Positions 1 through 64,000 of a stretch of 64,000 nucleotides of DNA are shown here, piece after piece. A model generated the notes under the pieces. The model saw nothing but the letters and a program-made list of their open reading frames with translations, ran no database searches and was not told the DNA's origin. The position numbers and the translations under genes are program-made. This DNA comes from Anaerolineae bacterium (GTDB lineage Bacteria; Chloroflexota; Anaerolineae; Aggregatilineales; Phototrophicaceae). Within the stretch, counting starts at the first letter, position 1; every line of letters starts with the position of its first letter. The stretch spans positions 50,535 through 114,534 of the forward strand of contig JAHDWN010000020.1 of assembly GCA_023382675.1 (NCBI GenBank), given 5' to 3'.

Positions 1-600
1 AAAGGCGGCCCCGGCTACGTCCAGCCCGGCCCGGATACGTTCCCGGCAATTGAGGATTTCCACCGCTTGATCGTCGCTTGCGATGCGCTGCCGACTGTGA
101 CCTGGCTGGATGGCACGTCTACGGGCGAACAGGCTATCGAAGAGCTGCTTGCGCTTCTGATCGGCAAGGGAGCAGTCGCGCTGAACATTGTGCCGGATCG
201 CAACTGGAACTTTGCCGATCCGGAAGTCAAACGGGTCAAAGTGGACAAGCTCTACGAGATCGTCCGCCTGGCCGCCGAGTACGATCTACCGCTGAACGTG
301 GGGACTGAGATGAACGCGTTCGGGCAGAAGCTGGTCGATGATTTTGACGCGCCGGAACTCGCGCCTGTCCGTCAGGCATTCCTGGATGGCGCGCACTTTG
401 TCTACGGCCACACGCTCATGCAGCGGCGCGCCAGTCTGGGCTATCAGAGCGCCTGGGCAAAGGCGCAGTTGCCCACGCGCCGCGAACGGAATAGATTCTA
501 TGAACAGATCGGCCGCAGCGTCACGTCAGGGAAAGCGGCGCTGACGATCGATGAGTCGATGTCACCTGCCGATGTGCTGGCTAAATTAGGGTCCTCGTGA
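1..600 (+). CDS. Partial conserved protein, putative metal-dependent enzyme (C-terminal part)
   Basis: The reading frame is open from base 1, so the gene begins upstream of the window; the TTG at 67 used by the ORF track is internal. About 199 C-terminal residues are visible. They show alternating helix/strand blocks (a VALNIVPDRNWN segment, then NVGTEMNAFGQK) that resemble the C-terminal half of a TIM-barrel or PHP-like metal-dependent hydrolase or isomerase. I cannot assign a family with confidence. It ends 10 bp before the SorE-like dehydrogenase and shares its strand, so it is probably the upstream member of the same sugar operon. Confidence 0.6.
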   Translation, partial: KGGPGYVQPGPDTFPAIEDFHRLIVACDALPTVTWLDGTSTGEQAIEELLALLIGKGAVALNIVPDRNWNFADPEVKRVKVDKLYEIVRLAAEYDLPLNVGTEMNAFGQKLVDDFDAPELAPVRQAFLDGAHFVYGHTLMQRRASLGYQSAWAKAQLPTRRERNRFYEQIGRSVTSGKAALTIDESMSPADVLAKLGSS

Positions 601-610
601 GGGAGGGATT

Positions 611-2323
611 ATGTCTGACAAATTGACCGACTATCGCGCTGCTCAGGAACCCCTACCGAAGGAAAATGTCATCTGGCCTCTGTATGGCGCGGGCATCGAC
701 AACCTGGGGCAGGATGGCGGGATGCTTAACCGGCCCATGCCGGAATGCGGCCCGGATCAGTTGATCGTGCGGCATGACGCCTGTGGTATCTGCTTCTCGG
801 ACGTCAAGATCCTGCGGCTAGGGCCGGAGCACCCGCGTATTTCCCGCGACATGAAAACCCGACCGGTCGTCATGGGCCATGAAGTGGCGATGACGGTCGT
901 CAAGGTCGGCGATCGGCTTAAGGACAGGTATCACGTCGGCGACCGCTTCACCATCCAGGCCGACATCATCGCCGGTGGTATCGGTGTTGCCTATGGCTAC
1001 GAGATGGACGGCGGTTTCTCGAAATACGGGCTGGTGGACCAGCGCGTCTTGAACGGCGACGAAGGCAATTACCTGTTGCCCGTGACGGATGACACCGGCG
1101 TGGTCGAAAGCGCCCTGGTCGAGCCGTGGGCGTGCGTTGTGGCGGCCTATCGTCTGGAGTACCGGACGGCGCTCAAAGCGGGCGGCACTACCTGGATTAT
1201 CGGCGCTGGTGCCAACGATCACCGTCCTTATACCATCAGCGCGGGCTTTGATGAACGCTCACATCCCGGTCGTTTGCTGCTGACGCGCGTGCCGTCTCCT
1301 TTTGCCGGCTGGCTCAAGGATCGCGCGCAAGCATTGGGAATTGAAGTGATCGAAGTCGACGATCCCGCACAGCCCCCGGTCGATAAGGTGGACGACATCG
1401 TTCTGCTCGGCGCCGATGCCGACCTGGTGGAACTTGTCAGCCCTCACCTGGCCGATGGCGGTGCCTTTGCCATTGTCGCCGATGCACCGATGGCACGTCA
1501 GGCTCAGATCGACGTTGGGCGTGTCCATTACAACCGCTGGATCTATGTCGGTGGCACAGACCCCGATGTCGCTAAGGCCTATTTTGATAAGCCGGTGCGT
1601 TCGCCGCTTAAGGAGGGCGGTGCGGCCTGGTTTGTCGGCGCTGCCGGGCCGATGGGGCGGATGCACGTTCAGCGCGCCATCGAACTACCACAGCCGCCAT
1701 CGATCGTTGTCTGCACTGACGTGAGCGACCATCGCCTTGAAGACCTGCGCCAGACCTTCGAAGCCGACGCCGTAGCCAAGGGGATCGAGTTCGTCTGTCT
1801 GAATCCGGCGAACGTCGACGCAGCCGCCAAACTCGAACGTTATCAGGCGAGCAAGTTCGACGATATCGTCGTGCTCGTGCCGGTGGCAAAGATCATCACT
1901 GACGTATCTCAATATCTGCGACCTGATGGCGTGCTGAATGTCTTCGCCGGGGTTGCGCGCGGCACGATGGCAGAACTCGACGTGAGCGATGTTTATCTCA
2001 AAGGCACGCGCTGGATCGGCCAGTCCGGCTCGACCATCGCTGACATGCGGATCACGCTCTCCCAGACAGAAGGCGGGACGCTCTCGCCCAATCGCGCGGT
2101 GGCGGCCATTGGTTCACTGAGCGCATTCCGGGATGGTCTGAAGGCCGTTCAGGATGCTGTATTTCCCGGCAAGGTGGTCATCTTCCCGCACATCAAGGAG
2201 ATGCCTCTGACGCCGCTGCCGGAACTCAAGGATAAAATGCCCACCGTCTACGCCAAACTTCGGGATGGGCGTGAGTGGACGGTCGAAGCCGAAGAAGAAT
2301 TCTTCCGCCTGATGCTCCCATAG
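611..2323 (+). CDS. Zinc-type alcohol dehydrogenase, SorE-like (L-sorbose-1-phosphate reductase type)
   Basis: This 570-residue medium-chain dehydrogenase has a GroES-like N-terminus with catalytic zinc ligands: Cys in DACGICFSDVK and the MGHEVA motif. There is no obvious four-cysteine structural zinc loop. The family is usually 350-430 residues. Here the first nucleotide-fold start (TTWIIGAGAND) is degenerate, and about 150 residues later a second glycine-rich start appears (AAWFVGAAGPMG), so the protein carries two Rossmann-like segments. The next gene is a sorbitol-6-phosphate-dehydrogenase-like SDR; SorE and SorD act in sequence in sorbose/sorbitol pathways, which is why I favour a sugar-phosphate reductase. 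RBS GGAGGG lies just before the ATG. Exact substrate unknown. Confidence 0.8.
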   Translation: MSDKLTDYRAAQEPLPKENVIWPLYGAGIDNLGQDGGMLNRPMPECGPDQLIVRHDACGICFSDVKILRLGPEHPRISRDMKTRPVVMGHEVAMTVVKVGDRLKDRYHVGDRFTIQADIIAGGIGVAYGYEMDGGFSKYGLVDQRVLNGDEGNYLLPVTDDTGVVESALVEPWACVVAAYRLEYRTALKAGGTTWIIGAGANDHRPYTISAGFDERSHPGRLLLTRVPSPFAGWLKDRAQALGIEVIEVDDPAQPPVDKVDDIVLLGADADLVELVSPHLADGGAFAIVADAPMARQAQIDVGRVHYNRWIYVGGTDPDVAKAYFDKPVRSPLKEGGAAWFVGAAGPMGRMHVQRAIELPQPPSIVVCTDVSDHRLEDLRQTFEADAVAKGIEFVCLNPANVDAAAKLERYQASKFDDIVVLVPVAKIITDVSQYLRPDGVLNVFAGVARGTMAELDVSDVYLKGTRWIGQSGSTIADMRITLSQTEGGTLSPNRAVAAIGSLSAFRDGLKAVQDAVFPGKVVIFPHIKEMPLTPLPELKDKMPTVYAKLRDGREWTVEAEEEFFRLMLP

Positions 2324-2335
2324 GAGACGAACGCT

Positions 2336-3124
2336 ATGCCACGAACACTCGAAGATCGAATAGCGATTGTCACCGGCGGCGCGCAGGGCCTGGGCAAGGC
2401 CATCTGTCTGCGGCTGGCGCAAGAAGGCTGTCACGTGCTGGTGGCTGATCTAAACGAGGAGGCAGCACAGGCCACGTCTGAGGCTGTCCGGCTGTTAGGC
2501 CGACGCTCCGAGGCGCTCAAGGTCGATGTCACCGACGAAGATCAGGTGAGCGCGATGGTCGATCGTGCCGTACAGGAGTTTGGACGGCTGGATATCCTCG
2601 TCTCCAATGCAGGTATCCTGTTTGCCGAAGCGATTGACGAACTGCCCGCCGATAAGTGGCGCGCCGTCATCAACGTCAACCTGAACGGCTATTTCCTGTG
2701 CGCTAAACATGCCGCGCGTGTCATGAAAGCCCAGCGCAGCGGTGTCATCATCCAGATCAACTCGAAATCCGGCAAGAAGGGCAGCTACAAGAGCGCCGCC
2801 TATGCCGCCTCAAAATTCGGCGGTATCGGCCTGACTCAAAGTATCGCCCTGGAGCTGGCTGAATACGGCGTGCGTGCCAATGCCATTTGCCCCGGCAACC
2901 TGCTCGATTCGCCCTTGTGGGTGGATTCGCTCTACAAGCAGTACGCAAAGAAATGGGGCATCACCGAGGAAGAGGTGCGCCAGCGCTACATCGATCAAGT
3001 GCCGATGAAACGTGGCTGCACCTATGACGACGTGACCAACGTGCTCGTCTTCCTGGCGTCGGATCAATCGAGCTACATGACCGGGCAGGCGATTAATGTC
3101 ACCGGCGGGCAGGAGATGCGGTAG
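2336..3124 (+). CDS. Short-chain dehydrogenase, sorbitol-6-phosphate 2-dehydrogenase-like
   Basis: A 262-residue classical SDR. The NAD(P) motif TGGAQGLG is near the N-terminus, NAG is in ILVSNAG, the catalytic Ser is in INSKSGKKGS and YAASK gives the Tyr/Lys pair. The long loop after ICPGNLLDSPLW (KQYAKKWGITEEEV) is typical of the SrlD/SorD sorbitol-6-phosphate dehydrogenases, which convert D-glucitol-6-phosphate to fructose-6-phosphate. The gene starts 12 bp after the SorE-like gene, with AGGAGA before the ATG, and ends at a rho-independent terminator. Exact sugar phosphate is inferred. Confidence 0.82.
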   Translation: MPRTLEDRIAIVTGGAQGLGKAICLRLAQEGCHVLVADLNEEAAQATSEAVRLLGRRSEALKVDVTDEDQVSAMVDRAVQEFGRLDILVSNAGILFAEAIDELPADKWRAVINVNLNGYFLCAKHAARVMKAQRSGVIIQINSKSGKKGSYKSAAYAASKFGGIGLTQSIALELAEYGVRANAICPGNLLDSPLWVDSLYKQYAKKWGITEEEVRQRYIDQVPMKRGCTYDDVTNVLVFLASDQSSYMTGQAINVTGGQEMR

Positions 3125-3153
3125 CCTATCTCCGCCGTTTCACAGCAGCAGGA

Positions 3154-3188
3154 ACGAGTGGCGTGAGATTATCCGTCACTCGTTTTTT
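3154..3188 (+). terminator. Rho-independent terminator after the SorE/SorD-like operon
   Basis: The arms ACGAGTGGCG and CGTCACTCGT form a 10-bp stem with one G-T wobble and a 10-nt loop, followed directly by six T. It overlaps the last codons of the convergent FGGY kinase gene. Confidence 0.85.
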
Positions 3189-4630
3189 GCCATCCGGGCA
3201 AACAGCGGCTTGAGCGCCTCGTAGCTTTCGCGGAAGAACGCATATTTGCGCGTATAGCCTGTGTGCAGCGTACTGTCGGGTGATAACAGCGTGAGCGCGT
3301 TGGCGTCTTCTTGGCGCGCGTAGCTTTGCATCTCGCCGCGAGTGACCTGCGCCGCCAAGACTGCGCCACGAACGCCGACGTTCGCCGCATCCTGGTCGAG
3401 CGCGACCTCGACTGCGCAGACATCCGCGATCATCTGGCACCATTGCAGCGAGCGCGTGCCGCCGCCTGTCAGCGCCAGCCGCGTGATCGGCTCTGCGATA
3501 AGTGCGTCGAGGGCATGGCGATAGGCGAAGGCGACACCTTCGAGCACAGCACGTGCGATGTCAGCCTGCGTGTGGCTTGCACTCAAGCCAATGAACGCGC
3601 CACGCGCAAACGGATCATACATGGGCGAGCGTTCGCCATTGAGATAGGGCAGGTAGATCAGATCACTCGGCGGGCGGGTGAGGGCTGAGTCGATCAGATC
3701 CGCGTGCGACTCGGCGGTCAGCACGCCCTTGATCCAGTCCAGGTTACCACCCGCCGTCAACAAGGGCGCGACACAGATGTAGCGATCTGCCGCAGGGTGC
3801 GCGAGCGTGAAAACTCCGGTTGTGGGGTCGCCGCGACGCCGCGACGTGAACGCCACCCAGCCGCTGGTGCCGATGTAGCCATAAGGGACACCCGGTTCAC
3901 CCGCACCAACGCCCAACGTGGTCGCGCCTGCATCGCCAGGGCCTAAATAGACAGGGACACCAGCACGAATGCCCATTGCCAGCGCGCCGATGTTGTTCAC
4001 CACGCCGACCTGAGTACCCCCGGCAATCAGATCCGGGTACAGTCTTGTGACCGATTCCATGCCGGTTTCCACCAGCCAGCGCCGTGTATCCAACACCATC
4101 AGGCCGGTGGTCGAGACGGTAGTCGTATCACAGGCAGCGCTGCCCGTGAGCTGAAGCGCAATGTAATCTGCCGCGCCCGTCAATAGATGATGGGCGCGTG
4201 TCAGCGTGCCCGGCTCAAAGCGCGAGAGCCAGCGCAGCTTGGCGAGCAGGCTGCCCGCGCCCTGTTCATTCCCGGTCAACTGCTGGAGCCGTTCAGCACC
4301 GAGTTCCTGGTTGATGTTCTCAGCTTCCGCATGGGCACGCGTATCGCTGTAGAGGATGACAGGATAGACTGGCTGCGCGTCCTGGTCGAGCAGGATGACG
4401 TTTTGCATCTGCCCGGTGATGACGATGGCATCGGCGCTGCTTCCATCAACTTCTCGCGCACCCGCACAGGCTGCGCGCCACCATTCGCGCACACTCTGCT
4501 CGACGACTCCGCCGCTGGCAGTGTGGGTTGGATACTCGTGAAAGGCACTGCGCAGCACCCGCGCCTGCGCGTCGATCAGGGCGGCTTTCGCGCCGGTTGT
4601 GCCGATGTCGAAGGCGAGCCATGTCGTCAT
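3176..4630 (-). CDS. FGGY-family carbohydrate kinase (xylulokinase-like)
   Basis: A 484-residue kinase that should phosphorylate the imported sugar or polyol with ATP. The N-terminus LAFDIGTTGAKAALID is the phosphate-1 motif. The C-terminal domain has LALTGGGTRSLQWCQMIAD and the adenosine-binding loop, with the family's typical length. It starts 2 bp after the permease gene and is the last gene of the leftward ribose-type transporter operon, so it is probably the first catabolic step after uptake. Xylulokinase, ribulokinase and gluconokinase cannot be separated by eye. Confidence 0.88.
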   Translation of the reverse strand: MTTWLAFDIGTTGAKAALIDAQARVLRSAFHEYPTHTASGGVVEQSVREWWRAACAGAREVDGSSADAIVITGQMQNVILLDQDAQPVYPVILYSDTRAHAEAENINQELGAERLQQLTGNEQGAGSLLAKLRWLSRFEPGTLTRAHHLLTGAADYIALQLTGSAACDTTTVSTTGLMVLDTRRWLVETGMESVTRLYPDLIAGGTQVGVVNNIGALAMGIRAGVPVYLGPGDAGATTLGVGAGEPGVPYGYIGTSGWVAFTSRRRGDPTTGVFTLAHPAADRYICVAPLLTAGGNLDWIKGVLTAESHADLIDSALTRPPSDLIYLPYLNGERSPMYDPFARGAFIGLSASHTQADIARAVLEGVAFAYRHALDALIAEPITRLALTGGGTRSLQWCQMIADVCAVEVALDQDAANVGVRGAVLAAQVTRGEMQSYARQEDANALTLLSPDSTLHTGYTRKYAFFRESYEALKPLFARMAKNE

Positions 4631-4631
4631 A

Positions 4632-5654
4632 TCACCGACCTCGCTTTGCCAGGCTGCTGCTCGTCACAGCAGCGACGATGATCGCGCCGATTAGAATTTC
4701 GCGCACGTAGCTATCGACGCGCATCTGCGTCAGTCCGTTATCGAGCACGCCGAGGATGAGCACGCCGATGAGCGTGCCGAGGACGTGCGGTTCGCCTTCC
4801 TCGCTCATCGTCATGCCCAGGAAGACTGCAGCGATTGCGTCCAGCATCAGACCTGCACCCTGCGTCGGGTTGGCCGATGCGACCCGGCTGGCATACATCA
4901 GCCCGCCGAGCGCCGCGCCGAACCCAGTCAGCATGAAGGCGATCAGGCGCAGCAGGCGGACGCGCACACCGCCCAAAAGCGCCGCTTCTGCATTGCCGCC
5001 GATGGCATACAGGCGGCGTCCGAAGGTCGTCTGCTCAAGCAGCGCCCAGACCACAGCTAGCACAATCAGAGCGATGAGCGTGAGATTCGGAAACAACAGC
5101 GTGCGTTCGCCGACCATGCCGACAGGAATTCCGCCGCGCGCAAAACCGCTGAAATCTGCCGGGATGTCACGCCCGAAGATCGTCTCGCCGCCGCTGAGCA
5201 GGAATGCCAGCCCGCTGAACATCGTCAATGTGCCGAGTGTGGCGACGAAGGGCATGATGCCGACATAGCTAACGAGCACGCCGTTGAACAAACCGCCAAG
5301 CAGCCCTACACCCAATGCCACGAGTACACCGACGATCACCGGCTGGCTGTCGCGAAAGAGCAGCGCGGCGATGATGCCTGCCAGACTTGCCATCGATCCG
5401 ACGCTCAGGTCGAAGTCGCCCATGACCATCACAATCGTCATCGTGAAGGCGATGACGGCCAGCATACTGACTTGCTGGCTGATGTTCAGCCAGTTCGCTA
5501 CGGTCAAGAACGTGTTGGGGATGTTGATGGTGAAGAATACGATGATCGCCAGAAAACCGATCAACGTCCCGGATGTACGCAGCAGGCGCCCCCATTGGAT
5601 GCGCGCCGCAGTCTGTTCGATGCTGGCATCAGTCGTCACGATCCCCATCTCCAT
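4632..5654 (-). CDS. Sugar ABC transporter permease, RbsC family
   Basis: A 340-residue inner-membrane permease of the BPD_transp_2 family. Multiple hydrophobic helices are visible, with the family stretch VMGDFDLSVGSMASLAGI near residue 80 and GANAEAA-like IGGNAEAALLGGVRVRLL in the second half. It probably works as a dimer with the RbsA-type ATPase. The 5' end overlaps the ATPase gene by 26 bp, indicating translational coupling. Substrate unknown; ribose, xylose, galactose and polyol systems all use this fold. Confidence 0.9.
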   Translation of the reverse strand: MEMGIVTTDASIEQTAARIQWGRLLRTSGTLIGFLAIIVFFTINIPNTFLTVANWLNISQQVSMLAVIAFTMTIVMVMGDFDLSVGSMASLAGIIAALLFRDSQPVIVGVLVALGVGLLGGLFNGVLVSYVGIMPFVATLGTLTMFSGLAFLLSGGETIFGRDIPADFSGFARGGIPVGMVGERTLLFPNLTLIALIVLAVVWALLEQTTFGRRLYAIGGNAEAALLGGVRVRLLRLIAFMLTGFGAALGGLMYASRVASANPTQGAGLMLDAIAAVFLGMTMSEEGEPHVLGTLIGVLILGVLDNGLTQMRVDSYVREILIGAIIVAAVTSSSLAKRGR

Positions 5655-7155
5655 AACACAGTGTCAATAATTCATGCTGACTGAGGCCGCTTGCTGCGAC
5701 GATGGCGGTTTGGCGTCCCTCGCGCAGGATCAGGATGCGGTCACAGAGGCCGAGCAGCTCTGCCAGATCCGACGAGGCTAGCACCACGCCGACGCTCTGG
5801 GCGCTGACCTGGCGGATGAGCGTGTATATATCGAACTTCGCTCCGACATCGACGCCGCGTGTAGGTTCGTCCAGGAGCAGGAGACGCGGTGTCCGGCTCA
5901 TGGCGCGCGCGAACATGACCTTCTGCTGGTTGCCGCCGCTGAGTTCGCGCACGGTCTGGCGCGGGCCGATGGCTTTCAAACGGACGGAAGCGCCAACGAC
6001 TGACGACAACTGCTCTTCACTGCGCCGGTCAAGCAGGATACCGCCCCGGCTGATCTTCTGGAGATGGGGCAGTGTGATGTTGTCGCGGATGCTGCGCGAC
6101 AGGATCAGCCCCTGAGAGCGCCGTTCTTCCGGCACATAGGCGAAGCCGCGCTCCCAGGCGCTCACGGGTGTCAGATCGGCGCGCGTTTCGCCGTCGAGCC
6201 GGATTTCACCATGTCGCAGTGGGTCGGCGCCGACCAATGCGCGCAAGAGTTCCGTACACCCTGCGCCTGCCAGCCCGGCCAGGCCCAGAATCTCGCCCGC
6301 GCGCAGGTCGAAACCGACTTCGCACACGTATTCGGTGGCAAGGTTGCGTACCGCCAGAACAATGTGGCTGTCCAGGGGCGTCTCGCGAGCAGGGAATGTC
6401 TGGGATAGCTCACGTCCGGTCATCTGGCGGATGAGCTTTTCGCTACTAGTCTCGTTGATCAGTGCCGATCCCACGACGCATCCATCACGCATGACCGTCA
6501 CCCGGTCGGCGATCTGGAAGATTTCCTCCAGGCGATGCGAAACGTAGAGCACTGCGCAGCCTTGCAGTTTAAGCTCGCGGATGACACCGAACAAGCGCGT
6601 GACTTCTTCGCTGGTCAGGGCTGCCGTCGGCTCGTCCATGATGTAGACAGCCGGAGTTTGCCGGTCGCCTGTCACGAAGGCGCTGGCGATCTTTACCAGC
6701 ATCTGATCCCCCGTGCCCACGCGCGCCATACGTGTGCGCGGGTCGATGTGCGCGATGCCAAGCTGATCGAGGACGGTCTTGGCACTCTGGTTCAGCCGCC
6801 GCCAATCGACCAGAAATCCGGCGCGGCGCGGGTAAGCGTGGCTGAGGAACAGGTTTTCGGCGACCGATAGCTGCGGGACGACCGCCAGTTCCTGGTGGAT
6901 AAAGCGCAGGCCAAGGTCGAAAGCCGTCTGCGGATTGGGAATGCTCACAGCCTGGCCGCTCAGCGCGATCTCGGCCCGATCCGGGTTGACGACGCCTGCC
7001 AGAATCTTGATCAGCGTGCTCTTGCCAGCGCCATTCTCGCCCATTAACGCGTGGACTTCGCCGGGCAGCAGGTCGAGCGCTGCATCGACCAGCGCGGGCG
7101 TACCGCCAAAGTGCTTTTCGGCGTGGCGAACACTGAGTAACGGTGTTGCGGACAT
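5629..7155 (-). CDS. Sugar ABC transporter ATP-binding protein, RbsA family (double ABC)
   Basis: A protein of about 508 residues with two ATPase halves. The first has Walker A GENGAGKST and YIMDEPTAAL; the second has the usual degenerate Walker A GLAGAGCTELL, an intact signature LSGGNQQKV and LLLDEPTRGVD. This asymmetry is normal for RbsA/XylG/MglA. I use the ATG at 7155 (MSATPLLSVRHAEKHFGG); a GTG at 7167 in frame is the longer alternative, and neither has a clear ribosome site. It follows the binding-protein gene after a hairpin that may lower its expression. Confidence 0.9.
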   Translation of the reverse strand: MSATPLLSVRHAEKHFGGTPALVDAALDLLPGEVHALMGENGAGKSTLIKILAGVVNPDRAEIALSGQAVSIPNPQTAFDLGLRFIHQELAVVPQLSVAENLFLSHAYPRRAGFLVDWRRLNQSAKTVLDQLGIAHIDPRTRMARVGTGDQMLVKIASAFVTGDRQTPAVYIMDEPTAALTSEEVTRLFGVIRELKLQGCAVLYVSHRLEEIFQIADRVTVMRDGCVVGSALINETSSEKLIRQMTGRELSQTFPARETPLDSHIVLAVRNLATEYVCEVGFDLRAGEILGLAGLAGAGCTELLRALVGADPLRHGEIRLDGETRADLTPVSAWERGFAYVPEERRSQGLILSRSIRDNITLPHLQKISRGGILLDRRSEEQLSSVVGASVRLKAIGPRQTVRELSGGNQQKVMFARAMSRTPRLLLLDEPTRGVDVGAKFDIYTLIRQVSAQSVGVVLASSDLAELLGLCDRILILREGRQTAIVAASGLSQHELLTLCYGDGDRDD

Positions 7156-7170
7156 AGGAGCGATCACAAT

Positions 7171-7198
7171 GGGGCGGCGCGAATGCCCTTGCCGCCCC
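7171..7198 (-). repeat. Intercistronic GC-rich stem-loop (REP-like)
   Basis: Perfect 8-bp arms GGGGCGGC and GCCGCCCC flank a 12-nt loop between the binding-protein and ATPase genes. No T tract follows on either strand, so it is more likely an mRNA-stabilising or partial attenuating hairpin than a terminator. It resembles dispersed REP-type palindromes; copy number elsewhere cannot be seen here. Confidence 0.55.
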
Positions 7199-7225
7199 TA
7201 CAAAAGTCAAAGTGGATGACGAACG

Positions 7226-8164
7226 CTAATTGTCGAGAAAGTCGCCGACATTCGCGTTTGTGACCAGAACCGTCGGCACGTAAATCACGCTCTGAGTGAT
7301 GGTTTCGCCAGCCAGCACGCGCTCGACAGCACTGGCCGTGGCCGCGCCGATCCCGGAGAAGTCCTGCGCGACCGATGCCTCGAAATTGCCGCCCGCGGCA
7401 ATCGCGTCAAGAGCCTGCGGGTTAGCATCAATGCCGACGATCACAATACCTTCGTTTTCGCGCCCTGCCGCTTCAATTGCCTGGAGCGCGCCCAGCGCTG
7501 GTTGATCCCAGGCCGCCCACACAGCGCTGATGCTGCCCGTGTTCGGGTTGGCAGCCAGAACCGCTTCCATCTGTGCGCGTGAGTCGGCGATGCCGCCGTC
7601 ATTGACATCCGGCGTGATCCGGTCAATGACTTCGATATCGGGGCAGTTGGCAAAGATCGCATCCGCGATAATGCCGCGCTTTTGCACCGGCGGATACGGA
7701 TCGAAGACGAACATGACGACGCGCCCGGCGCAGCCGATCCGATCAACCACATAGCTGGCGGTCTCGGCGGCCATCGCGTAGCCATTACTGGTCACGTTGG
7801 TGACGAGCAGCGGGTTGCTTCCGGCGTCCATACCGAAGACGGGAATGCTCGCATCAGCCGCGATTTGCAGACCGGCTTCCACCTGTGCCGGATCGACGTT
7901 GATGACGAGGGCATCTACGCCTTGGTTGACCATGTCTTCGATGCGGCTGATCACGGCGGCGACATCGCCAGCGGTGTCAATCACATTGACGTTCCAGCCT
8001 TTATCTTCGGCGGCGGCCTCGAACCCTTCAACGAGAAACTGAGTCCCCGGCTGTGCCAAATAGGGGGTGATCACGGCAACCGATGGCGCATCCTGCGCCG
8101 CGACCGTGCCGAAACCAATTGAGACTATGCACAAAACGATTGCGATCACTGCAAGGCGCCGCAT
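7226..8164 (-). CDS. Sugar ABC transporter substrate-binding protein, RbsB-like
   Basis: A 312-residue exported binding protein of the Peripla_BP_4 family. The start at 8164 gives a clean signal peptide (MRRLAVIAIVLCIVSIGFGTVAAQ) and an AAGGAGT ribosome site 7 bp upstream; the ORF-track start at 8455 adds an implausible 97 residues. The mature protein starts PSVAVITPYLAQPGTQFLVEGFEAAAEDKGW, typical of ribose-type binding proteins, with VIVGIDANPQALDAI in the second lobe. There is no lipobox cysteine. First gene of the leftward operon with the ATPase, permease and FGGY kinase. Confidence 0.9.
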   Translation of the reverse strand: MRRLAVIAIVLCIVSIGFGTVAAQDAPSVAVITPYLAQPGTQFLVEGFEAAAEDKGWNVNVIDTAGDVAAVISRIEDMVNQGVDALVINVDPAQVEAGLQIAADASIPVFGMDAGSNPLLVTNVTSNGYAMAAETASYVVDRIGCAGRVVMFVFDPYPPVQKRGIIADAIFANCPDIEVIDRITPDVNDGGIADSRAQMEAVLAANPNTGSISAVWAAWDQPALGALQAIEAAGRENEGIVIVGIDANPQALDAIAAGGNFEASVAQDFSGIGAATASAVERVLAGETITQSVIYVPTVLVTNANVGDFLDN

Positions 8165-8423
8165 GTAAATACTCCTTGTGCCACACATAAATGGGTAACG
8201 AAAGGCATTTTCAGCAGCGGAAACGTTAGCGCAAAACGATTCTCGGTGCAAGAAACCTGAGCTTGCCTGTCGATACACGCGTGGTCTGGATCTCCGCCAA
8301 AAGTAGTAGTTCGGCTGGATGAAAAAGATCTCCACTGATGTTCGGATGATTGCCATGCTGCAACAGATTATCTTGTGATCGTGTTCATGAGCGTCCAGAA
8401 CGCGAGACGGGAGTAGCCAAATT
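8165..8423. promoter_or_regulatory. Divergent intergenic region, sugar importer / flavoprotein
   Basis: These 259 bp separate the leftward importer operon from the rightward flavoprotein and must hold both promoters. Apart from the AAGGAGT ribosome site of the binding protein I see no convincing -35/-10 pair and no copy of the TACGTA palindrome found in the right half of the window. Confidence 0.3.
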
Positions 8424-9839
8424 ATGGATATGGTCTTTGTGGCAGGCCCAAGCATTGACGAGGGCTTGCTGGCTGATTTGCGAGCGCAGGTTCACGGCAC
8501 GGTGGTTGTGCCGGGTGATACCGAATATGACAGCGCCAGGCGCGCATGGAATCTGACCGTCGATCAGCATCCGGCAGTGATTGTGGTTGCCAGGAGCGCC
8601 GCAGATGTTGCGGCAGCCGTGCGCTTTGCCCGCACTGCGCGCGTCGGCATTGCGGTGCAATCGACCGGGCACGGTGTCGTGCGCCCGGCGGATGACGCTG
8701 TGCTCATCATCACCTCGCAAATGAAAGAAGTCTGTATCGACGCCAGCACAAACACGGCCTGGATCGAGGCGGGTTTGAAGTGGGGCGAAGTCTTGGTTGA
8801 GGCGCAGGCGGTCGGACTCACGCCGCTGTTGGGGTCTTCGCCCGGTGTGGGTGTTGTCGGCTATACGCTCGGCGGCGGCATGGGCTGGCTGGCGCGCAAA
8901 TATGGCCTGGCGGCGGACAGCGTGCGTTACTTCGAAGTCGTGACGGCAAACGGCGAGGTGATCCATGCGAGCGCGACCGAGAACAGCGATTTGTTCTGGG
9001 GGCTGCGCGGCGGCGGTGGCAGCTTCGGCGTCGTGACCGGCATGGAGATCCAGCTCTATCCGGTCACGACCGTCTATGGTGGCAGCCTGATTTATCCTGG
9101 TGAAAATGCAAAAGGGGCGCTTCAGTTCTTCCGTGAATGGATCAAGACTGCGCCTGACGAACTGACATCCTCCATCGCGATCATGAACCTTCCACCGCTG
9201 CCGACCCTGCCAGAATTCCTGCGTGGGCAGACCGTTGTCATGATCCACGGTTGTTACAGCGGGCCGGTGGAGCAAGGCGCGGTCTACGTGCAGCCCTGGC
9301 TTGATTGGATGCAGCCGATGGTCAACAGCTTTCACCCGATGCCGTTTCTCGAAGTTGAGACGATCAGCAATGATCCGCGGGACCCAAGCCCCGGATATGG
9401 CAGCGGTGTCTGGCTAGCGGATTTGAGCGACGAGACGATTGATCTGATTGTCAAGTATGGCGTTTCGGTTCAGGGGTCATCGCCGATTGTGAAGACCGAA
9501 ATCCGCCATGCCGGTGGCGCGATCAGCCGCGTGGACGCACAGGCGAGCGCCTATAGTCATCGCGATGAGAGTCTGATCATGCAGATGGTCTCGATCACAC
9601 CGACCGCGGAAGCGATGCAGAACAGTCGGCAGTATATGGACACATTCAAAGCAGCCATGGCGGCGCACGTGACGGATCGTGTCTATCTCAACTTTCTGGA
9701 CGGTCAGGAAGCCCGCGATAAGACGCCGAACGCCTATTCGGCGGACAACTATCGGCGGCTAATGGCGCTGAAAGCCAAATACGACCCGGACAATCTTTTC
9801 AGCCACAGCTTCAATATTCCGCCGGCTGCGAAGTCGTAG
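8424..9839 (+). CDS. FAD-binding oxidoreductase, berberine bridge enzyme-like (BBE) family
   Basis: A 471-residue flavoprotein. The FAD_binding_4 domain spans about residues 40-180, with STGHG at the usual site of 8-alpha-histidyl FAD linkage and LGGGMGWLARKYGLAADSV. The second linkage cysteine of bicovalent members (GxCxxVG) is replaced by Ser/Pro in GSSPGVGVVG, so the flavin is probably held by one bond only. The BBE domain is at the C-terminus (NAYSADNYRRLMALKAKYDPDNLFS). Such enzymes oxidise sugars, lactones or alkaloids with O2; substrate unknown. Followed by a strong terminator, so probably monocistronic. Confidence 0.87.
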   Translation: MDMVFVAGPSIDEGLLADLRAQVHGTVVVPGDTEYDSARRAWNLTVDQHPAVIVVARSAADVAAAVRFARTARVGIAVQSTGHGVVRPADDAVLIITSQMKEVCIDASTNTAWIEAGLKWGEVLVEAQAVGLTPLLGSSPGVGVVGYTLGGGMGWLARKYGLAADSVRYFEVVTANGEVIHASATENSDLFWGLRGGGGSFGVVTGMEIQLYPVTTVYGGSLIYPGENAKGALQFFREWIKTAPDELTSSIAIMNLPPLPTLPEFLRGQTVVMIHGCYSGPVEQGAVYVQPWLDWMQPMVNSFHPMPFLEVETISNDPRDPSPGYGSGVWLADLSDETIDLIVKYGVSVQGSSPIVKTEIRHAGGAISRVDAQASAYSHRDESLIMQMVSITPTAEAMQNSRQYMDTFKAAMAAHVTDRVYLNFLDGQEARDKTPNAYSADNYRRLMALKAKYDPDNLFSHSFNIPPAAKS

Positions 9840-9860
9840 AATAGGCGCGAAGTCACTTGG

Positions 9861-9889
9861 CAGGGGGTGTAGGCCCCCTGTTTCTTTTT
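9861..9889 (+). terminator. Rho-independent terminator after the flavoprotein
   Basis: CAGGGGG and CCCCCTG form a perfect 7-bp stem around a 6-nt loop, followed by TTTCTTTTT. Confidence 0.9.
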
Positions 9890-9992
9890 GAAACACCCCA
9901 TCGTAAGGTCCACCCAATCTCCGACTTTAGGAGGATACGGAATCGGCGCTAAACTGGGATCATATTAGACATTCTTGCTCTGGAGGGGTCGT

Positions 9993-10637
9993 ATGTCTAT
10001 TCGCCTACTCATTGTCGATGATCACGCCGTCGTTCGTCAGGGGCTGCGCCTGTTCTTGAAGGTCGATCCCGAATTGGAGATCGTTGGTGAGGCGGTCAAC
10101 GGTCTTCAAGCAATCGAAATGGCACAGCAGCTTAAGCCGGACGTGATCTTGATGGATCTACTGATGCCCGGCATGAACGGCGTTGAAGCGACGGCTGCGA
10201 TTAAACAGCTTGTGCCGGAGACGGAAATCGTCGCTTTGACGAGTGTGTTGGAGGATCAATCGGTGGTGGGCGCGGTGCGTGCCGGGGCGATTGGCTACAT
10301 GCTCAAGGACACCGATGCGCCGGAACTGGTGAACGCTATTCGGGCTGCCGCCGCCGGGCAGGTGCAGCTTTCGCCCAAAGCAGCTGCGCGTTTGATGCGG
10401 GAAGTCCGTGTGCCGCAGTCGCCGGAAAAACTGACCGACCGCGAGGTCGAAGTGCTGCGCTTGCTGGCGCAGGGCAAGGCCAATAAAGAGATCAGCCGGG
10501 AACTGCACATCAGCGAGACGACTGTGAAATCACATGTGGGGGCAATTCTGGGGAAACTTGGCGTTGCGAGCCGCACCCAGGCCGCGCTCTATGCCGTTAG
10601 CATCGGCCTGGTAGAAATGCCAAAAGACGCAGTCTAA
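9993..10637 (+). CDS. NarL/LuxR-family response regulator
   Basis: A 214-residue DNA-binding response regulator. The receiver domain has the acidic pair in [13 protein letters not shown], phospho-acceptor Asp in [13 protein letters not shown], and Lys in YMLKDTDA. The C-terminal LuxR helix-turn-helix reads [37 protein letters not shown] start at the ATG at 9993, preceded by GGAGGGG; the ORF-track TTG at 9975 includes that ribosome site. The multi-GAF kinase nearby on the opposite strand is a HisKA_3-type kinase, the class that pairs with NarL regulators, so it is a plausible partner. Confidence 0.92.
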
Positions 10638-10641
10638 GGGT

Positions 10642-11061
10642 CTAGATGGTTGTTTCAAAGACAATGGAGATGCCAGAAGCCAGGATCGCGTAGGTACAGG
10701 AAACCTTTTTCACTGCCTCGACAAGCTGGTTTGCCTGGTCTGCGTTCGGTCCCCAGAGCGCCATGCGCACGCGGATTTCGTGCCCCACTCTCTCTGCTTC
10801 TTGGATTGCGTGTTGCCATTCGACAGTGGTATTCATATTGTTCAACGGAATTTGCATTTCCTGGGCTGCGCGCTGACAGGCGAACGTGCAATCTGTTGCC
10901 AGCGCGGCCAGGAGCAAGTCTGTCGGCTGGCTGCGTTTCGTCACCGTATCCCGCAAGTAGGGCGCGCCCACGACGAGTTGGCTATCCTTGTAGGAGACGA
11001 TTGCGTAGTTCTGTTCACCTACCGGGTGGGCGGTCACTATAGTCGTACTGGTGGGTACCAT
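10642..11061 (-). CDS. OsmC-like family protein
   Basis: A 139-residue single-domain protein of the OsmC/Ohr fold. The region SQPTDLLLAALATDCTFACQRAAQEM matches the family helix carrying the first reactive cysteine, and VKKVSCTYAILASGISI holds the second cysteine near the C-terminus. OsmC proteins reduce organic hydroperoxides by a two-cysteine mechanism; many relatives have other, unknown roles. It ends 4 bp from the convergent response regulator. A weak upstream ribosome site makes the start less certain. Confidence 0.82.
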   Translation of the reverse strand: MVPTSTTIVTAHPVGEQNYAIVSYKDSQLVVGAPYLRDTVTKRSQPTDLLLAALATDCTFACQRAAQEMQIPLNNMNTTVEWQHAIQEAERVGHEIRVRMALWGPNADQANQLVEAVKKVSCTYAILASGISIVFETTI

Positions 11062-11130
11062 GATGTTTCTAAGCCCTTATCAGCGCCTTGTGAATTGTTT
11101 GCAGCTTATATTGTCTGACTTTCGCCCCTT

Positions 11131-14100
11131 TCATCCATCTTCCCTTCCTACAGTTTCATTTGACACTTTTGATGGAGGCGCTGCATCCTCCGAAAGGCAT
11201 ATCTTGACTGTGATATGTGTCCCTTTGCCGACAGCACTCTCGATCTGAATCTCGCCACCCAGTTGTTCCACTCGCTCCCGCATGGATTGCAGCCCCAGAT
11301 GACCGGGGAAGTCGCGATCCGTATCGAAACCCGCGCCGTTGTCGATGACTTCCAGAAGCAGATTGTCGCTGTCACCCGTCAGGCGCAGGATGGCCTTTGT
11401 CGCGCCAGCATGTTTGACGACGTTATGCAGCGCTTCACGCGCGATGCGGTAGAGCGCTTCTTTCATATCCAGGCTCAGCGTGGGTTCTTCGCCCAGTTCC
11501 AGCCGCATGTCCAGCCCATGTCGTGCTTGCAGCGATGCGCCCTGTTTGGCGAGCGCTGTGATCAGACCTTCGTTCTCCAGCGATTCTGGTCGCAATTCGA
11601 AAATCAATGCGCGCATTTCGACCAGCGCGGCTTCTGCCAATGTCAGCACATATTCGACCGACTCTTTGACCAGCGTCTGGTCTTTCTCCCACATGGCACG
11701 CGCCGTTTGTGCGCCCAGACCAATGCCGTACAAAGCCTGCGACACGGAGTCATGGAGTTCACGGGCCAGGCGGGTGCGCTCTTCCAGCGCCGCTAGTTGC
11801 TGTGCCCGTTCTGCCAGACGCTCCGCTTTTTCACGTGCAGCGTGCGTTTCTTGCTGTAGCCTGATGCGCTCTACCGCCGCTGAGATGAGATCACCAAGCG
11901 CGTTTATCATGCGTCTTTCCCGCGCCGAATAGATCTTGGGCGTGCCATGATCGACACCAAATGCACCGAGAATACGATTGTTTCGGGAGAGACCGTAGCG
12001 CAGGTTTGAGGCGACACCCTGGTTCATCATCGTGGCTTTCGTCACCGGGTCGAGTTCGGGATGATTGGCAACGTCTTCATAGGCCCATAACCCTGGACGA
12101 GGATGCTCTTTGAGAAACGGCACATCTGCCAGGGGGATGCGCATTCCTTCTGACATGAATTGGCTCTGCCCGGTCGCGACAGTCTCGATGTAGCTGGCCG
12201 TATGGAAGTCGAAATTCTCGTAGATATAGAGATAGCAATCGCCACCATCGAAGTCAATGTGATTGACTGCGTTAAGAATTTCTCGGAAGCTATTGGCTGC
12301 GTTGATCGCCCGGCTGGCGCGGAAAAGCTGTTCTCGCTCTTCATTCGCTTCCGCTTCGGCCTGACGTGAACGAAAGCGTTCCAATGCGGCAGCCGTCAAG
12401 TCGGCGATGGCGACCATCAGACGCACTTCCTGAGGCATGAATTCATAGGGCGCATAGGAAGCGATGGCAAACAGCCCTTCCACGCGATGGCTGTGCATGA
12501 GATTGGCACAGCAGATGGAATGCAAACCAAAGTAGCGTGCCGAGTCTGCCGCCGGGTTGACGGCCCAGTCTGGACCGTTGACATCATTAATGACGAGAAT
12601 TTCCGTCGGATTCAGCGTTGCCGGGCCAGATACCAGCGCGCGCGGCAGTCGAGTACCTCCAGGGAGATTGGCATCGGTAGATGCAAGCGACTCCAGATAC
12701 GTCGCATCGGTGCGATCGTAGTCTTCCCAGGCGAAAATGGCGACATCAACCGGATCGTGGAAGAGGCGTTTCGTCGCTTCGAGCACCTCGGATATTTGCG
12801 ACGCCTGGTTGATCGCTTTGCTCACCTGATAGAGCAGCGCCATTTCTTCGCGCGCCTCTTTCTCCGCCAGAAGTGCCTGTCGTAGTGCCTCGGCTGTCGC
12901 TGCCATCTCTTTTTGCAGACGGATGCGTTCAACCGCCGCCGAGACCAATTCGCCGAGCGCTGTCATCTGGCGCTGTTCCCGCGCCGAATAGCGCCTTGCG
13001 CTGGCTGTATCCACGCCGAATGCGCCTAGAACACGGCCATTCCAACCCAATCCGAAACGCATACCGGACTTGATCCCATGTTCAAGGAGCGTTTTCCTGG
13101 TGATGGGGTCGATCTCCGGTTGGTTCTCAATATCTTCCATGATGAGCAGACCTGGACGTGCGTGATCTTTGAAAAACGGCATTTCACCCAGTGAGAATCG
13201 TCGTGGTTCCTTGACGAATTCGCCTCTGGCCGTCGATACCGACTCGATATAGGTGGCGTTTTGATGGTCGAAGTTCTCGAAGATACTGAGATAAAAGTCG
13301 CCGCCGAAATCGACATGGTTGACGGCTTCGACAATCTCGTGGAACGTGTTGGCCGCATTGATGGCCTGGCTGGCTCGGAACAGGATTTCGCGCTCTTCGC
13401 GGGCGTCCTTCTCTGCCAGCAGTGCCTGGCGTTGCGCCTCGGCAGCAGCCACCGTTTCCTGTTGCAGCCGAATGCGTTCGACTGCAGCCGAAACCAGGTC
13501 GCCGACGCCCGCCATGAGCCGTTTTTCTCGGTCGCTGTAGCGCCTGGGAACCGGCGAATCGATGCCCAGCCCTCCCATCCAGCGATTATTGAGGTTCAGG
13601 CTGACACGCATGTTTGAGTGTACGCCGAGCTCGATAAATTTCTGCTTCGAACGTGCATCGATGTTTGGATTTGCGGCGATGTTTTCATTGACGAACACAT
13701 CTTGGCGAGGAATGTGTTTAATCAGTTCGAAATCCGCGATCCACCAGCGCGCGCCTTCATGCTTGAACATATCTGTCGCTGTGGCGACGATGTCGAAGTA
13801 GCGCGCACCCTCGAAATTAAAGTTCTCGAAGATGTTCAAATAGATGTCACCAGGGCCAAAATTCAGCTTGGCGACGGCGCGCACAATGTCATGGAAACTG
13901 TTGGCTGCGTTGATTTCTTCACTGACACGGTAGAGCGACTCGGCTTCTTCGCGTGCCTCCTGTTCTGCGAGATAAGCTGCGTGCTGGGCTTCTGCGGCGG
14001 CGGCTGTTTCCGCTTGCGAGCGGATGCGCTCCACAGCGCCATGCACGAGGTTGCCCACACCCAGCGCAAGCCGTTGTTCGCGCTCGGCAAACTCTCTAGG

Positions 14101-16116
14101 ACGAGTGAAATTGAAGAAGATCCCGCCGACAAGCGTATTTTCGTGGTGGAAGGACACACCGACAAATGCCCGCGTTCCCAGGCGCAGCCAGTTATCGCGT
14201 ATGGCTGGATCGATGCTTTCTTCTGTCTCGATATCTTCGACGACGATCAGCCGATGCTGAAGCCATTCTTCGCTGATAGGAAAACTTGACTTCGGCAGAT
14301 GTCGCCCGAGCATGTTACGAAATTCACCGGGAACGTTCGCCGCGGCAACGATTTCGACATACGACGCTTTTTCGTAATCGTAATGTTCCCAGAGGTCGAG
14401 ATAAACACCAGCCGAGTCAGGTAAGATGGTGGCAACCGCCTCCATGACTTCCTGATAGGTCGTCGCTGTATTGACGCTTTCTGCCATCCGGTACAGGAAG
14501 TCTGCTTCCTCGTTTGACTGCTGCATTTCGCTTTGCAGCCGCACGCGCTCGGTCGCAGTCGCCACAAGATCGCCAATGCCGAGCGCAAGACGACGGTCAC
14601 GCTCGCTGAACTTACGCGGATCGACATAGCTGATGACAATCATGCCCCAGAGCCGCTCTCCCGATCTTAATGGGACTCCCATGAAGGCCTTGGTCGGCAG
14701 CGCACTAAAAAAGTCTTTCGCTTGTGCATCATGACGAAGTTCAGTGTAAGCGTTTTCAAGTATCCAGAGTTTTTCCTGTTTGGCGCTCTCACTGACTGCC
14801 AACTTGGGCAGTCGCATCTGAACCTGTGCCTCAATTGCGTCGGGGATGGCGGCTGTTGCAATCATTTCAAGATACGACGCCCGATCGTAATCGAGGTGTT
14901 CCCAGAAATTGAGAAATACGCCGTCACACTCTGGTTGCAAGCTGGCGACTGTATCGACGATCTCCTGATACGATGTCGCGGCGTTGATACGCTCCGCCAG
15001 ATGGTAGAGCGATGAAGCTTCGCTCTGGCTTTCCCGGGTTTCCAAGTAGGCTCGCCGTCTGGCAACCACAGACGCCAGGGTTGGCAGCAAGCGCGTGTAC
15101 AGATAACGCTCTTGCTCGCTGAAGATGCGCGGCTGCTGCCAGATGATCATCATGACACCCTGCCAGGTATTGGCACTGCGCAGGGGCAGCAGCACTCCTC
15201 CACAATTGCCAACGTTCCGCGCGATTTCACGGTCCGCTTCGAGGAAACGCGGATCGCAGCCCATATCTTCAACAAAAATGGGGTCTTCGCTGTTCAAGCT
15301 GGCTATCATTGGGAATGGTGTGTCGTCCAGCGAGTAGATCTTGTTTTTTTCCGCCATATACACAAGCGGGCCAATCGAGGCTGCGTTGAATGCCTCAATC
15401 GGCTTGCCCTCACTATCCAGATTGACGTAGAGCAGCGACATTTTGTGGGGCGCGTGTTCGGTGAAGCTGCGAGCACAGGCCAGCATCGCAGCCAGAATTT
15501 CATCCTCGTTGCCGGCCTGGGACAGCGCCGTATTGATCTCGCTCAGTCTCTCCGCCCGCAGCGCGCGTTCACGATTTTGATCGAGCAGACGAATGGCGTT
15601 GATCGCTGGCCCAGCGCGGCGGATGATGATTTCGCAAATGCGCCGGAATTGATCGTCAAATGCCTGTGGCTCGCGCCAATGAAAGCCCAGCAAGCTGACC
15701 CAACGCCCCTGGACAAGCTGAGGCAGGAGCGCGACTGCGCCTACGTCCAGGCGACCATAATACTCGCGCATGGATTCATCCAGCAGCGGGCTTGTTTGGG
15801 TGTTTTCAATCAAGAGCGGTCTATCGGTTGCATCCAGCCGACCGTTGGCGTCATACCAGAAGGCAGGCAGGATGAGTCGATCTTGAGACGACAAATGAGG
15901 CTTTTCGTCTTGCGTCCAGCTTGCTGCAATCTCTGCCTCAATCGTCGTGGCCTCCGGCCCGGAGAGTATCCAGAGGAGAAAACCGGCCACAGCACCGCGG
16001 GAGCGTGCGTAATCACTGACCGCTTCCAGCCAGTCTGCTGGCGTGGCAGCTTGTGGCAGATCGCTGGCAATCTGGACGAGGACCTCGATCTCCGAATCCG
16101 TTGTTGGCTGTAACAT
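11131..16116 (-). CDS. Giant multi-GAF sensor histidine kinase (HisKA_3/HATPase_c)
   Basis: A cytoplasmic sensor kinase of about 1661 residues with no obvious membrane segment. I count about eight GAF-like units. Two divergent ones fill roughly residues 1-360. Six closely related ones follow, each opening with a line such as LFRASRAINAANSFREILNAV and closing with ERIRLQxExxAAAEAxRQALLAEKEAREE, a predicted coiled-coil linker. Repeat starts recur every 510-570 bp in the DNA (near 14980, 14470, 13905, 13350, 12815 and 12290). The kinase core has the phospho-His in ARELHDSVSQALYGIGL (near residue 1450), then ALHNVVKHAG and DNGAGFD. I prefer ATG 16116 (AGGG 7 bp upstream) over GTG 16122. Ligands unknown. 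Confidence 0.9.
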   Translation of the reverse strand: MLQPTTDSEIEVLVQIASDLPQAATPADWLEAVSDYARSRGAVAGFLLWILSGPEATTIEAEIAASWTQDEKPHLSSQDRLILPAFWYDANGRLDATDRPLLIENTQTSPLLDESMREYYGRLDVGAVALLPQLVQGRWVSLLGFHWREPQAFDDQFRRICEIIIRRAGPAINAIRLLDQNRERALRAERLSEINTALSQAGNEDEILAAMLACARSFTEHAPHKMSLLYVNLDSEGKPIEAFNAASIGPLVYMAEKNKIYSLDDTPFPMIASLNSEDPIFVEDMGCDPRFLEADREIARNVGNCGGVLLPLRSANTWQGVMMIIWQQPRIFSEQERYLYTRLLPTLASVVARRRAYLETRESQSEASSLYHLAERINAATSYQEIVDTVASLQPECDGVFLNFWEHLDYDRASYLEMIATAAIPDAIEAQVQMRLPKLAVSESAKQEKLWILENAYTELRHDAQAKDFFSALPTKAFMGVPLRSGERLWGMIVISYVDPRKFSERDRRLALGIGDLVATATERVRLQSEMQQSNEEADFLYRMAESVNTATTYQEVMEAVATILPDSAGVYLDLWEHYDYEKASYVEIVAAANVPGEFRNMLGRHLPKSSFPISEEWLQHRLIVVEDIETEESIDPAIRDNWLRLGTRAFVGVSFHHENTLVGGIFFNFTRPREFAEREQRLALGVGNLVHGAVERIRSQAETAAAAEAQHAAYLAEQEAREEAESLYRVSEEINAANSFHDIVRAVAKLNFGPGDIYLNIFENFNFEGARYFDIVATATDMFKHEGARWWIADFELIKHIPRQDVFVNENIAANPNIDARSKQKFIELGVHSNMRVSLNLNNRWMGGLGIDSPVPRRYSDREKRLMAGVGDLVSAAVERIRLQQETVAAAEAQRQALLAEKDAREEREILFRASQAINAANTFHEIVEAVNHVDFGGDFYLSIFENFDHQNATYIESVSTARGEFVKEPRRFSLGEMPFFKDHARPGLLIMEDIENQPEIDPITRKTLLEHGIKSGMRFGLGWNGRVLGAFGVDTASARRYSAREQRQMTALGELVSAAVERIRLQKEMAATAEALRQALLAEKEAREEMALLYQVSKAINQASQISEVLEATKRLFHDPVDVAIFAWEDYDRTDATYLESLASTDANLPGGTRLPRALVSGPATLNPTEILVINDVNGPDWAVNPAADSARYFGLHSICCANLMHSHRVEGLFAIASYAPYEFMPQEVRLMVAIADLTAAALERFRSRQAEAEANEEREQLFRASRAINAANSFREILNAVNHIDFDGGDCYLYIYENFDFHTASYIETVATGQSQFMSEGMRIPLADVPFLKEHPRPGLWAYEDVANHPELDPVTKATMMNQGVASNLRYGLSRNNRILGAFGVDHGTPKIYSARERRMINALGDLISAAVERIRLQQETHAAREKAERLAERAQQLAALEERTRLARELHDSVSQALYGIGLGAQTARAMWEKDQTLVKESVEYVLTLAEAALVEMRALIFELRPESLENEGLITALAKQGASLQARHGLDMRLELGEEPTLSLDMKEALYRIAREALHNVVKHAGATKAILRLTGDSDNLLLEVIDNGAGFDTDRDFPGHLGLQSMRERVEQLGGEIQIESAVGKGTHITVKICLSEDAAPPSKVSNETVGREDG

Positions 16117-16241
16117 ACGCACACCCTGGCGCTCTCAGGTCAATGGGTGCCCATTATCATCCATCCTTCGTCAGGATTCCGCATCCTACTTTTGAATGAG
16201 GATGCGACGGCAGCAATGGCTCTGTCGTCTGCCAAAACTCC

Positions 16242-17621
16242 CTATGCCTTCGGCGTAAGGAACACCGGATTGGTGACTGCGCGCAGCTCATTCGTCTCAT
16301 CGCGGATTTCGGCGACGATCCAGTGATATTGTGATGGAGGTATCGACCACACCTGCGTGCCAGGGGCATCGATTGCAAGGGTGTCATAAACGCTGCCATC
16401 GGCAATGAGCCGGAGTTGCGGCGGGGCATCTATGTCTTTCCAGGTACAGGTTATCTCAACGCCTGAATCATCGATGGCATCTCCCATCATGGCTTCATCA
16501 CCTGCGCTGTTGCGGGCGGTTAGCTCCAGGCGTGGGCCGCTGCTCAAGTAAAGATGACCACGCCGAACAGCGTCAAGAATCGCGCGCTCTTGCAGCGCGT
16601 CCGCGAACACGTTGTTGAAGCCCACGCGGATACCTTCCGGTATCTGGCCGTGAATATCTGTGCCAGCCGTCGCTACCATGCGATACCCTGCATTCAGCCA
16701 CGCATACCACAGTGCCAGTGCCTGCTCGTTCTGCTCGTACCAGGCCCCCTTGTTCCAGATTTCGACGCATCTGGCTACTCCGGGCATCGTCTCGGTATAG
16801 CGCCAATCGCAGCCAGTGCAGACCGGATCGCCTTGCGATTTGGGATGCGCAATGACGAACAAGCCACCGCGCGCTTCGACTTCCCGCGCGATAGCGTTCA
16901 TATCCCGTTCGTTGGCGCGCACACGCCAGTCGATCCACTCGCGCACGCCGAGCGCGAGCGCGTGCCCGTAGTACGTCGTCAACTCCATGCCGCCCATCGT
17001 CAGCACCGATTCGTTTGCCAGGTTGTGCATCTGCGCCAAACCAGACACGGTGTTGTGATCCGTCAGGGTTGCGAAATCCAGCCCCACACGCTGCGCCGCC
17101 GCGACCAGATTCGGTACATCCCAACTGCCGTCCGAATGCAGCGTGTGCCCATGAAGGTCGCCGCGATACCAGCCGCGCCCGCGCCCGTTTGGAGCGGACG
17201 GCTGTGGCAATACGTGAGCGGGTTGAGGCTCAAAACCGACGTTTATGGTGAATGTGTAGGCAATGGGATCGCCGGGGAGAATACGATGCGTATCGATAAC
17301 GATCTGCCACTCGCCGCTTGGGAGAGGGCCGGGGATATAGCCCGGTGTAGCGAATGTGTCCGTGATCGTCAGACTTTGATCGCGGTTGTTATGGCGTGTG
17401 CCGCGCGCGGCCTGCGGATCGAACAGCGTGAAGCACAGCAGGTGAGTGTACGGCGCAGTCTCGACTGCTTTTGGCTCATAGTCGAAGGCAATGTCGAGGC
17501 GCGTCGCGCCTGGAGGCAGGTTGAACGTGTGGGGGATATGCTGCTTGGCATCGGCGGTGGTCAGCGTTCCCTGAATGATGTGTTGCATAGATTCAGCACG
17601 TTTTTCGATTTGATATAGCAT
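16242..17621 (-). CDS. PHP-domain metallohydrolase, CehA/McbA-like
   Basis: A 459-residue protein. Residues 1-150 look like a beta-sandwich. The PHP domain then starts with GDLHGHTLHSDGSW (HxH metal ligands) and contains FATLTDHNTVSG, FVIAHPKSQGDP and TAGTDIHGQ, which together supply the usual three-metal site. A small C-terminal beta domain follows. PHP enzymes of the CehA/McbA type are phosphoesterase-like hydrolases; substrate unknown. Two in-frame ATGs (17621 and 17588) are possible and neither has a good ribosome site. It is upstream of the GAF kinase on the same strand, with 125 bp between them. Confidence 0.82.
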   Translation of the reverse strand: MLYQIEKRAESMQHIIQGTLTTADAKQHIPHTFNLPPGATRLDIAFDYEPKAVETAPYTHLLCFTLFDPQAARGTRHNNRDQSLTITDTFATPGYIPGPLPSGEWQIVIDTHRILPGDPIAYTFTINVGFEPQPAHVLPQPSAPNGRGRGWYRGDLHGHTLHSDGSWDVPNLVAAAQRVGLDFATLTDHNTVSGLAQMHNLANESVLTMGGMELTTYYGHALALGVREWIDWRVRANERDMNAIAREVEARGGLFVIAHPKSQGDPVCTGCDWRYTETMPGVARCVEIWNKGAWYEQNEQALALWYAWLNAGYRMVATAGTDIHGQIPEGIRVGFNNVFADALQERAILDAVRRGHLYLSSGPRLELTARNSAGDEAMMGDAIDDSGVEITCTWKDIDAPPQLRLIADGSVYDTLAIDAPGTQVWSIPPSQYHWIVAEIRDETNELRAVTNPVFLTPKA

Positions 17622-17740
17622 ATAGAGGTGAATACTTTATAGGTAAGCAGTTGCTCTGCCCAGGGGGAGGTTTTGAACCTCTCAGATGGTGGCTTTAGAT
17701 CCTAACTGATGCTGAGGCAAATCCATCGCATACAAATAAC

Positions 17741-17779
17741 TTGACATCCATTTAACGATTACTTAAACTCCGTTTAATG
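17741..17779 (+). promoter_or_regulatory. Promoter with overlapping inverted repeat before the ABC importer
   Basis: TTGACA (17741-17746), a 17-bp spacer and TAAACT (17764-17769) form a credible housekeeping promoter. CATTTAACG and CGTTTAATG, a 9-bp inverted repeat with one mismatch, flank the -10 box and could be a repressor site. The binding-protein gene starts 74 bp downstream of the repeat. Confidence 0.5.
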
Positions 17780-17852
17780 TTTTGAGAGGCTGATTTGGCC
17801 TCCCGATTCTGTATGAATTCTCGTTCATTCATAAGGAAGAGGATAGATCGAC

Positions 17853-18935
17853 ATGAGGAAGATCGTTTCATTTCTCGTTTTTGCCATACTATTACTCACG
17901 TTGCTTCCCGCATATGCGCAGGAGTCAAGCCTGACTGTTCTGTGTACGCCGCAAGAAGACTGGTGCGTCGCGATGACACAGGCATTCCAGGAGGCGACTG
18001 GCATCGAAACCTCCTATGTCCGGCTGTCTTCGGGTGAAGCGCTGGCAAGAATCCAAGCGACGGCTGATAATCCCGAATTCTCGGTCTGGTGGGGCGGGCC
18101 GGCAGACGCGTATATCGCGGCAGCTATTGACGGTTTGTTCGAACCCTATGTATCAACTTATGCAGAAGTGCTCGATCCCCGATATGTAGGGGCAGACAAC
18201 ATGTGGTACGGCGTTTATGTCGGGGCGACCGGCTTTTGTTCCAACGTGCAGGTGCTTGAGGAGCTGGGCGTAGATGTTCCCACTTCCTGGCAAGATCTAC
18301 TCAACCCGGACCTGAAGGGTAACGTCGCTATGGCACACCCGGCCACTTCCGGCACTGCTTTCACGGCGTTCTGGACGGTGATTACGCTGGAAGCCGACAA
18401 ATTGGAAGAAGCGGAAGCCGGTACAGGCTACAATGAAGATGGCGCACCGACCGAGGCCGCTATCGATAACGCTTTCGCCTATTTCGCCGAGCTTAATAAC
18501 AATATTCTGCAATATACCCGTTCAGGGTTGGCCTCTGGCCCGATGGCCGGCCGTGGTGAAATTGCCGTGTCGGTGATTTTCTCGCACGACTGCGTGAAAC
18601 TTCAGGTCGAGGGTTTTGAAGGCGTCCTCGTGACATCCTTCCCCGAAGAGGGCACTGGCTATGAGAATGGTGGCGTTGCCATCATTAGTGGCGGCCCTGA
18701 ACCAGAAGCCGCGCGCATGTTCCTTGATTTCACGCTGAGTCCGGAGGGGCAGGCGACCGCGCTCCAGGTGAATGCCTTCCAGATTCCGACCAATCCTGAA
18801 GCGCCAGTTTCCGATCTGGCGGTTGATCTTTCGTCGCTGAAGCTGATCAACTACAACTTCCCGGCAGCCGGATCGATGCGTACGGAACTGGTCGAAAGAT
18901 TCGATACCGAAATCGCGCCAGCGCCCACGGAATAG
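17853..18935 (+). CDS. ABC transporter substrate-binding protein (iron/2-aminoethylphosphonate type)
   Basis: A 360-residue exported binding protein. It begins with signal peptide MRKIVSFLVFAILLLTLLPAYAQ, then the type-2 binding fold: LTVLCTPQEDWCVAMTQAFQEATGI, the QATADNPEFSVWWGGPADAY stretch, and a C-terminal AARMFLDFTLSPEGQ typical of Fe(III)- and phosphonate-type binding proteins. Ribosome site AAGGAAGAGG precedes the ATG. First gene of an SBP-permease-ATPase operon. Iron, phosphonate or another small anion are all possible; the iron-binding tyrosine pair is not obvious to me. Confidence 0.85.
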   Translation: MRKIVSFLVFAILLLTLLPAYAQESSLTVLCTPQEDWCVAMTQAFQEATGIETSYVRLSSGEALARIQATADNPEFSVWWGGPADAYIAAAIDGLFEPYVSTYAEVLDPRYVGADNMWYGVYVGATGFCSNVQVLEELGVDVPTSWQDLLNPDLKGNVAMAHPATSGTAFTAFWTVITLEADKLEEAEAGTGYNEDGAPTEAAIDNAFAYFAELNNNILQYTRSGLASGPMAGRGEIAVSVIFSHDCVKLQVEGFEGVLVTSFPEEGTGYENGGVAIISGGPEPEAARMFLDFTLSPEGQATALQVNAFQIPTNPEAPVSDLAVDLSSLKLINYNFPAAGSMRTELVERFDTEIAPAPTE

Positions 18936-18955
18936 CCGCCTACAGAATTTGACAT

Positions 18956-18994
18956 CGCGAACTGCCCTTCTCAAATATGGAGGGCAGTTTCGCG
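18956..18994 (+). terminator. Intercistronic hairpin between binding protein and permease
   Basis: CGCGAACTGCCCT pairs with AGGGCAGTTTCGCG (13 bp, one bulged base) around a 12-nt loop. Only a short T stretch follows, so it probably attenuates rather than ends transcription, keeping binding-protein mRNA in excess. The ORF-track start codon of the permease (18977) lies in its loop. Confidence 0.6.
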
Positions 18995-19033
18995 AGTTTA
19001 AACGTTACTTCTGAACGATATGAGGTCTTTACG

Positions 19034-20776
19034 TTGCTGAATCATACACGCTATGGCGCTGGATTCCGGCGCATCTGGCAAGATCCGGTGCTGGCAATTA
19101 GCTTGTTACTGGTGGTGCTATTTATTTTTGTCGCGATCATTCTTCCAATTTTGGCGATGGTGGGTGCCAGTCTTTCTGAGGAAGGGCGCGCGCTGTTTGC
19201 GCATTACCTGGGCGAGCGTGCTTATCAAGACATCATCACAAATACGCTGGTTATGGGGCTGACTGTTGCAACAGCCGGCACTGCTATCGGCTTCCTTTTC
19301 GCATATGTACAGGTCAAAATGAAAGCGCCTTTCAAGCGCTTTATGCACTTGATTGCGCTGGTACCGATTATTTCGCCTCCTTTTGCGGTTGCCACAGCCA
19401 TCATTCTCTTGTTTGGGCGCAATGGCATGATCAGCAAGGGGATTTTTGGGGTACGGTATGACATCTACGGATTGACCGGCCTGACCCTGGCTCTGGCTCT
19501 ATCTCTGTTCACGATTGCCTACCTCAACTTCAAAGGGATGCTTCAAGCGCTCGATCCATCGCTCGAAGAAGCTGCGACCAATTTGGGCGCCAGCAAGTGG
19601 CACATATTTCGTACCGTGACGGTACCAATGCTGCTTCCCGGGTTTGCCGCATCGTTCCTTCTGCTATTTGTCGAAGCAATTGCTGACCTCGGGAATCCGC
19701 TTGTATTGGGCGGCAACTATGAAGTGCTGGCGACGCGGGTCTACATCTCCATCATTGGTCTTCATGACAATGTCGCTGCGGCTGTCTTCTCCATGATCTT
19801 ACTCGTTCCGTCGCTAACTGTTTTCATTATTCAGCGCTATTGGGTCGGGCGAACTTCCGTCGTATCTGTCACTGGAAAACCAACCGGCACACCGCAGCAG
19901 ATCACTCATCCTGTGGTGCGGTGGGTCTTGATCAGTCTTGTGCTGGGTATTTGTGCCCTGATCGTCGGCATTTATGTGGTGATTTTTGTCGGTTCAGTCA
20001 CCAGGGTTTTTGGCGTCAACAATGCCTTCACACTTGAGCATTTTGATTTTGTCATTAACGGCTATGGTTCGGAAGCCATGGTCGATACGACAACCTTTGC
20101 CATTGTCGCTACCCCCTTGGCTGGTGTGCTCGGCATGTTGATCGCGTTCTTGATCGTTCGAAAAGCTTTTTGGGGCCGGAACGCAGTCGATTTTGGCACA
20201 ATGCTGGGTATTGCTGTGCCAGGTACGATTCTCGGCATCGGTTACTTGATCGTCTTCAATAACCCAATCACACTTACCCTGCCGTTTGTTGGGGATAATG
20301 TGCCTGCAATCACGCTCATCCCCAAGTTGACTGGCGGACGGGCCATACTGGGTGGTGCGCTCGCGATCATCGTTGTTTATGTGGTGCGCAGCGTCCCGGC
20401 TGCACTTCGGTCGGGTGTGGCGCTGTTATCGCAGATCGACCCGGCCATTGAGGAAGCTTCCATCAGCCTGGGCGCAGATAACGCCGTCACCTTCCGCAAA
20501 ATCACGCTGCCGCTGATCCGACCGGCTTTCCTGGCAGGCCTGATTTATGCTTTTGCACGGTCGATGACGACGATTTCTGCCATCGTTTTCTTGACGACCC
20601 CCCAGACAAGAATCATGACTCAGCAAATTCTCAATGAGACCGAGCAAGGCCGCTATGGCAATGCTTTTGCCTACTGTGTCATTTTGATCGGGATCGTCCT
20701 GGTCGCTATTGCCATTTTGTATGCCACTGTCGGATCAACGACGGGCGCGGAACGTTCGCTAGAAGGAGGCGCATGA
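19034..20776 (+). CDS. ABC transporter permease, FbpB-type (two fused MetI domains)
   Basis: About 580 residues containing two tandem binding-protein-dependent permease domains of about six helices each. The coupling loops are EEAATNLGASKWHIFRTVTVPML in the first half and EEASISLGADNAVTFRKITLPLI in the second. This fused layout is typical of Fe(III) (FbpB/AfuB) and thiamine/phosphonate systems. The ORF-track ATG at 18977 lies in a hairpin loop without a ribosome site, so I favour the in-frame TTG at 19034, which has GAGG 8 bp upstream and starts just before TM1. It ends 1 bp before the ATPase gene. Confidence 0.87.
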   Translation: MLNHTRYGAGFRRIWQDPVLAISLLLVVLFIFVAIILPILAMVGASLSEEGRALFAHYLGERAYQDIITNTLVMGLTVATAGTAIGFLFAYVQVKMKAPFKRFMHLIALVPIISPPFAVATAIILLFGRNGMISKGIFGVRYDIYGLTGLTLALALSLFTIAYLNFKGMLQALDPSLEEAATNLGASKWHIFRTVTVPMLLPGFAASFLLLFVEAIADLGNPLVLGGNYEVLATRVYISIIGLHDNVAAAVFSMILLVPSLTVFIIQRYWVGRTSVVSVTGKPTGTPQQITHPVVRWVLISLVLGICALIVGIYVVIFVGSVTRVFGVNNAFTLEHFDFVINGYGSEAMVDTTTFAIVATPLAGVLGMLIAFLIVRKAFWGRNAVDFGTMLGIAVPGTILGIGYLIVFNNPITLTLPFVGDNVPAITLIPKLTGGRAILGGALAIIVVYVVRSVPAALRSGVALLSQIDPAIEEASISLGADNAVTFRKITLPLIRPAFLAGLIYAFARSMTTISAIVFLTTPQTRIMTQQILNETEQGRYGNAFAYCVILIGIVLVAIAILYATVGSTTGAERSLEGGA

Positions 20777-20777
20777 T

Positions 20778-21875
20778 ATGGCCGCTACCCAGAGTAACGC
20801 AGCGGACAGCTTGCGCCTGGAAAGCATCTCGAAGGCATTCCCGGCACGCGGTGGAGAGGGAGAAGTCAGAGCGGTCGATACCGTCAATCTCAACATTCTG
20901 CCTGGGGAATTTCTGACTCTGCTTGGACCGTCCGGTTGTGGCAAGACGACGACCCTGCGCCTGATCGCCGGTTTTGAGACGCCATCTTCCGGGCGCATCC
21001 TGTTGGACGGCAAGGACATCACCAACCAGCCACCCAACAAACGAGACATGGCAATGGTGTTTCAGAGCTATGCGTTGTTCCCACATATGACCGTTTTTGA
21101 CAATATCGCCTACGGTCTGCACCTGCGCCGTCTCTCGCGATCAGAGATCAGGACAAAGGTTGTAGAGACTCTTGAGTTGATGGGGTTGAAAGGACTGGGT
21201 GATCGCCGCCCCAACGAGCTGTCCGGCGGGCAGCAGCAGCGTGTTGCTCTGGCACGCTCGCTCGTGATGGAGCCACGCGTCCTCCTGTTCGATGAGCCGC
21301 TGTCGAACCTCGACGCGAAACTGCGTGTCCAGATGCGCAGCGAAATTCACCGGCTTCAGCGTCGCCTGCGTATCACCAGCATCTACGTCACGCATGATCA
21401 GATCGAGGCCATGGCGTTATCCGACCGCATCGTCGTCATGAATAAGGGGAAGATCGAGCAGATGGGGACGCCCGGCGAGATCTACCACACACCGGCGACG
21501 CGCTTTGTCGCCGATTTCATAGGGCGCGCAAATTTTGTTGATGCAACGGTGATCGAAGAATCGGGCAGCAATCTGGTAGTTGAGGTACTGGGAAGACGTT
21601 TCACCGTTCCTGCGAAGTTCTCTTACAGTCCTGGGATGTCCGTCGTGGCGATGCTGCGGTCGGAATCGCTGACTTTGCGCCAGGATGAATCGTTGCTACA
21701 GGTCGTGATCGATCAGGCGATGTTTCTCGGCTCAGAAGTCGAATATGTGGTCAATGTGGGCACGAAACAGATCGTCGTGGTCGAACAAGATCCGCGGGGG
21801 ATCAGTGTTTTCGATGAAGGGCAGCAGGTTGGTCTGGATTTCGCGCAGGAAGCGATCCACCTTCTTCCTGCATAA
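20778..21875 (+). CDS. ABC transporter ATP-binding protein (PotA/FbpC type)
   Basis: A 365-residue ATPase. Walker A is GPSGCGKTTTLR, the Q-loop is in MVFQSYALFPHM, the signature is LSGGQQQRV, Walker B is RVLLFDEPLSNLD and the switch His is in YVTHDQIEAM. The C-terminal 120 residues form a TOBE-like regulatory domain. It begins directly after the permease and is preceded by AGAAGGAGG. It powers the iron/phosphonate-type importer. Because it is MalK-like, it might in principle also serve the orphan CUT1 permeases at 51-53 kb, but nothing in the sequence shows that. Confidence 0.9.
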   Translation: MAATQSNAADSLRLESISKAFPARGGEGEVRAVDTVNLNILPGEFLTLLGPSGCGKTTTLRLIAGFETPSSGRILLDGKDITNQPPNKRDMAMVFQSYALFPHMTVFDNIAYGLHLRRLSRSEIRTKVVETLELMGLKGLGDRRPNELSGGQQQRVALARSLVMEPRVLLFDEPLSNLDAKLRVQMRSEIHRLQRRLRITSIYVTHDQIEAMALSDRIVVMNKGKIEQMGTPGEIYHTPATRFVADFIGRANFVDATVIEESGSNLVVEVLGRRFTVPAKFSYSPGMSVVAMLRSESLTLRQDESLLQVVIDQAMFLGSEVEYVVNVGTKQIVVVEQDPRGISVFDEGQQVGLDFAQEAIHLLPA

Positions 21876-22140
21876 CGCGTATGCCGACAAAATTGAAACG
21901 ATCTTGGGGTGTGCTGATCTGAAGCGCACCTCTCGTTTGGCTCAGGTAATACATGGGCTATAACTTTGCCCAACTTCTGAACTCCTCGAAAATTCGCCAG
22001 GAAATTGCGTAAGCGCTCTCGGTTGGCAATTGTTCCCGACCCCCATAGGCATTCTTCCCGACCAGAACGTGACCGGCGCTCATGACACTGGGTCGCGTCT
22101 GCGGCTACTGTGTAGATGAAGGTTATCAGAGGGAGGTCAC

Positions 22141-22563
22141 ATGTTGAGCAATTCTAATTCCAAGAACCTGATCCTTGCGCTTTCCTGCGCCGCGCTGCTC
22201 TCGTTCTTGGGGCGGACATTTCTCGACTACGGCTATGTGTTCCCCGAATTCGGTGTCACCATAACTGCATTGCTCGCCGTGACGCTCGGTGTGCTGGCAT
22301 TTTACGGTGTCTGGCTGTGGTCACTGCTTGCCGTCGCGCGAGGGAGCCGCAAAGGACTCGTAGCGCTGCTGATCTTCGATCTGTTGCTGGTGGTATTTGG
22401 CGTTTCGACGTTCACGACCTCGTGCCCGTCACCCTGCCCGACCGCCTGGCCGCTAGGGGAAATCCTGCTGTGGTCAAACGTCGTGATTGGCACGGCGGCG
22501 TGTTTGACGGCGTTGCGCCAGCTCGTGCGGCGCGGCAGCGACAGTTGCGCCGTGTTTGCATAG
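22141..22563 (+). CDS. Small four-helix membrane protein of unknown function
   Basis: A 140-residue protein with four hydrophobic segments (around residues 8-28, 38-65, 72-92 and 112-130). A cysteine- and proline-rich loop, TTSCPSPCPTAW, lies between the last two. The ribosome site GAGGGAGG is strong. No family recognised. It precedes the Asp-box protein by about 40 bp and may be co-transcribed with it. Confidence 0.7.
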   Translation: MLSNSNSKNLILALSCAALLSFLGRTFLDYGYVFPEFGVTITALLAVTLGVLAFYGVWLWSLLAVARGSRKGLVALLIFDLLLVVFGVSTFTTSCPSPCPTAWPLGEILLWSNVVIGTAACLTALRQLVRRGSDSCAVFA

Positions 22564-22606
22564 CCAGAAGAACACGGGCCAAAGCAATCAGAGAGACGAC
22601 ACACAG

Positions 22607-23623
22607 ATGAACGCTCAAGTGTTTCTTGCGACCTCGGATCAGGGCGTTACCCGCGCCGAATTGCAGGCAGATGGCCAATGGCGCGTTGAACAGCGATTGG
22701 GGCAGTACAAGATCTGCTGCCTGGCATCCAGTTTATGTGATGAGACAGTTGTTTATGCCGGAACGCGAGACAACGGTGTGCTGCGCTCATCAGATTCTGG
22801 CAACACCTGGACACCAGTAGGGTTGGCTGGGAACACGGTCAAATCCATTGCCATCTGCAAGGCGCATCCGGCGACCATCTACGCAGGCACGAAACCCCCA
22901 GCACTGTACGCCTCTCATGATGGCGGGACGACCTGGACAGAGTTGGAGTCTTTCCGCAGCCTACGCCGTTGGTTCTGGTTCACGCCCGCGGAGCCGGGCG
23001 ATCCCTATGTGATGGGGCTGGCTGTGTCGCCGACCGATCCCAACCTGGTCATCGCCGGCATTGAGTTTGGCGGCATGTTTCGCAGCACGGATGGTGGCAA
23101 AACCTGGCAAGGGCACCTCCAGGGGACGTCGCGCGACTGCCATAACCTCAAATTTCATCACACCGACGGCAATTGGGTATATCAGGGAGGTGGTGGCTGG
23201 CCTGCGGCAGTCAGCGCTGATCGTGGCATGACCTGGACGCAGCCACGCAAAGGCTTGGCCTGGAGCTTGTACGGCATGGCTTGCGCGGCTGACCCCGCCG
23301 ATCCTGCTATCTGGTACGTGTCTGCCGCGCCACACGCTGTGTTTCCTGAACTTCACAAGATGCCGCGCGGGCATTTCGATGGCGAGGCAAACGCATTCAT
23401 CTTCCGCAAGCGCGGTGGTGGGCGGTGGGAACGTCTCGCCGGCGGGCTGCCACAGCCGCTTGATCACATGGCCTACGCGCTGGTCACTGATCCTGAAGCG
23501 CCGGGACATCTTTATGCCGGATTGAGCAATGGCGACGTCTGGCACACAGCCGACCATGGTGATAGCTGGCGGCAACTGCCGTTCAATATGACAAGAATTC
23601 AGTTCTCATTGATCAAGCTGTAA
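22607..23623 (+). CDS. Asp-box (BNR/sialidase-like) beta-propeller protein
   Basis: A 338-residue predicted beta-propeller. Five Asp-box loops of the form SxDxGxxW are visible: SSDSGNTW, SHDGGTTW, STDGGKTW, SADRGMTW and TADHGDSW. There is no signal peptide, so a cytoplasmic location is implied. The repeats match the VPS10/sialidase-like WD40/YVTN/BNR class, often found in glycosidase-like or photosystem-assembly-type proteins, but function cannot be deduced. The ATG at 22607 is preferred over the TTG at 22556, which overlaps the previous gene. Confidence 0.78.
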   Translation: MNAQVFLATSDQGVTRAELQADGQWRVEQRLGQYKICCLASSLCDETVVYAGTRDNGVLRSSDSGNTWTPVGLAGNTVKSIAICKAHPATIYAGTKPPALYASHDGGTTWTELESFRSLRRWFWFTPAEPGDPYVMGLAVSPTDPNLVIAGIEFGGMFRSTDGGKTWQGHLQGTSRDCHNLKFHHTDGNWVYQGGGGWPAAVSADRGMTWTQPRKGLAWSLYGMACAADPADPAIWYVSAAPHAVFPELHKMPRGHFDGEANAFIFRKRGGGRWERLAGGLPQPLDHMAYALVTDPEAPGHLYAGLSNGDVWHTADHGDSWRQLPFNMTRIQFSLIKL

Positions 23624-23679
23624 TGGCGGCAGGTCAAGCTGCCGACAGCGACGAATGAGATGTTGGGAAAGGATCGACG

Positions 23680-24564
23680 ATGAAACCGTCTGACGCAACG
23701 ACGATTTTGGTGTTCGGCGCGACTGGGCGCATGGGCGGCGCAGCGGCGCGCCACTTGCACCGGCGTGGCTGGCGTGTGCGCGCCGTGACGCGCAATCTTC
23801 AAAGCGATGCAGCGCAATCGCTGCAATCGTTGGGAGTCGAAGTGGTCGAAGGCGACATGGAAAACCCCGCTTCGCTGAAATCAGCTTTTGAAGGAGCGTA
23901 TGGCGTTTTTCTGGCTGTGAACGGGTGGGAATCCGGCTTTGACGCCGAAGTGCGGCAGGGGAAACAGGTTGCAGATCTCGCTGCTGATGCCGAGATCAAG
24001 CATCTTGTTTTCGCAGCGGCCGGAACAGGTGAACGAGGCACGGGCATTTCGCACTTTGACTCCAAGCTGGATATTGAGGATTACATGAATTCCAGGAATA
24101 TCCCGCTGACGATGATTTTCCCGCCGCCCTTCATGGAACTGATGACCGACGCCGATTTGTATCCACAGGCTGGTATGTGGAATGCAAAAATTAAGGTGCT
24201 CGGCGATGACTACTGCGTTCCCTGGATTGCGTCAGATGACATCGGCGGTCTGGCGTCCGTCATCTTTGCGCAACCGGACGCGTATATTGGAAAGCGGCTC
24301 AACCCCGTGGGCGACTGGAAAACACTGGCGGAATGCCAGCAAATTTATCAGGAGATCATGGGCAAGAAGCCCGTCCGCTGGCCTCTGCCTGTTTGGATGC
24401 TGCGCAGGAATCAGCCGGAGTTGGTCAGAATGTGGGAGTGGATGCGTACCCTCGATGATTCCGAGATGTCTGCGCTGCAGCCTGTATCGTCCTTCAGCAT
24501 AAATGCAACAGATGTACGCACCTTCTTGCAGCGCAAACGCGCCAGCACATCGTCTTCAGCATGA
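23680..24564 (+). CDS. NmrA-like NAD(P)-binding protein
   Basis: A 294-residue atypical short-chain dehydrogenase. It begins with ILVFGATGRMGGAAARHL, the GxxGxxG dinucleotide site of the NmrA/HSCARG and quinone-oxidoreductase-like group. The classical YxxxK pair is not evident, as is usual for NmrA types, which sense NAD(P) redox state or reduce quinones. The middle region FDSKLDIEDYMNSRNIPLTMIFPPPFMEL is also typical. Ribosome site GGGAAAGGA. No functional link to its neighbours is clear. Confidence 0.82.
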   Translation: MKPSDATTILVFGATGRMGGAAARHLHRRGWRVRAVTRNLQSDAAQSLQSLGVEVVEGDMENPASLKSAFEGAYGVFLAVNGWESGFDAEVRQGKQVADLAADAEIKHLVFAAAGTGERGTGISHFDSKLDIEDYMNSRNIPLTMIFPPPFMELMTDADLYPQAGMWNAKIKVLGDDYCVPWIASDDIGGLASVIFAQPDAYIGKRLNPVGDWKTLAECQQIYQEIMGKKPVRWPLPVWMLRRNQPELVRMWEWMRTLDDSEMSALQPVSSFSINATDVRTFLQRKRASTSSSA

Positions 24565-24695
24565 CGAACTCTGAACAAAGACGGTAAATCAACCACGCTG
24601 CGCCAACTGCTGTCTGTGATGCCGGTGCCTTTGGGATGACTCATGGTTCATAACGACTCTAATCGATGCCCGTCTGATGTTGGAGGAGAAGCAGC

Positions 24696-25346
24696 ATGAT
24701 CAGGTGGTTCACATCTCCATATCGCGTCCTAACAATCGCCGTCGTCAGCGTTGTACTCACCATGCTGGCGCTGCTGGTAGTGATCGGCAGGCAGGGGATA
24801 TCCGAGCGGACGATTGCCGCGAGCCTGCTGGTACTCACGTTCATGGTCTTTGAGATCGGTGGCATCCTTTTCACCGGCAGAACCATGTTGAACTGGCCGA
24901 TAGAAGATCGGGCGTCTCACATGAAGTGGGAGCGGAGCTTCGTCATCCTGCCGACCTTGTTAACGGTGTTAGGCTTGGTGCTGCTTGCGGATCTACTGCG
25001 TGCTGCCGGAGATGCGTTTCTGGCGCAATTGGGGACGGCAACATATCTCTTCGGCGCGGTGCTTGTGGTGTCCACCGAAACCAAATTCATCGACAATGGC
25101 GAATGGAATTACCCACAGGTGGTGACTTATGTTGTGCTCGCGCTTCTGGCGCAGGCTGCTTCTGGAGTGGCACTGCTGCAAACCGGGCTGGTGCCCGCAT
25201 GGGCGGGATGGGCGACTGTGATCTGGAACCTTGGCTATTTGCTAATCGTTCTGATTGTTCGCCCACGCGAAGTGTACTATCCCGCGATTCATTTCGTCGC
25301 GCCGCTGCTCATCGGCCTCGCGCTGTTCGCGGGTGGTTGGATTTAA
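24696..25346 (+). CDS. Polytopic membrane protein of unknown function
   Basis: A 216-residue protein with about six or seven hydrophobic helices (for example LTIAVVSVVLTMLALLVVIG near the start and FVAPLLIGLALFAGGW at the end). No catalytic motif and no family recognised. AGGAGAAGCAGC precedes the ATG. It lies between the NmrA-like gene and an SRPBCC gene on the same strand. Confidence 0.7.
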   Translation: MIRWFTSPYRVLTIAVVSVVLTMLALLVVIGRQGISERTIAASLLVLTFMVFEIGGILFTGRTMLNWPIEDRASHMKWERSFVILPTLLTVLGLVLLADLLRAAGDAFLAQLGTATYLFGAVLVVSTETKFIDNGEWNYPQVVTYVVLALLAQAASGVALLQTGLVPAWAGWATVIWNLGYLLIVLIVRPREVYYPAIHFVAPLLIGLALFAGGWI

Positions 25347-25381
25347 CGGTGGTGGTTCAGTTGATTTGAGGGAAGGTGGAT

Positions 25382-25822
25382 ATGGCAGTTATCGAGAATA
25401 GCGTGCAGATCAACCGTTCGCCCGAAGAAGTGTTCGACTATCTGGTCGATCTGCGGAACGAACTGGAATGGAACCCGGATGCTCAGTCGATGGAGAAACT
25501 GACCGACGGCCCAATCGGACTTGGAACTAAGTATCTTGCCAAGTGGAAGCAAAGCCAACAGCTCGAAGTTGAGTGCATCCGGTTCGAACGTCCGTGCCGC
25601 TGGGCATACGAGAACGGTGGGGCGCTCTCCGTCGTGTTTGACGTGACACTCACTTCTCAGGGAAGCGGGACTTTGCTGTACTCGCGCTTCGAGGCACACC
25701 CGCACGGTTTGTTGAAGTTGTATTTTCCGGTGCTGCTGCAATCGTTGAAGCGCGGTGAGGCACAGAACATGCGCTGCATCAAGCAGACTCTGGAACAGAC
25801 ACGCGTAAACAGCAGTTCATGA
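25382..25822 (+). CDS. SRPBCC-family protein (polyketide cyclase/START-like)
   Basis: A 146-residue single-domain protein. The opening IENSVQINRSPEEVFDYLVDLRNELEWNPDA is the hallmark first strand and helix of the polyketide_cyc2/SRPBCC fold, and a C-terminal long helix closes the hydrophobic pocket. It probably binds a hydrophobic ligand. ATG at 25382 with GGGAAGG upstream is preferred over GTG 25376. It ends about 40 bp before the sensor kinase. Confidence 0.82.
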   Translation: MAVIENSVQINRSPEEVFDYLVDLRNELEWNPDAQSMEKLTDGPIGLGTKYLAKWKQSQQLEVECIRFERPCRWAYENGGALSVVFDVTLTSQGSGTLLYSRFEAHPHGLLKLYFPVLLQSLKRGEAQNMRCIKQTLEQTRVNSSS

Positions 25823-25865
25823 TAGCATAAGGGTGAGCGCTAAAAGGTTTGCAAAGATAGTCATC

Positions 25866-27974
25866 ATGAGCGAGCAAACTGCCCGACATCTATCCCGGTC
25901 AATGATGGTGATATCTGTCCTACTCGTCACAGTCGGGCTGGCCATCAGCATTCTCGCGCTGGTTGTCAGTGGACAGGGCGTGACCTTCAGTCACCAGTTT
26001 TTTACGCCATTGCTTACCATCACTTATGGCGTGGTTGGCGCGCTTGTCGCGTCGCAGCATCCACGCAATCCGATTGGCTGGATGTTCTGCGCCATCGGTT
26101 TTCTCAGCGCACTCAATATGCTGGCAACAGGTTACGCCTTGTACAGTGATCTTGCTATGCCGATGCCTGGAGCAGCGTTTGCACGTTGGCTGAGCATTTG
26201 GATATGGATTCCAAACATGCTCCTCCCAATCACATTCACATTGCTTTTGTTCCCGGATGGGAAACTGATCTCACCGCGCTGGCAGTATGTCGCTTGGGCA
26301 GCAGGGCTGGGGAGCGCGGTATTCATATGCAGCATAGCTTTCTACCCGGGGCCACTGGTAGATTTCGGGATTAAAGGTCCCAATCCCTATGGAGTTGCGG
26401 GCAGCGCGGAAGTGCTCAACTTGCTCATGACCCTCGCGGCGCCCATTCTTCTGATTGGCGTGTTGGGTTCAATTGCCTCCGTCGTCGTCCGTTTTCGCCG
26501 CGTCACTGGAATAGAACGTGAGCAACTCAAGTGGTTGGCGGTTGCAGGTGTGGTCGTCATTGTGGGCAATCTTCTGGGCAGCATTCCTGCGCTGATCTGG
26601 GGCGACAATCCGATAACCCTGGAGTTGAGTGTAGTTGCCTCCGATATCACGATTGCTGGCATCGTCGTCGCCGCCGGGATAGCTATCCTGCGCTATCGGC
26701 TGTGGGACATTCATATCCTGATTAATCGCGCGCTGGTTTATGTGACCCTGACCGCCCTCATTATCTCGCTCTATGTTGGCATAGTTGGTTCGCTGGGAAC
26801 CATACTTCAAACTGGCGGTAACTTGCCAATCTCGCTCTTCGGGACTGGCATCATTGCCATCTCGTTTCAGCCGCTGCGGGAACGCCTGCAACGGGGCGTG
26901 AATCGGCTGATGTACGGCGAGCGCGATGATCCCTATGCTGTACTGGGTCGTCTCGCCGAACGGCTCGAAGTTGTCGTTGCCTCGCAGTCTGTGCTCCCGA
27001 CGATTGTGGAGACCGTCGCTGATGCCTTGAAGCTGCCTTATGTGGCCGTCGCATTGAAAGAAGGTGAGCGGTTGGTCATCGCCGCTGAATATGTGCGTTC
27101 ATCTGCATTTGTGCCGCAAGACAAGGAGAACATGGAAATCCTGGCGCTGGTTTATCAATTGGAGACAATCGGACAGATGATCCTGGCGCCGCGTGCGCCT
27201 GGCGAGTTGTTTTCGCACACTGACAGGCAGTTGCTAGACACAATTGCGCGTCAGGTTGCGGTCGCTGCATACAATGTGCACCTGACGACCGATTTGCAGC
27301 GTTCTCGCGAACGGCTTGTGACGACACGTGAAGAGGAGCGCCGTCGGCTTCGACGGGACTTACACGATGGGCTGGGGCCGGTATTGGCCTCGATGTCATT
27401 CAAATTGGATGCCATTCATAATTTGGCGGAGCAAGATGCAAATACGGTCAAGAAATTGGCGGCAGAACTGAAAGCACAAATGCAGGAGGCGCTGGCGGAC
27501 ATCCGGCGCATCGCCTATGATCTGCGTCCGCCCGCCCTGGATGAGCTCGGATTGGTAGGCGCATTGAAAGCGCACATCGTTTCACATAATCAGATGCAGG
27601 GGCTGCAAATCACGCTGGAAGCCCCGGAAAGCCCGCCGCCACTGCCCGCCGCCGTCGAAGTAGCGGCCTATCGGATCGTACTTGAAGCCCTGACCAATGT
27701 GAACCGTCATTCCGGGGCGCATCACTGCTATGTCCGGCTGTCGCTCCCTGATGACCTATGCCTGGAAGTTACCGACGATGGACGCGGATTATCCAAGGCG
27801 GCTCGAGCAGGCGTAGGATTGACCTCTATGCATGAACGTGCCGAGGAACTAGGGGGCACGTGTATCGCCGAAGCGTTGCCACAGGGAGGAACAGGTGTAA
27901 TTGCGCGCCTGCCGATATCGTCCGAAAGTGCTGAAGTTATAGTAGGAAACGAATGGAACCAATCCGGGTACTGA
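25866..27974 (+). CDS. Membrane sensor histidine kinase, NarX/LiaS-like
   Basis: About 702 residues. Roughly the first 310 hold nine or ten membrane helices, ending in RERLQRGVNRLMYGERDDPY, a junction common in NarL-pairing kinases. A GAF-like domain spans residues ~330-470. The HisKA_3 phospho-His is in RRRLRRDLHDGLGPVLASM. The ATPase domain shows ALTNVNRHSGA, VTDDGRGL and GVGLTSMHERA. It overlaps the response regulator gene by 22 bp, so the two form a clear two-component pair. ATG 25866 is chosen; an in-frame GTG at 25833 is possible. Signal unknown. Confidence 0.9.
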   Translation: MSEQTARHLSRSMMVISVLLVTVGLAISILALVVSGQGVTFSHQFFTPLLTITYGVVGALVASQHPRNPIGWMFCAIGFLSALNMLATGYALYSDLAMPMPGAAFARWLSIWIWIPNMLLPITFTLLLFPDGKLISPRWQYVAWAAGLGSAVFICSIAFYPGPLVDFGIKGPNPYGVAGSAEVLNLLMTLAAPILLIGVLGSIASVVVRFRRVTGIEREQLKWLAVAGVVVIVGNLLGSIPALIWGDNPITLELSVVASDITIAGIVVAAGIAILRYRLWDIHILINRALVYVTLTALIISLYVGIVGSLGTILQTGGNLPISLFGTGIIAISFQPLRERLQRGVNRLMYGERDDPYAVLGRLAERLEVVVASQSVLPTIVETVADALKLPYVAVALKEGERLVIAAEYVRSSAFVPQDKENMEILALVYQLETIGQMILAPRAPGELFSHTDRQLLDTIARQVAVAAYNVHLTTDLQRSRERLVTTREEERRRLRRDLHDGLGPVLASMSFKLDAIHNLAEQDANTVKKLAAELKAQMQEALADIRRIAYDLRPPALDELGLVGALKAHIVSHNQMQGLQITLEAPESPPPLPAAVEVAAYRIVLEALTNVNRHSGAHHCYVRLSLPDDLCLEVTDDGRGLSKAARAGVGLTSMHERAEELGGTCIAEALPQGGTGVIARLPISSESAEVIVGNEWNQSGY

Positions 27975-28612
27975 TTGCTGACGATCACACGCTGTTTCGA
28001 GAAGGCCTGAAGGCGCTCCTGCTGTCGGTTCCGGATATTGAACCCATTGGCGAGACGGCGACCGGTCAGGCGACCATCGAGGCCGCGCTGGCTCTCCAGC
28101 CGGATGTCATCCTGATGGATATTCAGATGCCGGAAGTGAATGGCATCGAGGCGACCCGCCGCATTCTGCGCGACAGTCCCCATATCGGGGTGATCATGTT
28201 GACCATGTTTGAGGATGATGAGTCGGTTTTCGCAGCCATGCGCGCCGGTGCGCGCGGCTACGTGCTGAAAGGGGCGGATCAGTCGGTAATGCTGCGCGCG
28301 ATCCGCGGCGTTGCCAATGGCGAATCCTTGTTCAGCCCGGAAATCGCCCGGCGGCTCATGCACTTTTTCAACAATCTCCAACCACAGGCTCCCGCCGAGG
28401 TGTTCCCCGAATTGACTGACCGCGAGCGCGAAATCCTGGCGATGATCGCGCAAGGGGATACCAATGCCGACATCGCTCAGAAACTGGTGATCAGCCTCAA
28501 AACGGTGCGCAACCACGTTTCCAATATCTTCAGCAAGCTGCAAGTCGCCGACCGGACCCAGGCGGCGCTGCGAGCGCGTCAGGCGGGCCTAGGCCTGGCA
28601 ACCGATGAGTGA
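27953..28612 (+). CDS. NarL/LuxR-family response regulator, partner of the overlapping kinase
   Basis: A 219-residue regulator. It has IRVLIADDHTLFREG (acidic pair), phospho-Asp in VILMDIQMPEVNG, Lys in GYVLKGADQ and a C-terminal LuxR domain LTDREREILAMIAQGDTNADIAQKLVISLKTVRNHV. It is translationally coupled to the kinase through the 22-bp overlap. Its targets cannot be read from the sequence; no palindrome typical of NarL boxes stands out nearby. Confidence 0.93.
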   Translation: MEPIRVLIADDHTLFREGLKALLLSVPDIEPIGETATGQATIEAALALQPDVILMDIQMPEVNGIEATRRILRDSPHIGVIMLTMFEDDESVFAAMRAGARGYVLKGADQSVMLRAIRGVANGESLFSPEIARRLMHFFNNLQPQAPAEVFPELTDREREILAMIAQGDTNADIAQKLVISLKTVRNHVSNIFSKLQVADRTQAALRARQAGLGLATDE

Positions 28613-28625
28613 ACTCGGTAGGATG

Positions 28626-28659
28626 CAACAAAAACGCCGCCGGAGCATTCGGCAGCGTT
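28626..28659 (-). terminator. Rho-independent terminator of the leftward 13-gene operon
   Basis: AACGCCGCCGG and TCGGCAGCGTT pair over 11 positions with one mismatch and one wobble; read on the minus strand the stem is followed by GTTTTTGTTG. It lies about 190 bp beyond the last gene of the operon (28848). On the plus strand there is no T tract. Confidence 0.7.
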
Positions 28660-28847
28660 CGTATGATTTATGTGGGCAATATAGGACGCACCTCGAACCT
28701 GCGCTGATGGCATCTCCCCTAAGTACGACGCTCGAATTCACGCAAACGCTCGCTTTACGCCCGACCTTGTTGGCTCGTCACCCAGCAAAGGCGTGTTTGG
28801 TCATTCTCCTTGTGTAGCATGTCGCCATCGTCCTCACCACGCCCGCT

Positions 28848-29639
28848 TCAGTAGGCATCAGTCCGCTTGGATTGCGTTTGCACGCCGCGCATCCCGTTGA
28901 CAGTGGATACCGCAGCGCCACTCAGCAGCGCGCTGTCGGTCTGCAGCGTCACCATCTGCAACCCACGGGCGATCATCTTCTGGGCATAGCTCACGGAATT
29001 GCAGTGGATGCCGGTGATGATCCCATGCCGTTTTGCCGCCGCCAGAATCGCATCCAGCGCCGCCAGAAATTCATCATCCTCATTGTCCATGCCGCCCACG
29101 CCCATCAACGATAAGCGCAAATCGCCTGGCCCGATGTAGAACCCATCCAGCCCTTTGACGCTGGCGATCTCATCCACATTATCAAGCGCCTCTCTGGTCT
29201 CGATCATCGCCAGCGTCACCACCTCGTCATTGGCATGACGGGCGTAATCGTCGCCGTAGATGACTCTGGCGCGGGTTGGCCCCAGGCTGCGGATGCCGTC
29301 GGGGTGGTAGCGGCAGGCGCTGACAAACTGCTCACATTCGGCGCGGGTGTTGATCATCGGGCAGATAATGCCCATCGCGCCCGCATCCAACAGGCGCATG
29401 ATCGCTCCCGGCTCGTTCCAGTCGACACGCGCCAGCGCTACAGTTTCGGTGGTCGAGATGGCCTGCAACATATGGATGGCTGATTCCAGGCCCATCATGC
29501 CATGCTGCATATCGACGGTCAGGCTGTCAAACCCGGCATGGGCCATAACTTCGGTTGACCAGGTGCTGGGGATATGCAACCAGCCATTGAGTGTGGCTTT
29601 GCCGTCGCGCCAGGTCTGTTTGAGTGCGTTGCTTTTCAC
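28848..29639 (-). CDS. HpcH/HpaI-family aldolase (2-keto-3-deoxy sugar acid type)
   Basis: A 263-residue metal-dependent class II aldolase of the pyruvate-forming type. It retains the family's active-site positions: Arg in ALARVDW, His in VDMQHGMMG, Glu in LAMIETREAL and Asp in GPGDLRLS. Relatives cleave 2-keto-3-deoxy sugar acids or 4-hydroxy-2-oxoheptanedioate to pyruvate plus an aldehyde. It starts with a GTG overlapping the stop of the RACO-like gene by 4 bp and is the last gene of the operon, so it probably performs the carbon-chain cleavage. Confidence 0.88.
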   Translation of the reverse strand: MKSNALKQTWRDGKATLNGWLHIPSTWSTEVMAHAGFDSLTVDMQHGMMGLESAIHMLQAISTTETVALARVDWNEPGAIMRLLDAGAMGIICPMINTRAECEQFVSACRYHPDGIRSLGPTRARVIYGDDYARHANDEVVTLAMIETREALDNVDEIASVKGLDGFYIGPGDLRLSLMGVGGMDNEDDEFLAALDAILAAAKRHGIITGIHCNSVSYAQKMIARGLQMVTLQTDSALLSGAAVSTVNGMRGVQTQSKRTDAY

Positions 29640-31672
29640 GATTCAGGTCTCTTTCTAGCAGGATTACGTAAACGCGCGCGTGCCCGGCGGTCGGTGATGT
29701 TCGTTGTTGGCGACGACGCTGCCGCAGGCAGCTTGTCTTTCAGGTGCGGGAAGGCATCGGTGGAATGGGGCAGGGGGAGTGCTCCAACAAACGCTTCTTG
29801 AAAGCCAGCGTCCGTCGCCAGTTCGACATAGGCAACGTGATCGACAATCTGCCGGGCTTCCTGCCGTTTGTCCACGTTCAGCAAAGCGATGCGTGCGCCA
29901 TCCCCGGCAGCGTTGCCGACAGCATACACCTGGCGCAGATCGCAGTCATGGATCATGCCCAGGATCATGGCGCGCTCGGTATCGATGTGGCTGCCAAACG
30001 CGCCCGCCAGGACAATCCGATCCACGTGATCGACGCCCGCCCGTGCCATCATGAGCTTGATCCCGGCATAGAGCGCGCCTTTTGCCAGTTGGATGCTGCG
30101 AACGTCCTTTTGTGTGATCACAATCGCCTGTCCGTGCGCAGTCTGCTCGGCGTCAGCCAGGACGTAGGCAGCCACGTCGTCCTGCCACAGCAACCGGTCG
30201 CTCTGTAAATCGGGGTTAAAGCGCCCGTCCGGCAGCAGGATTCCCGCCAGGAACAACTCCGCTACCACGTCGATGATGCCGGAGCCACAGATGCCCACAG
30301 GGCGCACACTCGGCAAGCCATTGCTCACGTTCGACCACGATTCGCTGCCGATGATGCGAAAACGCGGCTCTCGAGTCTGCGGATCAATGCGGACTTTCTC
30401 AATCGCTCCAGACGCAGCGCGCATCCCGTGCGAGATCTGCGCGCCCTCGAATGCCGGGCCGGTGGGGCTGGACGCCGCGACCATCCAGTGCCGATTGCCG
30501 ATGACGACTTCGGCATTGGTGCCGACATCCACCACGAGTGAGATGTCCTCGCCCGTATGAGGCGATTCGGCCAGCAGCACCGCCAGCGTGTCCGCGCCGA
30601 TATGCCCACCCAGGGCTGGCAGCACGTACACCGATGCCGCCGGATTGAGCTTGAGCTTCAAGTCGTGAGCAGGCACATCCAGCGCATCGCGCGCCGCGAG
30701 CGCGAAGGGCGCACGCCCAATCTCAAGCGGCGAAATGCCCAGGAACAGGTGGGTCATGGTGGTGTTGCCGACCACAACCATGTCATAGATGTGCTCAGCG
30801 GCAACGCCAGCAGACTCCGCCGCGCTGGCAATCAGCCGATTCAGCGTGTCGATAATCGCGCGGTGGAGCGTGTCCAGGCCATTGGGCTGCATCATGACGT
30901 ACGAGATGCGGCTCATCACGTCTTCGCCGTGCGCCACCTGGGGATTCATCGCCGCTTCAGTGGCGAGCACTGCCCCGGTGCGCAGGTCGCATAGATGCGC
31001 TACGACGGTGGTTGTCCCAACATCCACGGCCACACCGTATACCGTGTCCTGGTAGCCAGGGCGTACATCCAGGATGTCTCGATCTTCCCGGAGGATGATG
31101 GTCGTCTGCCAATCACCGGCCCGCAGCGTCCTTTGAAGCTTGCGCAGCGCGTGCAGATTGATGCGCAGTCCGCTCAACTGGTGCTGTTGGGCCAGGGCGG
31201 CCTGGAGGCGCTCCCAATCGCCCGGCTGTACATCGAGCTTCGCTGGTTCGACCGTGACAAACAGCGGCCGCACCGCCGGTTTGATCGTCAATGGCCGCTG
31301 CGTGTTCGCGGATTTGCGGATGATCTGCTTGTGGGCGAGGCTGGTTTCTGGGACGGAGACCAGCAGGTCGCCCTCGATGCGCGCCTGACAGGCGAGCCGA
31401 AATGTGGCATTCACTGCCTTGTCGAACGACTGCTGCTCGCGTACCGTGGGCGGCGACAGGTGCGTTTCGTCGGAGGTGATGCCATGCTTGGGAAACTCGC
31501 CGCTTTCGATGTGGACGCGGCATTTGTGGCACGTTCCCTGCCCGCTGCAGATGGACTCCAACTCCACGCCCAACTGGCGGGCGGCATCCATCAAGAGCGT
31601 GCCGTCGGGGACATGTCCACGCAGGCCGGATGGCATGAAGATGATGTGATGCTGACGATCTCCGCTCATCAT
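29636..31672 (-). CDS. RACO-type corrinoid reductive activator (2Fe-2S plus ASKHA domain)
   Basis: A 678-residue protein. The N-terminal ferredoxin-like domain has C-x5-C-x2-C (CSGQGTCHKC) and a later Cys in LACQARIEG. A linker precedes an ASKHA ATPase-like region with GVAVDVGTTTVVAHLCDL, VVGNTTMTHLFLG and SLVVDVGTNAEVVIGN, and the C-terminal part reads IVLAGAFGSHIDTERAMILG. RACO proteins use ATP to return oxidised Co(II) corrinoid to Co(I) and are needed by O-demethylases and the CO dehydrogenase pathway. It overlaps both neighbours by 4 bp. Confidence 0.9.
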   Translation of the reverse strand: MMSGDRQHHIIFMPSGLRGHVPDGTLLMDAARQLGVELESICSGQGTCHKCRVHIESGEFPKHGITSDETHLSPPTVREQQSFDKAVNATFRLACQARIEGDLLVSVPETSLAHKQIIRKSANTQRPLTIKPAVRPLFVTVEPAKLDVQPGDWERLQAALAQQHQLSGLRINLHALRKLQRTLRAGDWQTTIILREDRDILDVRPGYQDTVYGVAVDVGTTTVVAHLCDLRTGAVLATEAAMNPQVAHGEDVMSRISYVMMQPNGLDTLHRAIIDTLNRLIASAAESAGVAAEHIYDMVVVGNTTMTHLFLGISPLEIGRAPFALAARDALDVPAHDLKLKLNPAASVYVLPALGGHIGADTLAVLLAESPHTGEDISLVVDVGTNAEVVIGNRHWMVAASSPTGPAFEGAQISHGMRAASGAIEKVRIDPQTREPRFRIIGSESWSNVSNGLPSVRPVGICGSGIIDVVAELFLAGILLPDGRFNPDLQSDRLLWQDDVAAYVLADAEQTAHGQAIVITQKDVRSIQLAKGALYAGIKLMMARAGVDHVDRIVLAGAFGSHIDTERAMILGMIHDCDLRQVYAVGNAAGDGARIALLNVDKRQEARQIVDHVAYVELATDAGFQEAFVGALPLPHSTDAFPHLKDKLPAAASSPTTNITDRRARARLRNPARKRPES

Positions 31673-32079
31673 GGCTTTTCGGTAAATTCGATCATGTGCC
31701 CATCCGGGTCGTAGATGTAGACCTGTGTTGGTCCATCCCCGCGCGGGCGTGGCCCATAGGCGATGGCGACCCCGTGCGCCTGCAACTGCTTCACCAGTTC
31801 GTCCATGTTGTCGATTTGAAAAGCGAAATGGCGCGCAAAGGTCACGTCCCCGTTGGGCAGCGGTGTGTTTAGCGGGTCACCCACGTCTTGCGTGGCGACA
31901 TCACGGCGAATCAGGTGAATCTCGGCGCCGCCTTGTCTGAACCATGCGCCGGGAAAGGTGAAATTCGCCGGACGCGCGACTTCCGTCATGCCGAGGATGT
32001 CACAGTAAAAGCGCCGCGCCGCATCCACGTCATTCACGACAATGCTCACATGATCCAGTGCTCTAATCATGTAGTGCAT
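31669..32079 (-). CDS. VOC-superfamily (glyoxalase/dioxygenase-like) protein
   Basis: A 136-residue protein with two beta-alpha-beta-beta-beta units of the vicinal oxygen chelate fold. It starts IRALDHVSIVVNDVDAARRFYCDILGM and ends PTQVYIYDPDGHMIEF, where the His and Glu are typical metal ligands. Such enzymes act as glyoxalases, epimerases, dioxygenases or lyases. Ribosome site AGGGGAG supports the ATG at 32079. In this operon an epimerase or isomerase role on a pathway intermediate is possible but not shown. Confidence 0.85.
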   Translation of the reverse strand: MHYMIRALDHVSIVVNDVDAARRFYCDILGMTEVARPANFTFPGAWFRQGGAEIHLIRRDVATQDVGDPLNTPLPNGDVTFARHFAFQIDNMDELVKQLQAHGVAIAYGPRPRGDGPTQVYIYDPDGHMIEFTEKP

Positions 32080-32100
32080 GGCTCTCCCCTTGATGGTTGC

Positions 32101-32754
32101 TCAGCTTGTGATACCGAGCACAGTTTTTAGCTCGCGAACGAGCGCGCTGGCGTTTGGCGCGTAGCCATCTGCCCCGACCTTGTCACAGTACTCCTGAGTG
32201 ACCGGCGCGCCCCCCACGAAGATCTTGACGCTTTCGCGCAACCCGGCTTTCTGAATCGCTTCAATCGTGGGGATGAACATGGGCATCGTCGTGGTCAGAA
32301 ATGCGCTCAAGCCCACCGCATCCGGCTTGTGTTCGCGGATCGCTTCCACAAATTGATCTTCAGGCACATTGACGCCAATGTCGATCACTTTGAAGCCTGC
32401 GCCTTCGAGCATGATGTTGCACAGATTCTTGCCCACGTCGTGGATGTCCCCTTTCACCGTGCCCATGACGAAGGTGCCGATGGGTTTCGCGCCGGTTTCC
32501 GCCATTAGCGGGCGCAGGATTTCCATCGCGCCGGTCATCGCTTTGGCGGCCACCAGCATCTCCGGGACAAAAAATGTGCCTTCTTCAAACAGCCGCCCCA
32601 CTTCTTCCAGCCCCGGGATGAGGGCGTCGAACAGAATTGAATGCGGCTCGATGCCCAGTTCGAGCGCCTCTTTGGTGGCTTTGACAACAGGTTCGCGCTC
32701 ACCATCGATGATGTGATTGTAGAGCGCATCCAAGAGTTCATCGTGGTCGTTCAT
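32101..32754 (-). CDS. Corrinoid (cobalamin-binding) protein, MtvC/OdmA/MtbC-like
   Basis: A 217-residue methyl carrier. Residues 1-90 form the helical cap domain (DELLDALYNHIIDGEREPVVKATKEAL). The B12-binding domain carries the base-off signature GDIHDVGKNL with the cobalt-ligating His, followed by GLSAFLTTTMP and FVGGAPVT. The true start is the ATG at 32754, with GGGGAGAGAG upstream; the ORF-track start at 32877 runs into the methyltransferase gene. It follows the UroD-type methyltransferase by 28 bp, which is its likely methyl donor enzyme. Confidence 0.94.
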   Translation of the reverse strand: MNDHDELLDALYNHIIDGEREPVVKATKEALELGIEPHSILFDALIPGLEEVGRLFEEGTFFVPEMLVAAKAMTGAMEILRPLMAETGAKPIGTFVMGTVKGDIHDVGKNLCNIMLEGAGFKVIDIGVNVPEDQFVEAIREHKPDAVGLSAFLTTTMPMFIPTIEAIQKAGLRESVKIFVGGAPVTQEYCDKVGADGYAPNASALVRELKTVLGITS

Positions 32755-32782
32755 AATTATTCTCTCTCCCCTGGCTGGTGGG

Positions 32783-34024
32783 TTATGCCCGGCTGCGACG
32801 CGGGCGACGTTCTTGCTTTTCGACGGTTGACTGCGCGGCGATCTCCGCCTGGGTCGGCGGCCTGCGATCTTCCTCACTCAAGACGTGATCGAGCTGGATC
32901 GGATACTGGCCGTATTCGTAGGCGGCGGCGTAGAGAGCTTCGATATTTTGCGGCGGCACATCCGCCCCGATGTTGTGGCAAGGCGCGGCAATATAGCCAC
33001 CGCCGCGCCCCAGGTCGTAGATGCGCTTGGCGACATCATAACGCACCTGTTCCGGGGTCGAGAAGGGCAGCATCTGTTGCACGTCAATCGCGCCATGAAA
33101 GACGAGACGCCCGCGATAGAGTTCCTTGAGCACCGCAGTATCCATCCCCAGCGCGGAGGTCTGGATCGGGTTGAGAATGTCGACACCCATCTCGATGATG
33201 TCCTCGATGACCGGCGTGACCGTGCCATCAGTGTGATACATGAACTTGACGTCCGCCTGGCTCTTGATGTGATCGATCAGCGCTTTGATGCGGGGCTTCA
33301 CCAGCGTGCGGAACAGGTCGGGCGAGATCATCATCGACTGCTGACCGCCGATGTCATCGGTGAAGTAGACCATCTGCACGTAGCGTCCCACCGTCTTGAG
33401 GAAGCCTGTCCAGAAGGCTTTGTACAGGTCGAGCAGCTTGTCGAGCAGCGCCTCGGCAAAGGCGACATTGCCAACAAGGTCGGCAAACATCTGCTCGTAG
33501 CCGCGGATTTGCAGCGCCTTGGTCAGCAATCCACCTTTGATCGAGTCTCCCACAAGCACGTAGTCGGTGTTCTCGTAGAGATACTTCGCCCGTTCACCCA
33601 GCCCTTTCCACAGGTCGGGGTGCTCTGGGTCGGGCCAGTTGAAGCGATCCAGATCTTCCAGCGTGGCTCCCGCGAGCGGCGACTCGAACACGCCGTAAGC
33701 GTCGATCATGTGCTGCCAGGTGATGCCCCACATATCGCGATATTTGTCGCTATCGACATCGACCACGTTGATCCAGTTGGGGGCGATCCAGCGGAAATCG
33801 ACATGATAGCGCTGCAAGAACTTTTCGTCGGGGATCACATTCTGAACCATGCGATCCAGGATCACATCGGCGTTCTTCAAGTCTGAGTCGCCCAAATAGT
33901 CGCGCAGGTTGCGATAGGAGATCCGGTGCAGCGAGGCGACATGGCTGCCGGTATCAATCGGCACGCGGTCGGCTTCTTGAAACTGCGTGATGCGCTGGAA
34001 ACGTTCGCGAGGTGTCATGGTCAC
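32783..34024 (-). CDS. UroD-superfamily methyltransferase (corrinoid O-demethylase MT-I candidate)
   Basis: A 413-residue TIM-barrel protein of the uroporphyrinogen decarboxylase/MtaA superfamily. Diagnostic stretches are FMYHTDGTVTPVIEDIIEMGVDILNPIQTSA, LVFHGAIDVQQMLPF and IAAPCHNIGADVPPQNIEAL. MtaA-type enzymes have His-x-Cys at the first site; here it is His-Thr-Asp, as in many catabolic relatives. True heme UroD is unlikely because no heme genes are nearby and a corrinoid protein follows directly. The GTG at 34024, with GAGGAGG 7 bp upstream, overlaps the previous stop. Substrate probably a methoxylated compound (inference). Confidence 0.85.
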   Translation of the reverse strand: MTMTPRERFQRITQFQEADRVPIDTGSHVASLHRISYRNLRDYLGDSDLKNADVILDRMVQNVIPDEKFLQRYHVDFRWIAPNWINVVDVDSDKYRDMWGITWQHMIDAYGVFESPLAGATLEDLDRFNWPDPEHPDLWKGLGERAKYLYENTDYVLVGDSIKGGLLTKALQIRGYEQMFADLVGNVAFAEALLDKLLDLYKAFWTGFLKTVGRYVQMVYFTDDIGGQQSMMISPDLFRTLVKPRIKALIDHIKSQADVKFMYHTDGTVTPVIEDIIEMGVDILNPIQTSALGMDTAVLKELYRGRLVFHGAIDVQQMLPFSTPEQVRYDVAKRIYDLGRGGGYIAAPCHNIGADVPPQNIEALYAAAYEYGQYPIQLDHVLSEEDRRPPTQAEIAAQSTVEKQERRPRRSRA

Positions 34025-35454
34025 GCTCGCACCTCCTCACGATTGAAGAATACAGGTTGGATGCCAAGCATCTGGCAGAAATGCGCCAGCTCAAGGCTGT
34101 AGAGACCATCCACGGCCAGGATGTGATTCGAGCCGAAAGTGCCGAGCAGCCGATCGACATCCACGTCCATCTTGATGAAGGCGGTTGGGAGCTGGTGCGT
34201 ACCGCGCGCGGCGACAAACGCCTGATACTCCTCATCACTGATGTTGACCGTCGCGCCCGTGATGATCGCCATGTGATAGTCGCCATCGACGCGATAGAGC
34301 CGCGCCAGGGTGAGGTCGCCGGGGGCCGTGGTGAAATAGGTGATCGCGCCGCCGCCGGGACGATTGGCCGGGCGCAGCTCGACACGGCGCATATTCTCGG
34401 CGGGATCGTCGGATCGCGCCGCATACCACGAGCAGAACGCGCCGCAGTTCGGGAAGTAGAACGTCTGGCGCTCGTCGTCAATGTAGCTGACGTCCATAAA
34501 GAGCACCGGCTTGCCGCCGGAGACTTCCTTGAGGATTTCCATCGTGAGCGCGGCGTCGCCGTCGGCTTCGCAGGCCATCATCAGCGGCTGTTTGTTTCCG
34601 CTGGCGTCATAGGGGCCGGGCAGCAGCGCAGCGGAGATGCACTGCGGGACGTAGTGGGTGGTCATATCGGGCATACACTTGATCGCCACGAAATCCAGCC
34701 CTAAATCGTCGATGATCTCTTTGGTCGCCAGGTAGCAGCGCACTTGAAAGGCCAGCTTCTCCGGCGTGAAACGTTCATTGTTGTATTTGACCGCGCCCGC
34801 CATCCGGCTGAGCCAGCCGATCATGTTGCTGGTGGCTTCCTCGGAGACGGTTTCCGCCCGGCGGACGATCTCAAGCTGGTCAATATGCTCGGTATCCACG
34901 CCGAAGAGTTTCTTCCACTGCATGGGATCGAACGTGCCGGTGTCGATGCCCAGCGAGCGGCCACCGAACAGGCCGAAAACTTTGCCCTGCAGGCGCTTTT
35001 TGGCTGCCGCCGCCCGAAAATAGGGCATGAGCTTGTCGGCGAGGGCGTCGTCGAAGTCCGCGCGGATGCGGAGATGCGGGTAGCCGATCTGACCGAGCGT
35101 GCCACCTGCGCCCAGCAAGCCCACGGTGCTGTGCGTGCTCGGATGTTTGTTGCCGAGCACGATAACCGGCAGCCCGGCGCGCTGGATTCCGCGCACGACC
35201 AGGTTGGGCGATGTCCAACAGGGGACGTGCGCGACCAGGACTTCTGCGCCGCTGGCAAGCAGCGCATCGACCTGAGCATCAATCTCCTGTTTGAAGCGCG
35301 CGACTGCCTCGCTGGTCAACAAGGAAATCGGCAAGCTCTGTAGGTAAGCAATCGCGTCCTGGTGGCGCGGTTCGGTCAGACCGCGAAAGTAGTTTTCCCA
35401 TTCGTGTTTGCGGTTGTCCCCAAAGGTGATCAACCCGACAGTGGGCTGTGTCAT
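34021..35454 (-). CDS. L-fucose/D-arabinose isomerase-like protein
   Basis: A 477-residue protein of the FucI/AraA-like fold. The N-terminal domain reads PTVGLITFGDNRKHEWENYF and VLVAHVPCWTSPN, and the middle domain has FGLFGGRSLGIDTGTFDPMQWKKLFGVDTEHID, where fucose isomerases bind substrate and Mn2+. Enzymes with this fold isomerise aldoses to ketoses, but many distant members have no tested activity. Ribosome site AGGAGG. Its last codons overlap the methyltransferase start, a tight coupling that points to a shared substrate. Confidence 0.85.
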   Translation of the reverse strand: MTQPTVGLITFGDNRKHEWENYFRGLTEPRHQDAIAYLQSLPISLLTSEAVARFKQEIDAQVDALLASGAEVLVAHVPCWTSPNLVVRGIQRAGLPVIVLGNKHPSTHSTVGLLGAGGTLGQIGYPHLRIRADFDDALADKLMPYFRAAAAKKRLQGKVFGLFGGRSLGIDTGTFDPMQWKKLFGVDTEHIDQLEIVRRAETVSEEATSNMIGWLSRMAGAVKYNNERFTPEKLAFQVRCYLATKEIIDDLGLDFVAIKCMPDMTTHYVPQCISAALLPGPYDASGNKQPLMMACEADGDAALTMEILKEVSGGKPVLFMDVSYIDDERQTFYFPNCGAFCSWYAARSDDPAENMRRVELRPANRPGGGAITYFTTAPGDLTLARLYRVDGDYHMAIITGATVNISDEEYQAFVAARGTHQLPTAFIKMDVDVDRLLGTFGSNHILAVDGLYSLELAHFCQMLGIQPVFFNREEVRA

Positions 35455-35552
35455 CCCACCCTCCTAATTGAGTTCAATCTGCGGATGACGCAGCCGGGGC
35501 AGAGCCTCGTCCACCCCAACTGCGAACCTTCGAAACGAGCACCGATGACTGT

Positions 35553-36347
35553 CTACCCGGCGACGCCAGTCGCTTTCTCCATGGCGCGCGGGAACGCCTG
35601 GATGCTGCGCCCGCCGTCGGCATAGATGGTTTGCCCGACGAAGTAGCTGGCGTCGTCACTTGCCATAAACAGGATCGTGCGCGCCATTTCGTCACAGGAT
35701 GCGACGTAGCCGATGGGCAGACGTTCCATCAACTTGTCGTGTTTTTCCTGATTGTGGACGACCCGCTGCATGAGGTCGGTCAGGACAGGGCCTGGCGCGA
35801 CGCAGTTCACGCGGATGCCGTCACCGATCAGCGCCAGCGACATCGCCGTCGTCAGCTGGTTGACGCCGCCCTTGGCCGCGCAGTACGGAATCTGATCCGC
35901 CAGGGCGAGGCGCGCCATGACCGAGGACACGTTGACGATGTAGCCGCCGTCGCCCTGTTTCACCATCACCCGCGCCGCTGCCTGGCTGACGAGGAACGTC
36001 CCTTTCAGATCGACGCTCATCACCCAGTCCCAATCTTCTTCGGTAATATCGAAGAACTCGGCACTGTGATTGACCCCCGCGTTGTTGACCACGATGTCAA
36101 TCCGGCCATAGTGATCGACAGTGGTTTGCACCATCGCGTCCACGTCCGCCTTTTTGGCAACGTCGCACCGCACGAAGATTGCATCGCCGCCTTCGGCCTT
36201 GATGTCGCTCACGACTTTCTCGCCCAGCTCGGTTGAACGCCCGCAAGCGACGACTTTCGCGCCTTCTCTGGCGAAGGCCTTAGCGGTGGCCTCGCCGATG
36301 CCTTTAGTTGCGCCCGTTACAATGGCGACCTTGTCTTTGAATCGCAT
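35553..36347 (-). CDS. Short-chain dehydrogenase/reductase (FabG-like)
   Basis: A 264-residue classical SDR: VTGATKGIG for the cofactor, NNAG in VVNNAGVN, catalytic Ser in VNVSSVMA and YCAAK for Tyr/Lys. C-terminal DDASYFVGQTIYADGG is standard. It likely oxidises or reduces a sugar-derived hydroxyl. AGGAG lies before the ATG. It sits 15 bp after the creatininase-family gene. Confidence 0.9.
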   Translation of the reverse strand: MRFKDKVAIVTGATKGIGEATAKAFAREGAKVVACGRSTELGEKVVSDIKAEGGDAIFVRCDVAKKADVDAMVQTTVDHYGRIDIVVNNAGVNHSAEFFDITEEDWDWVMSVDLKGTFLVSQAAARVMVKQGDGGYIVNVSSVMARLALADQIPYCAAKGGVNQLTTAMSLALIGDGIRVNCVAPGPVLTDLMQRVVHNQEKHDKLMERLPIGYVASCDEMARTILFMASDDASYFVGQTIYADGGRSIQAFPRAMEKATGVAG

Positions 36348-36362
36348 GATGTGCTCCTGCGC

Positions 36363-37175
36363 TTATTTCACAGGCGGCTTTTCACCGGCTGGATACCGCT
36401 TGCGGATGTCTTCGATCAGGTCAGCGACGTGATCGACCAGGCGCGTGACAATCTTCTCGCCTTTTTCGCGGGTGGCCTTGGTCGCATCGCCGATGATGCC
36501 GTTGGTGAGTTCTTTGTATTCGGGACGCGCGAACGTGCCTTCAAAGTGATACATCGTGCCTGGCCGGGGCGCAGCCCCTGGCGCGATAATGAAGCGGCGA
36601 TCCACCAGCGGGTTGCCGCCGCCCTTGCTCGCCTTGCTCATGTCCACCAGGTCGGGGAATAGATACAGCGCGACCGATGTCTCGGCTTCGTCGGCGTGCC
36701 ACATCCAGTCTTCCAGTACATCCTTGTTATCGCGCAGGAAGTCGTACCAGTGCAGCGACAGCGTGAAGTAGCCCTCAAGGCCGAGCTTGTGGACGGCGAC
36801 GATGGTCGACGAGACCTGCCCATGCGCCGAGAGAATGATGAACTTGTTATAGCCGGATACCGCCGCGCCACGAATGATATCCATCACCAGCCCAATGTGG
36901 GTTTCGTAGCTGAGGGGGATATTCCCCGGCATCCCCCAGTGGTGATAGGGATGCGAGCCGTACATCGGGCAGGGCAGGAGCATGACGCCGGTCTTCTTCG
37001 AGATCAGTTCCGCCATGCCAATGGCGTTGAAATCGTCGTCGCCGCACGGGCAATGCGGGCCGTGCTGTTCGATCGCGCCAATCGGGAGGATGGCAATATC
37101 ATCCTGCTTGGCGTGGGCGACAACAGCTTCTGCGGTCATGTTTTGCCACCAAAGGGCTTTGGGTTCGTCAGACAT
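36363..37175 (-). CDS. Creatininase-family protein
   Basis: A 270-residue amidohydrolase-like protein. IAILPIGAIEQHGPHCPCGDDDFNA matches the family's first metal motif (Glu, His and Asp). The second motif, normally GHGGN, is changed to ILSAHGQVSS: the His is kept but the following Glu or Asn positions are not. The family includes creatininase, Fapy deformylases and mycofactocin protease; a role in creatinine breakdown is not supported by context. Strong AAGGAGC ribosome site. In this operon it may hydrolyse a lactone, lactam or amide of the sugar substrate. Confidence 0.85.
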   Translation of the reverse strand: MSDEPKALWWQNMTAEAVVAHAKQDDIAILPIGAIEQHGPHCPCGDDDFNAIGMAELISKKTGVMLLPCPMYGSHPYHHWGMPGNIPLSYETHIGLVMDIIRGAAVSGYNKFIILSAHGQVSSTIVAVHKLGLEGYFTLSLHWYDFLRDNKDVLEDWMWHADEAETSVALYLFPDLVDMSKASKGGGNPLVDRRFIIAPGAAPRPGTMYHFEGTFARPEYKELTNGIIGDATKATREKGEKIVTRLVDHVADLIEDIRKRYPAGEKPPVK

Positions 37176-37279
37176 TTTCTTGCTCCTTTAGATTCTTTCC
37201 GCGAACTTATTGTTTTTCTGTCGCGGAGGAGAGGGGCTGATCCGCTCTCGCTGCCGGACATATCACCGCAATCCTTGAA

Positions 37280-38173
37280 TTACCCGCGCGGGCGTCGCGC
37301 ACGGGCGGCGCGTTCCGTCCCGCCCTCCGGCGGTTGTGGACGGTTGGCATTGATCCACGCTGCTGCGTCCTCGTCGTGGCCGATCAGCAATTCCGCCGCA
37401 CGGATCGTGTTCAATGTCTCCGGTTTCAGCGGGTTGAGAATAGCCGATGTCAGCCCGACGCCGATGCCCATCGCCAGAAACGTTGCGCTGAGCGAATCGC
37501 GTGCTGGCAGCCCGAACGAGATGTTCGATGCGCCGCAGGTGGTGTTCACACGCAGGTCTTGGACGAGACGGCGTGTAATTTGCAGGAAGGTCGCGCCCGA
37601 ACTGGGAACGGCACCGACCGGCATCGCCAGCGGGTCGATGACGACATCTTCCTTGGCAATCCCGTGATCGGCGGCGCGTTCGATGATCTTTCTGGCGACC
37701 GCCAAACGCTGCTCTGGGTCGTGTGAAATCCCGCTTTCGTCGTTGGTGATCCCGATGACCGCCGCGCCGTATTTTTTGACCAGCGGCAGCACTGCTTCCA
37801 GGCGCGCATCTTCACCCGTTACCGAATTGACGAGTGCCTTGCCCTGGTAGGCTTGCAGACCGGCTTCAAGCGCGGCAACCACCGACGAGTCGATAGCAAG
37901 CGGGACATCGACCACCGATTGCACCAGCCGGACGATTTGCGCCAGTACCGCCGGTTCGTCAATCATTGGAATACCGGCGTTGACATCCAGCATGTGTGCG
38001 CCTGCCGCCACCTGCGCCACGGCGTCCGAGACGACGCGGTCGTAGTTGCCTTGAGCGAGTTCGGCGGCAAGCTGTTTGCGCCCGGTGGGGTTGATCCGCT
38101 CGCCAATCATGACGAAGGGGTGATCTAACCCGATGCGCACTTCTTTGGTAGCGGATGTGAGGATCGTTTCCAT
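37280..38173 (-). CDS. Pterin-binding methyltransferase (methyl-corrinoid:tetrahydrofolate MT-II, MtvA/AcsE-like)
   Basis: A 297-residue TIM barrel of the DHPS/MetH pterin-binding family. Signatures are FVMIGERINPTGRKQLAAEL, MLDVNAGIPMIDEP, VPLAIDSSVVAALEAGL, KALVNSVTGE and NTTCGASNISFGLPAR. Enzymes of this length without extra domains transfer methyl groups between corrinoid proteins and tetrahydrofolate. It can take the methyl group from the corrinoid protein encoded downstream and deliver it to folate. The ATG at 38173 is preferred over the TTG at 38206 because AAAGG lies suitably upstream. Confidence 0.92.
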   Translation of the reverse strand: METILTSATKEVRIGLDHPFVMIGERINPTGRKQLAAELAQGNYDRVVSDAVAQVAAGAHMLDVNAGIPMIDEPAVLAQIVRLVQSVVDVPLAIDSSVVAALEAGLQAYQGKALVNSVTGEDARLEAVLPLVKKYGAAVIGITNDESGISHDPEQRLAVARKIIERAADHGIAKEDVVIDPLAMPVGAVPSSGATFLQITRRLVQDLRVNTTCGASNISFGLPARDSLSATFLAMGIGVGLTSAILNPLKPETLNTIRAAELLIGHDEDAAAWINANRPQPPEGGTERAARARRPRG

Positions 38174-38215
38174 CAATAAGGCCTTTGACGCTTCTGTTCC
38201 AATCAATCGTGTCGT

Positions 38216-39280
38216 CTAGGGAGCCGCGAGTGTGTTCGCGACTCCCAGTTCATCGCCTAGGGCTTTCAGTTCGGAGAGCAAGTTTTCTTGCAGCGGAATA
38301 CCTGTCTTGAGGCGTTCTTGCTCTGTCCTGTACTCGATTTCGCCGGGCAGCATCATCGCGCGCGACTCGTCCCACATGGGCGCAGTTTTGATCGTCTGGT
38401 AGAACTCGGCCATGCGCGCCTTCATGTCTTCGAGATCAATGAGGTCTTGCGGGTTGATGACGATCATGAAGTGCCCGGTCAGGCTGGGATCGTCCGGGTA
38501 GTGATACATGCCCTTCATGCCATACTGAAACACGCCGCCGGTGATGAGTCCGGCGAGAATATCGACTACGTAGGACAGGCCGAGGCCTTTGTAGCCACCG
38601 ACCGGCAGCAAAAAGCCTTTGAAGGCCACATCGGGGTCATCGGTGGGGCGACCCTGCGCGTCCGTCGCCCAATCGAGCGGGATCTTTTCGCGATTCTGGC
38701 TGGCGAGGAGCAGCTTGCCCCCGGCGATGCTCGACAGGGAAATGTCAAGCACGAACGGAAATTCCTTGTAGGTGGGGACGGCGAAGGCGATTGGGTTATT
38801 GCCGGTGATCGGCTTGCTGCCACCGGGCGCGACGATATTCGGCACCACGTTGGTCATACAGATGCCGATCAAGCCCTGTTCAGCCGCCATTCGGGCGTAC
38901 AGCCCCGCAGCGCCGAAATGATTGCTGCGGACAACGCCCACCGCGCCGATGCCATACTGTTGTGCCATCTCGATAGCGCGGCGCATGGTATCGCGTGCGA
39001 CGATGAAGCCAGCGCCATCGTCACCGTCCCAGACTTCCAGCGCCAGCCCGCCGCGCAGCTTGTGAACGTTAGGGCTGACGTTGATCGCGCCAGAGCGCAT
39101 CCGTTTGATATAGATGGGGACCCGCAGCGTCCCATGCGAGTCGATGCCCCACAGGTTGGTCTGCACGAGCGCCTGAGCATGAAACGCCGCGTCAACCTCG
39201 TTCAGACCGGCGCGGTGGAACAGTTCAGTCAAGAACGTCTGTAACGCCTCGGCTGGAAGATTGAGCATTTTTTCTGACAC
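38216..39280 (-). CDS. Malate/L-lactate dehydrogenase-type (Ldh2 family) oxidoreductase
   Basis: A 354-residue NAD(P)-dependent dehydrogenase of the Ldh_2 fold. Characteristic stretches are NLWGIDSHGTLRVPIYI (catalytic His), GAVGVVRSNHFGAAGLYARMA and TGNNPIAFAVPT. The family includes malate, ureidoglycolate, 2,3-diketo-L-gulonate and sulfolactate dehydrogenases, all acting on 2-hydroxy or 2-keto acids. The start is a GTG at 39280 with GAAGGGGAA upstream; the ORF-track TTG at 39310 is upstream of that site. A 2-hydroxy acid intermediate in the pathway is implied. Confidence 0.9.
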   Translation of the reverse strand: MSEKMLNLPAEALQTFLTELFHRAGLNEVDAAFHAQALVQTNLWGIDSHGTLRVPIYIKRMRSGAINVSPNVHKLRGGLALEVWDGDDGAGFIVARDTMRRAIEMAQQYGIGAVGVVRSNHFGAAGLYARMAAEQGLIGICMTNVVPNIVAPGGSKPITGNNPIAFAVPTYKEFPFVLDISLSSIAGGKLLLASQNREKIPLDWATDAQGRPTDDPDVAFKGFLLPVGGYKGLGLSYVVDILAGLITGGVFQYGMKGMYHYPDDPSLTGHFMIVINPQDLIDLEDMKARMAEFYQTIKTAPMWDESRAMMLPGEIEYRTEQERLKTGIPLQENLLSELKALGDELGVANTLAAP

Positions 39281-39313
39281 AGGATTTTCCCCTTCAAATT
39301 GAGCGCCCAATAG

Positions 39314-39805
39314 TTATGAAAAAGGAACTTTATCCCGACCCTCAGCCATATTGATCCACGATGATGTGCCCTCCAGCACCCGGTTGACCGGCGGCTGGAT
39401 CAAACGCATTTCGTCTGCATACTCCTGCAAGCTCTGGCTGCGTTCCCAGGCCTGCACCCAGATGCACATCCGCTCCGGGATGACTTCGCAGTGGCCGTTG
39501 GCGCGAACGCCGCCACAGGGGCCGTTGCGCAAATTCTTGGGGCAGGTCATCGGGCAGGTCATGCCGGTGCTGTGAAGAATGCACTGCCCGCACATCTGGC
39601 AGTTGAAGATGTAGCCCTTGACCGCTTTTTCGCCCCAGATCATCACTTTCTCGGTCAGCGCGGGCGCAACCTGTTTGCCCACCGGGTAGAGACGCTCGAA
39701 CAGCGTGAGCGTCAGGCGATAGGCGCGTTCCAGAAAGCGAGTCTGATCCTTGATCCATTCGCTGCCCGGTTTGCGGCGCCCTTCCTTCAGATAACGGGTC
39801 ATCAT
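39314..39805 (-). CDS. MetV-like methylenetetrahydrofolate reductase partner (MTHFR C-terminal domain family)
   Basis: A 163-residue cysteine-rich protein. The centre carries FNCQMCGQCILHSTGMTCPMTCPKNLRNGPCGG, a cluster or zinc-binding pattern found in the MTHFR_C family (MetV of acetogens, which partners MetF). A helical N-terminus precedes it. Its gene overlaps the DUF1638 gene by 4 bp and lies two genes after MetF, matching the MetVF pair of Wood-Ljungdahl-type clusters. It probably helps move electrons to or from methyl-THF oxidation. Confidence 0.87.
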   Translation of the reverse strand: MMTRYLKEGRRKPGSEWIKDQTRFLERAYRLTLTLFERLYPVGKQVAPALTEKVMIWGEKAVKGYIFNCQMCGQCILHSTGMTCPMTCPKNLRNGPCGGVRANGHCEVIPERMCIWVQAWERSQSLQEYADEMRLIQPPVNRVLEGTSSWINMAEGRDKVPFS

Positions 39806-40400
39806 GCACTCCTCACCTGTTCGGGAGCGGCCATCAGTTCGACTAACTGCGCTTCGAGCCGGTGATAGCCGCTGTGCTCGATCTGCAAGGGCAGGCCAAG
39901 GTAATCCGCTGCGGCCTGCGCTTTCTCGATCAGGTGTGTTTCCGGAGACTGCGCAAGATAAATCACGCGGCGGTAATGGCGGAAATAGTCCTGCTTGAGG
40001 TCGGGATGGCGATCCAGCCCCATGTTTTTGACGATGGTGCGATCAAAGGTGCGCACCAGGAAATCGGTCAGGAAGAAGGTGCCCGGCTCTTCGTCCAGCC
40101 ACTGCTGGAAGCGTTCACCACTGTAGAATTCGTAGCAGTGATCCCCCATCAGCCGTGGAATATTGTGCTTTTGCAGCACCCGGTCAAGTGCACCGTAGCT
40201 GCCGCAGTCGCCGAAAACGACGATCACCTGACCGTAAAGCCTGCGCAGTTGGAGCAGACGGGCTTCCACATCCGGGGCGATCCGCTCTGGAAACAGATGA
40301 TGACGAGCGGTGATGCCGATCACGTCCGCGTCCCAGCCGTGCTGCCTGACAAGCTCGAGAACTTCGCGCCCAAGTGCGCCACAGGTGATCAATGCCGTCT

Positions 40401-40404
<4 letters not shown>
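39802..40404 (-). CDS. DUF1638-family protein
   Basis: A 200-residue protein. TALITCGALGREVLELVRQHGW and QVIVVFGDCGSYGALDRVLQKHNIPRLMGDHCYEFY match the DUF1638 family, which recurs beside corrinoid methyltransferases; the family's biochemical role is not established. Conserved cysteines and a GDCG motif suggest metal binding. It overlaps MetF and the MetV-like gene by 4 bp each, indicating coupled translation and a role in the same methyl-transfer unit. Confidence 0.88.
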
Positions 40405-41372
<968 letters not shown>

Positions 41373-41389
41373 CAAGTCCTCGTGGCTTA

Positions 41390-41403
41390 TGAATACGTAT
41401 GCA
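41390..41403. promoter_or_regulatory. LacI-type operator, site 1 (TGAATACGTATGCA)
   Basis: 14-bp palindrome centred on TACGTA, directly downstream of the -10 box of the metF promoter. Matches the consensus TGMATACGTATKCA in full. Confidence 0.8.
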
Positions 41404-41404
41404 A

Positions 41405-41434
41405 AATATACTGCGGCAGGTTCGAGTTTGTCAA
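41405..41434 (-). promoter_or_regulatory. Promoter of the leftward metF/demethylase operon
   Basis: On the minus strand TTGACA (41434-41429), an 18-bp spacer and TATATT (41410-41405). The -10 ends 1 bp before the operator palindrome, so a bound repressor would cover the start point. Confidence 0.75.
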
Positions 41435-41569
41435 TTAGTTGCCAGACATAGTTACATATGTCATGGAAAGCACGTGTGGCATGGGGTTTCAAGTTTTTTG
41501 GGTTGCATGGGGCCAATTGCGTGTTCCTAGTCTCCAAGTGCATTTGTTCTGCACGTAGACTGCGGTTTT

Positions 41570-41598
41570 TTGACAAGGTTAACTGGATAGGGTATAAA
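41570..41598 (+). promoter_or_regulatory. Promoter of the rightward cupin-to-aldolase operon
   Basis: TTGACA (41570-41575), a 17-bp spacer and TATAAA (41593-41598), close to ideal. The operator begins 6 bp after the -10. Confidence 0.8.
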
Positions 41599-41603
41599 TT
41601 TCT

Positions 41604-41617
41604 TGCATACGTATTCA
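41604..41617. promoter_or_regulatory. LacI-type operator, site 2 (TGCATACGTATTCA)
   Basis: 14-bp palindrome at the expected transcription start of the rightward operon. It is the reverse complement of site 1. Confidence 0.8.
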
Positions 41618-41654
41618 GATTTGCCGGGCGAATTCTACTCAGAGAACGGGACCT

Positions 41655-42308
41655 ATGAATAACCATCCGAAATATACAGCGGAAACCATGGCAAAACGTG
41701 TGATGCGGTTTGACGAACTCAAGCACAAAGGTATTCCGCTTATGTTCATCGACAGCATTCTGCCGGGGCACTGGCGTATGAATTATGCCGTGATCGGCGA
41801 TACTGCCAGTGAAAACGCGGATTTCGAGGGGCAGCGTGCCATTACCGATCCGCACAAGTTTCAGATTGGGATGGGCTGGGCACCGCCAGGGTGTGGCCCG
41901 GCATGGCATACCCATGACTACGTAGAACTGTTCTTCATTCTGGAAGGGCGCTGGCGCTATGTTTGGGGCTACGACGAAAATCCAGAAAAACCAGAAGGCG
42001 AGTTCTTGCTGGACAAATGGGATGCGATCTCACTGCCCCCCGGCGTCTGGCGGCGCTTCGAGGTTGTCAGCGACAGCATCGGGTGGTTCTTCGCGGTGCT
42101 TGAGCCCCACGAAGTCTTTGAGGGAAAAGACCCTTACTGGCCGCCGAAAGTCATCCGGCAGGCGGAAGAGGCCGGGTTTGTGGCGGATGAGCAGGGCAAG
42201 ATGGTCAAGCCTGCCAATTATGACCAGCTCAATAATGATCACTACGAACATCTGGTGAAGATGTACCGAGATTTGACCGGCACGAGTATCGAAGACTTCA
42301 GACCATGA
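41655..42308 (+). CDS. Cupin-domain protein
   Basis: A 217-residue single cupin. GWAPPGCGPAWHTHDYVELFFILEGRWRYVWG gives the two-histidine plus Glu metal motif, and DKWDAISLPPGVWRRFEVVSD the second motif. Such proteins are isomerases, epimerases, dioxygenases or sugar binders. First gene of the rightward operon; 14 bp before the MetE-like gene. Possible roles include sugar isomerase; no specific family recognised. Confidence 0.85.
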   Translation: MNNHPKYTAETMAKRVMRFDELKHKGIPLMFIDSILPGHWRMNYAVIGDTASENADFEGQRAITDPHKFQIGMGWAPPGCGPAWHTHDYVELFFILEGRWRYVWGYDENPEKPEGEFLLDKWDAISLPPGVWRRFEVVSDSIGWFFAVLEPHEVFEGKDPYWPPKVIRQAEEAGFVADEQGKMVKPANYDQLNNDHYEHLVKMYRDLTGTSIEDFRP

Positions 42309-42322
42309 CCGGGTGAACGATC

Positions 42323-43471
42323 ATGAAGCAAAGTGTCGACCGCATTTTGACGACGCATGTCGGGAGTCTGCCCCGCCCACAGGACGTGGTCGATCAGCTC
42401 TTCGCCCAGGACAAAGCGGAAGCGTATGATCCAGCGGCCTTCGATGCCACAATGACACGCGCTGTCGCGGACGCCGTTCGCAAGCAGGTCGCCGTCGGCG
42501 TCGATATCGTCAGCGATGGCGAGATGAGCAAGATAAGCTATGCGACCTACATTCGCCACCGCTTGACCGGCTTTGAAATCGCGGAAGTTCCCAGGGCGAC
42601 ACCCAGAGATCTCGACGATTATCCCGCCTATCGTGATCGGATCGCTCAGGAAGGCGGAACGCCGAAATATCATCGCCCGGTCGTGCGCGGCGCAATCAAG
42701 ATTAAAGACCTGACGCCATTGAAAAAGGACATCGAAAACCTGAAGGCGGCTGCCGTGGCTGCCGGTGCTGAAGAAGCGTTCATGAACGCCGCGTCTCCCG
42801 GCGTCATCGCTGTGTTCCAGCCCAACGAATACTATCCATCCGATGAAGCCTACCTGCAAGCGCTTGCCGAAGTCATGAAAGTCGAATACGAGCAGATTGT
42901 CGCGTCCGGCTTGCTGCTCCAGGTAGATTGCCCTGATCTGGCGATGGGCAGGCACATCCGCTTCCGGAATAACGACATTATCACCTTCAAAAAAGCAGCC
43001 CAGCGTCAGGTCGAGGCGCTGAACTATGCCCTCGAAAACGTCCCGGCTGACCGCGTGCGGATGCACCTGTGTTGGGGCAATTACGAAGGGCCGCACCATC
43101 ATGATGTGGATCTGAGCGAGATTCTGGATATTGTCCTCAGCGCCAAACCGCAGGCGATCCAATTCGAGTCCGCCAATCCACGCCATCAACATGAATGGAA
43201 AGTCTGGGCGACGGCCTCCATCCCCGAAGACAAGATCCTGATCCCCGGTGTGCTGGATACTACGACCAATTTCATCGAGCATCCCGAACTGGTTGCAGAA
43301 CGTATCGCACGGTTTGCCGGCATCGTCGGCAGAGAGCGGGTGATCGCCGGGACAGATTGTGGCTTCGGAACCTTCGCGGGTTTCGGCAAAGTGCATCCCG
43401 ATATCGCATACGGCAAGCTGGAATCGCTGCGCGAAGGGGCACGGATGGCTTCTGAACGATTGTGGTCATGA
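42323..43471 (+). CDS. MetE C-terminal-like (cobalamin-independent) methyltransferase
   Basis: A 382-residue TIM barrel of the vitamin B12-independent methionine synthase family, without the MetE N-terminal half. It starts TTHVGSLPRP, and the zinc ligands are visible: His-x-Cys in MHLCWGNYEGPHHHDV, Glu in FESANPRHQHEW and Cys in IAGTDCGFGTFAGF. Stand-alone members act on homocysteine, coenzyme M or other thiols. In this regulon it may move a methyl or alkyl group of the substrate; a housekeeping role in methionine synthesis is less likely given the context. Confidence 0.87.
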   Translation: MKQSVDRILTTHVGSLPRPQDVVDQLFAQDKAEAYDPAAFDATMTRAVADAVRKQVAVGVDIVSDGEMSKISYATYIRHRLTGFEIAEVPRATPRDLDDYPAYRDRIAQEGGTPKYHRPVVRGAIKIKDLTPLKKDIENLKAAAVAAGAEEAFMNAASPGVIAVFQPNEYYPSDEAYLQALAEVMKVEYEQIVASGLLLQVDCPDLAMGRHIRFRNNDIITFKKAAQRQVEALNYALENVPADRVRMHLCWGNYEGPHHHDVDLSEILDIVLSAKPQAIQFESANPRHQHEWKVWATASIPEDKILIPGVLDTTTNFIEHPELVAERIARFAGIVGRERVIAGTDCGFGTFAGFGKVHPDIAYGKLESLREGARMASERLWS

Positions 43472-43533
43472 GGGGGCGTGTAGCCCCTTAACGAGTCAAT
43501 GATGTGCTATTTAGGATTATCAGGAGCAGTGCA

Positions 43534-44835
43534 ATGTCCGTGACATACGTCAAAAAAGGCAAGTCACTGGCTGAACTGGCAGCAGCCGACGCCAAAGTTC
43601 AGGACATAGTCAAGAACATTCTCACCGAAATTCGCGAACGCAAAGATGACGCTGTGCGCGAAATTTCCCAGAAGTTCGATAACTGGAATCCGGATGATTT
43701 TCGCCTGAGCGACGCCCAGATCGCCGAAATCATCAGCACCCTGCCACAGCGCACAATTGATGACATCAAGTTCGCGCAAGAGCAGGTGCGCACCTTCGCT
43801 AAGGCCCAGCTTTCGGGCTTGCGCAATGTCGAGATCGAAACGGTGCCGGGCGTGATCCTGGGTCACAAGAACATCCCGGTCAGCAGCGTTGGCTGTTACA
43901 TTCCCGGTGGGCGCTACCCGATGGTGGCTTCGTCGCATATGAGCGTGCTGACCGCCAAAACCGCCGGTGTCAAACACGTCGTGGCCTGTACCCCGCCGAT
44001 CAAAGGCGAACTTCCGGCGGCGACAATTGCGGCCATGCACTTTGGCGGGGCGGATGCCATCTATATTCTGGGCGGCGTTCAGGCGATGGCTGCGATGGCG
44101 TATGGCGCGGTCGGCATCGAACCTGTGGATATGATTGTCGGCCCTGGCAATGCCTATGTGGCGGAAGCCAAGCGCCAGCTCTTCGGCACCGTCGGCATCG
44201 ATCTGCTTGCTGGCCCGACCGAGATACTCGTGATCGCCGATGACAGCGCCGACGTAGAGATGTGCGCTACCGACCTATTGGGGCAGGCTGAGCATGGCCC
44301 CACGTCCCCGGCGGTGTTGTTGACCAGCAGCCCTGAACTGGCGGAAACGATCGAAGCTGAGATCGCCCGCCAGTTGCAGACGCTGCCGACTGCCGATCTG
44401 GCCGGTACGGCATGGCGCGACTACGGCGAAGTGATTCTGGTCGATACGGATGCGGAGCTGGTGCAGGTTGCCGATGAGATCGCCAGCGAGCATGTCGAGG
44501 TGCTGACCAGAGACCCACAATACTTCCTCGATAACATGACCAATTACGGCGCGCTGTTCCTGGGGCCGGAAACCAATGTCGCTTACGGCGATAAGGTGAT
44601 CGGCACCAACCACACACTCCCCACCGGGAAAGCTGCACGCTACACCGGCGGGTTGTGGGTGGGCAAGTTCATCAAGACTGTGACCTACCAGCGCGTCACC
44701 GAAGAAGCCAGCGTGGTGATCGGCGAATATGGCTCGCGGCTGTGCGAACTCGAAGGCTTTATGGGGCATAAAGAGCAGTGCGATCTGCGGCTGCGCCGTT
44801 ATAAGAAGGAAGCCGTCGCGCCCACCCATCAGTAG
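43534..44835 (+). CDS. Histidinol dehydrogenase-family oxidoreductase 1
   Basis: A 433-residue NAD-dependent enzyme of the HisD family. The catalytic set is intact: Gln/His zinc ligands in [13 protein letters not shown], Glu-His in [10 protein letters not shown], Asp and the [17 protein letters not shown] motif, and a C-terminal ligand His in EGFMGHKEQ. No other histidine gene is present, so it is probably a catabolic alcohol dehydrogenase acting by the same four-electron route, as in 2,3-dihydroxypropanesulfonate dehydrogenase HpsN. Expected product: a carboxylate from a primary alcohol. The ATG at 43534 follows CAGGAGC. Confidence 0.88.
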
Positions 44836-44853
44836 GACTAGAGTCAGGCGACG

Positions 44854-45867
44854 ATGAAACGGGTCACGTCAATCGACGTTGCAAAACGCGCGGGGGTTTC
44901 GCAATCGACCGTCTCGCGCGTTTTCAGCGGCAAGTCATCGTATATCTCTGAGCAGACACGCACGAAAGTGCTGCGTGTCTCTGAGGAATTGGGCTATACC
45001 CCGAACGCCATCGCGCGCATGATGAGCAGCCGCCAGACCAATATCATTGGCATTGTCATGGCGAACATCACCAGTCCGTTCTACCCCTACGTGTTGGAGA
45101 AATTCCTCCAGCGCTTCCAGGAGATCGGGCGCAATGCGCTCATGTTCACCGCCGCCCCGAATCAAGAGATCGACGACATGCTGCCGCTGATCTTCCAACA
45201 TCGGGTGGATGCGCTCATCATCACGTCGGCCACCTTGTCGTCAGAGATGGCGGAGGCCTGTGCCAAGCATGGCACGCCGGTCATCCTGTTCAATCGCTAC
45301 GTCACCGGCGCGCCCGCCAGTGCCGTGTGCGCCGATAATGTCGAAGGCGGGCGGCGCATCGCTGACCTGTTGCTGGACACCGGGCACGAGCGGCTGGCGT
45401 ATGTCGCCGGGAGTGTCAATACCTCGACCAACAATGATCGCGAGAAAGGGTATACGGATCGGCTCACCGAGCGCGGCTACACCCATTTGCAGCGGGCGCA
45501 GGCGAATTTCAGCTATGAAACCGGATTCCAGGCCGCGACCACGTTGCTAGAAAGTGACCATGCCCCGGATGCGATCTTCTGCGCCAACGATATCATGGCC
45601 ATCGGCGCAATTGACGCGGCCAGGAGCCTGCATCTGCGCGTGCCCGATGACGTGAGTATCATCGGTTATGACAATATTCCCATGAGCGCCTGGGCTTCCT
45701 ACAACCTTACGACATTCAGCCAGGAAGTGGATGCCATGATCGATGACACCCTGAATATCCTCTCGAACAAGCTGGAAAATCCTGATTCGCCCCCGGTGAT
45801 TTCGCTCGTGTTGGGACGGCTGATCGCGCGTGGGTCTGTGCGCGGCGTGCAGCCCACTGATTCGTAG
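44854..45867 (+). CDS. LacI-family transcriptional regulator 1
   Basis: A 337-residue repressor. The helix-turn-helix [21 protein letters not shown] and hinge helix NAIARMMSSRQTNIIGIV precede a periplasmic-binding-type effector domain ([32 protein letters not shown]). It shares recognition-helix residues with the second LacI at 55.0 kb, so both probably bind the TACGTA-centred palindrome. It is the fourth gene of the rightward operon it is likely to repress. Effector probably the pathway sugar. Confidence 0.93.
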   Translation: MKRVTSIDVAKRAGVSQSTVSRVFSGKSSYISEQTRTKVLRVSEELGYTPNAIARMMSSRQTNIIGIVMANITSPFYPYVLEKFLQRFQEIGRNALMFTAAPNQEIDDMLPLIFQHRVDALIITSATLSSEMAEACAKHGTPVILFNRYVTGAPASAVCADNVEGGRRIADLLLDTGHERLAYVAGSVNTSTNNDREKGYTDRLTERGYTHLQRAQANFSYETGFQAATTLLESDHAPDAIFCANDIMAIGAIDAARSLHLRVPDDVSIIGYDNIPMSAWASYNLTTFSQEVDAMIDDTLNILSNKLENPDSPPVISLVLGRLIARGSVRGVQPTDS

Positions 45868-45877
45868 GAATAAAGAC

Positions 45878-46627
45878 ATGACGCAGCCACTCAAAGACAA
45901 GATCGCGGTTGTAACCGGCGGCGGGGGCGGGATTGGCAGCGCTATCTGTCGGCGGCTTGCCGCAGCAGGCATGCACGTCGTCATCACCTACAGCCGCAGC
46001 CAGGACAATGCCGAAGCAGTGGCCCGGTCACTCCCCGGCGAGAACCACCTGGTCATGCACTGCCCTGTGGATGACAGCGCGGCGCAGGCGAGGCTGGCGC
46101 AGGCCATCGCCCAGACCTACGGCACTCTGGACATCCTGGTGAACAACGCCGGGATCACGCGGCCTGTTCCCCATGCTGATCTCGAAAGCCTCGACGATGA
46201 TCTGATCGACAGCATCTTCCGCGTGAATGTGCGCGGAACACTGGCGTCCGTGCGCGCCTTGAAAGACCAGTTGCTGGCGGGCGATGGTGGTCTGGTGGTC
46301 AATATCAGTTCGATTGCGGCGCGCACCGCCGTCGGCAGCAATGTGGCGTACTGCGCCAGCAAGGCCGCCATCGACAACTTCACGATGAGTCTGGCGCGGG
46401 CGCTCGCCCCCAAGATCCGCGTGGTGAGCGTGGCTCCCGGCTGGGTGAACGGCGAATACGCCCAGCGGATGCCGCCCGAATACGTCCAACAACAGCGTGA
46501 TCTGACGCCGCTGCGACGGATCGCGGAGGCTGAAGATGTCGCCGAAGCGATCTACGCGGTGGCGGTGCATCTGCCTTTCACCACGGGCGCGATTATTCCT
46601 GTAGACGGAGGAAGGCCACTGACATGA
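45878..46627 (+). CDS. Short-chain dehydrogenase/reductase
   Basis: A 249-residue classical SDR: VVTGGGGGIGSAI, VNNAGIT, Ser in VNISSIAARTA and YCASK. The ATG at 45878 is preferred to the ORF-track start at 45830, which overlaps the LacI gene. It overlaps the SMP-30 gene by 4 bp (ATGA). In a dehydrogenase-lactonase pair it would oxidise a sugar to the lactone opened by the next enzyme. Confidence 0.9.
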   Translation: MTQPLKDKIAVVTGGGGGIGSAICRRLAAAGMHVVITYSRSQDNAEAVARSLPGENHLVMHCPVDDSAAQARLAQAIAQTYGTLDILVNNAGITRPVPHADLESLDDDLIDSIFRVNVRGTLASVRALKDQLLAGDGGLVVNISSIAARTAVGSNVAYCASKAAIDNFTMSLARALAPKIRVVSVAPGWVNGEYAQRMPPEYVQQQRDLTPLRRIAEAEDVAEAIYAVAVHLPFTTGAIIPVDGGRPLT

Positions 46628-47517
46628 GTGTGCAGCTTGAAATTCGCGACCAACGTTTGCTCGACAGCGTTTCCCCGGATGCTGAACTGGAGCAGCATCT
46701 GACCGGGTTCAAATTCACTGAGGGGCCGATCTGGCATCCGCTGGAACAGCACCTGCGCTTTAGCGACATCAGCGGCAACAGCATCTTCCAGTGGAGCGCA
46801 GCGGACGGGTTGAGAGACATCCGCCCCAACAGCCATCTTGCCAACGGCAACACTTACGACCGCGAAGGGCGCATGTTGACGTGCCACCACGCGAGCAGCC
46901 GTGTCACGCGCACCGAACCGGATGGCAGCATCACCGTGTTGGCGTCCCATTACCAGGGCAAACAGTTGAACAGCCCCAACGACATCATCGTCAAGTGCGA
47001 CGGATCGATCTACTTCACCGATCCGCCCAGCGGGCGCGAGGCTTTCGTCGGCATCCCGCGTGAGCGCGAACTGCCATTTTCAGGTGTGTATCGCCTCGAG
47101 CCCGACACCCGCGAACTGACACTGCTGGTGGATGATTTTGTCAAGCCGAATGGATTGTGCTTCTCACTCGATGAGCAGCAGCTTTACATCAACGACACGG
47201 CGCGTTTCCACATCCGCGTTTTCGATGTCAATGCAGACGGCACGATTGCGAATGGCCGTCTATTTGCGGACACCACGGGCGACGGCAAAGGTGTGCCGGA
47301 CGGCATGAAATTTGACAGCGCGGGCACCTTGTTTTGCTGTGCGCAGGGCGGCGTGCATGTGTTCTTGCAGGATGGCACCTGCCTGGGGCGCATTCTCGTC
47401 CCAGAGCAAGCCGCCAATTTCATCTGGGGCGATGCAGACTTGAAAAGCCTGTACATCACCGCCACAAAGTCCGTTTACCGGCTGCGGGTCAAGACCGCCG
47501 GACTACCGATGTTCTAG
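46624..47517 (+). CDS. SMP-30/gluconolactonase-family lactonase
   Basis: A 297-residue six-bladed beta-propeller. Metal-ligand positions are present: Glu in FKFTEGPIWH, Asn in LNSPNDIIVKCDG, and Asn and Asp in KPNGLCFSLDEQQLYINDTA. The family hydrolyses sugar lactones to aldonic acids. The 4-bp overlap with the SDR couples oxidation to lactone opening. Confidence 0.9.
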   Translation: MSVQLEIRDQRLLDSVSPDAELEQHLTGFKFTEGPIWHPLEQHLRFSDISGNSIFQWSAADGLRDIRPNSHLANGNTYDREGRMLTCHHASSRVTRTEPDGSITVLASHYQGKQLNSPNDIIVKCDGSIYFTDPPSGREAFVGIPRERELPFSGVYRLEPDTRELTLLVDDFVKPNGLCFSLDEQQLYINDTARFHIRVFDVNADGTIANGRLFADTTGDGKGVPDGMKFDSAGTLFCCAQGGVHVFLQDGTCLGRILVPEQAANFIWGDADLKSLYITATKSVYRLRVKTAGLPMF

Positions 47518-47532
47518 GCAAAAGGAGCGATC

Positions 47533-48651
47533 ATGGTGAAGAAAGCCGAACAGACCGACAGCAGCGCCCCGGAAGTTGAAGCCAGCATGGGGCAGATCAC
47601 CCTCGTCCACGATCACACCGATATCGCCAGACTGATGAACCCCGGCACTGAGCGTCACCAGAGCTTGCAGGGCTTTGACGAGGATTATGTCGATATTGTC
47701 GATTACATTGTCCGCAGCACCCACAAGATCTGGGAAGAGTGGGGCATGGGACGCATCTACACACATTATCGTCACAATGCGGAAGTTCATCTGGCGGATG
47801 GCTACATCTACAGCCGCGAGGCGATGCTGACCAGCTCGATCAACTTTCTCTCCGCTTTCCCGGATCGCCGCGCCTACGCCGATGATGTCATTTGGGCGGG
47901 GGATGATCAGCAGGGCTTTCACACGTCGCATCGCATCACCGGTATTGGCACCAATCTGGGTTACAGCGTCTACGGCCCGCCGACAGGGCGCACCATCACC
48001 TATCGCACGATAGCCAACTGCTTTGTCTTTGAGAACCGGGTGTGCGAGGAATGGCTGGTGCGCGATTATCTGGCGCTGGTGCAGCAGCTTGGACTCAATC
48101 CGCATGACGTAGCGAAGAAGCTCGCCCGGCAGGGTGTGCCGGAGGGCGCGCGCCCGGCAGCGCTTGGCGCAGTCGAACGCGGCGTTGGGCAAAATCCACC
48201 GGCTGAATATCAACCCAGATCGAGCGCGGATTTTGATATAGAGGATTTTGTCAGCCAGATTCTCAACGAAGTCTGGAACTGGCGCTTGTTCAACAAACTT
48301 CGCGATTATTTTGTGCCTAACTACATCTGCTATACCGCCGGTGATCGCCAGATCTACGGCATCAGCGATTATTTCGCCTATGTGATGTCGTTCATCGTGG
48401 CGTTTCCGGACGCGGGCATGAGCCTTGACCACATCTACTGGAATCAAGACCCGGATGGCACCTATCGGGTGGCGGTGCGCTGGCGGTTGACTGGCACGCA
48501 TCGCGGCTACAGCCACCTCGGCGAGCCGAGCGGCAAGCGGGTTCAGATCATGGGCATCACGCACTACTGGATCAAGGACGGCAAATTCCTGCGCGAATGG
48601 ACGCTCTATGACGAAATCGCCGCCCTGACGCAGATCTACCACGAGGTCTGA
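47533..48651 (+). CDS. Double NTF2-like (SnoaL-type) protein, paralogue 1
   Basis: A 372-residue protein made of two SnoaL/NTF2-like domains. Domain 1 (about 45-185) runs NPGTERHQSLQGFDEDYVDIVDYIV to TANCFVFENRVCEEW; domain 2 (about 230-370) begins DIEDFVSQILNEVWNWRLFNKLRDYFVPN. Shared signatures are FHTSHRITG, YGPPTG and a Trp-rich THKIWEE. The closest relative in the window is paralogue 5 (62899). NTF2-like folds can be isomerases, hydratases or binding proteins; no activity is known for this pair-domain family. It lies between lactonase and sugar-acid kinase genes, so it may act on the aldonate or lactone. Confidence 0.85.
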   Translation: MVKKAEQTDSSAPEVEASMGQITLVHDHTDIARLMNPGTERHQSLQGFDEDYVDIVDYIVRSTHKIWEEWGMGRIYTHYRHNAEVHLADGYIYSREAMLTSSINFLSAFPDRRAYADDVIWAGDDQQGFHTSHRITGIGTNLGYSVYGPPTGRTITYRTIANCFVFENRVCEEWLVRDYLALVQQLGLNPHDVAKKLARQGVPEGARPAALGAVERGVGQNPPAEYQPRSSADFDIEDFVSQILNEVWNWRLFNKLRDYFVPNYICYTAGDRQIYGISDYFAYVMSFIVAFPDAGMSLDHIYWNQDPDGTYRVAVRWRLTGTHRGYSHLGEPSGKRVQIMGITHYWIKDGKFLREWTLYDEIAALTQIYHEV

Positions 48652-48723
48652 TCAATGTCAGATGGTTGGCGAATCGCCCATAGGCGCAGTGATGACCAGT
48701 GAGCGCATCAACAAGCAGGTGCT

Positions 48724-50112
48724 ATGAACGGATTGCCGCCTGAATGGCCGGAAGATGTCATGCCTTCTGTACGCGGACAGCTTCAATCCAGCCCGCGCAA
48801 ACTGGTCGTGCTCGATGATGACCCGACCGGGACGCAGACTGTCCATGACATCGCCGTGTTGACCGAATGGACGGTGGATGCGCTGGCACGGGAACTGCGC
48901 AATGATGCGCCCGCTTTCTACCTACTGACCAATTCGCGCAGCCTGACCGCTGCGAACGCGGCGAGTCTCAACCGTGAGATCGCTGGCAATCTCGTGCGCG
49001 CGGCGCAGCAAACCAGGCAGGACTTCGCCGTGGTCAGCCGCAGCGATTCGACTCTGCGCGGCCATTTCCCCGGCGAGGTCGAGGCATTGGCCACCGGTTT
49101 GAAACAGAGCTTTGACGGCTGGCTGATTATCCCTTTCTTCATTGAAGGCGGGCGCTATACCATCAACGACGTTCATTATGTGGCCGAGGGGGAGGCGCTC
49201 ATCCCTGCGGGCGAAACGCCTTTCGCTCAGGATGCTGCCTTCGGTTATCGCGCTTCGAATCTGCGTGATTGGGTCGCTGAGAAAACCGGTGGTCGCATTC
49301 CGGCGGACACGGTGGCCTCGATCTCGCTTGAGGACATCCGGCGCGGCGGCCCAGACGCCGCCTACGCCAGGCTCATGGAACTCAGCGATGGCAGGGTGTG
49401 CGTTGTCAACGCCGCCAGTATGCGCGACATGCAGGTCTTGGTCGCCGGGCTGCTGCGCGCAGAAACCGCCGGCAAGCGATACCTCTATCGCACGGCCGCG
49501 TCGTTTGTCCAGGCTCGCGCCGGTCTGGAGACGCGCCCGCTGTTGATCGCCAGCGATCTCAGCCTACCCGCAACTGGCGGCGGGCTGGTGATCGTCGGCT
49601 CTTACGTGCCCAAGACCACCCGCCAGGTCGAAGCACTCCTGAGTTCAGCGCAGATCACCGCCATCGAGGTCAGCTGCGAGGAGCTGCTGAACCCGGCCCA
49701 GCGCCAGGCCGCGATTGAAGCGGCAGCGGCGTCTGCCGAACTCGCCCTGGCGCGCAATGCCGACACCGTCATCTACACCAGCCGTGCCCTTATCACGATC
49801 TCTGAGGGGGAGGCGAGTCTGGCAGTGGGCAGCCACATCTCATCCGGCTTGATCAGCATCCTGCGCCAGATTAATGCGCGCCCGCGCTACCTGCTGGCAA
49901 AGGGCGGCATTACCTCCAGCGACGTGGCGACCCGGGGGTTGGATGTGAAACGCGCCCTGGTGCGCGGCCAGATTCTGCCGGGCGTCCCGGTCTGGCAGCT
50001 TGGTGAGGAAAGCCGCTACCCCACGCTGGCCTACATCGTCTTTCCGGGCAACGTGGGCGGGGACAATGCGCTGGCGACTGTCGTTCAATCCCTGGCTCAA
50101 GGGGGAGCGTGA
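48724..50112 (+). CDS. Four-carbon acid sugar kinase family (DUF1537) protein
   Basis: A 462-residue kinase. The N-terminal domain begins LVVLDDDPTGTQTVHDIAVLTEW, the DUF1537 substrate site, and includes VVSRSDSTLRGHFPGEVEAL. The C-terminal nucleotide-binding domain has LAKGGITSSDVATRGLDVKRALVRGQILPGVPVWQLG. Characterised relatives phosphorylate D-threonate, D-erythronate, 3-oxotetronate and similar acids. It precedes a class II aldolase by 3 bp, as in tetronate catabolic operons, so an acid is phosphorylated then cleaved. Confidence 0.92.
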   Translation: MNGLPPEWPEDVMPSVRGQLQSSPRKLVVLDDDPTGTQTVHDIAVLTEWTVDALARELRNDAPAFYLLTNSRSLTAANAASLNREIAGNLVRAAQQTRQDFAVVSRSDSTLRGHFPGEVEALATGLKQSFDGWLIIPFFIEGGRYTINDVHYVAEGEALIPAGETPFAQDAAFGYRASNLRDWVAEKTGGRIPADTVASISLEDIRRGGPDAAYARLMELSDGRVCVVNAASMRDMQVLVAGLLRAETAGKRYLYRTAASFVQARAGLETRPLLIASDLSLPATGGGLVIVGSYVPKTTRQVEALLSSAQITAIEVSCEELLNPAQRQAAIEAAAASAELALARNADTVIYTSRALITISEGEASLAVGSHISSGLISILRQINARPRYLLAKGGITSSDVATRGLDVKRALVRGQILPGVPVWQLGEESRYPTLAYIVFPGNVGGDNALATVVQSLAQGGA

Positions 50113-50115
50113 ACT

Positions 50116-50961
50116 ATGCAAGTGTCATCGGCTGAATTACTGGCAGCCGCGCGCAGCTATCAATGCGCTGTCGGCGCGTTCAACATCTACAACCTGGAGG
50201 GCGTCAAGGCGGTCATCGGCGCGGCTGAAGCGCTGCACAGCCCGGTCGTGCTTCAAATACATCCTGCTGCGCTGACCTTTGGCGAGCGTCCGCTGATAGC
50301 GCTCTGCCTCGCGGCGGCGGATCAGGCAACCGTGCCGGTCAGCATTCATCTGGATCATTGCTCCTCAGCCGATGCGATTTCGCTGGCGCTGGAAGCCGGG
50401 ATGCGCTCGATCATGGTTGATGGCTCACAGCTCGATTATGAGGCCAACCGATCTTTCACGAGCGAGCAAACCGCGCAAATTCACACGCGTGGCGGGGTGG
50501 TCGAGGCGGAGTTGGGGCGGATCAGCGGCAGCGAGGATGGCCTGAGCGTGCCGGAACGCGAGGCGCGCATGACTGACCCTATCCTCGCGGCAGATTATGT
50601 TGCGCAGACGGGCGTAGATATGCTGGCGGTGTGCATCGGCAATGTGCACGGGCGTTATCGCGGCGAGGTGCAGTTCGATTTCGGGCGGCTGGCGGCGATT
50701 CGCAAGTCGGTATCGATCCCGCTGGTGCTGCACGGCACTTCAGGCGTGCCGAATGAACTGGTGCGCCGCTGCATTGACCTGGGCGTGTGCAAATTCAACG
50801 TCAACACGGAACTGCGGGAAGCCTACATGAACGTGCTGCGCCAGACGCATCACGATCTGATTGATGTCATGACCGCGGCGGTTGCTGCTATGCAAGCGGT
50901 TGTCAGCGAAAAGCTGCGCCTGTTCAATTCTGTGGGGCTGGCCGACGCGCTATCAAAGTAG
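50116..50961 (+). CDS. Class II (fructose-bisphosphate/tagatose-bisphosphate-type) aldolase
   Basis: A 281-residue zinc aldolase of the FbaA/GatY fold. Zn ligands appear in SIHLDHCSS (with the catalytic Asp), IGNVHGRYRG and VLHGTSGVP. The end VNTELREAYMNVLRQ is the phosphate-binding region. It would cleave a phosphorylated ketose or keto-acid phosphate into a triose phosphate (dihydroxyacetone phosphate) and an aldehyde. Last gene of the rightward operon. Confidence 0.9.
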   Translation: MQVSSAELLAAARSYQCAVGAFNIYNLEGVKAVIGAAEALHSPVVLQIHPAALTFGERPLIALCLAAADQATVPVSIHLDHCSSADAISLALEAGMRSIMVDGSQLDYEANRSFTSEQTAQIHTRGGVVEAELGRISGSEDGLSVPEREARMTDPILAADYVAQTGVDMLAVCIGNVHGRYRGEVQFDFGRLAAIRKSVSIPLVLHGTSGVPNELVRRCIDLGVCKFNVNTELREAYMNVLRQTHHDLIDVMTAAVAAMQAVVSEKLRLFNSVGLADALSK

Positions 50962-51043
50962 GCATCACAAGTGGACCTGGTTGCAGTATTCGCGTACCAG
51001 ATTACAGTAGCACCAACATGTTGTTCAAATGAGCTGAGCGCGG

Positions 51044-51988
51044 CTATTTGACCGCACCCATCGTCAAGCCGTTGACAAAGTTCTTGCGGATGGTGAGCGA
51101 CATCAGGATGATTGGCAGCATGACTACCATGCCCGCCGCCGCCATCTGCTCCCACATGATGCCGTTCACGCCGCTAGTGGTTGTCAGCGCCACCTGCATG
51201 GTGCGCGTATCTCGCCCCAGGATATACGCGAACAGGAATTCATTCCACGACATGATGAAAGCGAACACAGACGCCACGATGATGCCCGGTCTGATCAACG
51301 GAAATGCCACATAGGCCAGTACCTGCCAATCGTTGCATCCGTCGACATAACCGGCTTCTTCCACCTCCATCGGCAGCGAGTCGATGAAACCCTTAATCAT
51401 CCAGATGGCATACGGCAGCACGACCGCCATGTTCACGATCACCAGACCGGCGCGCGATCCGAGCAGCGGTTCGCCAAAGAGCTTGATGCCCTGAAACAGC
51501 GTATAAAAGGGAATCGCGACGATGATGGCGGGCAGAAACTGCGTGGTGAGGATCCAGACGAGCAGGGCACGACTGCCAAAGAAGCGGAAGCGGCTGAAGG
51601 CATAGGCGGCCATCGTCGCCAGCGGAATGGCGATCAGCACCGTCGCGCTGGAGATGATAATGCTGTTGAGTGTGCTCGGCCACATGTTCAGCCCGATGAC
51701 CGAGCGCTCCAAATTGGTGCCTTCGTTGACGACCACGCTCGCATCTGAGAAGATAATGCGGAAGTTGTCAAACGTTGGCTGGAAGAAAATATCGGTTGAA
51801 TAAGCGACTTCCATCGGCTTGAGCGAGGTAAGCGCCAGCCATACAATTGGGAGCAGGACGAAAACAACGACGAGGAACAATGCCCCCGACTCGAAGACTC
51901 GACTTAACCATTTCCCGATCAAGCCACGGACACTCGCAGAGTCGGATTGCTGCGCCGTTGTGATCTTGGCTGCACGTGTCGAAGTCAT
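51044..51988 (-). CDS. Sugar ABC transporter permease, MalG-type (CUT1)
   Basis: A 314-residue membrane protein. It has about six helices after an N-terminal leader, with the coupling motif EEAGYVDGCNDWQVLAYVAFPLIRPGI and the final SLTIRKNFVNGLTMGAVK typical of MalG/UgpE. Second permease of the binding-protein-permease-permease operon. No ATPase accompanies it. Confidence 0.9.
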   Translation of the reverse strand: MTSTRAAKITTAQQSDSASVRGLIGKWLSRVFESGALFLVVVFVLLPIVWLALTSLKPMEVAYSTDIFFQPTFDNFRIIFSDASVVVNEGTNLERSVIGLNMWPSTLNSIIISSATVLIAIPLATMAAYAFSRFRFFGSRALLVWILTTQFLPAIIVAIPFYTLFQGIKLFGEPLLGSRAGLVIVNMAVVLPYAIWMIKGFIDSLPMEVEEAGYVDGCNDWQVLAYVAFPLIRPGIIVASVFAFIMSWNEFLFAYILGRDTRTMQVALTTTSGVNGIMWEQMAAAGMVVMLPIILMSLTIRKNFVNGLTMGAVK

Positions 51989-51993
51989 GGTGC

Positions 51994-52980
51994 TTAACTC
52001 CGGCTATAGTCCGGCTTCAAGAGATACATCACGTAGCCCGCTGCCAGAATGGTGAGAACGAAGACAAGAATATAGGAGAGTGCTGACGCGTAACCGATTT
52101 CCAGCCCGCGTACAAAGCCGACCTGATGAACGTAGAAATTGATGGTCTGGGTCGCCCGAACGGGCCCACCGCCCGTCATCGTCACCACCTGGTCGAACAT
52201 CTTGAGCGAGAAGATCGTCTTGAGCATGACGATGACCAGGATCACCGGGCGCAATATCGGCAGGGTGACACGTGTGAAAATCTGCCAACTATTCGCCCCA
52301 TCGATGCGGGCAGATTCGAAGATGTGCGAATCGATAGAGCCTAACGCGCCAATGAACATCAATGCGATCAACGGCGCCCAGCCCCAGGTTTCGCTGAATG
52401 CCAGCATCACCAGCGCCCAGAACGAATCTCCCAACCAGACAATGGTGGTGCTCATCAGCGGAACATCCCCGAAGGGCAGCGCGTTCCAGATGCTGATGAG
52501 CGCATTGATCGGCCCGGCGACAAAGACATCGATCAAGAGGTCAAAGATGCCGAAGTTTTCGTTGAGCATGAAACGCCAACTGTAGCCCTTGAGCGCAGGG
52601 CTGATGGCAAACGGAAGAATAAGTATGGTCTTGGTCATCCGGCTCCATAGGTTGTCCTTTTGCAGGAGCAGCGCAATGGCTAGCCCAATCACGACCGACA
52701 ACCCAACGCTGATGAACGTAAACTCGGCCGTCACCACCACGCTGTTGATGAAGCGATCATCAGTAAAGGCCTCAATGTAATTATCGAGTGTCAGCGCAGA
52801 AGAATTGAAGGTGACAAGTGAATCACCGCCAAGCTGAATCGCCCATTCCACAGGTCTGGTCAGCTTGTAGTTGTGAAAGCTGAAATACAGCGCGGCAAGG
52901 AGAGGATAGGTTGTCGTGAGCGCGACCACCAATAACCCTGGCGCCAGGAGTGCCGCAACAATCCATTTACTCTTATACAT
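51994..52980 (-). CDS. Sugar ABC transporter permease, MalF/UgpA-type (CUT1)
   Basis: A 328-residue membrane protein with the coupling loop FESARIDGANSWQIFTRVTLPILRPVI and hydrophobic helices throughout. It starts 5 bp before the MalG-type gene. It forms the heterodimeric channel of a CUT1 importer with the partner permease. Confidence 0.9.
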   Translation of the reverse strand: MYKSKWIVAALLAPGLLVVALTTTYPLLAALYFSFHNYKLTRPVEWAIQLGGDSLVTFNSSALTLDNYIEAFTDDRFINSVVVTAEFTFISVGLSVVIGLAIALLLQKDNLWSRMTKTILILPFAISPALKGYSWRFMLNENFGIFDLLIDVFVAGPINALISIWNALPFGDVPLMSTTIVWLGDSFWALVMLAFSETWGWAPLIALMFIGALGSIDSHIFESARIDGANSWQIFTRVTLPILRPVILVIVMLKTIFSLKMFDQVVTMTGGGPVRATQTINFYVHQVGFVRGLEIGYASALSYILVFVLTILAAGYVMYLLKPDYSRS

Positions 52981-53058
52981 GAATGACGCCTCACCAGATC
53001 TAAATGGTCATCTTTTCGAAATGGTGAAGCTGCCCTCATGAGAGCAGCTTGCGACCAC

Positions 53059-53097
53059 GAGAAAATGAATGAGGCACGTTTCAAACGTGCCTCATTC
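53059..53097 (-). terminator. Attenuator hairpin between binding protein and permeases
   Basis: GAATGAGGCACGTTT and AAACGTGCCTCATTC form a perfect 15-bp inverted repeat with one central base (functional loop of three or more), followed on the minus strand by ATTTTCTC. It lies between binding-protein and permease genes, the usual place for partial termination that leaves binding protein in excess. Confidence 0.75.
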
Positions 53098-53109
53098 GAA
53101 CTAAACCGA

Positions 53110-54480
53110 TTAGTCGTAGTAACCAGCTGAATCCATGATGTCACGAACGTCTTCCGCAGCTCGATCCAGTACAGCTTGAATATCCGCATTCGGATCGACA
53201 GCCATTTCGTTGATGGCCTCAGACAGAACGGGGATCATCTCGGTGTATTCAGGGATGAGCGGAATGGTGCGCGCATCGGCCAGAATGTCTGCCGCAACAT
53301 TGCCGAGATTGTTGAAGCGCTCATTGTAGTTCGGGTCGCGCAGAACCGAGAAGCGAACCGCGACGTTGTTGTCGTAGGCGGGATCGCCTGTTTCATTCGA
53401 CACTGAACGAAGCTCGGTGATCGGGTGCGTCAGCCAGCGCAGGAATTGCAACGATGCTTCCACGTTTTCCGACTGGGCAAAAACCCCGACGGGCCACAGA
53501 TAGCCGTAAGATGCCGTCAAACCGCCTTCCCAACCAGGCGCAGGGGCAATACCGGCATTGTTGGCAACTTCCGGCACGGCCGAGCCAAGCATGCTTGAAT
53601 AACGCCACCACCAACCGACGTATGTCGCGGCGCGACCATCGATGACTTCTTGCCAGGCATCACCTTCATTCAAGGTCGTCGATTGCTCAGCGGTGTAGCC
53701 GTCACGCAGGTAGCTCAGGTACTGAACGGTTGCTTCATATCCGATTTCATTATTGAAAATAGGCTCCCAGTTCTCATCGAACAGGTCGGTGCCAGCGCCC
53801 CACAGGTGGCTGTACCAGTTGAACAGGTTCTGGTCGACGTTGAGGCCGTAGTACATTGCGGATGGCTCGATTTCCATCCCGGCGGCTGCCATCGCCTCGC
53901 CAAGGCGAGTGAGATCCTGCCACGTCGCGGGGGGTTCCATGCCGAGCTGTTCCAGAACGTCGGTGCGATAATACAGAATCTGGGGGTGACCACGGAAGGG
54001 CAGACCATAGATGATCTCGTTATCCGTGCCCGCCGTGCCCATGGTTGAAGCGCCCACGTAGGCTGGCGAGTAGTCCGACATGTCGATTTCGTACTGCGCG
54101 ACGAAATCGTTGAGCGGATACAGGAAGTCCTTGACGTTGGTTCCCCAGGCATCGACCCAGGCCGCGATGTCATACTCAGTGTTGGGGTTGCTGGCTTCCA
54201 GATAGAGGGTTTCTTGGTACGTGCCGAAGGGGACGTCACCCCATTCAACGGTGATGCCGGTCATTGGAGTGAATTCTTCGGCGGTCATCTTGTCAAGCAG
54301 TGCGAATTGTTGAGCAGTGTTGCAGCAAATAAGGAACTTGAGCGTGATACCGTCGTAGGGTTTACCTTCTGCAAGCCCGAATGTCGCCGGGTTCATGTTG
54401 TCATCTTGTGCCTGGGCGCCCAGCGCGGTCAATACGAGCGCTAAACAAAGGACAACCAATAATATTCTGTGTGCCTTCAT
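53110..54480 (-). CDS. Extracellular solute-binding protein, family 1 (sugar)
   Basis: A 456-residue exported protein. Signal peptide MKAHRILLVVLCLALVLTALGAQAQ, then KPYDGITLKFLICCNTAQQFALLDKMTAEEFTPMTGI and a C-terminal IPEYTEMIPVLSEAINEMAVD typical of CUT1 binding proteins. There is no lipobox cysteine after the signal peptide. GGAGA precedes the ATG. It should deliver the substrate of the regulon to the two permeases; sugar type unknown. Confidence 0.9.
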   Translation of the reverse strand: MKAHRILLVVLCLALVLTALGAQAQDDNMNPATFGLAEGKPYDGITLKFLICCNTAQQFALLDKMTAEEFTPMTGITVEWGDVPFGTYQETLYLEASNPNTEYDIAAWVDAWGTNVKDFLYPLNDFVAQYEIDMSDYSPAYVGASTMGTAGTDNEIIYGLPFRGHPQILYYRTDVLEQLGMEPPATWQDLTRLGEAMAAAGMEIEPSAMYYGLNVDQNLFNWYSHLWGAGTDLFDENWEPIFNNEIGYEATVQYLSYLRDGYTAEQSTTLNEGDAWQEVIDGRAATYVGWWWRYSSMLGSAVPEVANNAGIAPAPGWEGGLTASYGYLWPVGVFAQSENVEASLQFLRWLTHPITELRSVSNETGDPAYDNNVAVRFSVLRDPNYNERFNNLGNVAADILADARTIPLIPEYTEMIPVLSEAINEMAVDPNADIQAVLDRAAEDVRDIMDSAGYYD

Positions 54481-54813
54481 TAGATTCTCCTTCGGCTCCG
54501 GAATCGGGAGCGCTAAAACAAGAAACGAGCGGCTGCATAGGTATTCACAGACACTATAGCATATCGCTTTCTATCTTTGCAAATATTGATCTCAGGCGTC
54601 AATTTCCCTCGATCTCGGCTGCTAGACTATGTCCGCCAATGCGCGAATTTTGGGAAGGTGGGGCAAAAACGACTATCGGGCGTAGAATCTCCGGTTTAAT
54701 CCTCAATCGGCGCAGGAAAATCACCGTTGAGAGGGCCGTTGTTCCCAGATCCACGCATGAGGTTTCCCTCAAAGAGCCAAATGATTACCTTGTGATATAT
54801 AATATGGGTGAAT

Positions 54814-54827
54814 TGAATACGTAGTCA
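54814..54827. promoter_or_regulatory. LacI-type operator, site 3 (TGAATACGTAGTCA)
   Basis: One difference from the consensus TGMATACGTATKCA, in the right half. Located in the divergent region between the CUT1 importer and the second LacI gene, so it could control either or both. Confidence 0.65.
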
Positions 54828-54983
54828 GTATATGGATGCCGTCAGCCGCTGTTGCATTGCCCTGGCTCTTTCCGCTATTGTTGTCATGGATGCTAACCAT
54901 AGCTGACCCGTATACGCTGTGTCACATCCAAATAAGGTTTGAGCGTGAGTAAAATCCTTCACTCCTGCTCGCTTGATCGTTGA

Positions 54984-54997
54984 GGGAACGTGTTCCC
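54984..54997. promoter_or_regulatory. Palindrome upstream of second LacI gene
   Basis: GGGAAC-GT-GTTCCC, 6-bp arms with a 2-bp centre, 24 bp before the LacI start codon. Unlike the TACGTA sites; a candidate autoregulatory or other-regulator site. Confidence 0.4.
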
Positions 54998-55021
54998 AAC
55001 TGAAGCAAGTATCAAGGCACT

Positions 55022-56023
55022 ATGGCTAAAAGAGTAACCTCAATTGATGTCGCGACACTCGCTGGAGTCTCGCAGTCCACCGTCTCGCGAGTGTTCAGCG
55101 ATATGGACAACATATCGCCGGAGAAACGCAGGCGCGTTCTGGATGCTGCCAATAAGCTGGGCTACATTCCCAACGCGATTGCGCGGAGCCTGACGACCCA
55201 GCGAACCAATATCATCGGCATTGTCATGGCTAACCTGACCAGCCCGTTTTATCCCTATGTGCTGGAAAAGTTCCTGCAGCGCTTTCGCGAGATGGAAAAG
55301 CAAACCTTGCTCTTCACTTCTGCGCCCAACCAGGACGTTGATGACATCATGCCGCACATCATGCAGCACCGGGTGGACGCGCTGATCATCACGTCGGCGA
55401 TGTTGTCCACCGAAATGGCTGACAAATGCCTGCGTTATGGCATCCCCGTGATTCTCTTCAATCGCTATATCCTAAACTCCAACGCGAATGCCGTGTGCAC
55501 GGATAATGTCGAGGGCGGGCGCATTATTGCCAATCTTTTGCTCGACAGCGGTCATCAGAACATCGCCTACATTTCTGGTCAGCCGAACGTTTCCACCAAC
55601 ACGGACCGAGAAAAAGGCTTTAGCGACCGGATGCGCGAGCGCGGTATGACCGAATGGCTGCGCGAGGAAGGCGACTTTTTTTACCAATCGGGCTATGATG
55701 CTGCCCTGCGCCTGCTGTCGCGCCCAGATCGCCCGGACGCCATCTTTTGCGCCAGTGATAACATGGCGCTCGGTGCGATTGATGCCGCACGATATGGTCT
55801 GGGGCTGCGCGTCCCGGATGATGTCTCGATTGTCGGATTCGACGATATGCCGATGGCGGCCTGGCCCGCCTACCAGTTGACCACCGTGGCCCAGCAGGTC
55901 GATTTAATGGTCGAGGCAACGATAGAGCTGATGCTGGAAAAACTCGAAGATCCGGATAGCAGACCCATCCTGCGCCTGATCCCCGGTCGACTGGTGCTTC
56001 GCAACTCAGTACGTGGGGTTTGA
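55022..56023 (+). CDS. LacI-family transcriptional regulator 2
   Basis: A 333-residue repressor closely related to LacI 1. The helix-turn-helix [21 protein letters not shown] and hinge [21 protein letters not shown] match it at nearly every DNA-contact position, and the effector domain shares [18 protein letters not shown] and [21 protein letters not shown]. It sits between the sugar importer and an alpha/beta hydrolase. Together with LacI 1 it is likely to control the TACGTA-palindrome regulon. Confidence 0.93.
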
Positions 56024-56053
56024 GCGCCCTGCCGCGAAACGGGGTCAAGCGCC

Positions 56054-56809
56054 ATGGATAAGCCCACGCTGGTACTGCTACTGCTGCCTGGAACCTTGTG
56101 TGATGCGTCGCTGTTCGCGCACCAGGTTGAACACCTCGCCGACGTGGCAAACTGTGTCGTGGGCGATGTCAGCCGCTCAGATACACTGGCGGGCACTGCA
56201 GACGACGTGCTCGAGCGTGCGCCGGAACGCTTCGCCCTGGCGGGACTGTCGTATGGGGGCATCGTCGCCCTGGAAATCCTGCGTCGCGCTCCCGAGTGTG
56301 TCACGCATCTGGCGCTGCTCAACACCAACCCCAGAGCGGCCTCACCGGAAACCATCGCCCGGCAGCAGCGCTTTGCGGGCATGGCGGTGCTGGGGGAATT
56401 CCGCGAGATCACGATTGACTTCCTGAAGGATGTCATGCTGCACCCTGACCATCAACGCGACCTCGACCTGCGACGCAGAGTCCTGGCGATGGCCGAGAAC
56501 ATCGGCATACGGGGCTTCATCAATCAAGTCCGTGCGCAGCTTGCGCGACCTGACAGCCTGCCCTATCTGCACGCGATCCGCTGCCCGACGCTGGTGCTGA
56601 CCGGGCGGGAAGACCTGGTTTGCCCGCTGCCGCTGCATGAAGACATGGCGCGGCGCATCCCCAATGCCCGCTTGGTGATCGTCGAACAATGCGGCCACCT
56701 GAGCGCGCTGGAGCAGCCGGAAATCGTCGCCGCGGCGCTGCGTGACTGGCTCACCGGGCAGGGCATCTGGAAAGACACACCGCGTTCAGCCGCGAACGAT
56801 CCAGTCTGA
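56054..56809 (+). CDS. Alpha/beta-hydrolase-fold esterase
   Basis: A 251-residue alpha/beta hydrolase. Oxyanion-side LLPGTLCDASLF is near the start, the nucleophile Ser is in LAGLSYGGIVAL, Asp in TGREDLVCPL and His in EQCGHLSALEQPE. It probably hydrolyses an ester or lactone. It follows LacI 2 by 30 bp and may be co-transcribed. Confidence 0.88.
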   Translation: MDKPTLVLLLLPGTLCDASLFAHQVEHLADVANCVVGDVSRSDTLAGTADDVLERAPERFALAGLSYGGIVALEILRRAPECVTHLALLNTNPRAASPETIARQQRFAGMAVLGEFREITIDFLKDVMLHPDHQRDLDLRRRVLAMAENIGIRGFINQVRAQLARPDSLPYLHAIRCPTLVLTGREDLVCPLPLHEDMARRIPNARLVIVEQCGHLSALEQPEIVAAALRDWLTGQGIWKDTPRSAANDPV

Positions 56810-56813
56810 CAGC

Positions 56814-56852
56814 ACACAAGAAACACCATCTCCATTGGCTCGAAGATGGTGT
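56814..56852 (-). terminator. Terminator between convergent hydrolase and NTF2-like genes
   Basis: ACACCATCT and AGATGGTGT form a 9-bp stem; the minus-strand side is followed by TTTCTTGTG, serving the leftward NTF2-like gene. The plus-strand side has no T tract. Confidence 0.55.
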
Positions 56853-56866
56853 CTAGCTAGCTGCGT

Positions 56867-58003
56867 CTAGCCCAAAAGGATCTGCTGCAGCACAGCGAAC
56901 TCGTTGAACAGCGTCCATTCTTCGACGATCTTGCCATTGCGAATGTACAATTGAGAGATTCCCCACATGGAGATGGGCTTGCCTGTCGGCTTGCCGTAAA
57001 TCCCGGGGCCGCGATGCGCGCCTTCGAGACTCCAACGGACGCTGACCGCGTATCCTTCCTGATCATTGCCCATCCAGTAGATGTGATCGATTTGGTGCGC
57101 CAGGTTGGGGAACATGGCAAAGATGGACATGAAGTACGAGCGTAGCTGTCCGGTACCGTAAAGCTCGCGATCGCCAGCGCCATGAAAGCGGACGTTCGGC
57201 ACGTAGTAGTCATTGGTTTTGCCGACCAGTCGCCAGTTCCAGATTTCGTGGAAGGCGCGGCGGACGAAATCCTCCACGTCGAAGTTCTCGCCCGTATAGG
57301 GAGGCATGACGGGCGGTTTGCCCAGCCCTGGCAGACGCTGCGGTTCACCCGAACGCGGATCTTTCATCCCGCTGTAATCGATGGGTGGCTGGATTTCGCG
57401 CGCCAGCTTGAACACGTCCAGCCCCAACTGACTCATGACCGAGGTTGTGTTGTAGAGCACCCATTCTTCATGAATCTCGTTTTCGACCGAGAGGCAGTCG
57501 GCGATGACCCAGTAGCAGATTTTCTTGTTGGTGGGGGGGCCATAGTGACTGAAGCCTGTGTTGTGCCCGACGATCACCGCGCGGTGGGATGTATGGAAAC
57601 CAACTTCTTCGTCGCCCGCCCAGATGATTTCGTCAGCGTATCCGCGCAGATCAGGAAAGGCGTTGATCGACATCAGCGTGTTCTCGACCACGGTTTCACG
57701 CCCGTGAATCACGGCGTAATCATCCATGACGCGAGAATTATGGCGGTAGTAGTCGTAGATCAGACCGACGTTGTACTCTTCCCAGATGCGATGCGTGATG
57801 CGCACGATGTAATCGATGATGTCGGTATACTGCTCTTCAAATCCCTTCATGGGCTGCGTGCGCTCGCCTTTGGGATTAAGCAAAAAGCGATCGGTTCCAC
57901 CTCGATAATAATTCGCGACCGATATGGAGTAGTCTTTCGGCATGTGCTGTCTGCCAAGGTGGCCATTGGTCGGCGTGACGAGGGTTTCTTGTTTCTTAGC
58001 CAT
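56867..58003 (-). CDS. Double NTF2-like (SnoaL-type) protein, paralogue 2
   Basis: A 378-residue protein of the same two-domain build as paralogue 1. It belongs to the subgroup with the N-terminal signature QHMPKDYSISVANYYRGGTDRFLLNPKGER, shared with paralogue 3. Domain 1 has ITHRIWEEYNVGLIYDYYRHNSRVMDDYA and FHTSHRAVIVG; domain 2 begins DVEDFVRRAFHEIWNWRLVGKTNDYYVPN. It has its own operator (site 4) 63 bp upstream. Function unknown. Confidence 0.85.
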   Translation of the reverse strand: MAKKQETLVTPTNGHLGRQHMPKDYSISVANYYRGGTDRFLLNPKGERTQPMKGFEEQYTDIIDYIVRITHRIWEEYNVGLIYDYYRHNSRVMDDYAVIHGRETVVENTLMSINAFPDLRGYADEIIWAGDEEVGFHTSHRAVIVGHNTGFSHYGPPTNKKICYWVIADCLSVENEIHEEWVLYNTTSVMSQLGLDVFKLAREIQPPIDYSGMKDPRSGEPQRLPGLGKPPVMPPYTGENFDVEDFVRRAFHEIWNWRLVGKTNDYYVPNVRFHGAGDRELYGTGQLRSYFMSIFAMFPNLAHQIDHIYWMGNDQEGYAVSVRWSLEGAHRGPGIYGKPTGKPISMWGISQLYIRNGKIVEEWTLFNEFAVLQQILLG

Positions 58004-58065
58004 TGCGCGTTGTTCTTTCTACGCGGCGATCTGACCCGGTGAATGGGATATACCTTAGCAAGTGC

Positions 58066-58079
58066 TGACTACGTATGCA
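58066..58079. promoter_or_regulatory. LacI-type operator, site 4 (TGACTACGTATGCA)
   Basis: One change from the consensus. Upstream of paralogue 2. I cannot see a good -35/-10 pair here; GATCAT next to the site is a weak -10. Confidence 0.6.
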
Positions 58080-58121
58080 AATGATCGTTATCTTGGCCCG
58101 TGATTTTGTGTCGCCGCAGCT

Positions 58122-58988
58122 TCATCCGCCGTCTGATCGCTCGCGCTGCATGCGGCTCAGCGGCCCCAGCGAATCGAGATAGGGGCGCGGCGTGCCTGGC
58201 TGGTAGATGTCGAACGTGACCGGCGCGTCTCGGAAGTTCTTCAACACCTGCCCCAGCCGCAAGACACCGTGCTGGCGCGTGTAGCGAACCAGCTCGAAGT
58301 CCACCTCCAGCGCAAAAACTTCCTCGCCGCTGCCCGCTTCGTAAAGAACACGTCCCTCCGGACTGCACACGACAGATCGCCCAACGCCGCCGCTGCCAAC
58401 CCCGTTGACGCCAAACATATAGGACTGGTTGGTCGCCGAAGCTGCCCGCAGGATGCACATCTCGAGTTCACGGTCGATGGTGGTGGTCATCGTCGGTTGT
58501 AAGATCACCTCTGCGCCCAGGGCCGCCAGCGTGCGTGTCGTCTCTGGAAACCACAGGTCAAAACAGATGATCACGCCGAAGCGCCCGACATCAGGTACGT
58601 CGAAAATGAGGAACTGATCGCCTGCGGCGGTTCCATCTTCGTAGGGATAGAACGGGAACATCTTGCGATAGCGTCCCACCACCTCACCGTCGGGGGTGAT
58701 CACCAGGGCTGTGTTGTAGATGCTGTCGCCGACCTGCTCGAAGAATGAGCCGGGGATCAACCAGATGTTGTATTTGGCGGCCAGCGTGCGAAATGTCGCT
58801 TCCAGTGGACCAGGGATCGGCTGCGCATTGGCGAGCGATGGCCCCAACGGCGAAAGCTCGCTGAATACAACCATCTTCACCCAGGGGTAAAAGTCGATCA
58901 GTTCGGCCAGTCTGCGTTTCATCGCCGGGACGTTGCTTTCCTTTGACGAAACGTTCATTTGCACACCGGCAATTCCAAACGGGATCAT
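58122..58988 (-). CDS. Carbon-nitrogen hydrolase (nitrilase superfamily)
   Basis: A 288-residue nitrilase-fold hydrolase. The catalytic triad is visible: Glu in VVFSELSPLG, Lys in RYRKMFPFYPYED and Cys in GVIICFDLWFPE. Such enzymes hydrolyse amides, N-carbamoyl groups or, rarely, nitriles. ATG at 58988 is preferred (GGGGAGG 9 bp upstream) over the TTG at 58994. It diverges from the second HDH-like gene across operator site 5. With the creatininase-family protein it hints that the regulon's substrate or an intermediate has an amide group. Confidence 0.88.
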   Translation of the reverse strand: MIPFGIAGVQMNVSSKESNVPAMKRRLAELIDFYPWVKMVVFSELSPLGPSLANAQPIPGPLEATFRTLAAKYNIWLIPGSFFEQVGDSIYNTALVITPDGEVVGRYRKMFPFYPYEDGTAAGDQFLIFDVPDVGRFGVIICFDLWFPETTRTLAALGAEVILQPTMTTTIDRELEMCILRAASATNQSYMFGVNGVGSGGVGRSVVCSPEGRVLYEAGSGEEVFALEVDFELVRYTRQHGVLRLGQVLKNFRDAPVTFDIYQPGTPRPYLDSLGPLSRMQRERSDGG

Positions 58989-59091
58989 GATCAAATTCCT
59001 CCCCTACGAGCAGCGTTATTTTCAGAGTACCCGATCAAGCTGAAGCTGGCGACAGCCTGATTGGCAGCACACCGGCTGCGCCTGCGAAAAA

Positions 59092-59119
59092 TTGAAAAGC
59101 GCGCCAATTGCGCTAAAAT
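59092..59119 (+). promoter_or_regulatory. Promoter of the second HDH-like gene
   Basis: TTGAAA (59092-59097), a 16-bp spacer and TAAAAT (59114-59119), with operator site 5 starting 8 bp later. Confidence 0.65.
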
Positions 59120-59126
59120 CCAATCC

Positions 59127-59140
59127 TGCATACGTATCCA
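59127..59140. promoter_or_regulatory. LacI-type operator, site 5 (TGCATACGTATCCA)
   Basis: One change from the consensus, at the expected start point of the HDH-like 2 transcript and between it and the divergent nitrilase gene. Confidence 0.7.
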
Positions 59141-59175
59141 CAATCATTCTATCCCTTTCAGGCAAGGAGGGTTAA

Positions 59176-60459
59176 GTGAGTTACCAGTTTCTGAAATCAG
59201 AAGTACCGACCACCGAAGCTGACATCCGTGAGCTACAGCAGACCGTTCAAACCATTCTGGAGCACGTGAAGAAAGAAGGCGACAGCGCACTGCGCCATTA
59301 CTCGAAGAAGTTCGACAACTACGATCCGCCGTCGTTCCGCATCACGGCGGACGAGGCCGCGGAAGCGAAGAATGAGCTGCCCCCGGCGGTGGTCGAAGAG
59401 CTTGACTATGCCATCGAGCACGTGGGGATGTTTGCCCGTGCCCAGCGCGAAAGCATGGTCGAATTCGAGAAAGAGATCGCGCCGGGCATGAAGATGGGGC
59501 AGCGGATTATCCCGGTCGAATCGGCGGGGTGTTACGTCCCGGCAGGGCGCTATCCCTGTCTCACCTCAGCCGTTATGTCGGTGATGCCGGCCAAAGCCGC
59601 GGGCGTGAAACGGATTATCGCGTGCAGCCCGCCGGATCGCTCTGGCAGCATCAATCCTGGCATTCTCTACACCATGTGGAAGATGGGCGTCGATGAGATC
59701 TACTGCCTGGGGGGCATTCAGGCAATTGCCGCGATGGCCTATGGCACGGAAACCATCGCCCCGGTCGATTTGATCGTCGGCCCCGGCAACAAGTACGTTG
59801 CTGAAGCGAAACGCCAGATTTTCGGCACGGTCGGGATCGATTTCCTGGCGGGGCCGAGCGAATGCCTGGTCGTGGCGGATGACACCGGCAACGCCGAATA
59901 CATCGCGGCGGATCTGCTGGCGCAGTGCGAGCACGATCCTAACGCGCGCGGCTGCCTCGTCACCAACTCGGACACGCTGGCACGCGATGTCCTGGCGCAG
60001 ATCGATGTGCAGTTGAAAGAGCGCACCACGCAGGCCGTCGCCGGGGCTTCCTGGCAGAATAAAGGCAGTGTCATCGTCACAGATACGCTTCAGGAAGCCG
60101 CCGAATACGCCAACGAGTACGCGCCAGAGCACCTGGAAGTACACAGCAAGAATCCCAGGGAAGTCCTGGGCTGGCTCAAGAACTATGGCTCGCTGTTTTT
60201 GGGCGAGCGCACGCCGGAAGTCTATGCAGACAAGATCGCCGGGCCGAATCACATCCTGCCGACCGGCGCAGCCGCCCGCTATACCGGCGGTCTGTGGGTG
60301 GGCATGTTCCTGAAAGTGATCACCCACATGGAGGTCGATGATCCGGCTTCGCTCGAGCTGGCTAAGCTCACAGTGACGCAGTCGACTTTCGAGGGCATGG
60401 ACGCGCATCGTCACGCGGCTGCTATTCGCGTGCGTGACCTGGAAGCTGAGCAGAAGTAA
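59176..60459 (+). CDS. Histidinol dehydrogenase-family oxidoreductase 2
   Basis: A 427-residue HisD-family enzyme, clearly related to HDH-like 1. Zn and catalytic residues are retained: LLAQCEHDPNARG, EYAPEHLEVH, YADKIAGPNHILPTGAAARYTGG and EGMDAHRHAAAIR. It starts with a GTG preceded by AAGGAGGG. As with copy 1, no histidine operon is near, and its control by operator site 5 points to an inducible catabolic oxidation of a primary alcohol to an acid. Confidence 0.9.
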   Translation: MSYQFLKSEVPTTEADIRELQQTVQTILEHVKKEGDSALRHYSKKFDNYDPPSFRITADEAAEAKNELPPAVVEELDYAIEHVGMFARAQRESMVEFEKEIAPGMKMGQRIIPVESAGCYVPAGRYPCLTSAVMSVMPAKAAGVKRIIACSPPDRSGSINPGILYTMWKMGVDEIYCLGGIQAIAAMAYGTETIAPVDLIVGPGNKYVAEAKRQIFGTVGIDFLAGPSECLVVADDTGNAEYIAADLLAQCEHDPNARGCLVTNSDTLARDVLAQIDVQLKERTTQAVAGASWQNKGSVIVTDTLQEAAEYANEYAPEHLEVHSKNPREVLGWLKNYGSLFLGERTPEVYADKIAGPNHILPTGAAARYTGGLWVGMFLKVITHMEVDDPASLELAKLTVTQSTFEGMDAHRHAAAIRVRDLEAEQK

Positions 60460-60477
60460 GACTTTACCCAAGCCAAA

Positions 60478-60544
60478 ACCTCACCCCGCGCTGCGTTCAT
60501 CTCCATACACAAGCGGAGGAGCGCAGATGCTGAAGGGGTGAGGT
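60478..60544. repeat. Long intergenic stem-loop between convergent genes
   Basis: ACCTCACCCC and GGGGTGAGGT pair perfectly over 10 bp and enclose a smaller CTGCG/CGCAG stem. No T run follows. It may be a dispersed intergenic repeat or a shared end structure for the HDH-like 2 and paralogue 3 transcripts. Confidence 0.5.
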
Positions 60545-60563
60545 CAAGTAATGCGGGTGGACG

Positions 60564-61703
60564 CTAGGCGAAGAGCTGCTGCAGCACAGCAAACTCGTTG
60601 AAGAGCGTCCATTCTTCAATGATCTTCCCCTGGCGAATGTGGTGCTGGCTGATGCCCCACATGTGGATTGGCTTGCCGGTCGGTTCGCCATAGATGCCCG
60701 GCCCGCGATGGGTGCCGGTGATGCTCCAGCGCACACTGGTCAGGTAGCCGTCCTGATCGTTGCCCATCCAGTAGATGTGATCGATTTGCATCGAGAGATC
60801 GGGGAACATCGCCATGATGGATAGGATGAACGAACGCAGCATTCCGACGCTGTAGAGTTCACGGTTGGTCGCGCCATGATAGCGCACGTCCGGCACGTAG
60901 TAGTCGTTCATTGTGCCCAGCAGCCGCCGGTTCCAGACATCATGAAAGGCGCGGCGCACAAAAACCTCAATATCGAATTCGCCCGATGCTGGCGAGGGCA
61001 GCACGGCGGGTTTTCCCTGGCCGGGCAGGCGAGTCGGCTCGCCAAAGCGCGGGTCTTTCAGGCCGCTCAAATCAATCATCGGCTTCATCTCACGGGCTTT
61101 CCGGAACAGATCAAAGCCAAGTTGAGTCATCAGCGCGGAATTGTTGTAAAGCACCCACTCCTCGTAGATTTCGTTCTCGACTGACAGGCAGTTGGCGATG
61201 CACCATACATGCACCTTCTTGCCTGTCGGCGCACCGTAACGGCTGAAACCGGTGTTGTGGCCCATGATGACGGTTCGATGTGACGTGTAAAAGCCGACCT
61301 GATCGTCTCCCGCCCACACGATTTCGTCCGCGTAAAGGCGAATGTCGGGGAAGGCGCTGATGGTCGTGATCGTGTCCGCGACGATTTTGTCGCGCCCATA
61401 TTGCAGGGCAAAGTCATCGTAGACTCGCGAATTGTGGCGATAGTAGTCGTAAATCAGGCCAATGTTGCCCTCTTCCCAGATTTTGTGCGTAATTCGCACG
61501 ATGTAGTCAATAATGTCGGTGTACTCTTCCTCGAAACCCGTCATGGATTGGCGGCGCTCACCCCTCGGATGGAGGAGAAAAGCATCAGTTCCGCCTCTGA
61601 CATAATTCGCCAGCGAGATTGAGTAGTCCTTCGGCATGTGCTGGCGAGTCAGCGCATTATTGGTCAAAGTAGCCAGCGATTTCTCAGTAGATTGTTTCGT
61701 CAT
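60564..61703 (-). CDS. Double NTF2-like (SnoaL-type) protein, paralogue 3
   Basis: A 379-residue two-domain protein of the same subgroup as paralogue 2 (RQHMPKDYSISLANYVRGGTDAFLLHPRGER). Domain 1 has ITHKIWEEGNIGLIYDYYRHNSRVYDD and FYTSHRTVIMG; domain 2 starts DIEVFVRRAFHDVWNRRLLGTMNDYYVPD. The ATG at 61703 has GAAGGAGG five bases upstream; the ORF-track start at 61718 precedes that site. Divergent from paralogue 4 across operator site 6. Function unknown. Confidence 0.85.
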   Translation of the reverse strand: MTKQSTEKSLATLTNNALTRQHMPKDYSISLANYVRGGTDAFLLHPRGERRQSMTGFEEEYTDIIDYIVRITHKIWEEGNIGLIYDYYRHNSRVYDDFALQYGRDKIVADTITTISAFPDIRLYADEIVWAGDDQVGFYTSHRTVIMGHNTGFSRYGAPTGKKVHVWCIANCLSVENEIYEEWVLYNNSALMTQLGFDLFRKAREMKPMIDLSGLKDPRFGEPTRLPGQGKPAVLPSPASGEFDIEVFVRRAFHDVWNRRLLGTMNDYYVPDVRYHGATNRELYSVGMLRSFILSIMAMFPDLSMQIDHIYWMGNDQDGYLTSVRWSITGTHRGPGIYGEPTGKPIHMWGISQHHIRQGKIIEEWTLFNEFAVLQQLFA

Positions 61704-61735
61704 GTTCGCCTCCTTCAAGCGCCATCGTCAGGTGA

Positions 61736-61764
61736 TTGACAAGCTGATCGTTCCGCGCTATGTT
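61736..61764 (+). promoter_or_regulatory. Promoter of paralogues 4 and 5
   Basis: TTGACA (61736-61741), 17-bp spacer, TATGTT (61759-61764), followed 3 bp later by operator site 6. On the other strand TACTAT (61787-61782) next to the site is a possible -10 for paralogue 3. Confidence 0.65.
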
Positions 61765-61766
61765 CG

Positions 61767-61780
61767 TGCATACGTATTCC
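61767..61780. promoter_or_regulatory. LacI-type operator, site 6 (TGCATACGTATTCC)
   Basis: Full match except the last base. In the divergent region between paralogues 3 and 4. Confidence 0.7.
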
Positions 61781-61851
61781 TATAGTAACGCGAATTTCGC
61801 GCTCGCATCGAGATCCTGCGCCATGAAAGGCGGAGTTATCCAGGTTAAGTG

Positions 61852-62856
61852 ATGGCCGATCGAGTCAGGTTTGTTCAAGATACGCTCAACGCCATCTGGA
61901 ATCAGAAGATGGTCGGTTCCATCTATGCGACGTTCGCATCGGGAGTCCGCGTGCATCGTTCCTGCCAGGACGATCTTTTCGGACAAGAGGCGCTGGTGGT
62001 CGATACGATTGAGCGCCTGGCCGCTTTTCCGGATCTGCGCCTGACCATCGACGACATCATCTGGCAGGGCAGCCAAGAACAGGGCTATCGCGTCTCAATC
62101 AGCATGAATTTCGCCGGGCACAACCTGGGCGTCAGCCGTTATGGGGCGGCGACGCAGCGCGAAATCGATCAGTCCGTCTTGCTGAGCGGGCGCATAGCCA
62201 ACGGGCGGTTCGAGGAACTCTGGATCGCCGAGGATGAGCGCTCGCTGGTGGAGCAGCTTGAGTACGATCTACTGGCGGCGATGCGCTCAATAGAAGCGAT
62301 GGAGGCCTTTCTTGGCCAGCCAGCCGCGCAGGACATGCCTGCCGCCATGGGCGAAATCCAACGCCTGGACAGAGGGCGATCATCCATGGACAGCCTGGCC
62401 GCGCCCCAGCTCGACAGCCCGGAAGCGGTGCGCGTGGTGCTGTCCTCGCTCTGGAATGAGCGCCAGATCGGGCTATGCGAACGCTTTTACAGCGATGACT
62501 TCGCCTGCCATTGGGCATCGAACCGGCAGCTAGAGGGGCGAGAAGCCTATCAGGCGGTCGTTCTGGCACACCTCGCCACCTTCCCGGATCTCACGTTTCA
62601 CATTGACGACATCATCGAACAGCAGCGCGACGATGGCTGGCACGTGGCGCTCAACTGGACGATGCTCGGCACGCACGCAGGGCCTGGCGCTTACGGGATT
62701 CCTTCCGGCAAGCGCGTTCAGATCGCGGGGATCAGCCAGTATGTGATCCGCGACCAGCGGATCGCAGCGGAACGCACGGAATGGAATGAATTTCGCCTGA
62801 TGCAGAAAATCATGGAGCGCCCCATCGAGCCGGAATCCGACGAAAATACTGATTAA
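61852..62856 (+). CDS. Double NTF2-like (SnoaL-type) protein, paralogue 4 (short form)
   Basis: About 334 residues, the most divergent copy. It lacks the N-terminal extension of the others. Domain 1 runs VRFVQDTLNAIWNQKMVGSIYATFASGVRVHRSCQDD and FPDLRLTIDDIIWQGSQEQGYRVSISMNFAGHN, without the TSHR signature; domain 2 reads EAVRVVLSSLWNERQIGLCERFYSDDF and HAGPGAYGIPSGKRVQIAGISQY. ATG 61852 (AGG 7 bp upstream) is chosen; GTG 61849 is one codon earlier. Loss of the TSHR and tandem-Trp motifs may mean a changed or regulatory role. Confidence 0.8.
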   Translation: MADRVRFVQDTLNAIWNQKMVGSIYATFASGVRVHRSCQDDLFGQEALVVDTIERLAAFPDLRLTIDDIIWQGSQEQGYRVSISMNFAGHNLGVSRYGAATQREIDQSVLLSGRIANGRFEELWIAEDERSLVEQLEYDLLAAMRSIEAMEAFLGQPAAQDMPAAMGEIQRLDRGRSSMDSLAAPQLDSPEAVRVVLSSLWNERQIGLCERFYSDDFACHWASNRQLEGREAYQAVVLAHLATFPDLTFHIDDIIEQQRDDGWHVALNWTMLGTHAGPGAYGIPSGKRVQIAGISQYVIRDQRIAAERTEWNEFRLMQKIMERPIEPESDENTD

Positions 62857-62898
62857 GTCCTGACCAGAACCCGATGCCTGTTGATAAGGAACCAACCC

Positions 62899-63978
62899 AT
62901 GGCCAAGGAACCGACACCCAAGCCGGTGACGACGATTGCGAACACCGACATCAGCAAACTCATGAATCCCGGCACGGAGCTGCGCCAGCCGATGCAGGGC
63001 TTCGACCCCGATTACGTCGATATTGTCGATTACATCATCCGCTGCACGCACAAAATCTGGGAAGAAGGCGCTGCGGGCCTGGTTTACACACATTACTCGC
63101 ATCATGCCACCATCCATACCGCTGATGGCTTTGTTTATGGCCGGGAAGATTGGGTCACACATACGGTGCAGGCGCAGGCCGCCTTTCCAGATCGCAGGCC
63201 CATCGCGCATGATGTCATCTGGACAGGGAACGATCAGGATGGCTACTACACGTCGCATCTGGTGCGGAGCATGGGCACGAACACCGGCTACACCGAATAC
63301 GGCCCACCCACCGGACGGCGCATCGCGCGCTGGGGCATGGCGAATTGCCTGGTCAAGGAAAACTTTATCGTCGCCGAATGGGTCATGGCAGACCAGATGG
63401 CCGTCATTATGCAGATGGGCTATGATCCCTACGCGCTGGCCCGCGAGCTGGCCCAGCAACCCCCGCCTCCCGGCGCACGCAAAGAAAGCTATGGCGAAAT
63501 CGAACGCCTCCAGGGGCAGCTTCCACCGCCTGGGCTGGAAAGACTTCACGACACGCCAACCGACATAGAAGACCTCGTGCGCACCACCCTGCACGAACTC
63601 TGGAATCTGCGGCTGTTCAATCGTGTCCACGAACGCTACATCGAGAACTACACCTGCTTCACGGTGCCGAATCGCTATCTCTATGGGCGCAGCGAATATC
63701 GCACCTTCGTGACCTCGATGATTGCGGCATTTCCCGATGCGCGCCTGTTCATCGATCATCTCTGCTGGCTGGATGATGGCAGCCAGCGCTATCGGGTGGC
63801 CTGCCGCTGGAATCTGGTGGGCACGCATCTCGGCCCCAGCAAATACGGCAAACCCACCGGCAAGCGCGTTCGTATCCTAGGGACGAGCCACTTCCATATT
63901 CACGACGGTAAATTCGTACACGAGTACTGCATCTTCGACGAGTTTGCTCTGTTGAAACAGCTTTTTGCGCCGGGCTAG
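62899..63978 (+). CDS. Double NTF2-like (SnoaL-type) protein, paralogue 5
   Basis: A 359-residue protein that pairs with paralogue 1: NPGTELRQPMQGFDPDYVDIVDYIIRCTHKIWEEGAAGLVYTHYSHHATIHTADG almost repeats its N-terminus, and the DNA is also very similar there. Domain 2 starts DIEDLVRTTLHELWNLRLFNRVHERYIEN. The ATG at 62899 follows AAGGA; the ORF-track TTG at 62881 is upstream of it. It lies 42 bp after paralogue 4 and is probably in its operon. The window ends just after its stop. Confidence 0.85.
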   Translation: MAKEPTPKPVTTIANTDISKLMNPGTELRQPMQGFDPDYVDIVDYIIRCTHKIWEEGAAGLVYTHYSHHATIHTADGFVYGREDWVTHTVQAQAAFPDRRPIAHDVIWTGNDQDGYYTSHLVRSMGTNTGYTEYGPPTGRRIARWGMANCLVKENFIVAEWVMADQMAVIMQMGYDPYALARELAQQPPPPGARKESYGEIERLQGQLPPPGLERLHDTPTDIEDLVRTTLHELWNLRLFNRVHERYIENYTCFTVPNRYLYGRSEYRTFVTSMIAAFPDARLFIDHLCWLDDGSQRYRVACRWNLVGTHLGPSKYGKPTGKRVRILGTSHFHIHDGKFVHEYCIFDEFALLKQLFAPG

Positions 63979-64000
63979 GAAGCTTGAAAAGTTCAAATTG

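Follow-up and report, generated by a model that had tools for sequence, protein, structure and literature searches.

A reverse-strand gene at positions 11131–16116 of a 64,000-nucleotide stretch of DNA from an Anaerolineae bacterium (the window) encodes a histidine kinase preceded by a long run of repeated units, which raises the question of what these units are, how their number came about and how so many of them could act on one kinase. Receptors with serial PAS or GAF domains are thought to integrate several signals via coiled-coil linkers. The literature found on proteins with 5–10 GAF domains consists of papers on cyanobacterial photoreceptors and motility, with none found on the kinases considered here.

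The open frame comprises 1661–1663 codons, depending on whether translation starts at the first ATG, giving a protein of 1661 residues, or at an alternative GTG two codons upstream (16122). The full-length protein exceeds the Pfam cut-offs for GAF, GAF_2, GAF_3, HisKA_3 and HATPase_c, and its order is eight tandem GAF units, designated U1–U8, followed by HisKA_3 and HATPase_c. The HisKA_3 (DHp) domain (11578–11781, minus strand; residues 1446–1513; 62.8 bits) carries the phospho-acceptor His1455 within the motif ELHDSVSQ, while the HATPase_c domain (11194–11460, minus strand; residues 1553–1641; 48.7 bits) retains an intact N box (NVVKHA) and G boxes (DNGAGF and GHLGL), so that both the HDxxxQ phospho-acceptor histidine and the ATP-binding motifs characteristic of HisKA_3 histidine kinases are present. 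The H-box is invariant in 18 relatives, and the H-box, N box and G boxes are nearly invariant across an alignment of 18 kinases; judged by these motifs, the catalytic part appears competent. No transmembrane segment is predicted, the highest 19-residue Kyte–Doolittle mean being 1.48. The protein is an intact, soluble or cytoplasmic and large representative of a known type of sensor kinase. A more specific identity as a named equivalog was rejected, as the models for NarX, NarQ, LiaS, UhpB and MctS give at most 132 bits against cut-offs of 408–700, and a score for a NorR-like NCBIfam model was taken as generic GAF similarity. Its DHp domain with HDxxxQ, its HATPase_c domain and its pairing with a NarL-family regulator resemble those of DesK/NarX/LiaS-type kinases, DesK and VraS being its best solved relatives by sequence, whereas its input differs: it is made up of eight soluble GAF domains and lacks any predicted transmembrane segment.

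The initial annotation had described about eight GAF-like repeats, six adjacent ones of which recur every 510–570 bp, and both the number and the period are borne out. Off-diagonal 40-residue scores in a self-comparison of the kinase reach 141, against maxima of 24–42 in 20 shuffles, and searching with a unit profile yields eight units and no more, at 180–235 bits each, although these scores are not independent, the profile having been made from U1–U8 themselves. All units lie on the minus strand. At the N-terminal end, U1 (15574–16092; residues 9–181) and U2 (15031–15558; residues 187–362) score 190 and 181 bits with the unit profile, their individual Pfam scores of 18.8 bits (GAF) and 20.2 bits (GAF_2) being sub-threshold. 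They are followed by U3 (14515–15021; residues 366–534; GAF 39.5 bits), which also figures in the chimera analysis below, U4 (13996–14508; residues 537–707; GAF_2 30.0 bits), U5 (13444–13947; residues 724–891; 235 bits with the unit profile and a sub-threshold 19.2 bits with GAF_3), U6 (12895–13395; residues 908–1074; GAF_2 26.4 bits, slightly below the cut-off), U7 (12346–12846; residues 1091–1257; GAF 30.3 bits) and the kinase-adjacent U8 (11836–12339; residues 1260–1427). From U3 to U8 the start-to-start spacings are 171, 187, 184, 183 and 169 residues, corresponding to 507–561 bp. The remark that repeats 5, 6 and 8 are the most alike likewise holds: amino acid identity is 57% for U6/U8, the most similar pair (63% in DNA), 47% for U5/U8 and 45% for U5/U6, compared with 41% for U3/U4, while U1 and U2 share 27% with each other and 17–20% with the remaining units.

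GAF is the sole meaningful Pfam family in all eight units, and when units are scanned singly, U3, U4 and U7 exceed the gathering score and U1, U2, U5, U6 and U8 fall below it. U8 was chosen for AlphaFold2 modelling because it belongs to the units that are weak by Pfam, and the model, a single chain built with 66 related units, adopts a GAF fold (pLDDT 96.5, pTM 0.90). Its best solved neighbours in Foldseek are phytochrome PAS-GAF structures (E = 8e-9), at a sequence identity of 11–22%. U7 likewise shows GAF topology in a model of U7, U8 and the kinase (pTM 0.50).

Multi-GAF phytochromes and cyanobacteriochromes share with this kinase the GAF fold, long connector helices and serial GAF domains on a kinase, yet neither the cyanobacteriochrome motif DxCF nor a Cys-His pair occurs anywhere in the protein, which has nine cysteines in total, and a photoreceptor identity was rejected on the absence of these bilin-binding cysteine motifs. 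The tandem GAF domains of PDE5 and adenylyl cyclases show the same GAF–long helix–GAF arrangement, with PDE5A GAF domains among the Foldseek matches, but differ in their output domain and in possessing the NKFDE motif; no match to this motif was found in the kinase, and cyclic-nucleotide-binding GAF domains were rejected accordingly. Some of the units could be purely structural.

The likeness of U5, U6 and U8 had been taken to suggest that these units were duplicated recently inside the gene and that their copy number may vary within the population. The 57% identity of U6 and U8 agrees with such an origin, as do exact repeats of 43–45 nt in the linkers and openings of the only close orthologue found, a seven-unit kinase in the congener 'Anaerolineae bacterium SJ143' (L038). 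Within the window gene, however, DNA identity between units does not exceed 63%, no exact repeat of at least 18 nt exists, and identity between units at four-fold sites is 0.31–0.38, close to the 0.30 expected by chance from composition. A tree built from 113 units, taken from the window kinase and from relatives of the same GTDB family, places U5, U6, U7 and U8 each with their counterparts in other species, which implies that the likeness of U5, U6 and U8 predates the split from the congener. Recent duplication was rejected on synonymous sites together with this tree, and is now regarded as very improbable. Even less credence can be given to the idea that the repeat number is an artefact of assembly. 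Although the genome is assembled in 110 contigs, the kinase frame lies well within a 114 kb contig, and the order U1-U2-(U3/4)-U5-U6-U7-U8 recurs in the independently assembled congener. Units so strongly diverged, differing by at least 37% in DNA with no 18-mer in common, assemble uniquely and are not prone to collapse; a collapse of U1–U8 is unlikely and was rejected on this ground.

Unit number does vary, as had been suggested, yet the variation is found between species, and with respect to the congener it is located at U3/U4 instead of among U5, U6 and U8. The third unit of SJ143 is a chimera of a U3 head and a U4 body, the body of the window's U3 being absent; before the break 6 of 6 informative sites favour U3, and beyond it 11 of 57 do so (permutation p = 0.001). 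Because U3-type units are present in four further kinases of the GTDB family, the simplest reading of these sequences is that SJ143 probably lost a unit through fusion. The exact repeats in the SJ143 gene, of 45 nt between the U5–U6 and U6–U7 linkers and of 43 nt between the openings of U6 and U8, are limited to linker and opening segments, the bodies being mostly 44–70% identical in DNA, and the pairs that bear them show raised four-fold identity (0.65–0.66 against 0.43 expected); they may be read as gene conversion of the helices. Two further orthologues (L048 and L049) have nine units each, with different units duplicated. The youngest unit duplication seen is that of the adjacent units 2 and 3 of L048 (11046–12119, minus strand), which are 77% identical in amino acids and contain exact repeats of up to 56 nt. 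Within the same GTDB family the number of GAF units per kinase ranges from 3 to 10, and proteins with 9–11 GAF matches occur in other Chloroflexota; eight is thus a high number, as the initial annotation implied in calling it unusual, but an ordinary one for the lineage and not exceptional in these Anaerolineae. Elsewhere in the same genome, an open reading frame of 2417 residues (L060, contig C46, 3973–11223) has at least seven GAF matches, some set apart by long inserts and one apparently PAS-like.

The units were also described as joined by coiled-coil linkers, and the linker lengths together with the predicted helices agree with this. Linker length was measured between fixed points, one in the final helix of a unit and one in the first helix of its successor, for 163 direct linkers that belong to these kinases or to other Chloroflexota multi-GAF proteins. 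The lengths are 17 (119 linkers), 24 (26), 31 (17) and 21 residues (1), so that 162 of 163 are congruent to 3 modulo 7 and vary in heptad steps; related linkers share ancestry, and the 163 are not independent observations. The rule does not reflect one inherited length, because at least 20 length changes are required on the unit tree. As a control, the GAF bodies range over 140–176 residues and fill all seven classes modulo 7. The sole exception, at 21 residues, amounts to four extra residues, and an addition of four residues is a classical coiled-coil stutter. In most relatives 24, 31 or 38 residues separate the last unit from the kinase histidine, values again congruent to 3 modulo 7, and in four there are 35; in L054, one of the relatives, the intervening sequence includes a segment of GAF size that the profile missed.

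The single-chain model of U7, U8 and the kinase predicts an unbroken helix that leaves U7, spans the linker and enters U8 (model residues 143–188), and an 81-residue helix from U8 into the DHp domain (model residues 313–393), which contains the signalling helix at 11782–11835 (minus strand; residues 1428–1445). As the linkers are heptad-stepped while the GAF bodies vary freely in length, these observations support one continuous parallel coiled-coil spine running into a DesK/NarX-type kinase, in a protein that would be a parallel dimer. Heptad-dependent linkers have been established experimentally for the kinase YF1, have been described in LOV and phytochrome kinases, and are inferred or expected for spaced PAS/GAF tandems (PMC6798134). 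The linkers described here resemble those of the S-helix/YF1 type in their heptad-quantised lengths and their continuity with the DHp helix (PMC6798134), and differ in that seven follow one another in a single protein. Counting against a parallel spine, the S-helix paper remarks that antiparallel inter-GAF coiled coils have been observed in prokaryotes (PMC1592074). The heptad principle is already known; what is new is the long natural series.

The probable partner of the kinase is a NarL/LuxR-type response regulator (9990–10637, plus strand) with Response_reg and GerE domains, encoded convergently with it. It is taken as the partner because 19 of 22 related loci have a regulator of 60–96% identity next to the kinase gene; in 11 of them it lies upstream and shares the strand of the kinase, and in 8 it lies downstream in convergent orientation, as in the window. 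The three loci without an adjacent regulator comprise two on contigs of 7–12 kb and that of L054. Between kinase and regulator lies a gene for an OsmC-like protein (10642–11061, minus strand; PF02566, 31.4 bits), present in eight related loci, mostly those with a convergent regulator; it may conceivably be connected with oxidative stress.

Further genes surround this group. The CehA/McbA-type hydrolase, the OsmC-like protein, the regulator and the FAD enzyme are common to the flanks of the window and SJ143 kinases. The CehA/McbA family metallohydrolase (16242–17621, minus strand; NCBIfam NF038032, 269 bits) has been kept beside the SJ143 kinase, and the FAD-binding, berberine-bridge-type oxidase (8424–9839, plus strand) is found near related kinases (L038–L040, L050 and L051) at 56–78% identity. 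A solute-binding protein, weakly similar to 2-aminoethylphosphonate binders at a score under the cut-off, is followed by a permease-like frame (17853–20776, plus strand). The window also encodes a second histidine kinase of 713 residues with HisKA_3 and HATPase_c domains (25833–27974, plus strand), in which no GAF match was found at E = 1e-5.

Taken together, the protein is probably a soluble dimeric HisKA_3 kinase/phosphatase whose eight GAF domains, strung on a continuous parallel coiled-coil spine that would enter the DHp helix bearing His1455, tune the adjacent NarL-type regulator. Each pair of GAF domains, one per protomer, could twist the spine upon binding a small molecule or a partner, and the resulting net twist would set the balance between autokinase activity and a phosphatase activity suggested by the HDxxxQ motif, and the regulator would then control transcription. 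Unit number may evolve through recombination within the similar opening and linker helices, and because linkers differ by whole heptads only, gain or loss of a unit would keep the other units and the kinase in phase. It is also possible, if less expected, that ligand sensing is confined to a single unit or a few, with U8 or U1–U2 the likeliest, while the rest form a structural, partner-binding scaffold of nearly neutral number, which would fit both the lack of any known ligand motif in the kinase and the span from 3 to 10 units in kinases that share the output domain and regulator. Against such neutrality, unit bodies are mostly 71–81% identical in amino acids between the window and SJ143 (59% for the fused unit), although four-fold sites of the orthologous units are only 0.34–0.52 identical, which indicates that most bodies are under purifying selection, and unit types stay distinct clades across genera.

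If the spine reading is followed further, these kinases may, as a more tentative proposal that is somewhat less than evenly probable, represent an evolvable serial sensor array, in which recombination among near-interchangeable opening and linker helices adds, deletes and fuses units, the fixed heptad register lets the products signal at once, and how many units there are, and in what order, tunes which signals are integrated. Natural series with a variable number of units are few in the literature searched. This family offers 3–10 units on one conserved pair of output domain and regulator; its units have been lost and duplicated in nature, and their spacing follows a clear rule of 17, 24 or 31 residues from one to the next. 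The linker rule is in effect a design rule for multi-input sensors, and the family makes the number of inputs that one kinase can integrate directly testable.
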